Below are positions 1 to 64,000 of a stretch of DNA of 64,000 bases, one piece after another (the first letter of the stretch is position 1; each line of letters starts with the position of its first letter). Below the pieces are notes generated by a model. The model searched no databases. It saw only the letters and a list, made by a program, of their open reading frames with translations, and was not told the DNA's origin. Position numbers and translations under genes: made by a program. The DNA lies in assembly GCA_021797555.1 (NCBI GenBank), contig JAJZZM010000013.1, positions 186,001-250,000 of the forward strand, read 5' to 3'. This stretch comes from Thermoplasmata archaeon (GTDB lineage: Archaea; Thermoplasmatota; Thermoplasmata; Thermoplasmatales; Thermoplasmataceae).

Positions 1-295
1 GAACATATCCTGAAATTGCTATGCCCGTTCCAAAGATAGCCGCACCCAGTGCAATTCCCCATATATAATCTGGCTTAACCCCCCAGTGGAATGATACACC
101 CAGTGCTGCCAGTCCGTATAATGCCAGTGCACCTGAACCAATTGCAATTGCTATACAACCTATAAATAATCTATCCTGAAATTTTCCGAGTCTTATCAGG
201 ATTTCTGGATTTGAAATACCCCATGCTTCCGCAAGACCACCCACTATCATTCCGATAAATAGGCCTATCCATTCCCAAGCTGTTACTGTTATCAT
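1..295 (-). CDS. YeeE/YedE-type membrane protein, partial (runs off the window)
   Basis: Minus-strand reading MITVTAWEWIGLFIGMIVGGLAEAWGISNPEILIRLGKFQDRLFIG...GAAIFGTGIAISGYV; hydrophobic, ends in a GxGIAISGY-type motif. Confidence 0.5.
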   Translation of the reverse strand, partial: MITVTAWEWIGLFIGMIVGGLAEAWGISNPEILIRLGKFQDRLFIGCIAIAIGSGALALYGLAALGVSFHWGVKPDYIWGIALGAAIFGTGIAISGYV

Positions 296-412
296 TTTCG
301 CTCTAGAACTAAAGTTGTGATTTATATTTAAATATAATTATTATAATATCAATATATGATTATATATGATATCGTTGCACAAAATTTATAAATTTGTGTA
401 ACATAAATAAAA

Positions 413-1039
413 ATGATAGAAGAATATGGTATTGCAATTCTGGACCAGGAAGGAGATTACATCGTAAAGCCATTCTTTGCAGATATTCCAAAAATCTCAA
501 AACTGATAATAATATGTGATGCCAAGCCAGAATATCGGAATATTAAACAGAAAATAACTGATTTTCTTAAATTCAAAAATATAAACTTAGAATTCATTGA
601 AATCAAGGATGTTGGAAATTTCTTCCAGATTTTTCTGGTTTTGCAGAAAATTTGTAAATCTAAAAATGACCCTATATGGATCAATATATCCTGTGGCTCT
701 GGAATAGGAGTTTCTGCACTTACCATACACGCATATAACGAGGATATACCCATGGTAGTTTACGATAAATATCTTGATTCAACCATGGTAATCAACGTAA
801 AAAAATTGAAGAAAATAAATATATACAATAAAAGATACATGCAGCTTATGAGAGAAATATTAATAAAACCAAAAACTATAGAACAATTGTCAGTTTCATT
901 GAACATTACAAAGTCCGCAGTTTCAAGACGATTAAAAAATCTCCTGGCACTGGGCATAATAACGAGGAATGGGACCGGTAGCAGGAATTATCCATATGTG
1001 CATTCCATGAATGAATTTGGAAGACTTTTATTGGGTTAG
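413..1039 (+). CDS. CARF-like N-domain + C-terminal winged-helix regulator (Csa3/DUF6293-like)
   Basis: Rossmann-like N-domain with INISCGSGIGVSALTIHAYNEDIPMVVYD, followed by a MarR/ArsR-like HTH (TIEQLSVSLNITKSAVSRRLKNLLALGII). Confidence 0.55.
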   Translation: MIEEYGIAILDQEGDYIVKPFFADIPKISKLIIICDAKPEYRNIKQKITDFLKFKNINLEFIEIKDVGNFFQIFLVLQKICKSKNDPIWINISCGSGIGVSALTIHAYNEDIPMVVYDKYLDSTMVINVKKLKKINIYNKRYMQLMREILIKPKTIEQLSVSLNITKSAVSRRLKNLLALGIITRNGTGSRNYPYVHSMNEFGRLLLG

Positions 1040-1098
1040 GCTTAGTATAATAAACAGATAAAATCCTTTAACTTATATGATACATTTTATTTGCCAAT

Positions 1099-1242
1099 AT
1101 GGAATCATATGAAAAGCCTGAAGAAATATTAAAAGACCACGGTACTCAATTCTTTTTAAATGGCAATAACAGAATACGATATAAGGATAAGTTCCGGAAG
1201 TATTTAGAAAATAATAACATAAACATATATTGGGAAGAATAA
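1099..1242 (+). CDS. small protein of unknown function (47 aa)
   Basis: ATG...TAA ORF MESYEKPEEILKDHGTQFFLNGNNRIRYKDKFRKYLENNNINIYWEE read directly; not in the ORF track. Confidence 0.4.
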   Translation: MESYEKPEEILKDHGTQFFLNGNNRIRYKDKFRKYLENNNINIYWEE

Positions 1243-1603
1243 ATTATCCTCAAAAAATGGTAAATTAGAGAGATTAAACTATACAATAAAGATTTTAAGT
1301 TCATACTTTATGGCAGGGGAGGAAATTATATATTATTATAATTATAAAAGGAGGCGCATGTCCTTATCCATAGATGGAGCCCTGTTGTATTATCCCCTCT
1401 ATATTCGATATGCTTATATTCCATATTTTATTACCTTGCTGTTACAAAAGAAGTATTTCACTCTGTTATTAAATAATTCTTTCATTATCAACAGAAGGTT
1501 TATATTTACGCAGAATACTATATACAACCTAATAATTAATTAAATATTTTTATTAATATATTAATACGAATACTTTAAGTATATTAATTCATTTACATTT
1601 TTA

Positions 1604-2161
1604 ATGTTTGCATCAGATGATAAATTAATGAAAGCCCGCGATTATGGATTGCTTGGCATGGCGCTTAATGTAATAGGCACAATAATATCACCGCTTATAC
1701 ACGTTTCGTTTATATTGAATATCGCAGGTATTTTATTAATTGTCTTTTCAATAAAAATTATATCCGATTATTACGGAAATAAAAATCCATTCAGATATAC
1801 CGTTGTAAGTTTTATTATATCAATTATAGGATATTTAATTTCAATATCTTTTATACTGCCAGCTTCATTTGCTTCCAGATTTGGCATTCTTTCCATTCTT
1901 TTTGCAGCAGGTCTAATCATATTGACTCTTTTCCTGGCATCAATTTTCCTGTATTTTGCATATGATGATATATCAGGATTAACAGGAATACACGAATTCC
2001 ATTCAGGTGCAATTTTAATATTAATAGGGCTTATATTAACAGTTATATTGATTGGCTTTTTATTAATGCTTATCGGACTAGTATTCATATTTATTGGATA
2101 TAACAGATTGCCATATAGTGCAAAAACAAAAAGCATAGATACTAATTTTTATAATAATTAA
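1604..2161 (+). CDS. DUF996-like multi-pass membrane protein
   Basis: Hydrophobic helices; ARDYGLLGMALNVIGTI N-terminus. Confidence 0.6.
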   Translation: MFASDDKLMKARDYGLLGMALNVIGTIISPLIHVSFILNIAGILLIVFSIKIISDYYGNKNPFRYTVVSFIISIIGYLISISFILPASFASRFGILSILFAAGLIILTLFLASIFLYFAYDDISGLTGIHEFHSGAILILIGLILTVILIGFLLMLIGLVFIFIGYNRLPYSAKTKSIDTNFYNN

Positions 2162-2169
2162 TAAAAAAA

Positions 2170-2586
2170 TTATTCAATTTTTAATTCATTCAGTTTTGAA
2201 GTTTCATTTAATTCCCTTGTTAATGATATATCATCAAGCTTTGTAATTCTTACTTCGAGCAGAGGATCTGCTGTGCCAAGGAAAAAATGGCCACCATATA
2301 TCATATGGTCTGATCTGGCACCGGACATATGTATATGGTATTTGGGGTCATTTCCGGCTATTGTTCCATGGAATGATACAATCTCAATTCTTTCCGGTAT
2401 ATTCAATTTTTCATAATGGTCATTGTCCCAGTATCCTATAGTAGTATCCTTTAGCATTCCTATTGCAAAGTCAATTAATCCTGATTTGATATCATATTTA
2501 TCTACAATTGCATTCAAATTGGATATAACATCCTCGCCAGCATCAAATTTTGCAATAATTATATTACCTTCATTCTTTATTTGCAT
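2170..2586 (-). CDS. PPC/DUF296 domain DNA-binding protein
   Basis: FDAGEDVISNLNAIV...HIHMSGARSDHMIYGGHFFLGTADPLLEVRI pattern. Confidence 0.75.
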   Translation of the reverse strand: MQIKNEGNIIIAKFDAGEDVISNLNAIVDKYDIKSGLIDFAIGMLKDTTIGYWDNDHYEKLNIPERIEIVSFHGTIAGNDPKYHIHMSGARSDHMIYGGHFFLGTADPLLEVRITKLDDISLTRELNETSKLNELKIE

Positions 2587-2624
2587 AATACATTATTATA
2601 TTTAACATATAAATATTTATATTA

Positions 2625-4358
2625 TTAAATTTTATTTTCAAAAACAAGCATAACAAAAGATGCAATATATGCAATTTCCTTTGTAATGTCTGATAATTGT
2701 GACCCAATATGCCCACCGCTTGATATCATTAAATATGATCTATTGTTATATTCTTTTAATTTATCATAAAATTTCAGTGCATGCCCAGGATGTACCCTAT
2801 CATCGTGAATCCTTGAATATATTAACGCAGGAGGATATTTTTTATTTTCAATTTTGTTCAATGGCGAATACTTTCTTAAATATTTCATATCTTCAGGATT
2901 ATTGGGGTCTCCATATTCTCCCACCCAGTATTTACCGGCCAATAATTTATTAAATACTGTTAAATCTATAACAGGGTTCCCTATAATGGCGCCATTTAAT
3001 TCATCAGGCATGTCAGTAAACGTATATGCTGAAAGCAAACCCCCATTACTTACACCATAGCATATAACATTATATTTTTCGTCCTTTAATTTTCTTATTA
3101 TGCTTTTAAATGAATTATATACATTTATTTTATTTTCTTTCATGCCAAATTTATGCCATTCTTCACCATACTCTCCCCCTCCGGGAAGGTTGCATACCGC
3201 GACATTTACACCGTTATTTATTAAAAACACGAATAATGAATTATATGAAGGTGTAACTGATATATTAAAGCCACCATAGCCATAAACTAATATGTTATCT
3301 GACTTATTATTTGATTTCAATACAAAATAATGTATCTTTTTATTATTATATTCAATAAAATTTTCACTGTATTTTATTTCAGATACGATGTTTTTACCTA
3401 TATTCTCAAGATTGCTATTTTTATATTTATATATAGAATAGCTTATTCCAAAGGATGAAAGAATTATTAAAGCATTTTCCATATCAGAATCTGATGCAAT
3501 GATGCCATATGGGATGTCCATTGTAAATTCCTTTATTTTCTTGCCGGAAAAGTCATATAATACAGGTTCTATTTTTGCATCGTTTAAATGCAAAACCAGG
3601 AAGCCATCATGGACAAGCATGGCATCCTCAACAGGAGTGTCGAAAACTATTTTATTTTCATTATATTCTATTGTGCCATAATCTATTTTATTTAATATAT
3701 ATAATGTTTCATTTTTATAGCCTAATATTTTTACCTCATTACTGTAATTTTTAAATATTTTCCAGCTTTCGGGATTTTTTATATCACCGGCATAAACTGT
3801 TGATACATTATCATATACTACATTTATTATTATTTTATTTCCATATACATCTCCCAATATTGATGTACCGGGATTTGTGCCATCACCAAAAACTACATTC
3901 CCATTTAACATAATTTTTTCAGTGTCATTTTCCCTGTTTTCCTTTATTATATAGAATGTTCCATCAAAAAATATTATGTCATTAATATATCCTTCTTCTT
4001 TATATATTATTTTATCGTCATAAATTATTTTTAATATTCCCATGTCGGAACCGGTAGTTTCAAAAAATGCAATTTTTTTGTTTATTTTATCAAAATTAAC
4101 CCACCTTATTATGTTTTGTGTTGAATATATAACCTCCTCATCAAATATTATCTTATAGAGCCCATTATCCTGGGCCAGGTATAATGTATCTCCATCCAAT
4201 ATTTTTGCCATATATATTCTTCTTGCGTATACATAATCCTTTACATCTGATTTTATTTTATTATATTCTTCATTTATGGCATTATTAAATTTTCCTGTTT
4301 CATTTTTCATGTAATTCTTAATATTTTCGTCAATGTTATTAAAATTTAGGCTATCCAT
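2625..4358 (-). CDS. prolyl oligopeptidase family serine peptidase
   Basis: YGYGGFNISVTPSYNSL, GGGEYGEEWH, YGVSNGGLL (Ser nucleophile), RIHDDRVHPGHA (Asp/His). Confidence 0.85.
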   Translation of the reverse strand: MDSLNFNNIDENIKNYMKNETGKFNNAINEEYNKIKSDVKDYVYARRIYMAKILDGDTLYLAQDNGLYKIIFDEEVIYSTQNIIRWVNFDKINKKIAFFETTGSDMGILKIIYDDKIIYKEEGYINDIIFFDGTFYIIKENRENDTEKIMLNGNVVFGDGTNPGTSILGDVYGNKIIINVVYDNVSTVYAGDIKNPESWKIFKNYSNEVKILGYKNETLYILNKIDYGTIEYNENKIVFDTPVEDAMLVHDGFLVLHLNDAKIEPVLYDFSGKKIKEFTMDIPYGIIASDSDMENALIILSSFGISYSIYKYKNSNLENIGKNIVSEIKYSENFIEYNNKKIHYFVLKSNNKSDNILVYGYGGFNISVTPSYNSLFVFLINNGVNVAVCNLPGGGEYGEEWHKFGMKENKINVYNSFKSIIRKLKDEKYNVICYGVSNGGLLSAYTFTDMPDELNGAIIGNPVIDLTVFNKLLAGKYWVGEYGDPNNPEDMKYLRKYSPLNKIENKKYPPALIYSRIHDDRVHPGHALKFYDKLKEYNNRSYLMISSGGHIGSQLSDITKEIAYIASFVMLVFENKI

Positions 4359-4438
4359 ATATATATAATATTATACAATATTATAATCTTTACAGTTTAT
4401 AATTTTTATAATTTATAAGAATATAAGATAAGAATATA

Positions 4439-5407
4439 TTATTCAGAAAAATATATTATTCTTGAACCCTCAAAGTCAAAGTCAAAATCTATTTCCCTCA
4501 AACCCAATGATTTCAAGTTGTCTTTTTTATCCCTATCAATAATGAATATAAAAAAACCTCCGCCACCAGCCCCTATTAAATTGCCGCCATATGCACCAAG
4601 GGATATGGCCTTGTTATAATAATTGTCTACATTATTATTTGTTATGTCATTCGATAATTTTCTTTTTAAATTCCAGTTTTTATTTAATATATCACCAAGT
4701 TTCTTTATGTCCATATTATACATTTCCTCATAAAACTCTAAAGAATAATTTTTCATTGCATTATACTTATCTATATGTTCCAGTATATTTTTTTTCAGGC
4801 CATCCTGTATTCCTCCAGAATTATGTCCTATCCCTGTATATAATAGGCATAAATTGCTTTTAAATTCTTCTATTATTTTGGTATTTAATGTAATGGGATT
4901 TACGTTGACAGAATTATTTTCATTAAATTTTAACAGGTTTATTCCACCATATGCTGCCATGTACTGATCCTGTTTACCTCCTGACTCATTTAAAATTTCA
5001 CGTTCAATTTTTACTGCTTCCATTGCAAGTTTTTCCCTGGAAACAAATTCGGATTTATATGCATGCAGTGCATTTAATAAGCCTACCAGAAATGTTGAGC
5101 TTGATCCCAGACCTGTGCCATTGGATGGTATATCAGATATACTTAAAATTTCAATACCACCATCTATATCCAATAATTTTAATGCCTCCCTTATCAGTGG
5201 GTGCTCTATTTCATTTACCGTTTTCACAATTTCAGTTTTTGAATAGGATATTCTTATCTCATTGTCAAATTTTTTATTAACAATTATGTAAATATATTTA
5301 TTTATTGCAGCTGAAACCAGCATCCCACCATAATTTCTATAATATTCGGGTATATCTGTGCCCCCACCAACAAAGCCAATTCTCAATGGCGTTTTTGTAA
5401 TTATCAT
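4439..5407 (-). CDS. GHMP-family sugar kinase (heptose-7-phosphate kinase-like)
   Basis: TPLRIGFVGGGTDIPEYY, NGTGLGSSSTFLVGLLNALHA, GGKQDQYMAAYGG, LIGAGGGGFF. Confidence 0.75.
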   Translation of the reverse strand: MIITKTPLRIGFVGGGTDIPEYYRNYGGMLVSAAINKYIYIIVNKKFDNEIRISYSKTEIVKTVNEIEHPLIREALKLLDIDGGIEILSISDIPSNGTGLGSSSTFLVGLLNALHAYKSEFVSREKLAMEAVKIEREILNESGGKQDQYMAAYGGINLLKFNENNSVNVNPITLNTKIIEEFKSNLCLLYTGIGHNSGGIQDGLKKNILEHIDKYNAMKNYSLEFYEEMYNMDIKKLGDILNKNWNLKRKLSNDITNNNVDNYYNKAISLGAYGGNLIGAGGGGFFIFIIDRDKKDNLKSLGLREIDFDFDFEGSRIIYFSE

Positions 5408-5446
5408 TGAATGGCTAACATTACGTTGTATAAAAATTTTTTTTAA

Positions 5447-5908
5447 TTATTCCTTATTTAATTCATAATATAAATGGTTTATAATTTCATTTATTATATT
5501 ATGTGCAGTTTCCTGTGCATTTTCCGATCCTGGCAGTGTAAAAATTATCTTATTTTTATAAATAAATAATGATGCATCAGATATATATGGAAAAATCCCT
5601 CCAGATTTAACCCTGAACAATTCTCCAAAGCCCTTTATTTCTTTATCCGCTATTTTCCTTACTGCAATGGACGTCTGATCAAGTCTAGATATGCCGGTGC
5701 CACCAATATATATAAAAACGTCGTAATTATAATAGTCATTAAATAATTCATTTAATATCTGGACCTCATCATCCTTTACTATTGTTCTGTATCCATTTTT
5801 TATTAATTTTTCCATTAATTTTCCTGATAAATCATTTTCCAAATTTCGTGACGACGATACAGTAATAATTTTATACTTCAAATCATAATTTTTTTCAAGA
5901 TGGTGCAT
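5447..5908 (-). CDS. moaB: molybdenum cofactor biosynthesis protein MoaB/MogA
   Basis: YIGGTGISRLDQT...KEIKGFGELFR...LPGSENA motifs. Confidence 0.8.
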   Translation of the reverse strand: MHHLEKNYDLKYKIITVSSSRNLENDLSGKLMEKLIKNGYRTIVKDDEVQILNELFNDYYNYDVFIYIGGTGISRLDQTSIAVRKIADKEIKGFGELFRVKSGGIFPYISDASLFIYKNKIIFTLPGSENAQETAHNIINEIINHLYYELNKE

Positions 5909-6347
5909 CTAATTTTGCCTTCCTTTTATATAACACACTTACATCGCTTATGCCTGTTTCAGGATAGTTTCCAGTTTCATCTTTTTCAAGATATTTTACC
6001 ATGTCCCATATGGTTAATAGTGATGTTAAAACCCCATTTATAGCCTCCATTTCAACGCCTGTTCTGTATTCTGCCTTTACATGGCAGTATGAAACAATGC
6101 TATCATCATTTATTTCAAAATTAAAGTCTATAGAGGATAACGGTATCTGATGGCAGTACGGTATATTATTCCATGTATTTTTAACTGCCATTGTTCCTGC
6201 AATTCTTGCTGTTTCTATCGTATCGCCTTTCTTAACATTTCTGTTTTTTATTAATTCTATAGTTTCCTTTTTTAATTTTATTTTTCCGGAGGCTTTTGCT
6301 TCCCTTAAAACAATATTTTTATCTGTTATATCTATCATTATTATCAA
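5895..6347 (-). CDS. moaC: cyclic pyranopterin monophosphate synthase MoaC
   Basis: MIDITDKNIVLREAKASG, IPYCHQIPL, YRTGVEMEAINGV, TGISDVSVLYKRKAKLDAPS. Confidence 0.9.
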   Translation of the reverse strand: MIIMIDITDKNIVLREAKASGKIKLKKETIELIKNRNVKKGDTIETARIAGTMAVKNTWNNIPYCHQIPLSSIDFNFEINDDSIVSYCHVKAEYRTGVEMEAINGVLTSLLTIWDMVKYLEKDETGNYPETGISDVSVLYKRKAKLDAPS

Positions 6348-6385
6348 ATTATTATAAAATATAAATTTTTATTGTTAAAAAATAT

Positions 6386-6730
6386 TTATAATTCTACCAT
6401 TAAATTTCCATCCTCAATTTTTGTATTATATGAATTCAGGTCTTTTGCCTCTTTTCTTGTCATGGCCTTAAAAAACCCGTTTATGTTTTTTGTTACCTTC
6501 CCAGTTTTTAAATCAAATTGTGCATGGTGTTTCGGGCATATTACTGTATTATCATTAGTTTTGCCTTTCCCAAGATCTCCACCCATATGTGAGCATAATG
6601 CATCTATTGCATAGTATTTATTATCGAAGTTAGATATAACTATTTTTTTGCCGTTTATATCAAATTCCTTTAACTTTCCATTTTCTATATCCCCGGTTTT
6701 GCATACAGTATTCCATGTCATAATTGTCAA
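6386..6730 (-). CDS. Rieske [2Fe-2S] ferredoxin-type protein
   Basis: CSHMGGDLGKG...CPKHHAQFDLKTGKV. Confidence 0.85.
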   Translation of the reverse strand: MTIMTWNTVCKTGDIENGKLKEFDINGKKIVISNFDNKYYAIDALCSHMGGDLGKGKTNDNTVICPKHHAQFDLKTGKVTKNINGFFKAMTRKEAKDLNSYNTKIEDGNLMVEL

Positions 6731-6846
6731 TTGTATATTATAATTGGCATATATAAATTATGGCATGTACAGATTTATTATGGATATTTCGATTATATAT
6801 TTAAATATAGGAAATGTTAAAATATAACTAAGTACATAACCTTAGA

Positions 6847-7350
6847 ATGAATAATATATTAAAAGGGATTGCAAAAGAATACCCGGTAAATGAGTTGATA
6901 AATTATGTTGGCCTTATAGCAATCTCAGTATCATTATGGAATATTGACTTTTCAATAGATAAAATTGTCAATATACCATTTATATTTCACACAATTCAAA
7001 TATCTGGTGTACAGTTATATATGCTTTCATTCTTTTTAATATATTTAGTTTCAATACTTTTCATGCTGACAAATAGATATTACCATTCATTAATTGTTTT
7101 ATTCGATTTTATAACTGCAATAAATTTCATGTTATTTGTTTCATACCAGTTTGACTATATATCGCTGGCATTATATGGCATATACTGGAACGATGCAATA
7201 TTCTTTTTTGGATATCCAATAATACTGGCATTTTTATTTTTAAACTCATTTAAAAGGCATAAAAGGCAGATGGATATGGAAGATGCCATGGTAATTAATA
7301 ATATACAGATAGAAAACAATAAACAAAATGTAAAAAAATCAACAAAATAA
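6847..7350 (+). CDS. membrane protein of unknown function
   Basis: 167 aa with several hydrophobic helices. Confidence 0.6.
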   Translation: MNNILKGIAKEYPVNELINYVGLIAISVSLWNIDFSIDKIVNIPFIFHTIQISGVQLYMLSFFLIYLVSILFMLTNRYYHSLIVLFDFITAINFMLFVSYQFDYISLALYGIYWNDAIFFFGYPIILAFLFLNSFKRHKRQMDMEDAMVINNIQIENNKQNVKKSTK

Positions 7351-7354
7351 ATTT

Positions 7355-8284
7355 TTAATCTATTTTTATTATTTTAGGCGTTTTAAATTTAATACTGCTT
7401 TTATATTTAACCCCATTTCTTAATATTATTAATTCTGCACTATCCTTAACGTTTGATAGGCTATTTATTAAATCCCTCATTGTTTCAATTTTATTATCAT
7501 TCACTGATATTATTATGTCGTCAGGTCTCAACCCTGATTCGTAAGCAGGCCCGTATCTGTCAATGTCTACTATTAAAACTCCAGTCTTTTTATTATCTGA
7601 ATATTTTTTAATGTCCACACCTGTTATCCCGAGGTATTTCCTTCTAACATGGCCGTTGTTTATTATTTCATATGTTACATTTTTAATTGTGTTTACAGGT
7701 ATTGAAAATCCAATTCCCTGTGCAAACGGTATTATTGCAGTATTCATTCCTATTACTTCATTTTTTAAATTCATTAATGGCCCACCGCTGTTCCCTGGGT
7801 TTATAGCTGCATCCGTTTGCAGTAATCCTTCAAGAACAAAATTTGCCCATGGCATAGGTCTGTTCTTTGCGCTTACAACTCCCATAGAAACCGTATTGCC
7901 TCCGGGCAATCCAAGTGAATTGCCTATGGCTATTGCTATCTGACCTACCCTTATGTTTTCAGAATCTCCAAGCTTCAAAGGTTTCAAATCGTTTTTATTA
8001 ACCTTTATCACCGCTATATCTGTCTGGGGGTCCATTCCTGTAACAATGCCATTTAACTTTTCACCGCTGTTCAGTATTACCTCTACCTCCTCTGAATTCT
8101 CAACTACATGGTTATTTGTTACTATGTAGGACCTATCTATAATAAATCCTGTTCCGGACCCTTTCAAAGGTTCATAGGAATTTCTGGCCACAATGGTGCT
8201 GTTTATGCTTACCACGGATTCCATAGCATTGTTGACAACTTCTATTATATTATTTTCCATATTTTTTAGATCCATATTCATCAT
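7355..8284 (-). CDS. HtrA/DegP-like trypsin-type serine protease with PDZ domain
   Basis: GSGTGFIIDRSYIVTNNHVV, DIAVIKV, AAINPGNSGGPL, C-terminal PDZ (GLRPDDIIISVNDNKI). Confidence 0.9.
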   Translation of the reverse strand: MMNMDLKNMENNIIEVVNNAMESVVSINSTIVARNSYEPLKGSGTGFIIDRSYIVTNNHVVENSEEVEVILNSGEKLNGIVTGMDPQTDIAVIKVNKNDLKPLKLGDSENIRVGQIAIAIGNSLGLPGGNTVSMGVVSAKNRPMPWANFVLEGLLQTDAAINPGNSGGPLMNLKNEVIGMNTAIIPFAQGIGFSIPVNTIKNVTYEIINNGHVRRKYLGITGVDIKKYSDNKKTGVLIVDIDRYGPAYESGLRPDDIIISVNDNKIETMRDLINSLSNVKDSAELIILRNGVKYKSSIKFKTPKIIKID

Positions 8285-8347
8285 AATGTTATTGCGGTCA
8301 TGTTTATATATTAGAAAGTCCTTTATATTATACCAGGTGAGTTTAAA

Positions 8348-8671
8348 TTGACTCTGTTAAAACTATACAACCTTATAAATAATGATGAATTAAATGCGAA
8401 ATACCGTGATATATTAAGGCAGTGGACCATGCAGATAATACTATTCCTGGGCAATAAAAATTCAGGTTTCAATGAATTAAAAAGGGGAATAAAGGGGATA
8501 AATTCTACAACATTATCAAACACATTATCAGTTCTTGAAAAATATAGCATAATTGAAAGGGAAATAATACCATCAAAACCTGTAAAAGTTAGATATTCAT
8601 TAACAGAAAACGGAAATAAATTATATAACATAATAAGTTCGCTGGCCGATTTTTTAATAGGCCTGGAATAA
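8348..8671 (+). CDS. HxlR-type winged-helix regulator
   Basis: KYRDILRQWTMQIILFLG...FNELKRGIKGINSTTLSNTLSVLEKYSIIEREIIPSKPVKVRYSLTENG. Confidence 0.7.
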   Translation: MTLLKLYNLINNDELNAKYRDILRQWTMQIILFLGNKNSGFNELKRGIKGINSTTLSNTLSVLEKYSIIEREIIPSKPVKVRYSLTENGNKLYNIISSLADFLIGLE

Positions 8672-8855
8672 AAATTCTTTATAATTTTAATAATTAATTC
8701 TAATTTATGGCATTTAAATTAATGTGATTTCTGAAAATATTTTAATTAATAATTATATAATATTTATTTCCAGGAATTTGCCACATTATAAATCCCGTGT
8801 TTTTTCTTATATTGATTTTAAAAATACAAATAAATTATAGGCAAATTAAAAATAT

Positions 8856-10856
8856 TTATTCTACACATTTATTGAAAAGCGATATATCATCTATGGGAAA
8901 TTTTGAAACCCTCTTTCCGGTCTGAAGTTCAACTGACCTTGCAAATGCGCTCGGTATTCCTATCATTGTAGATTCGCCAATTCCCTTTGCCTTATCAGGA
9001 AATTCTGAATTGTTTTCCACGATTTTTATGTCGTACTGTGGGATCTTATCTGCTGTTAATAAACCTGCATCGGCTATATTATTTGTTATTAACTGGCCAT
9101 CATCTGTATATCTTAAAGTTTCAGACAATACCTCGCCAATAGCCTGAAGGCCGCCGCCATGTATAGAGCCTAAAACGTTTTTTAAGTTTAATACCTTGCC
9201 AAGATCGTAATATACATATATTTTTATGGAATTTATATCGTTAATATCGGATGAAACCATATTAAAATTAACGGAGTTTGCATTATAATCTATTTTATAA
9301 TAATAGTATTCATTGAATTCATTTTTTAATAATAGATCGCTATCATATTTCCCGAATTTTTTAATTACGTCATTTTTAATCACTTCGGCGGTTTTCATTA
9401 AAACAGAGCCATGTGTTATGCCGGATCTGGAACCCCATGTGCCTGTACCTTCCTTTAAAATATCTGTATCATCGTAATCCAAGGATATTAAACTCTGTTC
9501 TATTCCAAATTCATTGCCCAATATTTCCTGCACAAATAATTCATGCCCCTGGCCGGATACGTCGCCGCCTAAATAAACTTTAACCTTTCCATTCTTCACT
9601 ATTATTCTGCACGATTCCCCCGGTGCTGTATCCTCATCAAGCACGCCCAGTGATATGCCTAAATTCTCTTTTTTCGATAATTTATAATAATCAAAATACT
9701 TTAATGCAGCTTCTAGGAAAGGTTTTGTCGGGTAATTCATATCAAGCCCCAAAGGCGATTTAAAAGGTTTTTCTGTTGCATTTTCCAATCTTATGTCCGC
9801 TATGTCCATTTTCAATTTGTCTGCTAATAAGTCTATCATTCTTTCCATAATTATGGATGCTTCAGGTTTGCCGGCACCACGGTAATAACCGTTTAAAGCT
9901 TTATCCGTTAATACGTATTTTCCTGTTAAATGTGCGTTTTCTATAAAATATGGCCCTGTAACCTCATGTATAACATTTCCCATGTCAACTAAATCTGCAT
10001 CTGCAAAATATGCGCCTGTATCCAGATAAACAGTACCATCTAAACCTGTGATCTTGCCATTGTTTCTGGCATACAATGTTATATCTGCCCTTACCCCTCT
10101 TCCGGCGTGGGATGATTGCAGGTGTTCAGTCCTGGTTTCTATCCATTTTACCGGTTTTTTATATTTCATTGCGGCATAGCAGGCTATGACATATTCAGGA
10201 AATAGTAAAGCCTTTAATCCAAAGGCACCACCGGTATCAACGTGGTGTACTATAATATCATTGTCCTTTAAATTCAGGGATTTCATTAGGCCGCCCTTTA
10301 ATCTATGCACGGACTGGCTGGATACATATACATGCAGTACGCCGTCCCTATAGTATGCCACCACCCCTCTGGTTTCTATTGGGTTTGCAAGCACCCTGTC
10401 CATGAAAATTGTATCTGAAACCTTTAAATCATAATTTATATCCCTTTCGTTAAATTTATTTCCTGCTTCCTCTACATCAAGTATATTGTCTTTCATGCCC
10501 TTATGTATTGCCGGCTTTTTTAATGCATCGTCTATTGATGATACAGCATCTAATGGTTCATAATCAACCTCTACAGAATTTAATAAATCTTCGGATTCAT
10601 AACGGTTTTCAGAAAAAACAGCAGCAATACACTGGCCAACGTAGCTTACCTCATCAATAGCCAGAACAGGCTCACGCATTGCATGGTCTGTACCAGTATA
10701 ATATGCCTTTAATTCATTAGAATTTAAGCCGCCCTTTACATTTTTAATTTTAGCATGTGCATATGGGCTTCTTACAATGGACATGTATAGCATATTGTCA
10801 AATTTAATATCATCTATGTATTTTCCTTCTCCATCAACAAACCTATTTAGATACAC
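8856..10856 (-). CDS. molybdenum hydroxylase large subunit (xanthine/CO/aldehyde dehydrogenase family)
   Basis: FVDGEGKYIDDIKFDNMLYMSIVRSPYAHAKI; DTGGAFGLK; GYYRGAGKPEA; GIGESTMIGIPSAFARS. Confidence 0.85.
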   Translation of the reverse strand: MYLNRFVDGEGKYIDDIKFDNMLYMSIVRSPYAHAKIKNVKGGLNSNELKAYYTGTDHAMREPVLAIDEVSYVGQCIAAVFSENRYESEDLLNSVEVDYEPLDAVSSIDDALKKPAIHKGMKDNILDVEEAGNKFNERDINYDLKVSDTIFMDRVLANPIETRGVVAYYRDGVLHVYVSSQSVHRLKGGLMKSLNLKDNDIIVHHVDTGGAFGLKALLFPEYVIACYAAMKYKKPVKWIETRTEHLQSSHAGRGVRADITLYARNNGKITGLDGTVYLDTGAYFADADLVDMGNVIHEVTGPYFIENAHLTGKYVLTDKALNGYYRGAGKPEASIIMERMIDLLADKLKMDIADIRLENATEKPFKSPLGLDMNYPTKPFLEAALKYFDYYKLSKKENLGISLGVLDEDTAPGESCRIIVKNGKVKVYLGGDVSGQGHELFVQEILGNEFGIEQSLISLDYDDTDILKEGTGTWGSRSGITHGSVLMKTAEVIKNDVIKKFGKYDSDLLLKNEFNEYYYYKIDYNANSVNFNMVSSDINDINSIKIYVYYDLGKVLNLKNVLGSIHGGGLQAIGEVLSETLRYTDDGQLITNNIADAGLLTADKIPQYDIKIVENNSEFPDKAKGIGESTMIGIPSAFARSVELQTGKRVSKFPIDDISLFNKCVE

Positions 10857-11319
10857 TTATCTCACCCTTCATTTTTTCTTCTGCCTTTTTAATGGAATCC
10901 AAAATGCTTTTATAGCCAGTGCATCTGCACAGGTTTCCACGCAAATTCTTTTTTATATATTCCTCATCAGCGTTTTCATTATTTTCAAGTATATAGAATG
11001 TCTGCATTATCATCCCCGGTGTGCAGAATCCACACTGCAATCCATTTTCATCCACGTAGGCCTGTTTAATCACATCCAGCTTTGGGTCGTCGCTTTCTAT
11101 AGTTGTTATCTTATGGTTGTTTGCCTGTACAGCCAATACAGTGCATGATTTAATTGATTTTCCATCCATGAGTACAGTACAGGCACCACAATTTGATGTG
11201 TCACAGCCTATATGTGTCCCTGTTAAATTTAATTCATCCCTCAAAAAACTAACCAATAGCATCCTTGGTTCTATATCTTTTTTATATTCTTTTCCATTTA
11301 CATCAATATTAACCATCAT
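10843..11319 (-). CDS. molybdenum hydroxylase [2Fe-2S] small subunit
   Basis: GTHIGCDTSNCGACTVLMDG; LQCGFCTPGMIMQ; LRGNLCRCTGYKSI. Confidence 0.92.
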   Translation of the reverse strand: MMVNIDVNGKEYKKDIEPRMLLVSFLRDELNLTGTHIGCDTSNCGACTVLMDGKSIKSCTVLAVQANNHKITTIESDDPKLDVIKQAYVDENGLQCGFCTPGMIMQTFYILENNENADEEYIKKNLRGNLCRCTGYKSILDSIKKAEEKMKGEISVSK

Positions 11320-12177
11320 TTAGAACACCTTATATATTCCTTTTAACCCATTTACAAATATATCTTTAAGTATTTTTTCCTTATCCTCTTTTTTACCATT
11401 GATGTCGTCCTCAATATCACATGATTTTAATAATAAGTTAAAAGCATCATTGCATGTTTTATCATCTATCCTTTTATTTTTTAAATAGTCCTCGGCATCT
11501 TTTGCCTTAACGGCAGTATTATTCAGGTTTGTTAGTCCTATTCCTATATCCTTTACCGTCTTATCGCCATTCAATGACATATTAATTGCTATGGCAAAAA
11601 CAGCAAAATCACTGGACAATGTTGTGTATTTATAATATTTCCCATAATAATTTTCAGTGTTTTTTATAATTATTTTTGTTAATATATCATTGGATTCAAG
11701 TGCTGTTGTATATGCATCCTCAAAGAAATCTTCTGCCTTTATTATCCTGCTTCCTTTTGAGTTTGTTACCTCAAATTCGGCATTTAATGCTAACATTACA
11801 GCAGGCATATCGTTTCTTGGATCCGCCTCACATATGTCGCCACCTACTGTTCCCATATTCCTTACCTGCGGGTCCGCAACCTTTGATGCTGCATCGGATA
11901 ACAATTTGCATTTATCCCTTATAATTTTATTTGAGGCAACTTCAGCTGTTCTTGTCATCGGGCCAATTTCAAGATTGTCATTATATTCAACAAAATTCAG
12001 GTCTTTAATATTAGAGATATCAATAATGTATGGTATGCTTGTTAGCCTTAGTTTTAAAAGCGGTATTAAACTATGGCCACCTGCCATTATCTTGGAATCA
12101 TCCTTATACTTATCAAGCAACTGTTCCAGCTTTGATATACTATCAGGCGCAAAATATTCAAATTTATCAGGGTACAT
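11320..12177 (-). CDS. molybdenum hydroxylase FAD-binding medium subunit
   Basis: KIMAGGHSLIPLLKLRL; VRNMGTVGGDICEADPRND. Confidence 0.9.
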   Translation of the reverse strand: MYPDKFEYFAPDSISKLEQLLDKYKDDSKIMAGGHSLIPLLKLRLTSIPYIIDISNIKDLNFVEYNDNLEIGPMTRTAEVASNKIIRDKCKLLSDAASKVADPQVRNMGTVGGDICEADPRNDMPAVMLALNAEFEVTNSKGSRIIKAEDFFEDAYTTALESNDILTKIIIKNTENYYGKYYKYTTLSSDFAVFAIAINMSLNGDKTVKDIGIGLTNLNNTAVKAKDAEDYLKNKRIDDKTCNDAFNLLLKSCDIEDDINGKKEDKEKILKDIFVNGLKGIYKVF

Positions 12178-12337
12178 ATAGTGATTAATCTAAAATTATA
12201 TTTAAGAGTTTCTTTAATCCATGAATAGATAAATATAAATTATCAGTATAAATATTTGCATATAACCATATTAGTTATGTTGAATAATTTCTATTTTAAA
12301 ATACAAAATTTAATTTATATTCATTATATTAACCATA

Positions 12338-12949
12338 ATGATTTTATATTTTGTTAGGCACGGGCAGACAGCTGATAATTTAAATATGGTATTCCCTGAT
12401 AAATTTACAGAACTGACCGAAAAGGGGAAAAAAGAGGCCAAAGAATTAAAAGAATATATAAAGGATATAAATTTCGATGCCATTTATTCAAGCCCATTTA
12501 TAAGAACGACCCAAACAACAGAGATACTTACAGATAAAAATTATATAAAGGATAATAGATTAATCGATGTAAATACCGGCAACTTAGAGGGAAAAAGCAT
12601 AGCAGAAATATCAAAAAATGATAAATTATGGTATTCTACATTTCAGGATAGCAATAATAATAGATATAATGTAGAATTATTTGATAATGTTAAAAAAAGA
12701 TTGAATGATTTTATAAATGATATAAAAAATAATGGTTATGAAACGGTTTTAATCGTAACACATCTGGAACCGGTAAGGGCAATGTATTCGCTTGCAACAG
12801 AGACTGAGGGATTGCCATTAACAAAAATTGAAATAAACAACTGTTCAGTTTCAGTGTTTTCATATACTGGCGATAATCTATATTTAAAGGTATTAAACTG
12901 GCTTCCAATAAAAAATTACAGCAATGGGAAAAATAAAAGTTTTTATTGA
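12338..12949 (+). CDS. histidine phosphatase / phosphoglycerate mutase family
   Basis: FVRHGQTADN; SSPFIRTTQT; VTHLEPVRAM. Confidence 0.85.
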   Translation: MILYFVRHGQTADNLNMVFPDKFTELTEKGKKEAKELKEYIKDINFDAIYSSPFIRTTQTTEILTDKNYIKDNRLIDVNTGNLEGKSIAEISKNDKLWYSTFQDSNNNRYNVELFDNVKKRLNDFINDIKNNGYETVLIVTHLEPVRAMYSLATETEGLPLTKIEINNCSVSVFSYTGDNLYLKVLNWLPIKNYSNGKNKSFY

Positions 12950-12997
12950 TTTTTATAAATTAAATTAGTTTTAAATATTTTATATAAATTATATTAT

Positions 12998-13786
12998 ATG
13001 TACAGGATAGGCAGTTCAGGATGGGCATATAATTCATGGATAGGTCCATTTTATCCGTTAAATCATAAATCAGATAATTTATTAAATTTATATTCAAATG
13101 TATTTAATACTGTTGAAATTGAATCAACGTTTTATGCCATGCCAGACCCAAAAAACCTGTATAAATGGTATAATGAAACACCAGATAATTTTATATTTTC
13201 CCCAAAATTGCCTAAAATAATAACATATGATAACATACTTTCAAATATAGAAAACATGTTTAAATCATATACAAATTCAGTAAGGGCATTAGATAATAAA
13301 CTTGGAATTACATTAATTCAGATTCCGCCATTTTTAGATTATAATAATGGAATAAACAGATTAAAAGAATTTATTAAATTATTTCCAGAAGATTTAATGT
13401 TTGCAATAGAATTTAGAAATAATACATGGCTCAGAAATGATGTTTATTCACTTTTAAGGGATAAAAACATAATACTTGGCTGGGTAGAAAGGCCAGAAAT
13501 CAGTATATCTGATATATTGACATCAGATAACATATACTTAAGGCTAATGGGCGATGAATCGGTACTTCATAAAAAGGATTTTGGGTCAATAAAAATAGAT
13601 AGAACTGTTGAAATAACAGAATGGGCAGATATAATAAAGAAAAATTATAACAATGTTAAGAATATTTTTATATATGCAAACAACCATTTCCAGGGATTCA
13701 CCCCGGGAACATTAAATATATTAATGGAAAAACTTGGATTGGGCAAAATAAATTTAAAAATGGATAGGCAAAAAACATTATTTTAA
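12998..13786 (+). CDS. DUF72 family protein
   Basis: RIGSSGWAYNSWIGPFYP...FNTVEIESTFYAMP...FAIEFRNNTW...FIYANNHFQGFTPG. Confidence 0.85.
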   Translation: MYRIGSSGWAYNSWIGPFYPLNHKSDNLLNLYSNVFNTVEIESTFYAMPDPKNLYKWYNETPDNFIFSPKLPKIITYDNILSNIENMFKSYTNSVRALDNKLGITLIQIPPFLDYNNGINRLKEFIKLFPEDLMFAIEFRNNTWLRNDVYSLLRDKNIILGWVERPEISISDILTSDNIYLRLMGDESVLHKKDFGSIKIDRTVEITEWADIIKKNYNNVKNIFIYANNHFQGFTPGTLNILMEKLGLGKINLKMDRQKTLF

Positions 13787-14205
13787 ACTTCATTTAATTC
13801 ATCCAAATTTATCTTTTCATTATATTTTTTAAACTGGTTTACCATATTTGTTACCCTGATAAGATCAGGTATAAGCCTTGCAACGTATATATGGTCAATA
13901 AATTTTTTATCCTCCGGTGATTTTGATATAATAATATCTGTTTCCTTTTTATAATCAGGCGCATTCCCTAAAATACTGACTTTGCCAGTACCCTGAATGA
14001 TTATTGATAACTCATTATTATCAATTTCATAGCTTATCTCAGGATTTTTTTCTATATTTGCAAGGGTTAATCCTGTTTTTTCTATAAAGAATATAATGCC
14101 CTGGTTTAATGCATAATATACCTTAGTTGTCCATAATTTTATGCCATCGGTTGAAATTGTCATAAATCTATTTTTCCTTAAAAAATTAAATACATCCTTT
14201 TCCAT
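13783..14205 (-). CDS. pyridoxamine 5'-phosphate oxidase-like (PPOX-fold) protein
   Basis: FLRKNRFMTISTDGIKLWTTKVYYALNQG; size and split-barrel pattern. Confidence 0.6.
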   Translation of the reverse strand: MEKDVFNFLRKNRFMTISTDGIKLWTTKVYYALNQGIIFFIEKTGLTLANIEKNPEISYEIDNNELSIIIQGTGKVSILGNAPDYKKETDIIISKSPEDKKFIDHIYVARLIPDLIRVTNMVNQFKKYNEKINLDELNEV

Positions 14206-14308
14206 GAATTATATATTATAAACATTTATTTATTGTTTATTAAAATATTTTAATATAATATTTTTAAATTTTTGATAAAATATTTGTTTTATAACAATAT
14301 TAAGGTCA

Positions 14309-15448
14309 ATGGAAAACAAAAGCATAATAGTATCATTCTCCAAAGCATCAAGGTCTTTTATACTGTCCGTTCTTGCAATCATAACGCCTTTCTATTTATC
14401 GGAATACATAAATGTGTTTGATATTAGCATAGTTGTTGTATTCAGCATAATTTTTTCAACATTAATAATATATATATTCCCATTAATAAAATTAAGTAAT
14501 AACTCAAAAATGTTTATGATTTCGGCTTTAATGGCAATTGCAATGTTCTTAAATTATATATTCATGGATTATTATATATTTATTTTCTCATTGATGTTAG
14601 GTTCAATATCATTATCTGGCAGGGACATAAGCCCGAACCAGCCTGTAGAGCAATATGCAATAAGTTCATATGAAACAGATTTAAGGGGACGCAGTCTGGC
14701 ATTTTCATTTTATAATTTTCTATCATATGGTTCATCAATAATTTCATCAATTTTTCTTTTTTTATATACGGATGTTGATTATAAAACAATATTTTTATTA
14801 CTGTTTATTGTGGCTTTACTTCAGTTTATTCTATATTTATTTATAAAATTCCCTGATAATAAAAGAATAAGGGCAAAAGACCTTAACACAGAGACCAAAA
14901 AACATGTAAAATCATTATCCATACTATTCTCAATGGATGCACTGGCAGGAGGAATGGTAACTGTTTCAATGATATCCTTATGGTTCAAATTTGTATATAA
15001 TATATCATTGAGCACGGCGGGCTTTATATTTATATTTGTAAACGTTATAACTACAATATCCATATTGCTGTCGCATGTAATATCGGGCAGGATAGGGTTA
15101 ATAAAGACAATGGTTTATACGCATTCTATAAGCAATATATTTCTAATTCTGGTTCCTGTAATCCATTCATTAATCTTAAGCGAAGTTTTTCTATATTTAA
15201 GGCAGACAACAAGCCAGATGGATGTGCCTGCAAGGGATACATTGATCAACACAATAATAGATGAAAATTACCGTGTAAAAAGCAATACAATATTTTCTGC
15301 GGTAAGAAACGGTTCACAGATACCGGGTCCAGGAATAGTAGGATATATGCTATATATTTTTCCGCCCTTTATGTTCTTTGCCGCGGGCACCTTGAAATTG
15401 TCATATGATATTCTATTTTATATAAAATATAGAAAAATTAAAATTTAA
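14309..15448 (+). CDS. MFS transporter
   Basis: about 12 hydrophobic segments; DVPARDTLINTIIDENYRVKSN-type MFS loop. Confidence 0.7.
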   Translation: MENKSIIVSFSKASRSFILSVLAIITPFYLSEYINVFDISIVVVFSIIFSTLIIYIFPLIKLSNNSKMFMISALMAIAMFLNYIFMDYYIFIFSLMLGSISLSGRDISPNQPVEQYAISSYETDLRGRSLAFSFYNFLSYGSSIISSIFLFLYTDVDYKTIFLLLFIVALLQFILYLFIKFPDNKRIRAKDLNTETKKHVKSLSILFSMDALAGGMVTVSMISLWFKFVYNISLSTAGFIFIFVNVITTISILLSHVISGRIGLIKTMVYTHSISNIFLILVPVIHSLILSEVFLYLRQTTSQMDVPARDTLINTIIDENYRVKSNTIFSAVRNGSQIPGPGIVGYMLYIFPPFMFFAAGTLKLSYDILFYIKYRKIKI

Positions 15449-15525
15449 TTATTTAGATAAAATTCAGGTTCCATGGCAGAGTATTTAAATACATAATGTT
15501 TAATATAATTTAAATTAGCATAAAA

Positions 15526-16308
15526 TTATATTGATTTTACTGCCCCACCATCTATCTGTATATTATCACCAGTTATATATGATGATAAATCAGATGCCAA
15601 GAATGCAACTAAATTGCCTATTTCTTCGGGTTTTCCGAATCTATTCATTGGTATTTCGGATTTTATGCTTTCCATAACCTTATTGTGACTTTTATTTAAC
15701 TCCTCCGATCTTTTATTTATTATATCTCTTAGCCTGTCTGTATAAAAATATCCCTGTGAGATTGAATTTACTGTTATATTGTGTGGTGCCAGCTCAATGG
15801 ACAATGTTTTGCCAAGGGCAACTATGCCAGATCTTAAAGTGTTTGAAATTGAAAAGTTTTTTAATGGGTTTTTTGTTGTCATTGATGTTATATATATTAT
15901 TCTTCCACTGTTTTTTCTTATCATATCCTCTGCTGCAAACCTTGTTAACAGTATCGTTGATTTTAACATCATGTTTATATTATAATCCCAGTCATTCATA
16001 TCCAAACTTAGAAAATTATCAACCCTTGGGTCACCATAATTCATAACAAGTCCATCAATATCGCCATGTTCATGATGTGATTTTACAACCTTTATAATAT
16101 CTTCACTTTTTGATAGGTCTGCTTTTATTATATTTAAATCATTACCTGTTTCTTCCTTTATGTATTTTTTTAATGAATTTAATTTTTCAATATTCCTTGA
16201 AAATGTCGTTATATTAGCATTACATTTAGATAAAACTTGCACAACTCCCCTGCCTATGCCGCTGCTGCCAGCACACACTATCATATTTTTATTTTTAAGC
16301 GATATCAT
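15526..16308 (-). CDS. short-chain dehydrogenase/reductase
   Basis: VCAGSSGIGRGVVQVLS; MNYGDPRVD; Ser-His substitution around ITSMTTKNP; GDNIQIDGGAVKSI C-terminus. Confidence 0.85.
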   Translation of the reverse strand: MISLKNKNMIVCAGSSGIGRGVVQVLSKCNANITTFSRNIEKLNSLKKYIKEETGNDLNIIKADLSKSEDIIKVVKSHHEHGDIDGLVMNYGDPRVDNFLSLDMNDWDYNINMMLKSTILLTRFAAEDMIRKNSGRIIYITSMTTKNPLKNFSISNTLRSGIVALGKTLSIELAPHNITVNSISQGYFYTDRLRDIINKRSEELNKSHNKVMESIKSEIPMNRFGKPEEIGNLVAFLASDLSSYITGDNIQIDGGAVKSI

Positions 16309-16407
16309 AAATTAATATATTTATTACGTTAATATATTTATTTAAGTTAATTTAATATAAATATTTTCCAATAATAATGTTTTTATATTAACATAAATTG
16401 GTATATT

Positions 16408-16770
16408 ATGGAGAATATCGGAAAATTCAACTGGAATTATGTTAGAAAGGAAACTATATCAGATGCAATCACGAGGCAGATGATATATGGAGAAAATACA
16501 ATGATAGCAAGATTAGAAATAAAAAAAGGTGCAGTTGTACCCGAACATAACCATGAAAGTGAACAGATAACATGGATAACTAGGGGGATGTTAAAATTCA
16601 AAATCAATGGTAAGGATATATATGTAAAAGAGGGTGAATCCTTAATTATTCCATCAAACGTAAAGCACGAGGCAATAGCAATGGATGATACTGTTGATAT
16701 AGATATATTCAGCCCGGTAAGAAAGGACTGGATAAATGGTGATGACACATACCTGAGAAAAAGGTCATAA
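16408..16770 (+). CDS. cupin domain protein
   Basis: VPEHNHESEQITWITRGMLKFKINGKDIYVKEGESLIIPSNVKHEA. Confidence 0.85.
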   Translation: MENIGKFNWNYVRKETISDAITRQMIYGENTMIARLEIKKGAVVPEHNHESEQITWITRGMLKFKINGKDIYVKEGESLIIPSNVKHEAIAMDDTVDIDIFSPVRKDWINGDDTYLRKRS

Positions 16771-17345
16771 ACTATTTATAAAAAATTGGTTATGTTGGAT
16801 GGTGATTGTTAAACAAAAATATTTCTATTCCACGGGACATTTATAAACTCCTATAATAATTGTGTTCCCTTCTTCTATAGATGTCTTTCAGATTCCTTAG
16901 AAACGCCCTGTAATATTTTAAGAAACTAATATTTTTAATAATTCAAGGTAGAATATATTATATTGCTGTAATCATAGAATCAATTCTCTATTATTCCCTT
17001 TTCTTAATTGAAATTATTCATTTCATTAATCCATAATTGAATGTGTCAAGAGCACCTGCTAATAACGGAGCGTTCTGCTCTTTGCCTGCAGTATATATTT
17101 GGCATTAAGGTGGTAGCATGAAAAATATAATAATAAAAAAATACCCTGAATGGCATTTAATGGCTGCTATAGCTATTATGATAAATTTATATCATGGATA
17201 GTAAAATTTATTACAGCTATTTAATCTATCTATAAGTGTTTGAAGCCTGTTAAAATAATTTCATATAGGAAAAATTGTATAAACCAGTTTTAATTTATAA
17301 TAATTCAATAGAAAATATTATTAATGTTATTCATTTATATTAATA

Positions 17346-18758
17346 ATGGAATCATTAAATGATTCATTAATAAACGAAATAATAAAAATTACGGGCAAAG
17401 ATAATGTAATAATAAATACTGAAGGAGAAATACCATATGAAAATGATGCCTCATATATACGAGGGGAAAAGCCATTTTTAGTTACACTTCCCAAAGATAA
17501 ATACGGAATCTCAAAAGCATTAAAATTATGCAATGAAAATAAAATAAATGTAACCGTAAGGAGTGGGGGCACATCTTTAACAGGATCATCAGTGATGAAA
17601 TATCCAGGAATACTTATAAATACAATGAACCTTGATAAAATAATAGAATTAAATTTATCATCACGTTACGTTGTCTGTGAACCAGGGGTAAGGTTAGATG
17701 TGTTAAACAATTACCTAAAAAAATATGGATTTTTTTACCCTCCGGATCCTGCAAGTTCAAGGTCATCAACTGTTGGCGGAACATTATCGACAAACGCAGG
17801 CGGCCTGCGTGCTGTTAAATACGGTGCAACGAAGGAGTGGGTTCTGGGCCTTGAATTGGTCCTTGCAGATGGTGAAATAATAAGCACAGGAGAATATACA
17901 TTAAAGAGAAGCGCGGGCTATGATTTAACCGCACTCCTAATCGGGAGTGAAGGAACACTGGGAATAATAACCAAAGCAATACTAAAAATAGAAACATTAC
18001 CGGAAAAAACAGGAAAAATAATAGGATTTTTTAAAAATATTTATGATGTTGGCAATGCAATGAGCTCTGTAAAAAATAATGGCATAACACCCATCATGGC
18101 CGAGTTTATGGATTTCTACACATTAAATTCAATAAAAGATAAATTAAAGTTAAAAATACCGGATTATACCAAATATATGCTTATGCTGGATATAGATTCA
18201 ACTTCTGAATCGTTGGATAAAAAATTATTATACGTTAAAAAATTATTATCAAAATTTTCCGATGATATTATAACAATAAAGGATCAAAAGATAATGGATG
18301 AAATATATATGGCAAGGAAAGGCGCATATTCTTCATTGCTAAAGGAACGTGAAAATAAGGATCAGATAATAGTAATAGGTGATATAATAGTTCCTGCCGA
18401 TCAATTGCCGGATGCCATGAAGGAAATAGAGGAAAAGGTAAGGGAAAACAAATTGAAGGTCACATTATTCGGCCATATTGGAGATGGAAACATACATGCA
18501 AATATTTTTGCTGATAATAATGAAACTGGCCTAAAAAAGGTATACAAATTCCAGATGGATATTGCCAAAGTTGCAATAAAACACAAGGGGTCTGTATCTG
18601 CGGAACACGGCATCGGGCTGGAAAAAAACGAACTACTGTATGAGGAATATAAGGATAAAAACTCATTATATACACTTGAATTAATGAAAAATATAAAGAA
18701 AGTTTTCGATCCGAACAATATAATGAACAGGGGTAAGATTTTTTATGAATCTAATTAA
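17346..18758 (+). CDS. FAD-linked oxidase (GlcD-like glycolate/lactate oxidase subunit)
   Basis: VRSGGTSLTGSS; STVGGTLSTNAGGLRAVKYGATKEWVLGLELV; GSVSAEHGIGLEKN. Confidence 0.9.
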   Translation: MESLNDSLINEIIKITGKDNVIINTEGEIPYENDASYIRGEKPFLVTLPKDKYGISKALKLCNENKINVTVRSGGTSLTGSSVMKYPGILINTMNLDKIIELNLSSRYVVCEPGVRLDVLNNYLKKYGFFYPPDPASSRSSTVGGTLSTNAGGLRAVKYGATKEWVLGLELVLADGEIISTGEYTLKRSAGYDLTALLIGSEGTLGIITKAILKIETLPEKTGKIIGFFKNIYDVGNAMSSVKNNGITPIMAEFMDFYTLNSIKDKLKLKIPDYTKYMLMLDIDSTSESLDKKLLYVKKLLSKFSDDIITIKDQKIMDEIYMARKGAYSSLLKERENKDQIIVIGDIIVPADQLPDAMKEIEEKVRENKLKVTLFGHIGDGNIHANIFADNNETGLKKVYKFQMDIAKVAIKHKGSVSAEHGIGLEKNELLYEEYKDKNSLYTLELMKNIKKVFDPNNIMNRGKIFYESN

Positions 18759-19950
18759 CGAAATAGAGGAAATAACGGATAAATGCATAAAATGCGGTTT
18801 CTGCGAAAGTGTATGCCCAACATTGCCGGCATTTAAGTATAATTCAATATATGGTGCCCGGGGCAGGGTAATACTTGCCGGATATGCGGTAAATCATATG
18901 GATGAGCCTTTAAAATTAGACGATTCATTTTATTCATGTTTGGACTGCTTTGCGTGTGAAAATGCATGCCCTGTTGGTATTAATGCAGGAATTGTCAGTG
19001 AATTATTAAAGGAGGCAATAACAGAAAAAACATTCAATGAAAAAAACCCCGTTGCTGAAATGATAAAGGATGCAATAATAAAATATGAAAATCCATTGGG
19101 TTTAAAAGATGCATGCTCTGAATGGTCGCATGGCATAGAATTTGATAAATCAGATACAATAATTTTGACCGGTGATATGTATCAGTTAATGCCATATACA
19201 AGGTCTATGAACAAATTAAGAAAATATATTGATGATAGAATAGTTAATTCATTCTCAAAAATAATTTCAAAAAACATCGATATCATAAAACTATCAAGGC
19301 ATTTCTACGATAAAAATTTAAAAATAAAAATGGAAAATGACCTTAGAAATATAGTTTATATATTAAAAAAATCAGGAATAAAATTTGATTACCTGGGTTC
19401 AGAGGAGCCATATCCTGGAATGTTTTTATATGATTTAGGCTATATAAACGAATTTAAAAAATACTCAAAAAATATCTATAAATCTTTAAAATCAAGGAAA
19501 ATAAAAACTATTATAGCCCTAGACCCACATACATATGATTTATTGAAGAACAAATATCCATTATTTATTAAAAATTTTGATATTAATATAATATATTACA
19601 CCGATTTAATAAATTTAAAATTTAAAAAATCAAATGAAAAAATAACGGTCCAGGAACCATGCCATATGGTTTTGCATAATAATGAATATAAGGCAATGGA
19701 CATATTAAACAGTTTATCAGATGTAAAGCTTCCTGACCGCAGCGGCAAAACCACAATGTGCTGTGGCGGCCCTGATGAATTACTATATCCAGAAATATCA
19801 TACAATGTATCAAGGAAAAGGTATAATGATTTAAAGGAAATATCAGATAAAATAGTTACAGTATGCCCGCTATGTTATAACAATTTATCATATGATAACA
19901 ACGTCGTTGACTTTTCAGATTTTATTAAAAACCTAATTATTAATGAATAA
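18745..19950 (+). CDS. GlcF/HdrD-like Fe-S (CCG-domain) protein
   Basis: CIKCGFCESVCP; CLDCFACENACPVGI; EPCHMVLHNN; TMCCGGPDELLYPEIS; CPLCYNNL. Confidence 0.9.
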   Translation: MNLINEIEEITDKCIKCGFCESVCPTLPAFKYNSIYGARGRVILAGYAVNHMDEPLKLDDSFYSCLDCFACENACPVGINAGIVSELLKEAITEKTFNEKNPVAEMIKDAIIKYENPLGLKDACSEWSHGIEFDKSDTIILTGDMYQLMPYTRSMNKLRKYIDDRIVNSFSKIISKNIDIIKLSRHFYDKNLKIKMENDLRNIVYILKKSGIKFDYLGSEEPYPGMFLYDLGYINEFKKYSKNIYKSLKSRKIKTIIALDPHTYDLLKNKYPLFIKNFDINIIYYTDLINLKFKKSNEKITVQEPCHMVLHNNEYKAMDILNSLSDVKLPDRSGKTTMCCGGPDELLYPEISYNVSRKRYNDLKEISDKIVTVCPLCYNNLSYDNNVVDFSDFIKNLIINE

Positions 19951-20061
19951 CAGTAATATTAACATTTTTTTCCATGATTAATTTTAATAAATAATTACTG
20001 TTAGTAATTATAATATATACTACTTACGCAAAAAATTTATATAAATAAGGCATAAACGCAT

Positions 20062-21120
20062 GTGAATAATATGCACGTTATAAAAATAGGCGGATCGATA
20101 CTGAAAGACCTCAATGATCTTTCACTGATAAAAGACAAGCTTAGAGACTGCCATAACTGTATTATTGTTACATCAGCATTAAAGAATGTAACAAATATGC
20201 TTATAGAAGCAACAGAAACAAAAAATACAGGAATTATAAATAATATTTATGATATGCATATGAATATTGGGAAAAATTATTTAGATGATAATTCAGCATT
20301 AATACTAAAAAAATTCAGGGATGAATTATTAAACCTTGTTTCAATGGATGCCAATATATCCTTGCGTGATAGGATATTATCATACGGAGAAAGAATGGCC
20401 ACATTAATATTATATAATTTTTTAAAGGATAACAATTTTGGTGTTTCATATATTTTGGATCCTTTTATTGTTACGGATAACAATTTTGGCGATGCAAATT
20501 TCATATATGACTATACTGAAAAGAATATAAAATCAATAAATTTTAATGATTTAACAGTAATTCCAGGATTTACAGGCAAAACATTAAACAATGAAATAAC
20601 AACCCTGGGCCGTGGAGGCAGCGATTATACAGCAATGATAATAGGATCTATATTAAATACAAATGTTAGAATTATAACTGATGTCCCTGGAATAATGACA
20701 TCAGACCCTAAAATCTTTAAAAATTCAAAAACATTAAATGAGGTATCAATAAAAGAGGCTCTAAAAATGTCATATTTCGGGGTTAAGAATTTTAATTATA
20801 AAGCATTCACTCCGGTAATTGACAAAAATATAGAGATAACAGTAGAATCATTATATAATGATAATAAAACCGTTATAACAAGAAATGAGACAAATACATT
20901 GAAATGTGTTGCACTGGCAGGTTATAACACATTAAATAAAAATATGCTTGTATTCATAGGTCATGGAATAAATGAAAAAAACATAAGCAATAACATAATA
21001 ACTTACCTGGGCAAAAACCATCTGTATTATAAGGATGATTTATCACTGTCAGTTGTTCTCGACGATGATATAATAAACAATAAAAAATGCTTTGAGGTGG
21101 CCTCATCATGGATAAAATAA
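20062..21120 (+). CDS. aspartate kinase
   Basis: [57 protein letters not shown]. Confidence 0.88.
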
Positions 21121-22130
21121 AGGTTTCCTTATTAGGGTCTACAGGCATGGTTGGCCAGAAGATGGTTAAATTGCTGGAAAATCATCCATATATAGAATTG
21201 GTAAAGGTAAGCGCCTCTCCAGCAAATACCGGAAAAAAATATAAGGATGCCGTTAAGTGGGTGGATCGTGGGAACATGCCTGAAAAGTTTAAGGATCTAA
21301 AAATTGTTTCCGCAGAACCTGAAGACCACAAGGACGTTGATTATGTTTTATCGGCACTGCCATCAGAAATTGCAGAGGAAATAGAATTAAAGTTGATAAA
21401 AAATAAAATAAATGTAATATCAAATGCCTCGCCATACAGAATGAACAATAATATACCTTTAATAAACCCCGAATTAAATTATAGCCATTTAAATTTGGTT
21501 GAAAATATGGACACACAATTTGTTAAAAACCCGAACTGCACATCAACTATAATGTCAATGCCACTGGCAGAAATATTGAATCTGGATTATAAAAGTATAA
21601 ATTTAGTTACACTGCAGGCAATAAGTGGCGCAGGCTTTACAGGGCTTCCATATATGTCCATAGATGACAATATAATACCATATATAAATGGTGAAGAGGA
21701 AAAAATACCCAATGAAGTATCAAAGATCTTTGGCTATGTAGACAATAATAAAATAATTAACAGGTCATTAAAAATGCATGTTACCTCATTAAGGGTGCCT
21801 GTTAAAATAGGGCATATGGGAGTAATGAATATAGAATTAAACGAAAAAATAGATGTAAATGATTTAAAAAATAAATTAAAGAATTTCAAGCCATTAAAAA
21901 AGTTCAATAATTTATACAATGCACCGGAAAATCCTATAATTATACACGAGGAAAAAAACAGGCCGCAGAATATAATGGATACATATAATGGCATGGAGGT
22001 GCATATAGGAAGAATAGAATATAATGATAACAATTTAAGGCTGATTATTTTAGGGAATAATTTGGTAAGGGGCGCAGCAGGAATAACAATACTTACATTA
22101 GAAACAATGAAGGAAATGAAATTAATATGA
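21108..22130 (+). CDS. asd: aspartate-semialdehyde dehydrogenase
   Basis: [51 protein letters not shown]. Confidence 0.92.
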
Positions 22131-22763
22131 TTCTAAAAAATCTATTACTTTTTTAATATCATTATCTATATTATAATCTGAAATACTTTTTATAAAGTCG
22201 TCATCTGAATTAAATGCTATAAAATATTTTGATGCAGTGTACATGGAATAATCAGTTTTTGAATCACCTATGGATAAAACGTTATCCCTATTAATATTGT
22301 ATTTTTTTATGGCATTTTTAATAACAATGTTTTTTTTATCAGGTACAACATTGATTTTTCCATACGGTATTATATTATTATCTTCATCAGTAAAAATCTC
22401 ATTTGCATATGCATAATCAAAATTATATTTATCCATTATTATATCAGATAGCCATGATATGCCTCCGGAAACTATTATGGCCTTCATATTATTTTTATGC
22501 AGGTAATCGATAACATCCGGTAATCCTTCCATTATTTTAATCTCCTTTAATATACTGACAATCTCACATTTTTTTATTTTATTGAATTTATTTATCCATA
22601 AATTTAGATCAAGTTTAAAAAATTCATCATATGTTATTTTTTTATCCGTGTATTTTTTAAAATTTTCCGAGTTGTCTAACCCCAGCCTTTTATGGACATA
22701 ATACCAGCTGCTTTTTTCATATGTAAGCACACCGTCCATATCAAATGCCACTAATTTTATCAT
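22122..22763 (-). CDS. HAD-superfamily phosphatase (SerB-like)
   Basis: [42 protein letters not shown]. Start set at the internal Met, just overlapping the proS stop. Confidence 0.8.
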
Positions 22764-24154
22764 CAATACGTCCTTGAAAATACTGATAATCTTCCATCTT
22801 TTCCACAGACTATGCATTTTCCGCCGGAATTCTCACTGTATATATTGCCAAGTGCAGCCTTTTCAGAAATATTCTCTATTTTATCTGAGCATTCCTTTGA
22901 TCCACACCAGTATAATTTTACCATTTTATCCTCATTAATTTTATCCAGCGAATCAATAAATATTAAATTCTCATCAAAGAATTTCTTTGAACTGTTTTTT
23001 ATATCATTATTTACCATATTTAAATAATCATATATATTATTCAAATCATCATAATTTATTTTTATTTTCTTTTTTTGTGTCCTTAATGATAATGTAATAC
23101 CATGATCTGATAGCTCCCTGCCACCTATCTCAAACCTTAATGGGGCACCCTTCATTTCCCAGTCGTTGAATTTATATCCTGGTGTAAAATCCCTTTTATC
23201 TATGTCACAGCGTATATTCATTGCCTTTAGTTTATTTATTATGTCATATGAATAATCCATAATTTTATCATAATTTTCACCTGGTATTGGAACTATTATT
23301 ACCTGTACAGGTGCTATTTTATATGGCAATATTAAACCCTTATTATCGCCATGTATTCCTATTACTGCCGCCAATAATCTTTCGCTTAGGCCGAATGTAG
23401 TCTGGCTTACATAATTCAGATTTCCATTCCCATCAAGATATTTTATATTATAATTTTTTGCAAAGTTCTCACCGTATTCATGTATTGTCCCTACCTGCAG
23501 GGATCTGGATCCCGGCATAGCTGTATCAAATGCAATAGAATAAACAGCTCCTGGAAACTTATCCCAGTCAGGCCTTGTATTTAATGAATAATATATGCAT
23601 AAATCATCAGATAATTTTTTCCATATTTCTAAGTATTCTTTCATCTGCTTTTCTGAATCATCATAGTTTACATGTGCTGTATGTGCCTCATAAAAATGTA
23701 TTTCCCTTACCCTTATAAATGATCTGGTATGCTTTGTTTCATACCTGTAAACATTAACAATCTGGTATATTTTAAATGGCAGATCAGTATGGGACCTTAT
23801 CCATAATGGAAACATTGTATACATTGCTGATTCACTTGTTGGCCTCAGTGCAAGGTCAATGTCTAATTTATCATTTCCGCCTTTTGTTACCCAGTATATC
23901 TCATTTTCAAAGCCCTTTACGTGCTCAAATTCAACCTCCAACTGTTCCCTTGATATTAAAACAGGAAAACTTACCTCATTAAAGTTTTTTTCATCGGAAT
24001 AATTCCTTATCAAATCATCAATTAAATGTATCAGCTTCAATCCATATGGCAGCCATATATTCATCCCTTTTATTGCATACCTTTTGTCGCTTAATTTTGA
24101 CAGGTCAATAATTTCGTTGTACCACTCGCTGAAATTTTCCTTTTTGTTTTCCAT
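22763..24154 (-). CDS. proS: prolyl-tRNA synthetase (archaeal/eukaryotic type)
   Basis: FSEWYNEIIDLSKLSDKRYAIKGMNIWLPYGLKL; LRPTSESAMYTMFPLWIRSHTDLPFKIYQI; RVREIHFYEAHTAH; TTFGLSERLLAAVIGIHGDNKGL. Confidence 0.95.
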   Translation of the reverse strand: MENKKENFSEWYNEIIDLSKLSDKRYAIKGMNIWLPYGLKLIHLIDDLIRNYSDEKNFNEVSFPVLISREQLEVEFEHVKGFENEIYWVTKGGNDKLDIDLALRPTSESAMYTMFPLWIRSHTDLPFKIYQIVNVYRYETKHTRSFIRVREIHFYEAHTAHVNYDDSEKQMKEYLEIWKKLSDDLCIYYSLNTRPDWDKFPGAVYSIAFDTAMPGSRSLQVGTIHEYGENFAKNYNIKYLDGNGNLNYVSQTTFGLSERLLAAVIGIHGDNKGLILPYKIAPVQVIIVPIPGENYDKIMDYSYDIINKLKAMNIRCDIDKRDFTPGYKFNDWEMKGAPLRFEIGGRELSDHGITLSLRTQKKKIKINYDDLNNIYDYLNMVNNDIKNSSKKFFDENLIFIDSLDKINEDKMVKLYWCGSKECSDKIENISEKAALGNIYSENSGGKCIVCGKDGRLSVFSRTY

Positions 24155-24182
24155 TTTATCTTTTATATATAATGGATATATA

Positions 24183-25280
24183 TTATTTTTTAATTTCTGT
24201 TTTTATATAATTTTCTATAATTTCCATGGCGTTATATTTATTCTCGTTATTTATTATAATATTAAATAATTCATGTGATTTTACTGACAATTCCTTTAAT
24301 GCACTTTTATCATTTTTTAATTTTTTTATATTTTCATAAAAGTCATTTATATCAGAGATTTCAATATAATTTTCAGGATTATAATCCAAATATCCGCTCA
24401 ATCCAGTAAGTGTAGAAATTAATGGTATTCCATGGGATAAATAATCCATAATTTTAAAACTGCGCCCGCTGCCTTCTGTTACCGGATTTAATGCCATCAG
24501 GGCGTTTTTAAGGATATAATTCTTTTTATTTTCATCTACCAGGCCTAAAAATTTTAAATTTTTTGCCTTATTTTTTAAATGCATGGAATTTATATTTCCT
24601 ATAATAACAAAATTTAAATCCTTTATATTTAAGGCGATTTTATTTATAAAATTTACAGCGTTTATATTTGCATTGTACATTGAGCCTATGAAAACTATAT
24701 AATTGCTGTTTATGCCATTCCAGTTATACTCAGTTTTATTTATATATGGAACATAAAACATTTTTTTATCATTAATATTATATATCTCCTTAAAATTTTT
24801 CATGTCATTCATTGATATTGAAAAAATCATATTGGAATCCTTCAAAATTTTATTTTCTATATTTTTTGTGTATTCATTATAAATATTATTTTTTCTCAGC
24901 AAATATTCAACATTGTGCGCATCATAAACAATTATTTTATTTTTTAAGTATTTTTCAAATAAATTATACTGCCATGGCCCCTCAAATATTATAACATCGC
25001 TTTCATATATTTTTTTTATTACGTATTTATAATACTTTTTTCTTAAATATTTATTCATTGAGATAAATACTTCCATTGACCTATTGCCTTTTATAATAGA
25101 AAAAAACATTAGTAAATAATTTCTGAACTGGTCTGAATTTTTATATTTTTTATCCATATAGACTAAGCCACCTACAGATGCCAATTCAGAATTTTCATTC
25201 AGCAATGTATGGCACCTTAATGAATATGCGCTATTATATTCCGGAATAATTTTTCCATGGCATATCTGCAGAATTTTCAT
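24183..25280 (-). CDS. glycosyltransferase family 4 / group 1-like
   Basis: FIGSMYNANINAVNFI; LGLVDE; ALNPVTEGSGRSFKIMDYLSHGIPLISTLTGLSGY. Confidence 0.8.
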   Translation of the reverse strand: MKILQICHGKIIPEYNSAYSLRCHTLLNENSELASVGGLVYMDKKYKNSDQFRNYLLMFFSIIKGNRSMEVFISMNKYLRKKYYKYVIKKIYESDVIIFEGPWQYNLFEKYLKNKIIVYDAHNVEYLLRKNNIYNEYTKNIENKILKDSNMIFSISMNDMKNFKEIYNINDKKMFYVPYINKTEYNWNGINSNYIVFIGSMYNANINAVNFINKIALNIKDLNFVIIGNINSMHLKNKAKNLKFLGLVDENKKNYILKNALMALNPVTEGSGRSFKIMDYLSHGIPLISTLTGLSGYLDYNPENYIEISDINDFYENIKKLKNDKSALKELSVKSHELFNIIINNENKYNAMEIIENYIKTEIKK

Positions 25281-25309
25281 TATATATAATCATTAATCTA
25301 AATAAAAAG

Positions 25310-26335
25310 TTATTTTTTATATTTTAAAATTTTATATGTATTTATCCATGAATATATATAAAATGTAAATAATGCCAGTGTAAATATTATTATTGCATAG
25401 GCAAAAGCATATATTTTTGTTAAATCATACAGCATATAATATGCAAATGTTGAAATGCCAAGCGGAAACACATATGCCCATATTGTCATTTCCTGCCTTT
25501 TTTTGATATGCGTTACTGCAATAATAGCTGCAACACTGAATATAAATAAATCAAATCCAAAAAATAGCATTGAAATGTCAACTGCAATATATTCAGGAAC
25601 ATGAAACAATTTTATATAATTAAACAATGGCAAAAAAGCTATATTTATTATTAACATGCTTGATGCACCTACAGGTATCATTGTTGCAGGCCTGATATTA
25701 TAATTATCATTATTTATGTGTGAAATAAATGCAGAAATGCCTATAAATAGGAACTGGAAAAAAGATATTCCAAGGGCTATCATTACCATAAAATACAATA
25801 AATCAAGTATGCCTGAAGTATAGTATGACGATTCCGGTTTAATTAGCAGTGTAGAACTTAAAATTATATTGGCACTTAAAACTACTGTAGGCACTAAACT
25901 TGCATATGTAATGCTATTAAATTTATATCTATTTGTATATAAATTATAATTTAATGTTACATTTATAATAAATACAAAAATATAGAAAAATATATATAAA
26001 TAAAGAAATATTTGTGCTACCATCTCATTAAAGCCTATGTATGCTATATAAAAAAATGCCAGTGCAAAATATAAAACACCGAGAAATGCTGTAAAACTCA
26101 ACGATGTAATATTGTTGAAATCATCTTTTATTAATTTTGGGTTTTTTATATACCTGTATGCCCATGAAAATAATACAAATAAATAAAATATTACAACAAT
26201 GTAAAATATAATTTTGCCTATTATAAATAAAATATAATAATCAAAAACCAGATATAAAATATAGGTTGCAAGTGATAACGCTAATGTTCCGAGGACAACC
26301 GGAAACCATTCCGGTCCTAAACCTTTAAAACGCAT
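25310..26335 (-). CDS. TDT/SLAC1 (TehA-like) family membrane transporter
   Basis: GPEWFPVVLGTLALS N-terminus, about 10 TM helices. Confidence 0.6.
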   Translation of the reverse strand: MRFKGLGPEWFPVVLGTLALSLATYILYLVFDYYILFIIGKIIFYIVVIFYLFVLFSWAYRYIKNPKLIKDDFNNITSLSFTAFLGVLYFALAFFYIAYIGFNEMVAQIFLYLYIFFYIFVFIINVTLNYNLYTNRYKFNSITYASLVPTVVLSANIILSSTLLIKPESSYYTSGILDLLYFMVMIALGISFFQFLFIGISAFISHINNDNYNIRPATMIPVGASSMLIINIAFLPLFNYIKLFHVPEYIAVDISMLFFGFDLFIFSVAAIIAVTHIKKRQEMTIWAYVFPLGISTFAYYMLYDLTKIYAFAYAIIIFTLALFTFYIYSWINTYKILKYKK

Positions 26336-26412
26336 TGCACATTATTATAATGCAATATTTAAGTATTATATTAATCATACAAACTTTTATATTTCAATGT
26401 ATTACAAAATAA

Positions 26413-27762
26413 ATGAATAATGAAGTAACCTCATTCATTTATAAAAATGATAATATAAAGGGCATATTAATGGTTTTTATAGCATCTGCAAGCATATTTC
26501 TGGATGTCTGGGACCTAACTGCCTTTTCATTTGTTTTAACATTTTTTAAAAATGAATTTCTGCCTTCGGGATTAATATTGGGAATCTCAGTAAGTGCCGC
26601 AAATTTAGGAGCCATAGCAGGTGCAATTTTAGGAGGTTATTTAACGGATAAACTGGGAAGGAAAAAATTATTGATATATAATATGCTTATATTTACCGTA
26701 TTTTCAATATTAATTGCTGTATCAACAAACCTTTACGAATTTATAATATTCCGGCTAATTATGGGTTTTTCAATAGGCAGTGATGTTGCCACAGGATTTT
26801 CATACATTTATGAATATATAAGCAAAAAGCAGAGGAATCATTACTATTCATTATGGGCATATTCATTTTCGGTAGTTGCATTGTTAGCAATTTTTTCTGT
26901 GTTTTTATTAAAATTATATGTAAACAATAATTCAATATGGAGATATGTTTTTATTATAGGAGGCATTTTCGCTGCAATAATATTATTATTAAGGACCAAA
27001 TTAACAGAAACACCAGTATGGCTATATAACAATGGGAATTATAAAGAAACAGAAAATGTAATAAAAAAGGTTTATGGAAAATCAATAAACATAAACAGAA
27101 ACAATAATAAATTTAACATCAATATAAAAAACATAACAAAAATATTCAAAATAAAAATGAATAAAGAAATATTATTTGTATTTTCATTGAATGGAATAGT
27201 TGGATTTATTGGATGGGGGTTTTCATTTTATATAACATATATGTTGGTTGTTCTGCATTTCTTTACATTCTACCAGGATTTAGAGGCCGATGCAATTATA
27301 TATTCCTTTGGCTTTGTAGGTGCAGTAATATCACCATTAATATCAAAAAAATATGGAATTTATAAATCAAGTGTCATACCATCAGTAATAGCAGCGTTAT
27401 CATTATTAATACTGGTCTTTGTTTTTTCAAAATTTATACCTGATTATTTTGTCGTACCATTATCAGCATTAATAATATTAATGAATTATTCTGGCCCAAT
27501 GGCATACAATGCGGTATTAAATGATTTTATACCCTCTGAATTACGTGGCACAGGCAATGGGTGGAACTATATGTTTAATAAAATAACTGAGGCAGTAAGC
27601 GGTTTATTTTCAGGCATACTTCTTGTGCTTGTAGGAATAAGATACAATACATTAATATTATTTCTAATAGTTTCAATTTTTACAATTATAGCTTTGATAA
27701 CCGGAAAATCAAAATATTTTAGAAATCATGTTTCGGATTTCCAGACCTCAGAATCGGAATAA
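26413..27762 (+). CDS. MFS transporter (sugar/aromatic acid type)
   Basis: GAILGGYLTDKLGRKKLLIYNM; RLIMGFSIGSDVATGFSYIYEY; PSELRGTGNGWNYMFNK. Confidence 0.85.
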   Translation: MNNEVTSFIYKNDNIKGILMVFIASASIFLDVWDLTAFSFVLTFFKNEFLPSGLILGISVSAANLGAIAGAILGGYLTDKLGRKKLLIYNMLIFTVFSILIAVSTNLYEFIIFRLIMGFSIGSDVATGFSYIYEYISKKQRNHYYSLWAYSFSVVALLAIFSVFLLKLYVNNNSIWRYVFIIGGIFAAIILLLRTKLTETPVWLYNNGNYKETENVIKKVYGKSININRNNNKFNINIKNITKIFKIKMNKEILFVFSLNGIVGFIGWGFSFYITYMLVVLHFFTFYQDLEADAIIYSFGFVGAVISPLISKKYGIYKSSVIPSVIAALSLLILVFVFSKFIPDYFVVPLSALIILMNYSGPMAYNAVLNDFIPSELRGTGNGWNYMFNKITEAVSGLFSGILLVLVGIRYNTLILFLIVSIFTIIALITGKSKYFRNHVSDFQTSESE

Positions 27763-28139
27763 ACCTCTTTTTTCCATATCGGCGGTATTATTTTTATTTT
27801 GTCTATTATATATTCACAGGCCTTAAATGCTTCTTTTCTATGGACTGACGATACTGCTATTCCTATTGAATCCTCACCAAGCTTTATTAGGCCAGTTCTC
27901 TGAATAACAGAAACATCTATTATATTATATATTTTTCTGGCTTCTTCTATTATTCCATCAATTTTATGCATAGCCATATCATTATATGCATCATATTTCA
28001 GTGCCTTTATTTCCCTATCAGAGGATTCATCATGCATTCTTACTGTACCGAGAAACGTAACTATAGCTCCTGATTCAGCATTTCTTACGCTATTTATCAA
28101 TGCATTTATATCTATAACATCCCCCTGTATTTTTATCAT
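27726..28139 (-). CDS. moaE: molybdopterin synthase catalytic subunit MoaE
   Basis: GAIVTFLGTVRMHDE; LKYDAYNDMA; QRTGLIKLGEDSIGIAVSSVHRKEAF; PIWKKE. Confidence 0.9.
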   Translation of the reverse strand: MIKIQGDVIDINALINSVRNAESGAIVTFLGTVRMHDESSDREIKALKYDAYNDMAMHKIDGIIEEARKIYNIIDVSVIQRTGLIKLGEDSIGIAVSSVHRKEAFKACEYIIDKIKIIPPIWKKEVYSDSEVWKSET

Positions 28140-28386
28140 TATATTTATTATATATTTTAAGTATTAAAACATTGATTATTGTAAAAACATATTGTAAAAA
28201 CATATTTTTAATTTATTATTTTAATACATTATATATAATAATTATACAATTTAAATAATAGTATATTAACATATACAAATAAATATAAAAAATTCACAAA
28301 TTTTTACTATATTATTTAATAATTTTTTCCAAATTTGTTAACATAAATTTTTTATAATATTTAATTATCTTAAATATGGTGTAATA

Positions 28387-29823
28387 ATGGTTGTTAAAAA
28401 GACCGGATTGGAAAAAAACTCTGTAGGTCTTTTGCAGGGTACATTTCAATCCCTGGGGCAGGTTGCCCCTGCGGCAGATATAGCCATATTGCTTGTAGCC
28501 TCATTTTCGATATCGGGGGCGCAAACGGTATTGTCAGTTATTTTTGGATGGATAATATATGCGTTATGGATGGTAACCCCCTATGAGCTGTCAAAATTAA
28601 AGTCAAATGCAGGTAGTTACTATGCATATGCTGCAGGGTCAACGGAAAACGGTGGTTTTGGACCTATAACAGCAATGAGCTTCATGTACTACGATATCAC
28701 GGGTGCAGCCTTTGGTATATTGGGTTTATCGGCATTTTTATTTCTGATGGCACCGGAGATAACATCAATACCATATTTATGGATATTGTTTTCAGGTATA
28801 TTTACAGCTTTTATAATAACAGTTACATATTTGGGCATAAGGCCATCATTGAAATATACTGCAATTACAGGCTTAATGGAGGTTTTATTCCTTTTAATTG
28901 GATCTATTATTATAATAATAAAGGTAGGTTCACATAATTCTGTAGTACCGTTTGAGGTAACGGGTCCGTACAGTATAGGCTTCTCATCAATAATGTTTGC
29001 TTCTGTTTTTTCGATTTTAGACTTCACCGGTTCAGGTGTTGTAACAACTATATCTGAAGAAATAAACAAGCCGAAGAAAAACATCGGAAAATCAATAGTG
29101 TTTGCAATGATTTTAACAGCAATTGCAATAATTCCGGCAGCATATGCATTAACAGTTGGATGGGGAATAAGCAACATATCGTCATTTGCATCACATGGCG
29201 ATGCAGGGCTAACTGTATTTTCAAGATATTTAGGCCCTGTAGGCCTTATTTTACTAATAATATTTACAATAAATAGTTACTTCTCAAACGGCGTTTCCAA
29301 GGCTACAGCAGTTAGCAGATGGTGGTACTCTGCAGCAAGGGACGGTGTTATATTTCCTGAATCCGTTGGAAAAATTAATGAAAAGCATAAATCACCGGCA
29401 AATGCTGTAATAATATGGGCATTATTATCTTTTGTACTGGATGTCATTATGGGTCTTGTTTACGGTCCTTTGGATGCAGCTTTTGTTCTGGAAGCAGGAA
29501 CAGGAATATCAATAATTATAGTGCATATGCTTGCAAATACATCTTTAACATTATACACAAACAGAGTAAAAAAATTTAACCTGTTAAAACACGGAATAAT
29601 ACCATCAGCAGCAACAATTATTGGAGTTGTAGTTCTGTATTATACAGTAAGCGATATTATCACAAAATGGTTAACCATTCCGAATGCAGTAAACGATGCA
29701 TACTTCGTATCCTTTATATTTACAATTATCTGGATCCTTGGAGGTGGTATTATTGTAACAATGCATTATTTCAAGAATAAACCTGAAATACTACGCGATT
29801 CAGGCGAATTCAATATGAAATAA
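28387..29823 (+). CDS. APC-superfamily amino acid permease
   Basis: QSLGQVAPAADIAILL; GSYYAYAAGS; VVTTISEEINKPKKNIGKSIVFAMI. Confidence 0.85.
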   Translation: MVVKKTGLEKNSVGLLQGTFQSLGQVAPAADIAILLVASFSISGAQTVLSVIFGWIIYALWMVTPYELSKLKSNAGSYYAYAAGSTENGGFGPITAMSFMYYDITGAAFGILGLSAFLFLMAPEITSIPYLWILFSGIFTAFIITVTYLGIRPSLKYTAITGLMEVLFLLIGSIIIIIKVGSHNSVVPFEVTGPYSIGFSSIMFASVFSILDFTGSGVVTTISEEINKPKKNIGKSIVFAMILTAIAIIPAAYALTVGWGISNISSFASHGDAGLTVFSRYLGPVGLILLIIFTINSYFSNGVSKATAVSRWWYSAARDGVIFPESVGKINEKHKSPANAVIIWALLSFVLDVIMGLVYGPLDAAFVLEAGTGISIIIVHMLANTSLTLYTNRVKKFNLLKHGIIPSAATIIGVVVLYYTVSDIITKWLTIPNAVNDAYFVSFIFTIIWILGGGIIVTMHYFKNKPEILRDSGEFNMK

Positions 29824-29880
29824 ATTTTTAAATTTTTTTTAATTTAATTAAATTAATATTGTTTTAATATATTATCATTC

Positions 29881-30363
29881 ATGGATATTGAGGAAATAAA
29901 TATAGAAATACCTGAAAATTCTAATATAATTTTAGGTTATTCCCATTTTATAAAAACAGTCGAGGACCTAAATGAAATAATAAAAACAACAATTCCGGAT
30001 AGCAGATATGCGGTAGTATTTTCAGAGGCTTCTGGAGAAAGGCTTATAAGATACGAAGGCAATGATAAATCGTTAATAGACTCCGGAATAGAAAACATAA
30101 AAAAAATATCCTCCGGGCATACATTTATAATATTATTAAAAAATGCATATCCAATAAACGTTTTAAATGCAATTAAAATGTGCCAGGAAGTCGGAAATAT
30201 ATTTGCTGCAACTGCAAATCCATTAAAGGTAATAGTTGCAAAAACCGAAAATGGCAATGCTATATTGGGTGTATCCGATGGCTTTTCACCTTTAGGGGTA
30301 GAAACAGAAAAGGACAAGGAAAAACGCAGAAAGCTTTTAAGGGATATAGGATACAAGTTTTAG
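29881..30363 (+). CDS. adenosine-specific kinase family (DUF355)
   Basis: NIILGYSHFIKTVEDL; FSEASGERLIRYEGND; AATANPLKVIVAKTENGNAILGVSDGFSPLGVETEKDKEKRRKLLRDIGYKF. Confidence 0.85.
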   Translation: MDIEEINIEIPENSNIILGYSHFIKTVEDLNEIIKTTIPDSRYAVVFSEASGERLIRYEGNDKSLIDSGIENIKKISSGHTFIILLKNAYPINVLNAIKMCQEVGNIFAATANPLKVIVAKTENGNAILGVSDGFSPLGVETEKDKEKRRKLLRDIGYKF

Positions 30364-30435
30364 GGCCCGTGGTGTAACGGATTATCATATAAGCCTCCGG
30401 AGCTTATAATCCGGGTTCGAATCCCGGCGGGCTCA
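30363..30435 (+). tRNA. tRNA-Arg (anticodon CCG)
   Basis: 73-nt cloverleaf: acceptor GGGCCCG/CGGGCTC, anticodon arm TAAGC-CTCCGGA-GCTTA, T arm CCGGG-TTCGAAT-CCCGG, discriminator A; D-arm pairing is imperfect. Confidence 0.88.
30420..30435 (+). repeat. attL: 3' end of tRNA-Arg (AATCCCGGCGGGCTCA)
   Basis: 12 bp CCGGCGGGCTCA identical to 40,892-40,903; 16 bp with one mismatch. Confidence 0.75.
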
Positions 30436-30742
30436 CTCTCTATTGTGTTTTATTTTTTTTATTTTATAAGGAAACATTATATTTTAAACGTAAAATATGG
30501 TACTTATAATTTGATATTTTGCTATTTCCTTTATATACTCTTGGCATGTTTTTGGATCAGGTTTATAAATATAAAAATGGTTAAATAAAAATAAACACAA
30601 TCTGTTTAAATTGATTTTTATTTATGCCTCTTATATAAACGATATTTGCATTGAATCAGATCAAGCCTTATAATTTACTACCCGATAAGTTTAGTAGCCT
30701 TAAATCGCAAATTAAGCCTATTAAAATGCTTATGCAGATAAA

Positions 30743-30940
30743 TCATAAATGTAATCTGTGCATTTTCATGCAATGACCCTTTACATAAGTATTTCCCTTC
30801 CTTTTGTATGCTGGAACCCATGTGTAACCCACAGGGCATTTTTCAAGGCTTGTCTGCATATTGTTATAATAGGGCATCTCCTCTTCCTGTTCTTCTTTTT
30901 TCTTTTTAATTTCCTCAACGGCTCCGTTTGCTTCTGCCAT
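30743..30940 (-). CDS. small protein with CPxGYxxVPxYxRKxGxxVxGHC motif
   Basis: MAEANGAVEEIKKKKEEQEEEMPYYNNMQTSLEKCPVGYTWVPAYKRKGNTYVKGHCMKMHRLHL. Confidence 0.6.
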   Translation of the reverse strand: MAEANGAVEEIKKKKEEQEEEMPYYNNMQTSLEKCPVGYTWVPAYKRKGNTYVKGHCMKMHRLHL

Positions 30941-31068
30941 ATTTTAATATAAACAAGATTAGTATTTAAAATTTAACATAAAAATAAAATGCCCATTATC
31001 AATAATTTATAAGATATCGATTTATCGATAAGGTTATTTAAAATAAAGCATTTGAATCGATAAAAAAG

Positions 31069-32076
31069 TTATTTGGCTTTTATCTTGCTCCATACAGATT
31101 TGTTTTTAACCTGTGTGTTTAATAAACCAAGATACTTTAATGCCTCATCCAGATTGGTTAAAACCTGAATCTGACCTGTTCTTCCAAAGCTTACTGTATT
31201 GCCTGTTATATCGCCGTTGTTAAAATGATGTTTTGCAGTATTAAGTGAATCATCTATTGCAGATATTAATTTCTGTGGGTTATGTGCCATAAAGGCATTC
31301 ATCTCATTCTGTGCGTTCTCTTTCTCTGCCTCTATTTGTTTTCTTAAATTTTCCCTTATCTCGTTGAATTTGTAATCTGTTAAAAAATCATTATCGTTTA
31401 TTAGTTTCTTAATCTCCTCTGCCTGATCATTTAGTAATTTTAAAGTGTTCTTTTGGTCTGGCGTAAGTGTTATTACTCCAAGCATATAATCCTGAATATT
31501 CTCTGGCTTCTTGTTATTGAATATTGAATTATACAATGCCTTAAAAGATTCATTGAAACTTTTAATCTTTTTTAGAACTTCAGGTTCTTCAAGATTGCCA
31601 ACCTGTCTGTCCATTTCATCCTTGCGTTTGTTAATATCCTCTAATTTAGTATGCCACTCCTCCCATTCTTTTTCTTTTTCTTTAATTTCAGATTTTAACT
31701 TATATTCCTCATCCTTACTTTTTCTTATCTCTTCTAAAATGTTATTTTTCTCTTCCCTTATCCTTTTCAGTTTATCTTCATTGCTTTCTATGACTACAAT
31801 GCCTTCAAGTTCCTTTGCCACATCCACAAGATATAATGGATTGAGAGGGTCACATAACTCTTTAATTACTTTCTGGTGTTCTGGGTATTTGTTATAAATG
31901 AATAGGGCAGATTCGGGGTTGTCTTTTAAATAATGATAAACCTGCTCAATCTTTGGATGTTCACCAAGAATCCATGCATCCTCCTCTAACCAGCCAACCT
32001 TTTTCTTTAATTCCTCATTCTCGCCCTTTAATTTCTTATAATAATTCGGCTTTGGTTTGTTTTCTTTTTTCACCAT
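31069..32076 (-). CDS. coiled-coil protein of unknown function (element-encoded)
   Basis: 335 aa, Lys/Glu-rich heptad-like central region. Confidence 0.7.
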   Translation of the reverse strand: MVKKENKPKPNYYKKLKGENEELKKKVGWLEEDAWILGEHPKIEQVYHYLKDNPESALFIYNKYPEHQKVIKELCDPLNPLYLVDVAKELEGIVVIESNEDKLKRIREEKNNILEEIRKSKDEEYKLKSEIKEKEKEWEEWHTKLEDINKRKDEMDRQVGNLEEPEVLKKIKSFNESFKALYNSIFNNKKPENIQDYMLGVITLTPDQKNTLKLLNDQAEEIKKLINDNDFLTDYKFNEIRENLRKQIEAEKENAQNEMNAFMAHNPQKLISAIDDSLNTAKHHFNNGDITGNTVSFGRTGQIQVLTNLDEALKYLGLLNTQVKNKSVWSKIKAK

Positions 32077-32502
32077 AATGTATTGAATTGGATGGTGTAT
32101 ATAAGTTTAACCAATTTTAATATCTTTTTAATGTGCTTTAAATATATTTTTAATATGGTTTTAATGCCTGTATTCTTATGGAGAACTAACATATTACTAT
32201 GTTTGCCATATAGTTTTATGGTGATTTCCCTAAAAACACGATTATCTGTATTTTTTCCTCTAATGTATATATACACGCGTGCGAGGAATTTAAAAAAAAT
32301 TGGATTTTGCCGACCACAAATTTTAAATTGAAATATATGAATAATACCAGATCCAGAATAAAAAATGCCTGTATTCCATCGAAAAATTTACCGAAAAAAT
32401 CCTTTAAAATGCGTGATAACACCGAAAAAAGATATTTTAAAAAATTTACCATTTAAGTTATTCGCACGTGCGAAAAATACCTTAAAAAAAATTTTTTTGC
32501 GA

Positions 32503-32592
32503 TGCATAAGCCAAGGCTTATCTTTTATATGGTATTATAACACGCCACAACGGGCTTAATTCAAGTGATTCATCATAAGTGAGTTAATTTAC
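32503..32592 (+). repeat. left copy of ~90 bp imperfect direct repeat flanking the R-M genes
   Basis: 24 bp TTATAACACGCCACAACGGGCTTA at 32,535-32,558 identical to 34,839-34,862; flanks also similar. Confidence 0.85.
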
Positions 32593-32712
32593 CCCTATTT
32601 GTAAATAATAAAATTCAATGTGGAATCTAATTATTTTTTCACTATAAAATGGATAATTTACCAAATGAATGGTATTATGAGATAAATTCATGCATAAGCG
32701 AAAGTAATTTGA

Positions 32713-33363
32713 TTAAGGATATTCAAATAAGATATTTTCTGCCTTGTAAAGTTCTTTGTTGTTGGTATTAAATTCATTCTTAACATCTACATTTAACTTT
32801 TCTAATGTCAGTAATTTAAAGCCTTTTGCATAAAAACGTAATTGTCTTTTTTCCATTTCAAAACTTACCAAAAAGTGATGAGCGTTTGCAGTTATCTTAA
32901 AGTCATTTGAAGGCGATAAATAAAAACTTCTTAAAGATGAGTTCAAACTATTTTCATTAAATGTTTTACATTCTAAATAGTTCTCTCTGCCTGTTTTATC
33001 AGTAAAAACAATATCTGGGTATCCGCTTGATTTTTCTTTGCCTGATGCAGTAATTGGGGTATGTGCATTACAACCTAACTTTGTTAGTTCATTTTTAACA
33101 TAGGGTTCTATAGCATTTCCTGCCTCATTAGGTCTATCTGATTTTGGTTTTATACCATTAAGATTTATTGATTGCATAGCATTTTTACATGTATTGATTA
33201 AGCAATCTAAAAGTTCTTTATCTTTAGGATCTGACCTATCAAAATCAATAATATCATAGCCAGATAAAGATTTTATAACTATCTTCAATGGAATGTCTTT
33301 TAATGGAGCTAACATTTTTTTAATAACATCTTCTAATTGTTTAACATATTCATCATCAACCAT
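32713..33363 (-). CDS. putative Type II restriction endonuclease (PD-(D/E)xK fold)
   Basis: GYPDIVFTDKTGRENYLECKTF nuclease motif; 11 bp from a DNA methyltransferase gene. Confidence 0.65.
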   Translation of the reverse strand: MVDDEYVKQLEDVIKKMLAPLKDIPLKIVIKSLSGYDIIDFDRSDPKDKELLDCLINTCKNAMQSINLNGIKPKSDRPNEAGNAIEPYVKNELTKLGCNAHTPITASGKEKSSGYPDIVFTDKTGRENYLECKTFNENSLNSSLRSFYLSPSNDFKITANAHHFLVSFEMEKRQLRFYAKGFKLLTLEKLNVDVKNEFNTNNKELYKAENILFEYP

Positions 33364-33374
33364 ATTTACACCTT

Positions 33375-34580
33375 TTATATTTTTTGGAATAATACAATAC
33401 GATTTGTATTAGTTCCTTTTTTATTATTATCTACCCCCCATATATTAGAGGTTTTAGTAAATGTTTGCATATTGATAAATGTTGATATATGCCTAAATCC
33501 TAATTCTATACCAATTTTATATACTATTTCACTTAAATCTGCTTTTTTAGTTTCCCCAACTTCAAATGCAACATATCCTCGTATTTTGCTAACTCTGTAA
33601 ATCTCTTTTAATGTTTCTTTAATAAATGATGACCATTTATTTAAATCACTTAATATAGTTATTTTATCTTTTAATTTTGAATAATCATATCCATTAAACC
33701 ATAAGCGAAGCCAATTATCCTTGACATAATTTACTAAATTTATAAAAGGCGGGGAAGTTATTGTTATGTCTACAAAACCATCTTTTAGTTCTTTCAAATT
33801 CCTGCTATCATCTTCTAAAAATATTACATTTTTGGATATATCGAAAAGATTTTTTCTAATATCAGGGCTTATATCTTTTAATAGAGATTTTGATTTTTTC
33901 AAAATTATTCTCTTAACATTTCTATACTCTGGTTTTTGATTTAAGCGTTTATTGATTTTTATTTGTTCCTCTTGCGTAGCTGATTGATTAGGTGGTAAAG
34001 TATATACAGAAAAAAATCCTTTAGAATGCCCTGATAATCTATTCGTGGCTACCATTCTTATCCATTTATCTATATAATCCTCTTTACCTTCTTCTTTTCT
34101 TGCTATCAAATAGTTTTTTAAAGAAATTATTTCTCCTTCAGTTTTTCTTTCATAAAACATTGATAAATCTATATCTGCACTTTCTTTAACATCAAATGAA
34201 ATTTCTGATAATCTATTAGATATATCCTCTATTGTAGGTGGCATTAAACGGGGTTCTGTAAGTATTTTTGATATTGGATTAATATCATTAGATATTGGAA
34301 TTCTACCCAATAATGCACTTTCAATTGCTGTTGTTCCTCTACCAGCAAAAGGATCTAAAACTATACTTTTACTATTAGAATATTTAGATAAAAAAAAATC
34401 AGGTAATTGTGGTTTAAAACATGCTCTATAAGATATTTCTTGTATGCTATTACCATATCTTTGTTTATTGGTCCAAAAACTACCATATACTAATTTTTCT
34501 CCATTCTTGCCTATTTTATAATCATAATTATTAGTATTGATTATAGTAAAACTATCTAATTTACTTTGATTTTCGATCAT
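33375..34580 (-). CDS. DNA methyltransferase (N4-cytosine/N6-adenine type)
   Basis: VLDPFAGRGTTAIESALLGR and ITSPPFINLVNYVKDNWLRLWF motifs. Confidence 0.88.
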   Translation of the reverse strand: MIENQSKLDSFTIINTNNYDYKIGKNGEKLVYGSFWTNKQRYGNSIQEISYRACFKPQLPDFFLSKYSNSKSIVLDPFAGRGTTAIESALLGRIPISNDINPISKILTEPRLMPPTIEDISNRLSEISFDVKESADIDLSMFYERKTEGEIISLKNYLIARKEEGKEDYIDKWIRMVATNRLSGHSKGFFSVYTLPPNQSATQEEQIKINKRLNQKPEYRNVKRIILKKSKSLLKDISPDIRKNLFDISKNVIFLEDDSRNLKELKDGFVDITITSPPFINLVNYVKDNWLRLWFNGYDYSKLKDKITILSDLNKWSSFIKETLKEIYRVSKIRGYVAFEVGETKKADLSEIVYKIGIELGFRHISTFINMQTFTKTSNIWGVDNNKKGTNTNRIVLFQKI

Positions 34581-34807
34581 GCCTCTATCACTCCTTTATA
34601 TCAAACCTGCTTTTTAATTCGCTTTGGATTAACTTGTTATCTGGCATGAGCATTTGCACTTTTAATTTGTAATACCTTATTTTTCTTATAATATTTAATA
34701 ATATTAAATTAAGTTTTATCATATATATAATAGCATTATTAAATAGTTTATAAAATTTAGCATAACAAAATTAAATATTATTAATTATAATAGAAATAGA
34801 GTTTATG

Positions 34808-34898
34808 GCATACGATCCAAGACTTATCTAATATGGTTTTATAACACGCCACAACGGGCTTATTTTTAATGAATCATTATCTTATGGTTAATTTATAC
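34808..34898 (+). repeat. right copy of ~90 bp imperfect direct repeat flanking the R-M genes
   Basis: 24 bp exact core at 34,839-34,862. Confidence 0.85.
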
Positions 34899-34963
34899 AC
34901 ATGCAAAGTGTTTCATTTAAAATAATAATATAAAAGGCAATTTTATGGCTTAAAAACTAATAT

Positions 34964-35213
34964 AAAAATGGTTGTGGGGTCTTGGTTTAAACATAATAAT
35001 AAAAATGGTTGTGGGGTCTGGATCCAGATCAATTTCTTTATTCCTTTTTTTATCTGAACCAAGATGCAAGAACCAAGAACATTTATATCTGGCAATCACA
35101 ATTATTAATTCCTTCTGGTTCTTTTTATTGTTCTGGTTTTTTATTGTTCTGGATCCAGATCCCCCCCATTCCCTTTGTTCTGGATCAAGAACCAAGAACC
35201 CTTTAAAATAAAC
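34964..35213. repeat. GC-richer repeat cluster 'C' (TCTKGRTT-like words, both orientations) ending in CCCTTTAAAA
   Basis: AAAAATGGTTGTGGGGTCT at 34,964 and 35,001; TTCTGG at 35,113/35,131/35,147/35,178; GAACCAAGA at 35,056 and 35,070; AAGAACC at 35,187 and 35,194; core at 35,199-35,208. Confidence 0.7.
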
Positions 35214-35260
35214 CCCTGAACAATATATTCTTATAAACAAGATTATCTGGGCTATCAAAA

Positions 35261-35547
35261 ATAATTACTAATAATTACCAAATAATTACAAAATAATTAC
35301 TTCTGAAACCCTTTAATTCATTAACTCAAAATAACCTTTTCAAAAAAGTAATTATGTAATTATAATTTCTCCCTTCATGTGTAGAAAATAATTTAAATTA
35401 AAAAACCAAAATAAAATTCAAAAAAATATTTTTTTTTGTATAAGGATGATGAAAAAAATAATTACATAATTACTTTTAATGCAAACCCTTTAAAACACTG
35501 GCTTAAAAGAGTAATTATTTTGTAATTATCAATAATTACATAATTAC
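35261..35547. repeat. iteron module A: twelve 8-bp sites of ATAATTAC (or reverse complement GTAATTAT) around two cores
   Basis: Direct words at 35261, 35271, 35282, 35293, 35458, 35466, 35532, 35540; inverted at 35348, 35356, 35511, 35522; cores CCTTTAATTC at 35310 and CCTTTAAAACACTGG at 35487. Confidence 0.9.
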
Positions 35548-35558
35548 TTTTTATAAAA

Positions 35559-35842
35559 ATAGTTAAAAATAGTTAAAGAATAGTTAAAAAATAGTTAAAG
35601 AGAAAATCCTTTAAAACACTACTTCTCTATTATATATTTCAAGTTTTAACTATTTAACCATGAATTCTCCCTATACAAAAAAATAATTTAAAAAATAAAA
35701 ACAAAATAAAAATCAAAATAAAAAAAATATTTCTTATAGGGGGGCAAAAAAGATGGTTAAATAGTTAAAAACGATGGTGAGCCTTTAAAACACTGGCTCC
35801 AAACTTTAACTATTTTTTAACCATCGATGGTTAAATAGTTAA
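35559..35842. repeat. iteron module B: twelve 8-bp sites of ATAGTTAA/ATGGTTAA (or reverse complement) around two cores
   Basis: Direct words at 35559, 35569, 35580, 35591, 35753, 35761, 35827, 35835; inverted at 35646, 35654, 35806, 35817; cores CCTTTAAAACACT at 35608 and CCTTTAAAACACTGG at 35782. Confidence 0.9.
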
Positions 35843-35864
35843 AAATAATTAAAAAAAAATAAAA

Positions 35865-38036
35865 TTATAATCCAAGATCTTCTGGTGATGGGACATTCCC
35901 AGTCCAAATATTAACATTATTCTCGGTTTTCTCAGTTTTAGTCTTGGTTTTAGTTTCCTTTTCAGTCTCTTTTTCATTTAGCATTTCTGCGTATTTATCT
36001 GGCAAAGAACCCTCAATTCCCATATTTCTATTCCCTTCAATATATGTGGTTTTATATACGAATCCATTCCCATCTGCAAAGTTTCTCGCACTCTGGTTTA
36101 TGCCCAGCCCTTTTTTTATAAAGTTAAATCCAGCCACAGTTATCTGGAAGATCCACTTTTTATTGTCTTTATTATCCTCCTCAATTTTAAATTCACTCTG
36201 CATTTCTTTATCCTCGTAAGATAAATTTTTATAACCATCAGAAGAATGCATTGCATCTTCTTTGTTATAATGGAGGCTTAACATCTTTGCAAAGAATTCA
36301 TCGATAATTTCAGGCACTTCTATTTTAGAAACCACAGGAATAAAGTCAGGATTATCCTCAATCCACGCACCAAGCAGTGAAACAACTTTTCTGCCATCAT
36401 CCTCTTTGCGTTTTAATTCCCTGTATTTTTTAACAATGTCATTAATGTTTTTCTTTTTTAATTTATCATATAGCATTCCTCCTGCCATGCTCTTGATTCT
36501 GTTTATAAATTCTTTGCCCTTATCCTGTGTTACCTTATCTATGACATCATTTTTATCAAATACAAACTTATAAATCCTTTTATCCTGTGCTTTTTTCTCC
36601 ATTGCGTCAATATCTTTTATATCCTTTGATTCGGTGTTTCTGGAGAATATAAAGGTTGCAAGAACATCGTAATTTGTTAAAGATTTATCCATATTGCCCC
36701 TTATGTTCTTTCCAGTGGATTTTAATCTTGACATGGATCTCTCATCAAGCAGTGCTTCTTCAATGTATATGGGGAGATTTGTTGCATTTGCAATTGCATG
36801 GTGCCTAAATGAGCTTTTTAATGCATCATCGTTCATCTTTGCCCTGAATATGCCATAATCCATTGCCAGAGCCATATCAATGGTGAAACTCTTGCCAGTA
36901 TCGGATTCTCCAATGGCATCAATTGTTACAAGATAATCTTCAAATCCTATCACGTTTATTATATTTGCACCGATAATGCCATAATATAGTGTTAATTGCT
37001 TGGGTGTCAGCAAATCAATGCCTTCTTTATAAACATTGAAATCCATTTGCCCGATATTTAAACCACTTATCAGGACTTTCTGATAATCCACATCCCTTCT
37101 GGCATAACATTTATCTGGGAATTTAATTATTTCATCCTCAATATAAAATTTGGGTTCTTTGTATTCTCCCTCTTCGATAGGAAGGGCATTAAGGCATTCA
37201 GTGAATAAATTAACATTGCCCGGATAGACAGTTATATTCACAAATTCAGATTTATTAAAGACCTCACCATTAAATTCAATCATATCCACGCCATCAATTT
37301 TAAGCCGTTTTATTTTATCCTGAATAGGTTCACCATCCTGATTTTTCAATGTTATTTTTGTTTTTATATATTTTATGCCGTAGGTGTTTTCAACAATACT
37401 TAAATTGTAAGGATTCTCTTGTTCCCACCCAGCGTATACTGCCGGCTGATTATTCACCCATTTTATTGGTACCCATAAACCTTTGTCTATTTCATTGTTT
37501 ATTTCATTGTTTATATTTTTGATATTTATTTTTTTGTGCAATTTTATTATCTCTCCCCATTCATTTTTTAGCTGGGTTTTTGAATAATGTTTGGCAATTT
37601 CAAAAGCCTCTGACACTTCTGCTTCATTCCAATCTTCTTTATTCAGCAAAATCACAGCCATCACACCATCATCTCTGGAGAATCCCTCCCCGTTTAATAT
37701 AGTAGCCATGTCAGCATTAAGGCTATCCAACTTTTTTAATGAATCCCTTATCAATTTCTTGTAGATTGATTCAACTTCATTATCACTTTTTAGGTCATCA
37801 TTTGGTACTGGTTTTTTCACTGGTGGTTTTTGGTGTTTAAGAGGTTCTGGGTGTGGATATTTTTTCAAAATTTCATCAGCCTTCTTTTTGGCATCTGCTG
37901 TTTTTTTCTTTTCATCAGCCAACCTTATCTTTTCTTCATCAGAAAGTTTAAAGAGATCATCAAGCACATCATTGTCTGGCTTTATATCTGGTTTGCCATC
38001 TTTGATATTTTTTATATCTTTTTTATCTTCTGCCAT
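35865..38036 (-). CDS. putative AAA/helicase-type replication protein of the element
   Basis: Walker A-like TIDAIGESDTGKSFTIDMA, Walker B-like NLPIYIEEALLDE, and FIFSRNTESKDI sensor-like region. Start moved to MAEDKK because GGAGGTGGT lies just upstream. Confidence 0.6.
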   Translation of the reverse strand: MAEDKKDIKNIKDGKPDIKPDNDVLDDLFKLSDEEKIRLADEKKKTADAKKKADEILKKYPHPEPLKHQKPPVKKPVPNDDLKSDNEVESIYKKLIRDSLKKLDSLNADMATILNGEGFSRDDGVMAVILLNKEDWNEAEVSEAFEIAKHYSKTQLKNEWGEIIKLHKKINIKNINNEINNEIDKGLWVPIKWVNNQPAVYAGWEQENPYNLSIVENTYGIKYIKTKITLKNQDGEPIQDKIKRLKIDGVDMIEFNGEVFNKSEFVNITVYPGNVNLFTECLNALPIEEGEYKEPKFYIEDEIIKFPDKCYARRDVDYQKVLISGLNIGQMDFNVYKEGIDLLTPKQLTLYYGIIGANIINVIGFEDYLVTIDAIGESDTGKSFTIDMALAMDYGIFRAKMNDDALKSSFRHHAIANATNLPIYIEEALLDERSMSRLKSTGKNIRGNMDKSLTNYDVLATFIFSRNTESKDIKDIDAMEKKAQDKRIYKFVFDKNDVIDKVTQDKGKEFINRIKSMAGGMLYDKLKKKNINDIVKKYRELKRKEDDGRKVVSLLGAWIEDNPDFIPVVSKIEVPEIIDEFFAKMLSLHYNKEDAMHSSDGYKNLSYEDKEMQSEFKIEEDNKDNKKWIFQITVAGFNFIKKGLGINQSARNFADGNGFVYKTTYIEGNRNMGIEGSLPDKYAEMLNEKETEKETKTKTKTEKTENNVNIWTGNVPSPEDLGL

Positions 38037-38037
38037 T

Positions 38038-38355
38038 TTATACCACCTCCACTGTTGCAATCGCTGATTTTAAAACTATTATGGGCTTCTCTACTTCTCT
38101 GGTTATATTCCCATTAAAAACCTGATTTGTCTTTGTCTTTATGGTCAGATCGTACATGCCAAGATTACTCAGAATCCCTGTTATTTCACGCCCGTTGATT
38201 AATGTAATTTTAAGGTTTTTATTTAATAAAGTTTTATTTAGATCATCTGTGCCATATCGCAAGGGCTTTTGAACTTTATTGCTTTCATTATCTTTAAATA
38301 CTTTTAAATCCTTATTGTTCTTGTTGTTATCCACAACATTGTTATTTTTATACAT
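38038..38355 (-). CDS. Sm/Hfq-like (LSm fold) protein
   Basis: LLNKNLKITLINGREITGILSNLGMYDLTIKT...KPIIVLKSAIATVEVV resembles Sm1/Sm2 of Hfq/LSm; preceded by AGAGGTGA. Confidence 0.6.
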   Translation of the reverse strand: MYKNNNVVDNNKNNKDLKVFKDNESNKVQKPLRYGTDDLNKTLLNKNLKITLINGREITGILSNLGMYDLTIKTKTNQVFNGNITREVEKPIIVLKSAIATVEVV

Positions 38356-38362
38356 TTTTTTT

Positions 38363-38509
38363 TCACCTCTTTTCTTTTGCCAGGTTCCACAATAAAGAAA
38401 ACTTCGCTAAAAACTCTGCCTCTGTCATCTGTGATGGTTCTGACATTATTATGGCTTTTAATTTCTCGTCATTTTTTGCAATTTCTCGAAGTGGTTTTAA
38501 ATCTATCAT
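38363..38509 (-). CDS. small ORF in the same operon (48 aa)
   Basis: MIDLKPLREIAKNDEKLKAIIMSEPSQMTEAEFLAKFSLLWNLAKEKR; start overlaps the upstream AbrB stop (ATGA); not in the ORF track. Confidence 0.6.
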   Translation of the reverse strand: MIDLKPLREIAKNDEKLKAIIMSEPSQMTEAEFLAKFSLLWNLAKEKR

Positions 38510-38715
38510 TGATTCCAGGCCTCCTCTTCTGATGGTGCCACTGGCTTCCTGAATGTCAGTAACAAACCATTTCTTTTGAGTTCGAAAATCGCGATATCGT
38601 CCTTCTCTATACCTTTTGCACGCATGTAATCTTTTGGAAGCACGATATACATGCTCCCAGAGAGTTTACGTACGTTACACTTCCAAAACATCTTCTCTTG
38701 ACTCATTGTCATCAA
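38506..38715 (-). CDS. SpoVT/AbrB-type swapped-hairpin DNA-binding protein
   Basis: VRKLSGSMYIVLPKDYMRAKGIEKDDIAIFELKRNGLLLTFRK. Confidence 0.75.
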   Translation of the reverse strand: MMTMSQEKMFWKCNVRKLSGSMYIVLPKDYMRAKGIEKDDIAIFELKRNGLLLTFRKPVAPSEEEAWNQ

Positions 38716-38739
38716 ATCTTTAACAGAAATATACTAATG

Positions 38740-38805
38740 TATTTATTCGCATTAAAATGCTTACATATGAATAAATATATATAAGTGTTAAACATATGTT
38801 AAACA
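38740..38805. promoter_or_regulatory. divergent promoter/operator: inverted repeat TATTTATTC/GAATAAATA and tandem TGTTAAACA x2
   Basis: Arms at 38740-38748 and 38769-38777; TGTTAAACA at 38786 and 38797 (11 bp apart), directly before ATG 38806. Confidence 0.55.
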
Positions 38806-39432
38806 ATGAGTAGTCAGGGAAGACGTGAAAAACTTAAAACCGTTGAGACATTGGTATCATTGTTATTGGCAAATCCAACACTTACAAGAAAGGATATTCT
38901 GGATTTAATGATGGGAAAAAGGCAGGATGCTATTCCAGAATGGCTAAAATTTTCAGGTAAGGATGGAAAACTGAGACCACTAACAAGGCAATCGGTTTAC
39001 AAAGCTCTTGATTTCCTTAGAGATTCAGGGATTCTACATGAAGAATACAATACAATAGGGAGGATAAAGATGCTTGAATCCAATCCCAAAGGGATAAAAA
39101 TTAATAAATATACCATAAAAAGTGTAATTTTAAGCATTGATATGGATCAGGTAAGGAAAAAATACAGGGAATTGTGGATTCAGGGGTTCAGGCAATCAGT
39201 AAATTTTAATGTGCTGTCTGAAAAGGCTAAAAAAATGGCAATAGAACAGATGGGGAGGAGGTTTAATGTTATCAATGCTCTGGATGTGGAAGAAGAGGCT
39301 GAACAAATGGATTTTATAAATAAAAATATGGATGATAATGGTGTCTTAACCTATATGCATCTTCAGGATTTTGACACTGTAATGGAATACCTCAAGATGT
39401 ATGAAAAAAATGCTGATAAATTTATATTATAA
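38806..39432 (+). CDS. winged-helix DNA-binding protein (element regulator)
   Basis: ETLVSLLLANPTLTRKDILDLM...RQSVYKALDFLRDSGILHEEY. Confidence 0.6.
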   Translation: MSSQGRREKLKTVETLVSLLLANPTLTRKDILDLMMGKRQDAIPEWLKFSGKDGKLRPLTRQSVYKALDFLRDSGILHEEYNTIGRIKMLESNPKGIKINKYTIKSVILSIDMDQVRKKYRELWIQGFRQSVNFNVLSEKAKKMAIEQMGRRFNVINALDVEEEAEQMDFINKNMDDNGVLTYMHLQDFDTVMEYLKMYEKNADKFIL

Positions 39433-39511
39433 TAAAAAAAATAAGCCTCCAAACTTGCGATTTAAGGCTTATTCAATATAGCAATGGTATAAATTATGAG
39501 CTGGATCAACA

Positions 39512-40834
39512 TTAAGAATATTCCACGATAACACGATCATTGCCCAGTGCCATTTTAACAGTAAAACCTGCGTTTATGTATTCCTCAACCTGATCAATAG
39601 GTATTACCTTCTGTTTATGCGTTTTGCCCAATTCATCCTTGTCCTTTTCAATCTGGGCAGTTATATCTATTTGCTTGGCACCAAACAATTTATCACGTGC
39701 CATCTTGGTTATTTCATCGGCATTCAGATCAAGAAGCTTGTTTTTAGTAATTTCCTCATCACTAAAACCTGCCATCATTAAAAGCTGTGTTCTAAATTTA
39801 ACTTCTATCTCATCTTCGGTCATGCCCTTCCTCTCGGTTTCAAGGTATTTGGTGGATTTAAGATAAGCAGACCTCATGGATTCAACCATATCAGAGGATA
39901 GCAACCTTTCAGTTGTATAAGTATGCTCTATATCACCTTTGTGCCCCATAAAAAAGGTTCTGTAATCACGTGTAATAAGCCTCTCATCCTGTGCCCTCAG
40001 CAGTCTGGAAGCAAAATAAGGTCTAAGATCGTATGGTCTGTTATCATATCCCGCAGTTCTTATTGCCTTTCTAATAAGCTCAGATACCTTAGTCCTTGAT
40101 ATAAATCCATTATGCCTTAAGGCTAATTTGGAATAGGTCAGGAGTGGTGAATTCTCATTTAGTTCTTCACCTTGATTAATCCTTTCATTTAAATACAAGG
40201 CAATATAATTGCATCCTTCCTGACCAAGAAAAGTAAAATATTCATTTCTCTTTTTAGATATTGTTTTCCTGATCGTAATCTTGGCAGGTATTTTCTCAAA
40301 TTTCACACCATTGCGATCTATTATTAATCCCTCTATATCATTAAGTCTTATCCCATCAGTTCCAGATTCATTGCCAAGGCTCTGTATTCTTATTCCAGAA
40401 AAGGCAACCATGCCAATTGCCACCCTTCCCCTTGGATCAGATGCATTTAATACCTTTCTAAGATCTTCCTGTGAAAATATCTGCTTCCCCTCCAGAGTGG
40501 GAGTTGAATCACTGTCCTTTACTTTTAAATTCATTGATAGTTTTATGCCGTTAAATGAAAGCCATGATTTAACGGCTTTAATATTGCCTTTGATATAGCC
40601 TCCTGCATAATTTTTATCCTCCATGTCTGATATATAATCCCTAAGCATGTCAATTAACTGCCTATCCTTCATTTTCAACAATTTGAAAGGATCAACCCCG
40701 ATGGAAGTGCAAAATAAACCTAATCTTCTCAAATACACTTTTGCAGTTGTTTCAGAACCTCTTCTTAATTCCTTATACCACCTTGCAATTTCCTTATTTT
40801 TTCTAATTTCTTGATATTTTTCCTTCCTTGCCAT
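39512..40834 (-). CDS. tyrosine recombinase / integrase (intact)
   Basis: N-terminal SAM-like region; GMVAFSGIRIQSLGNE; YDLRPYFASRLLRAQDERLITRDYRTFFMGHKGDIEHTYT catalytic region; adjacent to attR. Confidence 0.85.
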   Translation of the reverse strand: MARKEKYQEIRKNKEIARWYKELRRGSETTAKVYLRRLGLFCTSIGVDPFKLLKMKDRQLIDMLRDYISDMEDKNYAGGYIKGNIKAVKSWLSFNGIKLSMNLKVKDSDSTPTLEGKQIFSQEDLRKVLNASDPRGRVAIGMVAFSGIRIQSLGNESGTDGIRLNDIEGLIIDRNGVKFEKIPAKITIRKTISKKRNEYFTFLGQEGCNYIALYLNERINQGEELNENSPLLTYSKLALRHNGFISRTKVSELIRKAIRTAGYDNRPYDLRPYFASRLLRAQDERLITRDYRTFFMGHKGDIEHTYTTERLLSSDMVESMRSAYLKSTKYLETERKGMTEDEIEVKFRTQLLMMAGFSDEEITKNKLLDLNADEITKMARDKLFGAKQIDITAQIEKDKDELGKTHKQKVIPIDQVEEYINAGFTVKMALGNDRVIVEYS

Positions 40835-40887
40835 GTATAATATAATACGTATACCTTATTAATATTTTTCATACGCAATAGCGTACT

Positions 40888-40903
40888 AATACCGGCGGGC
40901 TCA
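40888..40903 (+). repeat. attR (AATACCGGCGGGCTCA)
   Basis: 12 bp exact match to the 3' end of tRNA-Arg. Confidence 0.75.
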
Positions 40904-40957
40904 TACTATTTATGATTTAAACCATTTTTATTTTATATGCTATGATATAAGTTTAAC

Positions 40958-41092
40958 CTATTTGCTCACGCCAGTTATCCTGTGTAAAAATAAACGCTTT
41001 TCTGCAACGCATAACGGACAATACAGAATTTTTATAGTATAATCTTTACACAATGCCTGTTTAAAAATTTCTTTTGAATTATCAATTTTCAT
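40958..41092 (-). CDS. small protein with CPLC motif (44 aa)
   Basis: MKIDNSKEIFKQALCKDYTIKILYCPLCVAEKRLFLHRITGVSK; read directly, not in the ORF track. Confidence 0.45.
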   Translation of the reverse strand: MKIDNSKEIFKQALCKDYTIKILYCPLCVAEKRLFLHRITGVSK

Positions 41093-41159
41093 TATAGAAT
41101 TATGTCTATTCAAAGGTTATGCTATATAATACTATGCCAAAAAACCGGATTTTTTAATA

Positions 41160-41672
41160 TTATATTATGTTGCTTCTGCGTTCAAGCAATAATGTATCAT
41201 GCCATATATTATTTATCTTGGCTATTTTTTCCCTTGTTCCAACTATTCTAAAACCATATTTTTTATGCAGCATTAAACTTGCCTTATTCTCCGGGAAAAT
41301 TATGGATTGAAGTGTCCATATGTTACACTGCCAACTTTCATTGATAAGCTCATCCATCAAGGAGCCCCCGATACCCTTTCCCCTATAATTTGTTCCTATA
41401 TATATGCTTAATTCGGCAACTCCTGAATATACGGGCCTGCTGGAAACATGGCTTAAAGCACACCATCCTGATAAGACATCGCCATAAATAGCTACAAGCC
41501 TACATTCTTTAATATGGTTTTTATCCCATGCTTCCCGGTCTGGAACTTCTGTTTCAAATGTTGCAATTCCGGTTTTAATTCCATCATTATATATTCTGCT
41601 AATATCATTCCAGTCGCTTAAAATCATGTGCCGTATTTCTATTTTTTTATCAGCAGCATTCACAGCATTCAC
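41160..41672 (-). CDS. GNAT acetyltransferase (phosphinothricin acetyltransferase-like)
   Basis: IRHMILSDWNDISRIYNDGIKTGIATFETEVPDREAWDKNH...YIGTNYRGKGIGGSLMDELI. Confidence 0.88.
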   Translation of the reverse strand: MNAVNAADKKIEIRHMILSDWNDISRIYNDGIKTGIATFETEVPDREAWDKNHIKECRLVAIYGDVLSGWCALSHVSSRPVYSGVAELSIYIGTNYRGKGIGGSLMDELINESWQCNIWTLQSIIFPENKASLMLHKKYGFRIVGTREKIAKINNIWHDTLLLERRSNII

Positions 41673-41796
41673 CTTATATTGTCCGGTCTATATATCAATT
41701 ATGGCCTATTTTCACTATATATTAATATTTATTGCTATTATACTTTATTTACATTATTTTAAAATAATTTATATATAAATTTGCATTCAATATAAA

Positions 41797-42654
41797 ATGG
41801 TACATATAATTAGCACAATAAATCTTAAGGGAGGCGTTGGAAAAACACAGACAACAATAGCATTATCGGAAATACTTGCAAATAATTATAATAAAAAGGT
41901 TTTAATTATTGATCTTGATCCGCAGACCAATGCCACGGTATCCTTAATGGATGAAACCAAATGGCTTGAGATGGATAAAAAGGGAAATACAATATTCCAA
42001 CTTTTCAGTGACAAGGTATATAATACAGAACTATTCAATATTAACAATTCTATAGTAAAGAATGTTTCAAATGTAAATTCAGGAATAAAAAATCTGGATC
42101 TGCTGCCATCAAGTTTAAGGTTAATTGATATACAGGATAAATTGCCTCTTGTATCAAATTCTGGTTATTTTATAAAAACGCCGATAACAATATTAAAGGA
42201 GGCATTGAATGAAACCATCAAAAATTATGATTATGTAATGATAGATTGCCCACCAAATTTAGGGTTGATAACATTGTCAGGAATTTATATTTCAGATTAT
42301 TATTTAATACCAACAGTTCCAGATATATTATCAACATATGGCATACCGCAGATATTAAGCAGGATTGAAAATTTTAAAATTGATGCAAATATAGATATAA
42401 AGCCACTTGGCATAATAATTTCTATGTTCAGGTCAAACAACAGGCTGCACAACTCAATCATTGATTCATTAAAATATAAGGAACGAAAGGCGGATTATCC
42501 AAGGATTTTCAATACATATATACCATTAAGCATTAAAATATCAGAGGCCGCAGAATTTAACTCAAGAGTTAATACCTTGGGCCAGAAATATGGTTATGAT
42601 TTATATAATAAATATGATGAACTTACTAAGGAGATAATGTCGTATGTCGAATAA
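41797..42654 (+). CDS. ParA/Soj-family ATPase
   Basis: INLKGGVGKTQTTIALSEILA; IIDLDPQTNATVSL; YDYVMIDCPPNLGLITL. Confidence 0.92.
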   Translation: MVHIISTINLKGGVGKTQTTIALSEILANNYNKKVLIIDLDPQTNATVSLMDETKWLEMDKKGNTIFQLFSDKVYNTELFNINNSIVKNVSNVNSGIKNLDLLPSSLRLIDIQDKLPLVSNSGYFIKTPITILKEALNETIKNYDYVMIDCPPNLGLITLSGIYISDYYLIPTVPDILSTYGIPQILSRIENFKIDANIDIKPLGIIISMFRSNNRLHNSIIDSLKYKERKADYPRIFNTYIPLSIKISEAAEFNSRVNTLGQKYGYDLYNKYDELTKEIMSYVE

Positions 42655-43018
42655 GGAAAAAGCCTATGAGCTATCAAAATTATTAAGGTATATTGCAGGT
42701 AAAATAGAAAAAAATCCGGAATTAATAAACAATTTAAAAATAGAAATAAAAATAAAGGATGCTGATGATAAAATTATTAAAAAGAAACCTAATGAAAAAA
42801 TTAAGCTATATGATTTAAATGATAACGAATTATTGAAAAAATTAAAAAAAGAAAGTATAAAAACATTAAAGACTATAATAAGCGAAAATAATCTTGACAG
42901 TTCTAAAAGTACATTAAAAATTAAAGATAAAGATGAATTAATAAATTTTATTATGAAAAGATTACACGACCGTTATTATAAAGGAGAATCATTCAATGTA
43001 AAAAATAATAATCAGTAA
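42644..43018 (+). CDS. small basic ParA-partner protein (function unknown)
   Basis: Overlaps the parA-like stop; helical, Lys-rich, ELLKKLKKESIKTLKTIISENNLDSS. Confidence 0.6.
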   Translation: MSNKEKAYELSKLLRYIAGKIEKNPELINNLKIEIKIKDADDKIIKKKPNEKIKLYDLNDNELLKKLKKESIKTLKTIISENNLDSSKSTLKIKDKDELINFIMKRLHDRYYKGESFNVKNNNQ

Positions 43019-43064
43019 TAATGTAAAATAGAAAATGTTATAAATAACGAAATCATATAAATTT

Positions 43065-43391
43065 ATGGTAGAAATCGAAACTGGGCTAAAACCCTATATT
43101 TCATTTTTATATAACAGGTCAAATTCTAAAATATTTGTTTTAAAAGGTTTCTATGATATATATATTGATAAAAAGGTATACTATTCAATAAATATGATTA
43201 ATATAATTAATAATGAGGTTAACCTATACCATTTTAATAAGATTATTTTTAAGGGCAATATTGATGATATAAAGGATTTTACTGTTTATTACCATTACAA
43301 CGTTATTCAATTTAAAATAATAAAATATTTAACATACCTGTTTATCTATTTTATTGTTTTTTATAGAATTATATTGGTTTTTGTTCATTAA
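43065..43391 (+). CDS. hypothetical protein
   Basis: 108-aa ORF with C-terminal hydrophobic segment. Confidence 0.4.
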   Translation: MVEIETGLKPYISFLYNRSNSKIFVLKGFYDIYIDKKVYYSINMINIINNEVNLYHFNKIIFKGNIDDIKDFTVYYHYNVIQFKIIKYLTYLFIYFIVFYRIILVFVH

Positions 43392-44086
43392 TATCTATAA
43401 TGATCTAAAAGGCATAATATTGATTGGTAATAAAGTTCATAATTATTTGTTTCCATTGCTTCTTTTAGCATTTTACTGCATTCATTCATAATTGTTATTT
43501 TGTCATTGAACAATGGTTTTATGTTTTTATTTATATTAAAGACACCAGATTTTACAGTAAATGGATCAGGAGGGCATTGATAATCTGTACCAGCTTCCTT
43601 ATTATATAATGAGCACTGGCTTTTGTCATATTCTATTGAAAATTCATTTACATCCTTAAAATTAGCCACTATGGTTTCTATGCCCCCCGGTTCAATATTA
43701 TTCCAGCCCCCCTCAAGCATAGAATATTTCTCCATAGGGTTTAGTGTATATAAAAATGCCACAAAAAGTGTGCCATCCTCATTTTCTATAATTGCTAAAG
43801 GTGCTGAATTACTTTTAACTGATATATTTTTTAATGCTACAGGCCTGGTAGCAAATTCTACCTTAAAATCATAATAATAAAGTGGATAAAAAGCATCTCC
43901 AAAGGGATATATATTTAATACTTCATTGTTCTCATTTATGCCACGTATTAATATAAATGACAATTCCTTATTATTTGGATTTTCAAAATTCCATGATATC
44001 AATCCTTTTTCCTTATTATACCATGTATAATTAGATATTATGTCCTTTTCTTTTACATCCTCTGATATTAAGCCAGCAATTTTCAT
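43388..44086 (-). CDS. hypothetical protein
   Basis: 232-aa ORF in a gap with no competing coding frame of similar length. Confidence 0.6.
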   Translation of the reverse strand: MKIAGLISEDVKEKDIISNYTWYNKEKGLISWNFENPNNKELSFILIRGINENNEVLNIYPFGDAFYPLYYYDFKVEFATRPVALKNISVKSNSAPLAIIENEDGTLFVAFLYTLNPMEKYSMLEGGWNNIEPGGIETIVANFKDVNEFSIEYDKSQCSLYNKEAGTDYQCPPDPFTVKSGVFNINKNIKPLFNDKITIMNECSKMLKEAMETNNYELYYQSILCLLDHYRY

Positions 44087-44244
44087 TATTAAATATAAAT
44101 AAATATAATATAAAATACTTTTTATTTTTTTATATTATTTTTTAATAATTTAATTTGTTTTATAATTATTCTAAATTTAAATATCTATATATAATTTTTA
44201 TCAATGTTTACCAAAAAGTATTTGAGAAGAAGTATAATTATAAA

Positions 44245-44616
44245 ATGATAAACATGACAAACGTAGTTAAAATAGCAAAAATGGATGAAGAAAAAAGAAA
44301 GGAAGAAATGTCAAAAGTATTTGGAAAGATTTTAAAGGAGAAAGAAGAAAAGCAATTAAAAGCATTGGAAGAAATGATAAAGGATATGAAGGAAGCAACA
44401 GATAATGAATATATAGACCTGTGCCTGACAAATCTTGGGATATCAGCATCATTGCCCGATGATCAGTTAAAGGCATTCGTGGCAATAAGAATGAAGGCAA
44501 ATTCAGAATTGCCTGATGATATAAAATCAAGGGATATGAAAATGATAAGCACAGCACTGGGAAAAGCACCAGAAAATGTAAAAACAAGAATTTCTGCTTT
44601 CATGCCTAAAAATTAA
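44245..44616 (+). CDS. hypothetical charged helical protein
   Basis: Start chosen at internal Met (MINMTNVVKIAKMDEEKRKEEMSKVF...). Confidence 0.55.
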   Translation: MINMTNVVKIAKMDEEKRKEEMSKVFGKILKEKEEKQLKALEEMIKDMKEATDNEYIDLCLTNLGISASLPDDQLKAFVAIRMKANSELPDDIKSRDMKMISTALGKAPENVKTRISAFMPKN

Positions 44617-44652
44617 ATTTAAAAACTAATATATTTTTTTATTATAAACTTT

Positions 44653-45372
44653 TTAATTTTTATTTGTGGCACATCTATCCATAAGTTTTCCAACAGTAAA
44701 TGATGCACTGTCAACGCTATTTTTCACGGGGAAGAGTTCCCACTCATTCTCTCCATGGGCAAGCAGGTTTCTAACATTCAATGCTAATCTGAATAGCAGG
44801 CTTGAATTTTTATCTAAAAATTTTTCTGCCCAGTGCAGTAATGAATTTTCAGAATTTGGGAACGGCTCACCGTTAACCTTTATGTCATAATAGCCTATTT
44901 TATTTAGTCTTATATACAATTTTAATCTCCTATAGTTGTAATTATTTAATATAATATCATTTTCGCCATACCTGGATATCACGATTTTTTCTCCAAGCCA
45001 TTTTGAATATGCACAGCGCAATCCCATTTCCAATAATAAATACATTTCCAGTGTTGCTATTTCATTAAATTTATTTAAATTTATTAATTCATATGTATCT
45101 TCCTGCAATTTTGTTAATTTTAATGTTAAATCATCCCTTTTTGCCCTGTTTCCCACTATAAACATCGGTAAATTTGCAAGGAAAAAACCCAGTATTTTTT
45201 TATTTGCATTATTAACATCGACATTGAATTTGCTTCTATTGAATGTTATTTCATTGCCACTATAATCTATAGAATCCATAATTTTACTTAAAATAAATCT
45301 ATCTGTTTTTTCAGGATATTGAAAAAAATCAAATATGGATTCAAGCAAATAATCCTTATATTCCTTTTCCAT
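44653..45372 (-). CDS. hypothetical protein with HEPN-like RNLLAH motif
   Basis: LALNVRNLLAHGENEW (Rx4H) near the C-terminus. Confidence 0.4.
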   Translation of the reverse strand: MEKEYKDYLLESIFDFFQYPEKTDRFILSKIMDSIDYSGNEITFNRSKFNVDVNNANKKILGFFLANLPMFIVGNRAKRDDLTLKLTKLQEDTYELINLNKFNEIATLEMYLLLEMGLRCAYSKWLGEKIVISRYGENDIILNNYNYRRLKLYIRLNKIGYYDIKVNGEPFPNSENSLLHWAEKFLDKNSSLLFRLALNVRNLLAHGENEWELFPVKNSVDSASFTVGKLMDRCATNKN

Positions 45373-45548
45373 TATACGAAATTGATAAATTGTATTAAAA
45401 ATTTTTTAACTTATTATGCTTTAATATTGTGGCAGGTTTTAAATTTAATATTAATTTATATATATCATTAACATTTATTAAAACTATATTTAATGCATAC
45501 TTTCATGTCCACGTATGGTAAAATCAATAAGAGTTTATACAATATTAT

Positions 45549-46097
45549 TCAGTAATGTTCGTCAATTATATAACATATCATATGTATTGCTGTTATGTGT
45601 ACTTCCTGTATAATAGATGTTTTATCTGAATCCGCAAGGAATAAATCATCACATATGCCTTTTAGCATTCCGCCATTTCCTCCTGACATGCCTAATGTAT
45701 GTGCCCCGATTTTTTTTGCCTCTTTCATTGCATTTATAACATTTTTAGAATTGCCTGATGTGCTTATTCCAACCACATAATCATTTTTATTGCATAATGC
45801 CTGAACCTGCCTTGAGAATATTTCATCATATGAATAGTCATTGCCTATTGCTGTTAGTGATGATGTATTTGTTGTCAATGCAATTGCGGGCAAAGGTTTT
45901 CTTTCTTTCATAAAATGGCCTGTAAGTTCCGCAACAAAATGCTGTGAATCTGCTGCAGATCCACCGTTTCCAAAAACTATTAATTTGCCATTGTTTTCGA
46001 ATGTGCTAACTATATCAGATGCAATTTTACCTATTTTTTTTATATCAATATTTTTTCTTGCATTTATGCCCTCGTTTATATAATTTTGATAATCCAT
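45549..46097 (-). CDS. gmhA: phosphoheptose isomerase / SIS-domain protein
   Basis: VFGNGGSAADSQHFVAELTGHF; ALTTNTSSLTAIGNDYSYDEIFSRQVQAL; GISTSGNSKNVINA. Confidence 0.88.
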   Translation of the reverse strand: MDYQNYINEGINARKNIDIKKIGKIASDIVSTFENNGKLIVFGNGGSAADSQHFVAELTGHFMKERKPLPAIALTTNTSSLTAIGNDYSYDEIFSRQVQALCNKNDYVVGISTSGNSKNVINAMKEAKKIGAHTLGMSGGNGGMLKGICDDLFLADSDKTSIIQEVHITAIHMICYIIDEHY

Positions 46098-46186
46098 ATA
46101 AGATTATATGTAATTAAATAATAAATTTATTCATAAATTTATTTATCAAAAAGGAAAAATTTAATTGTACAAAACAATGTACCTTT

Positions 46187-46750
46187 ATGACATATTTACT
46201 TTTCCCAAAAAATATCCGTTTATCAAACAATGTAAATTTGAGTATTCCTAAGGAAAAAGCAAAAGACGAAGAATCATTCTCATTACTTATACCAGAGAAT
46301 AAGACAGATGCAATAGTAAATTACTTAAAAAACCATGCAGGTTTTAAAAATGCAATACCAAGTTTTGATAAGGGTGAAGAATACGGCATATCAAAAATAA
46401 TTAAGGCCCCATGGGAACTTCATTTAAGAATTTACAGTTCATCATATTTTCCAGATTTTTCAAAAATATATGCACATGTTGAAATAGCAAGAAAATATGT
46501 AGAGCATTTAAATTTTAAATATGTACAGCCAGTTGTATATGAGCCATTTAAATTTTATAAGGATGTATTCTCAGAACTTATCATAGCTTACGAATCAAAG
46601 CATATTGTAGAACATGTAAATGAAAATTACTGGTTCAGGGTTCTGAATCCTGCAAAACTTACTCCTGTATCGGCACTATCGATTATGGAGTATACAGCCT
46701 CCTCAATATCATCAAAAATCAAGGGTTATTTTGGCAATACAAAACGTTAA
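46187..46750 (+). CDS. hypothetical protein
   Basis: 187-aa ORF with good coding appearance. Confidence 0.6.
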   Translation: MTYLLFPKNIRLSNNVNLSIPKEKAKDEESFSLLIPENKTDAIVNYLKNHAGFKNAIPSFDKGEEYGISKIIKAPWELHLRIYSSSYFPDFSKIYAHVEIARKYVEHLNFKYVQPVVYEPFKFYKDVFSELIIAYESKHIVEHVNENYWFRVLNPAKLTPVSALSIMEYTASSISSKIKGYFGNTKR

Positions 46751-46868
46751 TTGTATATTTAATTTTATTATAATTTATATTTATAATATTTAATGCTTTT
46801 TTATGGTGCATTTTTTGCACTTTTAGTAATAATATTATTGTATATTGCAATTAATGCATAGTGGTATT

Positions 46869-47207
46869 ATGGATGCAAAACAGAAATTAAATGAAGTAAA
46901 TAAAATAATAAAAGAGGTCGGCAATGACGATTCAAAATTCCAGTCATCATTCATGACATTTATGGGAAGCGCAATGTCAGGTGGATCACTGGATGAGAAA
47001 ACAAAGGGATTGATAGCAGTGTCATTGAGTATAGCTTCAAGGTGTGAATGGTGCATATCATACCATGTCAATGCTGCATTAAGGGCAGGTGCCACAAGAG
47101 AAGAATTAATGGAAGTAGGCTATGTAACAGTTTTGATGTATGGTTCACAGGCATTGATGGAACTAAATAATTTGGTGGATGCAATAAATCAGTTTAAACC
47201 AGAATGA
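46869..47207 (+). CDS. carboxymuconolactone decarboxylase / AhpD-like protein
   Basis: LDEKTKGLIAVSLSIASRCEWCISYHVNAALRAGATREELMEV (CxxC..H). Confidence 0.85.
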   Translation: MDAKQKLNEVNKIIKEVGNDDSKFQSSFMTFMGSAMSGGSLDEKTKGLIAVSLSIASRCEWCISYHVNAALRAGATREELMEVGYVTVLMYGSQALMELNNLVDAINQFKPE

Positions 47208-47329
47208 ATCAAAATAATAATATTTTAAATTAATTTTTTATACTAAACAAAAAATTTATAAACACATTATATTATATTATATTATGACATTGTGTGACAT
47301 AAATATATGCTACTCAATGGGGTGATCAA

Positions 47330-47638
47330 ATAAAAAAAATTGACCGGATAGAAGAATTTAAATTTTGTCTGTATATAGGAGTTTTTCTTTTCCTTTTTTC
47401 AGCTCTATTATTCCTGTATTCACTGTTCTTTGCTACTCTGCTGTCCATTATTTATGTAGCTTTCTTTATTCTAATTGCAGGCATATCATTAATTATAATG
47501 TCGGCATACTTTTCAAATGGTTTTGATGTATATTCAGTGAATAGGGTCAAGGAGGATATATTAAAAAATAAAATAATAATGGCTATATTATCTATCATGG
47601 CCACATTATTTGTTATACCATTTATCTTTATAATTTAA
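47330..47638 (+). pseudogene. membrane-protein reading frame with Shine-Dalgarno but no ATG/GTG/TTG start
   Basis: Frame IKKIDRIEEFKFCLYIGVFLFLFSALLFLYSLFFATLLSIIYVAFFILIAGISLIIMSAYFSNG...; GGTGATC at 47,321; A8 run at 47,332-47,339. Confidence 0.45.
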
Positions 47639-47861
47639 ATTTTTATTTATTTCTGGCTTATATTTTTCTATCCTTATCAATATAAAATAAACATTAAAAT
47701 AACAATTTTCGCTATAACACAAAGCGCATTATATACTCACTGCCAATATTTTCTATATGTAAATCCTGTTATCACTGACTACATATGATGCATATGGATT
47801 TTTGGGAAAAATTGTTAAAAAGCCTCTTGCATTAAATTTTAATTTTCATTAATATAACCTG

Positions 47862-48096
47862 CCTGTAAGAATATTATCTGAAATGGATTTAGATGAAGTT
47901 TCGGCCAAAAATGTAAGGGCAATATATACAAGAAAAAACCATGGATATTTATGATTTATATTATTTAATTTCTATTAAAAAGGTAAATTTTGATCCTGAT
48001 TTAATCAATAAAAAACTTAATTTTTATAATATAAAATTTGATAAAAATGAATTTATCATGAAAATTCTAAAATATAGTTATGGAATATGTACCTGA
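47862..48096 (+). pseudogene. decayed AbiEii/AbiGii-type nucleotidyltransferase toxin, C-terminal part
   Basis: PVRILSEMDLDEVSAKNVRAIYTRKN + frameshift + DIYDLYYLISIKKVNFDPDLINKKLNFYNIKFDKNEFIMKIL. Confidence 0.65.
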
Positions 48097-48175
48097 TATA
48101 AATGATATAATTAAAATTAGATTACTATGGATTAATGGTCAAATATAATATTTATTTATATAATTATAATAAAAT

Positions 48176-49438
48176 TTATATTGCATTTTCCTCTAGCACG
48201 GCTGTTGGGTGGTCCCTGGGCAGCAATGATGTGACAAGGATTGATATTAATGCAGGTACCATCATTATTGAGACAATGCCAAGTGTCCAGTCGCCTGTAA
48301 CGGAAACAATAGATAATATCAAGGTTGGGAATATTATGTTTCCAAGCCATTCAAAGCCATATGCAAATGTACTTGCTGATGCCCTTACCCTTGTAGGATA
48401 CATTTCATTAACGTAGAAAGGCCATGCTGCATACTGTGATAATAAGAATAATGTAAACAGTATATTGAAAACCAAAACATATATTCCCGTTGCAAGTATT
48501 ATGCCAAACATTGATATGAAGGTTAAAGACATAAATATTAGAACAATATTCCTCCTTCCAATTTTATTTCCGGAAAATGCAACTATTGTATATCCTACTG
48601 CGGATATGCCAAAAGAAATAAACTCATATGTCAATGTATCAATAAATGAAATGTGTTTTACCTCCAAATAATATATTGGTAGCGATACTAGCAATATCGT
48701 TGATGTGCCAGTTAAAATAGCTGTATATATTGCAATTAAAATGCTTTTTCTTCTTAAGTCCGTATCAAATAACTGTTTATACGATGCTTTCTTTAATTCC
48801 TTTGTATTAATTTTATACTCCGTTTTTATTTCCTTCTGATTTTCTTTTAATTCCTCCCTGGCCTTTTCCATATCTTTGAATCTGTCCGTTTCAGGCAAAC
48901 CCTTTCTAAGATATAATAATGAAAGTGCAGGCAAAAGCCCGATAAAAAATACATATGGTAGGTATGTTGAATGCAGTGTAAACATATATACTGTAAAGGC
49001 ACCCAGTGTCTGGCCTAATGGAAAGCCCAGGGAAACAATAAGCATCTGCCTTCCACGTTTTAAATGCGGTGCGGTTTCGGCTGTCAGTGTAAATCCCAAT
49101 GGTTCATCAGGTCCAGTGCCAATAGAAACAACGCTCCTTGAGAAAGTAAAATCTAAAACAGAAACAGACAATGCTGAAAAAAATGAACCTATTGAATATA
49201 TTAAAATTGTTACCATAAATAATATTTTTCTGCCATATTTATCAGCCAAAGGCCCGAATGTGAATGCTGCCAGTGCCGATATTGCAAAGGATGTATCATC
49301 AATAATATTTATATCGTTTAAATTAAAATGGAACAGTGCCATTAAACCTGGTATGCTTGCTAAAAACAATTCAAAATCAAAGGCAAATAATGTTACCCCT
49401 ATAACCGAAGCAATAGTAAATTTCCAGTATCTTTGCAT
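48176..49438 (-). CDS. MFS transporter (sugar porter-like)
   Basis: AFTFGPLADKYGRKILFMVTI; GTGPDEPLGFTLTAETAPHLKRGRQM; YAAWPFYVNEMYPTRVRASASTFAYGFEWLGN. Confidence 0.85.
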   Translation of the reverse strand: MQRYWKFTIASVIGVTLFAFDFELFLASIPGLMALFHFNLNDINIIDDTSFAISALAAFTFGPLADKYGRKILFMVTILIYSIGSFFSALSVSVLDFTFSRSVVSIGTGPDEPLGFTLTAETAPHLKRGRQMLIVSLGFPLGQTLGAFTVYMFTLHSTYLPYVFFIGLLPALSLLYLRKGLPETDRFKDMEKAREELKENQKEIKTEYKINTKELKKASYKQLFDTDLRRKSILIAIYTAILTGTSTILLVSLPIYYLEVKHISFIDTLTYEFISFGISAVGYTIVAFSGNKIGRRNIVLIFMSLTFISMFGIILATGIYVLVFNILFTLFLLSQYAAWPFYVNEMYPTRVRASASTFAYGFEWLGNIIFPTLILSIVSVTGDWTLGIVSIMMVPALISILVTSLLPRDHPTAVLEENAI

Positions 49439-49603
49439 GCACGGTTTATACCAATGATATATTTTAATTTATACTATCAGGCAACTATACTCTGTATAGT
49501 TAAATATTATAATAACCATTTATACTTTTAATATATTATGTTATTGTTTATCAATGCAAATAAGTTTTAAATTTTTTTATATATTTCTTAAATATTATTA
49601 CTT

Positions 49604-49696
49604 CTACAATTTTTTTGTTACCACTAAATCCCGTACAATTTTTAATGCCCATGCCGCACTTCCGGCTCCAATATAAACTATTTTTATTCCGACCAC
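49604..49696 (-). pseudogene. 5' remnant of a GH4-like glycosidase
   Basis: VVGIKIVYIGAGSAAWALKIVRDLVVTKKL* resembles the GH4 N-terminal NAD-binding motif IGAGSxxF..xxxRDLL. Confidence 0.55.
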
Positions 49697-50360
49697 TTTT
49701 TACCACTAATGCTTTATTTCCTTAATTGTGCCTCCTATTTTTAATATTCCCTATCTGTTTAATTCCACATCGACTAAATAATATTGCTATTGTGCATGTA
49801 AATTACCTGAATAGCAATTATAATAGCATATATTGAGCGCAATATTGCATTAGTATTTATTATTCATGTTATTATACTCGTTATAGGATTTCCTGTATTG
49901 ATATATTAATTTTACGTTTAATGCAAAACTATAGGTATGGCAAATTACATTTCAAAATACGGCATAGAATATATATGATTTAATGAATATTATACAGGAT
50001 TGTCATTGAGTCTGCTTATATTGTCAATATCAGAGATAAATAATGAAATATTATTATATTATTTAAATTATTATAATAATAAAAGTTTGAATACAACGAT
50101 ATATAAGGTTAAATTAAACAACGGTGATGCTATTATCTCATCAACGTTAAGATTACATGTGATAAATACAGATGAAAAAGTATGATTCTGAGAATTATTG
50201 AAATTATAATTGCATGGGCAATTTGCCCTATATATTTCCTGCAACTGATAACATTTCTTTATATAACATTATTATAATTATACGATAGCGTTTAAATTAT
50301 GAAATGCATTATTTAATTCCGCTAATAAATAATTATATATTTTATAGTACATATTCATTT

Positions 50361-51257
50361 ATGGCATTATGTCCAGTATGCAATATAAAATTCGATAATA
50401 ATGATTTTCTGTCACTTTCAGATCATTTTATAGACATGGCTAATTCCAGCGAACCGTTGCACGTGATGTGGTTAAACAGGAATATTACAAAAACAAGTGT
50501 TAATAAAGATAAGTTAATAATTTTATTCAAAGATTTCTATGATTTAAGGAATGCAGGAATAAAATCATGGATAATTGATAGATTTGTTAGAGAATATCGT
50601 GGTGAAAACCCTCACCCATTCATATTAAAAATGCAGGAATACAATAAGTATATAATGGAGGGGTATGCAGTTGAACATTACTTTTTCCTGAAGCAGTGGG
50701 TAAGGTCATGTTCTGCGGTAATATCAAAAACAGATTATATATATATACAGAGGTATGAACTGGAGAATATGACTACCGAATACTTCGGTAATAACAAAAA
50801 AGCACACATAGAACTTTTGCTCGAAATGGCAGAGTCATATGGAATAAGCAGGAATAAAATAATGAAAACAGTCCCATTAAAGAATACTGAGGATGCAATA
50901 AAACGCTGGAGGGAACTTGCAGAGAAAGGGCAATGGATCGAAACAATGGCTGCAATGCATTCCCTTGAACTTATTGCAAACCGGGTTTTAAGACCCTATG
51001 GCGCAATATATGATTATTTTAACTATGACGCTTTTAATAATAAAAATGTGCCAGAAAGTGTAAGGGAGTTTTTAATGGAAGGCTATAAAAGTGATGATGC
51101 ACATTCATTTGGGGCATTGGACCTTATAGAAAAATATAGCAATAAGTACAATGTTGAGGATATGCAGGATGCTTATCTGTCATCAACATATGTTTTTTAT
51201 AAATATCTTGAAGCAAGAATAGAAAGGGGCGAGATGATTGAAAACAAACAATACTGA
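50361..51257 (+). CDS. TenA/PqqC-like (heme-oxygenase fold) protein with N-terminal zinc-finger motif
   Basis: MALCPVCNIKFDNNDFLSLSDHFIDMANSSEPLHVMWLNRNI, then helical PqqC/TenA-like region (NPHPFILKMQEYNKYIMEGYAVEHYFFLKQWV...). Confidence 0.55.
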   Translation: MALCPVCNIKFDNNDFLSLSDHFIDMANSSEPLHVMWLNRNITKTSVNKDKLIILFKDFYDLRNAGIKSWIIDRFVREYRGENPHPFILKMQEYNKYIMEGYAVEHYFFLKQWVRSCSAVISKTDYIYIQRYELENMTTEYFGNNKKAHIELLLEMAESYGISRNKIMKTVPLKNTEDAIKRWRELAEKGQWIETMAAMHSLELIANRVLRPYGAIYDYFNYDAFNNKNVPESVREFLMEGYKSDDAHSFGALDLIEKYSNKYNVEDMQDAYLSSTYVFYKYLEARIERGEMIENKQY

Positions 51258-51531
51258 GGGATGTGCCCTGTGCAATGCAACATGGGGTGAATATTACAGG
51301 GAGATAGAGGGAGAAAAGATGTTTTTCTGTTGCAATATATGCGCAGATATACTTGAAAATATGGTTAAAACCGTTAAAAAAGAAACAGGCTGGAATAAAA
51401 TAGACTACATAGAATTAAATGGTAATTACAGCAAAGGTAGGACATGCACAGCAAAATCAGTTAATGATGAGTTTAAATATTATTACAGGACTTACAGCGA
51501 TGGCAAATTAATGGAATTTAAAAAGTTATAA
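51238..51531 (+). CDS. TA0938-like small zinc protein
   Basis: EGCALCNATWGEYYREIEGEKMFFCCNICADILENMV. Confidence 0.6.
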   Translation: MKTNNTEGCALCNATWGEYYREIEGEKMFFCCNICADILENMVKTVKKETGWNKIDYIELNGNYSKGRTCTAKSVNDEFKYYYRTYSDGKLMEFKKL

Positions 51532-51541
51532 ATAAATCATT

Positions 51542-52096
51542 TCATTGATAAACAACAAGATATGCCATTAAGCTTATAATTGCGACCTGCAAAACCATCT
51601 GGACAGTTGCGGTTTTGGCAATCAGCATTAATGAATTGCCATTGCTGCTTTCATTTGCATTATTATTTTTGAATCCACTATAAATTTTATATGATGCAGG
51701 CACAATAATTAAAAATGTTAATAGAACCAATATAATGGAAATAATAATAATTAGTATAAATATATAATTTAATGTAAATATGTTTTCCCGCAATGATAGT
51801 ATAAATCCCAGTAGTGGCGTAAGAATTGATACTGTGGGCACAAAAAATAATGTCATTGGGATTAATTTAAATGCTATATCGGATTTTATATCGTTCTCCA
51901 TTCCAGAAAGCACTATTAAAAATATCAGGCCAAGAAATACATCAACTCCAGTCCATAGGGCACCTAAAAGTACATGTATATAATCAAGCACTAAAATTCC
52001 AGGAGTTGAGATAGCCATTATGAAAGCAATAAACGGCACCATAAACGAAATAATGCCTGTTCTCCTTTCATGGTAAACATTTCTATTTATATTCAA
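51542..52096 (-). CDS. membrane protein, paralog of the next ORF
   Basis: YIHVLLGALWTGVDVFLGLIF core. Confidence 0.6.
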   Translation of the reverse strand: MNINRNVYHERRTGIISFMVPFIAFIMAISTPGILVLDYIHVLLGALWTGVDVFLGLIFLIVLSGMENDIKSDIAFKLIPMTLFFVPTVSILTPLLGFILSLRENIFTLNYIFILIIIISIILVLLTFLIIVPASYKIYSGFKNNNANESSNGNSLMLIAKTATVQMVLQVAIISLMAYLVVYQ

Positions 52097-52683
52097 AAAT
52101 TCACCCCCACTGCAAAATGTGCCATCATCAGTATTATTGCAATTTGAAATATCACCTGTATCAGAGATAGTCTAAGGTTAAACATCGTTAGCTTTACAAT
52201 CTTTTCCGTATTTTTGGCACCACTTATGATTTCCATATAGACCCTTAATTCATTAGGAAGAAATATGCCTATTCCCTCAATAAAAAGGATAAACGCAATA
52301 ACAAGTGCTACGATAATATATATTGATGAAAATGGTATTTTCATTGCTAGTGCTGTATAAATGCCTGCTGTGATTGTAACTGAGGATATTGCAGGCATAA
52401 AATACAGCATTGTTGGTGTTAGACGCATTGAAATTTTTGTCCTTTCAAAATTATTTAATCCTTTCATTACATACGAAAAAAATAATCCGAGGACAAGATC
52501 CATTCCAGTCCACATCGAACCTGCAACAACATGGAAATATTCAAGAAAATAAAAATTATGTATATATAATATCAATGCAAGTATTACCGGCGGAATTAAA
52601 ATCATTGGGAAGCCACGTATAAAAGAATTTTTCATGTTGAATCGATTATCAACCTCTATTGTAGGTACTTCATTTTTTAACAT
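52093..52683 (-). CDS. membrane protein, paralog of the previous ORF
   Basis: YFHVVAGSMWTGMDLVLGLFF core; 4-bp overlap with the next gene. Confidence 0.6.
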   Translation of the reverse strand: MLKNEVPTIEVDNRFNMKNSFIRGFPMILIPPVILALILYIHNFYFLEYFHVVAGSMWTGMDLVLGLFFSYVMKGLNNFERTKISMRLTPTMLYFMPAISSVTITAGIYTALAMKIPFSSIYIIVALVIAFILFIEGIGIFLPNELRVYMEIISGAKNTEKIVKLTMFNLRLSLIQVIFQIAIILMMAHFAVGVNF

Positions 52684-53065
52684 GAGGTTTGATAATATAC
52701 ATATATTTAAATTCTAAGTTTATTATATAAATACAAAATTTTAATATTATTAACATTATATTTTTTATTAGTAATATTATGATGCCATAAGTTTTATCAA
52801 ATGACCGTTTTCATTATATTCCTCAAATTGTTTTCCATTTTAATGTTATATATTATCAGGAGATATTTAAACAGGTTAAAAGAAATTATAGTACATATAA
52901 ATAAACAGGTGATGGAAAAGCCTCTTAAAATAAGTTAAAAAGTGGGTCTATTTAAATGGGGCAGTTCAATATAAAATAAATTATAAAATTTAACAATATA
53001 ATAAAAGATATTCAATTTAAAACAAAAATTTTATTAATTAAACATAATATAGCTTACGAAGTAAA

Positions 53066-53473
53066 ATGGTTGATTTTTTTGATAACGATGAATATGACCG
53101 GTGGATGAAACACGCCGAAAGGACATTGGAATCAGCAATTAACGATTCATCATCAGGATTTTATAGCTGGGCATGCTTTAAGGCACAGCAGGCATCGGAA
53201 TATGCTGTAAAGGCATATCTACGTGGCATAGGTATGAATACCTTCGGCCATGCCGTTTCACTTCTATTGAAAAATGCAGGATTTAATAAAAATATCATAA
53301 ATACTGCCATGATTATTGATAAATATTATATACCAACAAGATACGCGGATGCATGGAGTGAGGGGGTACCGGATGATTATTATAACCAGAGCGATTCACA
53401 GAACGCAATAGAGGCTGCGGAATCAATATTAGAAGGGGTAAAATCAAAATGGAAATCATTGAAAAAAGAATGA
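53066..53473 (+). CDS. HEPN domain protein
   Basis: WMKHAERTLESAINDSSSGFYSWACFKAQQASEYAVKAYLRGIG. Confidence 0.85.
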   Translation: MVDFFDNDEYDRWMKHAERTLESAINDSSSGFYSWACFKAQQASEYAVKAYLRGIGMNTFGHAVSLLLKNAGFNKNIINTAMIIDKYYIPTRYADAWSEGVPDDYYNQSDSQNAIEAAESILEGVKSKWKSLKKE

Positions 53474-53814
53474 AGGAAAGAAATAAAGTAATTAACGATA
53501 CAAAAAAATATGCTTCATCATTAAAATTTAAATGTTCTGCTATTCTAATAGGCTCATACTCCAGGGGCGATTTTAATTTATGGAGTGATATTGATATACT
53601 AATTATAGGGAATTTCTCAGGCAATCCGGTGGAACGGCTCAAGAACATTGATTTCCCTCCGGGTTATGAAATAATACCATTGAATATGGAAGAACTAAAT
53701 AAAAAATTAATAAAAAAGGATAAGTTTATTATTGATTCATTCCGGGATGGTATAATTTTAAGGGATGATTTTAATATTAAAGGCATTACCAGCAAAAATA
53801 TTGAATTAAAATAA
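53449..53814 (+). CDS. MNT-type minimal nucleotidyltransferase
   Basis: AILIGSYSRGDFNLWSDIDILII (GSxxRGxxxxxSDxDxxI). Confidence 0.9.
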   Translation: MEIIEKRMKERNKVINDTKKYASSLKFKCSAILIGSYSRGDFNLWSDIDILIIGNFSGNPVERLKNIDFPPGYEIIPLNMEELNKKLIKKDKFIIDSFRDGIILRDDFNIKGITSKNIELK

Positions 53815-53817
53815 TAA

Positions 53818-54846
53818 CTATTTTATTGCCTTTCTATAGATATTATCCACAATATAATATGTCCTGTTGTCATTTTTAATTAAATATAATTTCTCTAACC
53901 TATGCAAAAAATTTGCTAATGTTGATGTGGAAACTTTTGTCTTACTCAATATTTCATTATATCCTGAACCAAAAGCCATCATTTTTAAAGCCTTTCTTTT
54001 CCATGCTGATTTATTTATTATATTGTTCAACTCATACCTTGCAACCTTTACTGCTTCGTCAAGGCTTTCATTCAAAGCATCATTATGATTATATATGCAT
54101 CTTCTCCTGCCATAGAAATTTAACCATCCGGTTATTGTTCCGATTTCATTTATTGCCTCATTAATTTCAGTTTCATTTATATTGGCATTGCAGTTAATTA
54201 ATCCGGATTTTAAATAATCAACTGCCGTCTGGCGATCCCATGGTTCAAGAACCACTTTTACCGGATTCCTCCCTGCCAGTGGATTTTTACCCTTCTGTTC
54301 CAGCAATGTTTTCATAAGGCCTATGGATGAACCTGTAAAAATAAATACTATATTTTTATTTTCCATCATTATATTATGCAGCATATTTATAAAATGGTTA
54401 ATCCCAAAGGATAACTCCTGAAATTCATCAAGCACTATCATTGTTTTTTTCCGCGACAGTAAGTTGAATAATGATTCCATAACGTCTGTATTATTTATTT
54501 TTTTATTTAATTTTATTGAATTTCCCATTATATTTATTCCACGTATTTCAAAGTCATCCTTAAATCTGTCAATTAAATTTTTAGGCATATTATTAAATAT
54601 TTTATTTATTGCATCTCCTGAATTTTTTATACCTGTTAAATCTATATATAATGTGTTATAATCATTTTTGTATTCATTTAAAATAGCTTTTGCCATACTT
54701 GTTTTTCCGATCATCCTTGGACCTAATATGGCTAACCAGTCTCCAGTATCAAGTACTTTTTTTATCATACTTATTTCACTGGTTCTATCGAATATATTTT
54801 CTACATTATCCCTAGGTTTTTCTGTAAAAATTACTTTGCCCCACAT
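53818..54846 (-). CDS. archaeal ATPase (AAA/STAND-like, PF01637 type) with C-terminal wHTH
   Basis: DRTSEISMIKKVL, LAILGPRMIGKTSMAKAIL, MIVLDEFQEL, GRNPVKVVLEPWDRQTAVDYL. Confidence 0.88.
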   Translation of the reverse strand: MWGKVIFTEKPRDNVENIFDRTSEISMIKKVLDTGDWLAILGPRMIGKTSMAKAILNEYKNDYNTLYIDLTGIKNSGDAINKIFNNMPKNLIDRFKDDFEIRGINIMGNSIKLNKKINNTDVMESLFNLLSRKKTMIVLDEFQELSFGINHFINMLHNIMMENKNIVFIFTGSSIGLMKTLLEQKGKNPLAGRNPVKVVLEPWDRQTAVDYLKSGLINCNANINETEINEAINEIGTITGWLNFYGRRRCIYNHNDALNESLDEAVKVARYELNNIINKSAWKRKALKMMAFGSGYNEILSKTKVSTSTLANFLHRLEKLYLIKNDNRTYYIVDNIYRKAIK

Positions 54847-54990
54847 ACTACTTTGCCCTACAAAGTAATACCATTGTTGCTTAAATAATTGATGGTAATG
54901 AAATTTTTAATTTTCATATAAATTTCATGCAAATATAAAGTTAATCAATGTTAAATTTTTATAATAGGATACTGTAAAATTCAAATAAAT

Positions 54991-55869
54991 TTACTGCATA
55001 AGGAGTATACTTATTGATTCCGGAATTAGCTCTATTGAAACCGGTGTGCTAAAAAGGACCTCGCCATCCATTTCCACAGGTATTCTATCACCGGATATTT
55101 CTATTTTTTCCGCTGTTTTATTTATTATATCATGGTCATTAATATATGTCCCATTTATCAATTTTCTAAATTTCATTAGAAGTGTCAGCTTTGAAATGTC
55201 TTTTATCATATGTATCTCCATAATATGGTCATTCAGCACTGAGTTTTTTGAGGCAAGCATCCCGCCACCAAAATATTTTCCGTTTGCAATTATTACATCT
55301 ATAAATTTGCCTTCTATAATTTCATTTTTAATGGATATCTTAAGGTTATATGCCCTTAATTTAAATAATTCACCTATAACTGCAAGTCTTATTGTGTTTT
55401 TATTCCTGTGCAATTTTTTATTTACCCTGCCAATAACATTTGCACCGTAGCCCAGTTCCATTATATTTACAAAATATCTTGTTCTGCCAGCATAATTAAC
55501 AAGTACAGAATCAACCTTTAATATTTTATTTTTTGATATTGCATCCTTTATATCTTCAGGCTTTATGCTTCCGGCGGACCTAACAAAATCTGACCCGGTG
55601 CCGGCATCGATAATTATTAAAACAGGACTTTTGCAAACAAGAGCCTGGCATATTTCATTTATTGTGCCATCACCGCCTATGCATACAATATAATCATAGT
55701 TATCCTTTAAAGCTTCAAGTGCATATAAAAATGCATCATTGTTTTTTTTTGTTTCCCTTATTATAAAATCGAAATCATTTATGTATTTTTTTAACCTGTC
55801 CAATAAATATATTCCACGACCATTGCCAGCATGTGGATTTACAATAATGTAAATTTTCATTTTAATCAC
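54991..55869 (-). CDS. diacylglycerol/lipid kinase (YegS-like)
   Basis: IVNPHAGNGRGIYLL; IVCIGGDGTINEICQAL; DAGTGSDFVRSAG; IPVEMDGEV. Confidence 0.9.
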   Translation of the reverse strand: MIKMKIYIIVNPHAGNGRGIYLLDRLKKYINDFDFIIRETKKNNDAFLYALEALKDNYDYIVCIGGDGTINEICQALVCKSPVLIIIDAGTGSDFVRSAGSIKPEDIKDAISKNKILKVDSVLVNYAGRTRYFVNIMELGYGANVIGRVNKKLHRNKNTIRLAVIGELFKLRAYNLKISIKNEIIEGKFIDVIIANGKYFGGGMLASKNSVLNDHIMEIHMIKDISKLTLLMKFRKLINGTYINDHDIINKTAEKIEISGDRIPVEMDGEVLFSTPVSIELIPESISILLMQ

Positions 55870-57226
55870 TTACTAACCTAGACAATTTATCAATATTCTC
55901 CTTTTTAAAATTTTCAGCATTTCCCGGATCATAGATCAGTACAGGAAGCCTACGTCTCAGCAGGTCATTAACATATACAGGGCATTCATGGCTTATTATA
56001 AATTCTACCTGATCTTTATCTGGCCTTGAATAATTTATATATGGCATATTCCTAATTTTTACATCTATTTTTAACCTATTTTTTATAATTTTTAAGGCTT
56101 TTCTTGCAGCGACACGGTAATCAGTTAACTTCCCGCCAAAAACAGTGATAATATTTCCATAATCAATTATTTTAAAATCACGTGAAATTTTGCCCGGGTC
56201 AGATCCCTTTCCGATTAATGGCCTTATGCCGGAATATGATGCTATAATATCCTTTTTATCAATAAATGTGAATATCTTTTTTGTACTGTTGATCAGGTAT
56301 TCTATGTCATTATCATTGATTGAAAAATCGTCAGGGTTATCTATAAATTTATCTGTCGTGCCCAGTATGCAGACATGGTCACGCGGTATTAAAAACAGCT
56401 GCCTTTTATCAATGCTGGACCTGAATACCAGTGCATTTTTTATATTAAAATAATCTTTATTAAAAATTATATGTATTCCTTTGCTTAGCTTCATTTCACT
56501 GTTTTCCGGCAATTTTAAAACCTTATTTACGCGGTTTGCCCAGGGGCCTGTGCAGTTTATTATTAATCTCGCTTTTATTGTAATATATTTTTTATTTATT
56601 TTATCAAAACATATTAAAACACTGTAATCATTATCTTTTTTAAAATCCAATAATTCCAAGTAATTAAAGCATAAAACACCATTATTATATGCCGATGCAA
56701 TATTATATATTACCATTGTAGAATCATCTGTCATGGCATCCTCATATGTAAAATAACCGTCTATTCCAATATTTTCTGTATAATTTCCATTAGAAAATTC
56801 AGGCATCTTAAATTTATTTTCAAGCATTGAATAAAGAAAAAGCCCGAATTTTATTTCATGTTTATTCCACTGGCTTTTGCCTGTAAGCACATCAAATTTT
56901 ATTTTTTTAACAATGTTTACATTTTTTAGCAGGTAATTCCTTTCTTTTATCAATTCACGGACAAGCATTATATGGCCAGTGGATAGATACCTTAAGCCGC
57001 CATGTATTAATTTCGATGACCCCGAGCTTGTGCCTGATGCAAAATCATTTTTTTCAATTAATATTGCATTTATGGAATTCTCAGACAGTATATTGGCGAT
57101 TCCACTGCCGGTTATGCCGCCGCCTATTATGGCAACATCGAATGTTTTACTGTCTATATTTTTAATATCATTATTGCGTGTATGCAATGAAAATTCCCTG
57201 TATTTATTATTTGTCAAATACATCAT
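55862..57226 (-). CDS. FAD-dependent glycerol-3-phosphate dehydrogenase (GlpD/GlpA-like)
   Basis: DVAIIGGGITGSGIANILSENSINAILIEKNDFASGTSSGSSKLIHGGLRYL; NCTGPWANRV; YSGIRPLIG. Confidence 0.92.
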   Translation of the reverse strand: MMYLTNNKYREFSLHTRNNDIKNIDSKTFDVAIIGGGITGSGIANILSENSINAILIEKNDFASGTSSGSSKLIHGGLRYLSTGHIMLVRELIKERNYLLKNVNIVKKIKFDVLTGKSQWNKHEIKFGLFLYSMLENKFKMPEFSNGNYTENIGIDGYFTYEDAMTDDSTMVIYNIASAYNNGVLCFNYLELLDFKKDNDYSVLICFDKINKKYITIKARLIINCTGPWANRVNKVLKLPENSEMKLSKGIHIIFNKDYFNIKNALVFRSSIDKRQLFLIPRDHVCILGTTDKFIDNPDDFSINDNDIEYLINSTKKIFTFIDKKDIIASYSGIRPLIGKGSDPGKISRDFKIIDYGNIITVFGGKLTDYRVAARKALKIIKNRLKIDVKIRNMPYINYSRPDKDQVEFIISHECPVYVNDLLRRRLPVLIYDPGNAENFKKENIDKLSRLVSD

Positions 57227-58718
57227 CCCTTAAGCTGTTTATAAACATGGCATTGTTGCCGGCAAATTCCTCAAAATATTTCCCTAACCCATGATGGTGC
57301 GTTATTGAGCCACCATTGCTGATAAATGTATTTACCATATTTTTCCTTATTTTTATTAAATCATCTGTTTTATCAGTTTTAATTATAAATGTAAAATAAA
57401 TTGCGCATCCATTAATATAAAAATGTGAAATATGTGACATTATTATTCCTGTTATATTCAGATTTTTTATGCTGTTATTGAATGTTAAAATGGCTTCATC
57501 ATATAATTTTATTATATTTTCCCATGAAACCGATGTTTCCAGTGTATCCGGGACAAGGCCATGCTTCCACAGGACATTCCCGAAATATGGTCTTTCATAT
57601 CTTGTGTTTTCCCATATTTTAGCAATTGTTTTACCGGAATATATACCATTTACAGGTTTTTTAAATCCGTTATTATTATTTATTAAAATTAGCAATGAAC
57701 CTTTATTTACATTTCTTAATGATAAATATTTATCAAAAATATTTTTTACCATAGAATTATCCTGGCTTAAAAAAAGGAATTCTGTTTCAGTTTCATCGGA
57801 TAATCTCAATATTGTAGGGAATTTTCGCATCTCCCTAATCGATTTTACTCCATCTTTAAAGCTTTTAAAAAAATATGAATAATAATGCCTTTTTTCAGGC
57901 AAATCATGTACCTTTATGCCTGCATTTAGGATGATCCCGCATTTGCCTTCTGAACCCATGGCAACATCTTTTACCGAAATGCCTGATGAAAATCTCGGTA
58001 AATACGGATCTGAAAATAAACCGTCGCTTCTTGCCAGTTCTACAGAACAGACCATGTTTTCTATATCTCCATACTGGTTTGACTCCTGCCCTGATTCCAT
58101 TGTTGAAATCCATCCGCCCACGGTTGAATAATTAAATGATTCCGGGAAATTTCCCATGGTTTTGCCCTTTGTATTTAATATTTCTTCCAGTTCTCTGCCA
58201 GTAAATCCTGAACCACATATGGCCATTCCATCATTTAATTCAATTTTTTTAAACCTTGATGTATCGATGGAAATAGTTCTCCCATTGCCGGAGTATTTTG
58301 AAATTAAGCCACCGGTAACCGATGTGCCGCCGCCATATACAGTAATATGTATATTTTCTTTTTTTAATGTTTTTAATAAATTATATACCTCATTATAATC
58401 GGGATATACAACAGCATCAACTATTTTGGGCAAAACTGACAGCCGTGAATCCAATATTTCAATTGATGATTTCCCTATTGAATGTTTTAGCCTGTCCATT
58501 GGGTCGAATGATATATTTTCAATATTAATGCAGTTTAATAATATTTTTTGAAGTTCACCATCAACACCGGCATATGGAATATTTACATTGCCGTCCCATA
58601 TTATATTATTCCAGTTTATGTCAAATAATTTTTCAATAAATTTTGCTGTATTTTCATTTATATTGTAATTGCTGCTGCCAAAAAATACATTAAATGTTTT
58701 TTTACCGGTTTCATCCAT
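57207..58718 (-). CDS. FAD-linked oxidase, alkyl-DHAP synthase (AGPS)-like
   Basis: VYGGGTSVTGGL; NYSTVGGWISTMESGQESNQYGDIENMV; SHISHFYINGCAIYFTF; SITHHHGLGKYF. Confidence 0.85.
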   Translation of the reverse strand: MDETGKKTFNVFFGSSNYNINENTAKFIEKLFDINWNNIIWDGNVNIPYAGVDGELQKILLNCINIENISFDPMDRLKHSIGKSSIEILDSRLSVLPKIVDAVVYPDYNEVYNLLKTLKKENIHITVYGGGTSVTGGLISKYSGNGRTISIDTSRFKKIELNDGMAICGSGFTGRELEEILNTKGKTMGNFPESFNYSTVGGWISTMESGQESNQYGDIENMVCSVELARSDGLFSDPYLPRFSSGISVKDVAMGSEGKCGIILNAGIKVHDLPEKRHYYSYFFKSFKDGVKSIREMRKFPTILRLSDETETEFLFLSQDNSMVKNIFDKYLSLRNVNKGSLLILINNNNGFKKPVNGIYSGKTIAKIWENTRYERPYFGNVLWKHGLVPDTLETSVSWENIIKLYDEAILTFNNSIKNLNITGIIMSHISHFYINGCAIYFTFIIKTDKTDDLIKIRKNMVNTFISNGGSITHHHGLGKYFEEFAGNNAMFINSLRDDVFDK

Positions 58719-58843
58719 AACAGTGTAAGAATTATAATATATTTAAATTATCTACTTGAACCGAATTGAAACTATAATATTTTAAATGGTAATCTATTTT
58801 GTTTATTGCTAAATATTTTAATACAATAATATAATTTTTAATT

Positions 58844-60268
58844 ATGGATAATTATTCCAGGCTAATAATTTCACTTCTGCTTTCAGTCCTTATGGGGGCA
58901 GTTGATTCCACAATTGTACTGCTTGCACTGCCAACAATAACAGATAATCTAAAAACACAGCTATCGTCTTCAATATGGATTATTTTAATTTATTTACTTG
59001 TAATTGCAGTTGGGACAACACAGCTTGGAAGGCTTGGAGACATTGTTGCAAGAAAAACCATTTTTATTTTAGGAATTTCCATATTTACGATAGGTTCTGC
59101 ACTATGTGGTGCCTCAGCAAATATTGATGAATTAATTTTCTTCAGGGTAATACAGGGCATTGGAACTGCAATGGTGCAGTCAAACAGTGGCGCAATTATC
59201 GCAGACAACTTTCAGCCAAATAAGCGTGGCAGGGTTTATGGATATACATCAGTAGGCTATAATGCAGGTGCAATGCTTGGAATAGTTTTAGGTGGAATAA
59301 TTACAACGTTTATAGGATGGAGGTATATATTCTACATAAATGTGCCCATAGGCATATTTGCCATATATTATGGAATTAAATACATTAACAGGAGCACGCC
59401 TGTAAGGAACAAGCTTGATATTCCTGGAATGGCAGCACTTGGTTCTGCCTTAATACTGATATCATATGCAGCCGTGGATATATCGACATATGGAATAAGA
59501 ACATTTAATATGGTTTTAATTGGAATTGGCATAATTATGATAATGTTCTTTGTATACATCGAAACAATGGTTAAAAAGCCATTATTGCCATTAAAGGTAT
59601 TCAGAATAAAGATTCTATCATATTCGTTATTTGCATCATTTTTCCAGAGTTTAGGATTTCTGGCTGTTGTTTTTATAATCATAATGTATCTGCAGGGAAT
59701 CCGCGGGTTAACACCATTTGACAGTGCATTATTATTGCTGCCAGGATATTTAATAGGCAGCGTTTTGGGCCCATACTTCGGAAAACTTGCAGACCGGATA
59801 GGTTCAAGAATACCTGCAACCGTAGGGCTTTTAATGATGGCCGGGTCTATTTTAGTTTATACAACATTAACTGTAAATTCTTCACTTTACATAATACTGG
59901 TCGCATCCGCAATTACGGGCACAGGCTCATCAATGTTTTATCCTGCAAATAACAGTGCCGTAATGGCAAATTCACCCAAAGAGCTTTATGGAATGTCATC
60001 CGGATTTTTAAGAACTTTAGCTAATATAGGCATGCTTGGCAGCTTTGTTATATCAATATCCATAGCAAGTTTAAGTGTACCCAGAAGTGTTGCATTTGAG
60101 GTATTTGCCGGAGTTGGAAAGCTTGTTGGTGGTGTTTCATCATCCTTTATGATAGGAATACATTATTCATTATACGTTTCAATGGCAATAATATTACTGG
60201 GCGCCATTCTATCATTTTCCAGGGGAAAGGAGGAGAGAAGAACCTTTGAAATACCGGTTAAAACATAA
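58844..60268 (+). CDS. MFS drug-resistance transporter (DHA2/EmrB-like, 14 TM)
   Basis: GAVDSTIVLLALPTITDNL; LGRLGDIVARK; RVIQGIGTAMVQSNSGAIIADNF; GRVYGYTSVGYNAGAMLGIVLGGII. Confidence 0.88.
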   Translation: MDNYSRLIISLLLSVLMGAVDSTIVLLALPTITDNLKTQLSSSIWIILIYLLVIAVGTTQLGRLGDIVARKTIFILGISIFTIGSALCGASANIDELIFFRVIQGIGTAMVQSNSGAIIADNFQPNKRGRVYGYTSVGYNAGAMLGIVLGGIITTFIGWRYIFYINVPIGIFAIYYGIKYINRSTPVRNKLDIPGMAALGSALILISYAAVDISTYGIRTFNMVLIGIGIIMIMFFVYIETMVKKPLLPLKVFRIKILSYSLFASFFQSLGFLAVVFIIIMYLQGIRGLTPFDSALLLLPGYLIGSVLGPYFGKLADRIGSRIPATVGLLMMAGSILVYTTLTVNSSLYIILVASAITGTGSSMFYPANNSAVMANSPKELYGMSSGFLRTLANIGMLGSFVISISIASLSVPRSVAFEVFAGVGKLVGGVSSSFMIGIHYSLYVSMAIILLGAILSFSRGKEERRTFEIPVKT

Positions 60269-60659
60269 ATTTATTTATTGCTGCACACCATGGTTATTAT
60301 GGTATGTTTATATATAAGTGCGGTTAATTAATGTATATTTAGATGCATGAAAAGATATATTGGCATTCCATTAATATAATTTTTATTTGATTTTATCCTA
60401 TTGCCCCGGCATATAAAGTGAATCCAGATACTACTATAGCACATGTATCATTCACTGCAATGCCAAGAATTACCCATCATTAATCTTAAATACGTCCATA
60501 GCAAACCACGATATCCTGAAATAAGTTTATATATTTATTATTTTTAACATTTAAATTGCATCTGAACACATGCCAGGGATGATGCTATACGGACTCCACT
60601 ATAATTTTAATTATATAATTGGCTTTCTTAATTTATACCTGTATTATAATGGATGCAAT

Positions 60660-62147
60660 CTACTCTTTTATTAATAACTGATAGGCAGCGTCAGATAATC
60701 CGCTTTCAGGATTTCCATAGAATAGGTGCCTTGTCTGTGTAAATTCATATATGCCCTCTAAACCCAATTCCCTGCCAATGCCACTCATTTTAAAGCCCCC
60801 TCTGGGAGCCGCTGCAGATAATAGGTGGTAGTCATTTATCCATACAGTTCCTGCCTGAATATTGCTGGCAATTTTATATGCCCTGTTCATGTCATTAGTC
60901 CATATGCCTGCCGCCAAGCCATATTCCGTACTGTTTGCCATTTCAATTGCCTCATTGTCGGTATCAAAGGTAGTAACGGATAGAACCGGCCCAAATATTT
61001 CCTCATTGAATATTTTCATATCCGGCCTTACATTGGTCAACAGTGTTGGTGGATAATAAAATCCCTTTCCCGGAACATTATTTTTTAAATCCTTAGAATA
61101 ATATACATTTGCACCATCGTTTATGCCCGATCCCATTAAATCTTTTATTTTATCCAGCTGTTCACTGTTTGTAATTGCACTGATATCTGTATTAAAATCC
61201 ATTGGATTTCCTGGAACCATATTATCAAGATAATGCTTCATCCTTTCAAGGAATTTATTCCTTATTTTATTGCTGAGTATTAGCCTGCTGCCCGATTCGC
61301 ATAGCTGGCCCGAGTTTAAGTATATGCCGAATAAAACGCCCTTAACAGATCTTTCAATATCCGCATCATCAAATACAATATTTGGGGATTTTCCACCGAG
61401 TTCAAGCGTAACCTTCTTTAAATTCTTGGATGCCTTTTCCATTACCTTTTTTCCCGTACTTGTCGATCCAGTAAAGCTTATCATGTTTATTTTTTTATTT
61501 TCTATCAAGTAATTTCCTGTTGTGCTTCCCTTGCCTGCAATTACATTTACGGACCCATCGGGAAAGCCTGCGTCCTCTATATCCCTGGCCAGTTCCAGCG
61601 CTGTTAAGGGTGTATAATGTGATGGCTTTAAAACTAAAGAATTTCCAGCTAAAAGTGCAGGAATTATTTTCCATACTGCCATTAAAAATGGAACATTCCA
61701 CGGGGCTATTGCTGCCACAACACCCATGGGAACATACTGTATTATTCCCCTTGTCCCGGGATATTCAGGATGTTCTATTTCCCTTGATTCCTTATAATCA
61801 TTGACTTTTCCGAAATATCGTATATGCTCTATGCCTAATGGTATATCCATAAAACTGCTCTGCCTTATGGTTTTACCCGTATTCAGTGATTCATAATTTG
61901 AATATATTTCAGATTTTGATTCTATTATATCTGCAAGTTTTAATAATAATTTCTGTCTTTCCTTCAAATTAATTTTAGATATTTTATTTAATGCATCCAG
62001 TGATGAATTAACAGCATTATCAACAGTATTTCTATCTGATCCTATGCAGTAGCCGATAACTGAACCATCCGACGGGCTTATCATTTCTATTTTTTCTCCT
62101 TCCTGGTCTATTTTTCCATCTATAAAATTGCCAAAAATTTTTTCCAT
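60660..62147 (-). CDS. NAD(P)-dependent aldehyde dehydrogenase
   Basis: APWNVPFLMAVWKIIPALLAGNSLVLKPSHYTPLTALEL; VTLELGGKSPNIVFDDAD; GQLCESGSRL; EEIFGPVLSV. Confidence 0.95.
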   Translation of the reverse strand: MEKIFGNFIDGKIDQEGEKIEMISPSDGSVIGYCIGSDRNTVDNAVNSSLDALNKISKINLKERQKLLLKLADIIESKSEIYSNYESLNTGKTIRQSSFMDIPLGIEHIRYFGKVNDYKESREIEHPEYPGTRGIIQYVPMGVVAAIAPWNVPFLMAVWKIIPALLAGNSLVLKPSHYTPLTALELARDIEDAGFPDGSVNVIAGKGSTTGNYLIENKKINMISFTGSTSTGKKVMEKASKNLKKVTLELGGKSPNIVFDDADIERSVKGVLFGIYLNSGQLCESGSRLILSNKIRNKFLERMKHYLDNMVPGNPMDFNTDISAITNSEQLDKIKDLMGSGINDGANVYYSKDLKNNVPGKGFYYPPTLLTNVRPDMKIFNEEIFGPVLSVTTFDTDNEAIEMANSTEYGLAAGIWTNDMNRAYKIASNIQAGTVWINDYHLLSAAAPRGGFKMSGIGRELGLEGIYEFTQTRHLFYGNPESGLSDAAYQLLIKE

Positions 62148-63290
62148 TTAATCACCATGAACCTTATTGAAAATAGTTTCTATGCCTTTTCTATCGATAT
62201 CCTCCGGGTTTGTTATTATACCTGTTGAATTTTCTGCAAGTTCTACCAGCAAATCAAAGTTTTTATGATACACATTCTCATTTATATTCAATGTGCCCAT
62301 TTTTACAGGCTGTCCCATTTTTTTAAATAAATTCTCAATAGTTAAATCCAGTGATTCTTTTCTAATGTTATCCGGAAATATATTATTTAATTTATCATAT
62401 TTAGTTCTTGATGATTTATAATTATAACGTATAACTTCTGGCAGAAATAAGCCAACTGTTTTTCCATGTGCTATTTTAAAGACTGCGCCGAAGGAATGCC
62501 CTAATGCATGGGCCAGCCCAATCTGTGAATTTGAAAACGACATGCCTGCCATCGATGCACCTATATGCACATTGTTCCTTGATTCCACATTCTTGGGATT
62601 GCTTAGAGCATTTAAAATATTATTTGATATCAACTCCAATGCCTTTTCCGCCAGTGCATCGGAGTATGGATTGGCCCATTTTGCAACATATGACTCTATT
62701 GCGTGAGTCATTGCATCAACAGATGTGTTTACTGTCTGCTCCCTTGGAAGTGATAAAACCATTTCAGGGTCTAAAATTGCATAATCCGGCAGTATTTCGG
62801 GTGATGCCAATTCATTTTTTCTGTATTCATTCTTTTCAGATACAACCGCGGCCCATGAGCATTCTGAACCTGTGCCGCTTGTTGTCGGTATTGCAATTAA
62901 ATGGCTTTTTTTCCTTAAATTTAATTTTACCAATGGTGTAATATCATAAATATTAATGTCGGGCCTTTCATACAATGCAAACAGAATTTTGGCTGTATCC
63001 ATTGATGAACCGCCACCAACGCCTATAAATAAATCAGGCTCGAAGTTTTTTATATCATTTAAATGCAATAGCATGTTATCATAATCGGGTTCTGGCAAAA
63101 TATCAGATATTACCAATATTTTTGAATCAACAGGCAAATTTTTCTCTACTTTAGTTATTAAGCCTGAATTCAATATATTTTTATCCGTTATTATTGCAAT
63201 GTTTTTTGAGTCCAGTGTATTTAAAAATGATAATGAGTCCTCGCCAAATACAATATCAGGTGATCTAAAAAACCACATATCAGGCCCCAA
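62148..63290 (-). CDS. iron-containing alcohol dehydrogenase
   Basis: GVGGGSSMDTAK; IPTTSGTGSECSWAAVV; DAMTHAIESYVAKWANPYSDALAEKAL; HALGHSFGAVFKIAHGKTVGLFLP. Confidence 0.93.
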   Translation of the reverse strand: MGPDMWFFRSPDIVFGEDSLSFLNTLDSKNIAIITDKNILNSGLITKVEKNLPVDSKILVISDILPEPDYDNMLLHLNDIKNFEPDLFIGVGGGSSMDTAKILFALYERPDINIYDITPLVKLNLRKKSHLIAIPTTSGTGSECSWAAVVSEKNEYRKNELASPEILPDYAILDPEMVLSLPREQTVNTSVDAMTHAIESYVAKWANPYSDALAEKALELISNNILNALSNPKNVESRNNVHIGASMAGMSFSNSQIGLAHALGHSFGAVFKIAHGKTVGLFLPEVIRYNYKSSRTKYDKLNNIFPDNIRKESLDLTIENLFKKMGQPVKMGTLNINENVYHKNFDLLVELAENSTGIITNPEDIDRKGIETIFNKVHGD

Positions 63291-63690
63291 ATTCGGTTTT
63301 TACCAGTGAAGCTGTATTTACCATTTCCTTTGCGGCCTTAGTATAGCGCATTATCTTCATCATCGGGCCATCAAGCTTGAATTTTCCTGTCATAAGGCCC
63401 TGTATTGGGTCTATTTCCCTGTTTATCAGTTTAACCCAGTTTGAATATTTTCCAGTATACTTAAATTCTGATTTCTTCAGTTCAGTTTCCTTATCTGAAG
63501 CCTTATATGACCTGCATTCCCCATGATACAAATCCAGGTAAAGGTACCATGTTTTGCTATATTTCTCATCAGGCTGCACAACAAAGGTGATATCACCCTC
63601 CCATGTTTTGCCTGCATCCTTATATTCGCTGTTGCCATTCAGAGCTTTTACATATTCATCTGCCCATTCGGGACCCGGAAAAATTGCCAT
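63280..63690 (-). CDS. SCP2 sterol-binding domain-like protein
   Basis: WADEYVKALNGNSEYKDAGKTWEGDITFVVQPDE...LMTGKFKLDGPMMKIMRYTKAAKEMV. Confidence 0.75.
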   Translation of the reverse strand: MAIFPGPEWADEYVKALNGNSEYKDAGKTWEGDITFVVQPDEKYSKTWYLYLDLYHGECRSYKASDKETELKKSEFKYTGKYSNWVKLINREIDPIQGLMTGKFKLDGPMMKIMRYTKAAKEMVNTASLVKTEFGA

Positions 63691-64000
63691 AATAATTATA
63701 AATGCAAACTGTATATAAATATTATCAAATGGATATTATAGCTCTTACAAAAACATTTTTTCAATATTTTTATCCGTATTTACAATTAAAACTTTTGGAT
63801 CATCGCCTTCCCTTAGCCATTTAAGCTCACTTAAATCATTTGATGCCACCATTGTATCTATGTGAAAACCCTTATAAATTACTAAATTCACAGTCATATT
63901 TTTTAAAGAATTTCTATGTTTTTCATTATTGTACTCATCATATTTGTTATATATTCCCTGTCTGCTGACTTATTTTCCTCATGTTTAAAAACAAATGCCC

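Follow-up and report, generated by a model that had tools for sequence, protein, structure and literature searches.

Paired twelve-word modules as putative replication origins of an integrated element in Thermoplasmata

The window, a 64,000-nucleotide stretch of a contig from a Thermoplasmata archaeon, contains two tandem stretches of about 290 bases each (modules A and B), in which 12 short words follow one layout while the word itself differs between the two. What are these modules for, and how could a word change at 12 sites on a frame that is kept? We propose that an integrative mobile element very probably uses each module as a replication origin, at which a Rep helicase reads the words.

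Layout of modules A and B and of their element

A first-pass annotation of this DNA had described two collinear modules of 12 words each, and an exact-match recount returned all 24 word positions and orientations (Table 1). The recount also agreed on the offset from A to B, which is 298 for the first six words and 295 for the last six, and the landmarks proved collinear as well: the cores (35310/35608 and 35487/35782) and a TTCTCCC motif (35367/35665). Each module comprises six plus six words around an A/T-rich centre, with four outer and two inner words per half. Module A has ATAATTAC at 12 of 12 sites, and module B is composed of eight ATAGTTAA and four ATGGTTAA words. As had been claimed, word positions 4 and 8 are changed between A and B at every one of the 12 sites; at four of them the change extends to position 3.

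The annotation had named shuffled sequence as a control. In 1000 dinucleotide-preserving shuffles of positions 34801-36300, 6-mer clusters as large as the 12 copies observed were absent, the best cluster (both strands, 320 bp) reaching 8 copies in one of the 1000 shuffles. When A or B was shuffled alone, 2000 times, the maximum was 6 and 7 copies. We add to the earlier description that the left core of A has diverged, with CCTTTAATTCATTAAC instead of CCTTTAAAACACTGG. The inner double word of B has no further exact match in the host genome. At 84% A+T, the centre of A is barely above its module (82%), the value for the window being 70%. No preferred period of helical phasing was found in the outer-to-inner gaps, for which the vector strength was 0.65-0.69 at every period tried.

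Table 1. Features of the integrated element and its two modules (window coordinates)
Feature	Position	Strand	Content and basis
tRNA-Arg(CCG), insertion target	30363..30436	+	attL copy CCGGCGGGCTCA at 30424-30435
Module A	35261..35547	+	12 ATAATTAC words; exact matches, shuffles, same module in L010
Words of module A	35261, 35271, 35282, 35293, (inverted) 35348, 35356, 35458, 35466, (inverted) 35511, 35522, 35532, 35540
Left core of A	35306..35327	+	AAACCCTTTAATTCATTAACTC; between outer and inner words; identical in L010
A/T-rich centre of A	35364..35457		84% A+T; candidate melting region
Right core of A	35483..35504	+	AAACCCTTTAAAACACTGGCTT; identical in L010, with related sequence in this position in L235 and L312
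Module B	35559..35842	+	12 ATAGTTAA/ATGGTTAA words; exact matches, shuffles; stump left in L010
Words of module B	35559, 35569, 35580, 35591, (inverted) 35646, 35654, 35753, 35761, (inverted) 35806, 35817, 35827, 35835
Left core of B	35604..35625	+	AAATCCTTTAAAACACTACTTC
A/T-rich centre of B	35662..35752		80% A+T; candidate melting region
Right core of B	35778..35799	+	TGAGCCTTTAAAACACTGGCTC
rep	35865..38060	-	P-loop helicase-like, 731 aa counted from the listed TTG start; candidate word reader
Sm-like protein	38038..38355	-	upstream of rep; weak LSM match (E 0.026); homologous ORF at the same place in L010
AbrB/MazE-like protein	38506..38715	-	weak Pfam match (E 0.022)
208-aa ORF	38806..39432	+	possible wHTH (label of the first-pass annotation); no Pfam match
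Tyrosine integrase	39512..40834	-	Phage_integrase (E 6.6e-5)
attR, right end of element	40892..40903	+	second CCGGCGGGCTCA copy, just past the integrase gene

The modules had been placed in an integrated element, which is borne out by the att repeat that we found. The element measures about 10.5 kb (30424-40903) and is inserted in tRNA-Arg with a 12-bp att repeat, the 3' end of tRNA-Arg(CCG) forming its left end. The modules lie 3' of the replication gene, as annotated: the helicase-like rep adjoins module B, its stop codon is 22 bp from the end of B, and module A lies beyond B. Relatives of the integrase occur in 48 of the 77 genomes of the family. Other cargo includes a coiled-coil-like protein and, at 32713-34580, a possible PD-(D/E)xK nuclease (recognized by eye) adjoining an N4/N6 DNA methylase; the two may form a restriction-modification pair of the element. 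A 65-bp direct repeat is present at 32527-32591 and 34831-34895 (80% identical), and its second copy adjoins the flank common to L010, a related element. Just beyond the element's right end lies a gene for a ParA-like ATPase, accompanied by a small partner ORF (41797-42654).

Related modules and their Rep helicases

We searched one genome per species for similar modules, using word-agnostic cluster scans near integrases and Rep genes as well as homologues of the Rep of locus L235 and of two further Reps. This returned about a dozen further modules with other words, mostly adjoining other Rep helicases, of several types; Rep helicase genes, often with a primase domain, lie beside equivalent modules in about ten other replicons. 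No Rep was found in the stretches around the L320 and L321 modules. The common plan is four words, a gap, two words, the centre, two words, a gap and four words, and some modules are incomplete. Six modules have exactly six plus six words, and right-half words are partly missing in L283, L323, L316 and L373. The gap between outer and inner words is 41-54 bp in most halves (37 and 66-67 bp in three), and inner words are spaced 7-9 bp, around an A/T-rich centre. Orientation is mirrored at 12 of 12 sites in L317 and L312.

The words are CTACTACA in L235 and L322, GGTAACC in L318 and L319, TGACTACA in L315 and L317, TACCAC in L283, TTACTACC in L323, AACTACA in L316, CATGGTCA in L372, GTCACA in L373, TTCTCAAA in L320 and GGAATACA in L312. 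A gap core resembling AAACCCTTTAAAACACTGG occurs above shuffles in L235, L322, L312, L318, L319 and L283, and not above shuffles in L372, L316, L317 and L323. Since the core is recognizable in only part of the modules, its conservation is weaker than that of the plan. In some module-bearing elements Sm-like genes recur, and the module can also be 5' of rep or inside it. The rep ORFs of L318 (716-3910) and L319 (1573-4770) contain the module, whose words thus double as coding sequence. The genome of the window itself carries the L312 module (6418-6723), on a different contig (G000 contig C19) and near two ORFs, one integrase-like and one of 1039 aa that resembles a primase-helicase. A long array of TTTTGAACA with 11-12 bp spacing and core-like CATTGAAAACACT sequences was seen in L321 (8014-8772, G024 contig C32), flanked by glycosyltransferase-like genes with no Rep nearby. 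Arrays in L375 (CGGGAC) and L377 (CCGACA) were not counted as modules, their layout being too loose, nor was the CCTAACC array of L225, a tandem repeat in apparent coding sequence.

The core 15-mer matched 116 genome stretches, scattered over unrelated bacteria and archaea, and no module surrounded the match at the 28 viral loci among the matches listed. No relatives turned up in viral contigs, genome contigs or plasmids, whether the query was the window Rep, the A1 profile, the L235 Rep or module DNA. We also considered the core as a box of a host (Orc1/Cdc6) origin and rejected this, as no such cluster lies near orc1/cdc6; the 9 kb around the genome's only Cdc6_C hit held neither the core nor an ORB-like cluster.

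The closest relative is L010, from the same genus, whose rep was the sole homologue found among the 77 family genomes (60% Rep identity). The L010 element sits in tRNA-Val with its own att repeat and is arranged like that of the window. The annotation had suggested that other words might fill the 12 positions in related elements, and this is the case: L010 carries module A at the same place and with the same 12 positions, its word being TTGTTAC. Between A and L010, 30 of 96 word bases differ, compared with 18 of 202 spacer bases (Fisher p 2.7e-6). In an independent gapped alignment, the right-half spacers were identical at 55/55 positions and the left-half spacers at 64/69, with 66/78 in the centre and 110/112 in the upstream flank. 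The integrase (62% identity) and most of rep are much less alike than this origin region, and the identity between the two Reps increases toward the module. The similarity of the origin region may reflect exchange or stronger constraint. Because unchanged spacers interleave with the 12 changed words, block exchange cannot explain the new words, and the simplest inference from these alignments would be replacement by site-by-site selection. Of module B, L010 also retains a remnant of three or four words that runs straight into the sequence downstream of B, the outcome expected of a deletion between B words. Therefore, A and B probably stood in tandem already in the common ancestor of the two elements.

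The window Rep has no Pfam match. A profile alignment running from the P-loop to the C-terminal helix relates it to the L235-type Reps (probability 93.8, E 1.7e-7). The sole PDB match below E 0.001 for a model of the L235 Rep (mean pLDDT 69) was SCCmec Cch (5dgk, E 1.1e-4), with a low TM-score of 0.28; the AlphaFold model of the window Rep had a pLDDT of 35, and its fold search was discarded. Reps with a common word are close to each other (L235/L322 84% identical, L318/L319 81%). An SNASNFLNN helix is identical in L235 and L322, which share a word, and the corresponding stretch differs between the window and L010 Reps, whose words differ. This fits a role of the helix as candidate word reader, although it is not proof. 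Positive selection on the putative recognition helix found no support (dN/dS about 0.4).

Probable origins, and what else the modules could be

Taken together, the collinear recount and the relatives support the annotated view that this is a duplicated protein-binding locus, in which the architecture appears to have been kept while the word changed. Origin, partition centromere and complex operator had all been offered as functions. We favour the first, because equivalent modules adjoin Rep helicase genes elsewhere. In a centromere, the words would serve segregation instead of initiation, and their ligand would be a ParB-like adaptor or some other small DNA-binding protein. Arrays of repeated short sites would fit this, as would the nearby ParA-like ATPase and its small partner ORF (41797-43018). 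However, ParA lies outside the att borders, the recurrent neighbour of modules from other genomes is a Rep helicase, and the L318 and L319 modules are within rep itself, all of which makes a centromere very unlikely. Equally hard to credit is an operator at which a repressor (the wHTH or AbrB-like protein) would control rep or the integrase. The element does encode such small DNA-binding candidates, but the modules are 3' of rep, away from the promoter region of the Sm-rep operon, and the rest of the element has a single TAATTAC and no TAGTTAA. Nor would an operator need a 6+6 layout around a centre. The wHTH and AbrB proteins, which the annotation had put forward as binders, are accordingly not favoured over Rep, the part that recurs beside modules.

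A different alternative accepts both modules as origin-type and has one Rep tolerate both words, so that their difference would be drift within one specificity and no switch. The element has a single rep, and the three words of A, B and L010 have T..TTA in common, with pairwise differences at two or three positions. Drift of this kind would leave mixed words among the sites, whereas the A words are uniform (12/12) and all 12 are unlike B at two fixed positions. In L010 all 12 words differ again, with the spacers kept. We consider a single tolerant Rep unlikely, if clearly less so than a centromere or an operator.

Read as an origin, a module could work as follows. The C-terminal domain of each Rep subunit would bind one word of 7-8 bp, and the six words of one half would seat one self-loading Rep hexamer. 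Two hexamers facing each other across the centre would then melt the A/T-rich DNA, followed by bidirectional replication. The word would serve as an address that matches each origin with its own Rep, and an element whose word changed would escape cross-talk with related replicons. The second module may be an ancestral or spare origin, or may be read by the Rep of another element.

Comparison with known origins and evolution of the word

In PICI origins, an A/T-rich region stands between two sets of iterons whose sequence varies between elements, and this organization has been described as absent from other known bacterial replicons (PMC6092414). The window element resembles PICIs such as SaPIbov1 and the E. 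coli types in that it is integrated, its modules lie directly 3' of rep, short words (six per side) stand on either side of an A/T-rich region, and the word differs between elements. In PICIs and SaPIs the helicase reads the iterons with its C-terminal domain (PMC7581432), as the window Rep would. Unlike PICIs, the element has an archaeal host, a fixed 12-site plan in which each half has a core and an inner pair set apart, and two putative origins with different words. By analogy, the best reading is that the modules would work like PICI/SaPI origins; we do not claim membership in the PICIs.

Other systems are similar in fewer respects. Cch2 binds repeats downstream of its own gene with its C-terminal domain (PMC7581432), and in the PDB the L235 Rep model (pLDDT 69, TM-score 0.28) significantly matched SCCmec Cch alone. 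In contrast to the modules, SCC origins are not described as having a 6+6 plan, and their iterons are few, with three in the Cch2 site. In the archaeal plasmid pRN1, a required origin region is 3' of the gene for a primase-helicase that has a C-terminal winged helix, and the origin is a stem-loop of about 100 nt, stated to be without iteron structure (PMC4234260). The window element shares the archaeal host and the position 3' of rep, but its modules are built from iterons and are not of the pRN1 type. As phage P4 is summarized in the same paper (PMC4234260), its alpha protein is a primase-helicase with a winged-helix domain that binds origin repeats. This primase-helicase-type initiator with repeats at its origin is the likeness to the modules, the primase of P4 being a bacterial TOPRIM primase. 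The P4 origin has two cis regions, which are not known to differ in word, whereas the words of A and B differ. The literature searched, which left out most subscription papers, contained no description of origins of this type in Thermoplasmata.

What appears to be new is the combination of archaeal hosts, a fixed 12-site plan and wholesale word replacement with the spacers kept. An origin organization described as unique to PICIs among known bacterial replicons would have a similar form in archaea. The fixed frame leads to a structural prediction of two hexamers with one subunit per word, and the words on one frame, paired with their Rep sequences, form a data set for learning how helicases read origins. 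With A and L010, the evolution of origin specificity and plasmid incompatibility becomes testable.

More tentatively, the modules may belong to a class of archaeal origins whose address, the word, can be exchanged. The whole set of 12 sites would be rewritten jointly on the fixed frame, faster than the intervening DNA, driven by escape from cross-talk, and a second origin could be addressed to a foreign Rep, as a decoy or as a route to replication by another element. We regard this extended proposal as possible, with the balance somewhat against it. One rep and two words were found in the window element and likewise in L010, where a second array lies upstream of the TTGTTAC module (6784-7109). 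It has eight sites of the word TTGGGACA in alternating orientation, with gaps of 25-44-116-44-16. In the TGCGAAA array of L369, which lies near a different Rep type, the skeleton is likewise about 44-116-44 bp.
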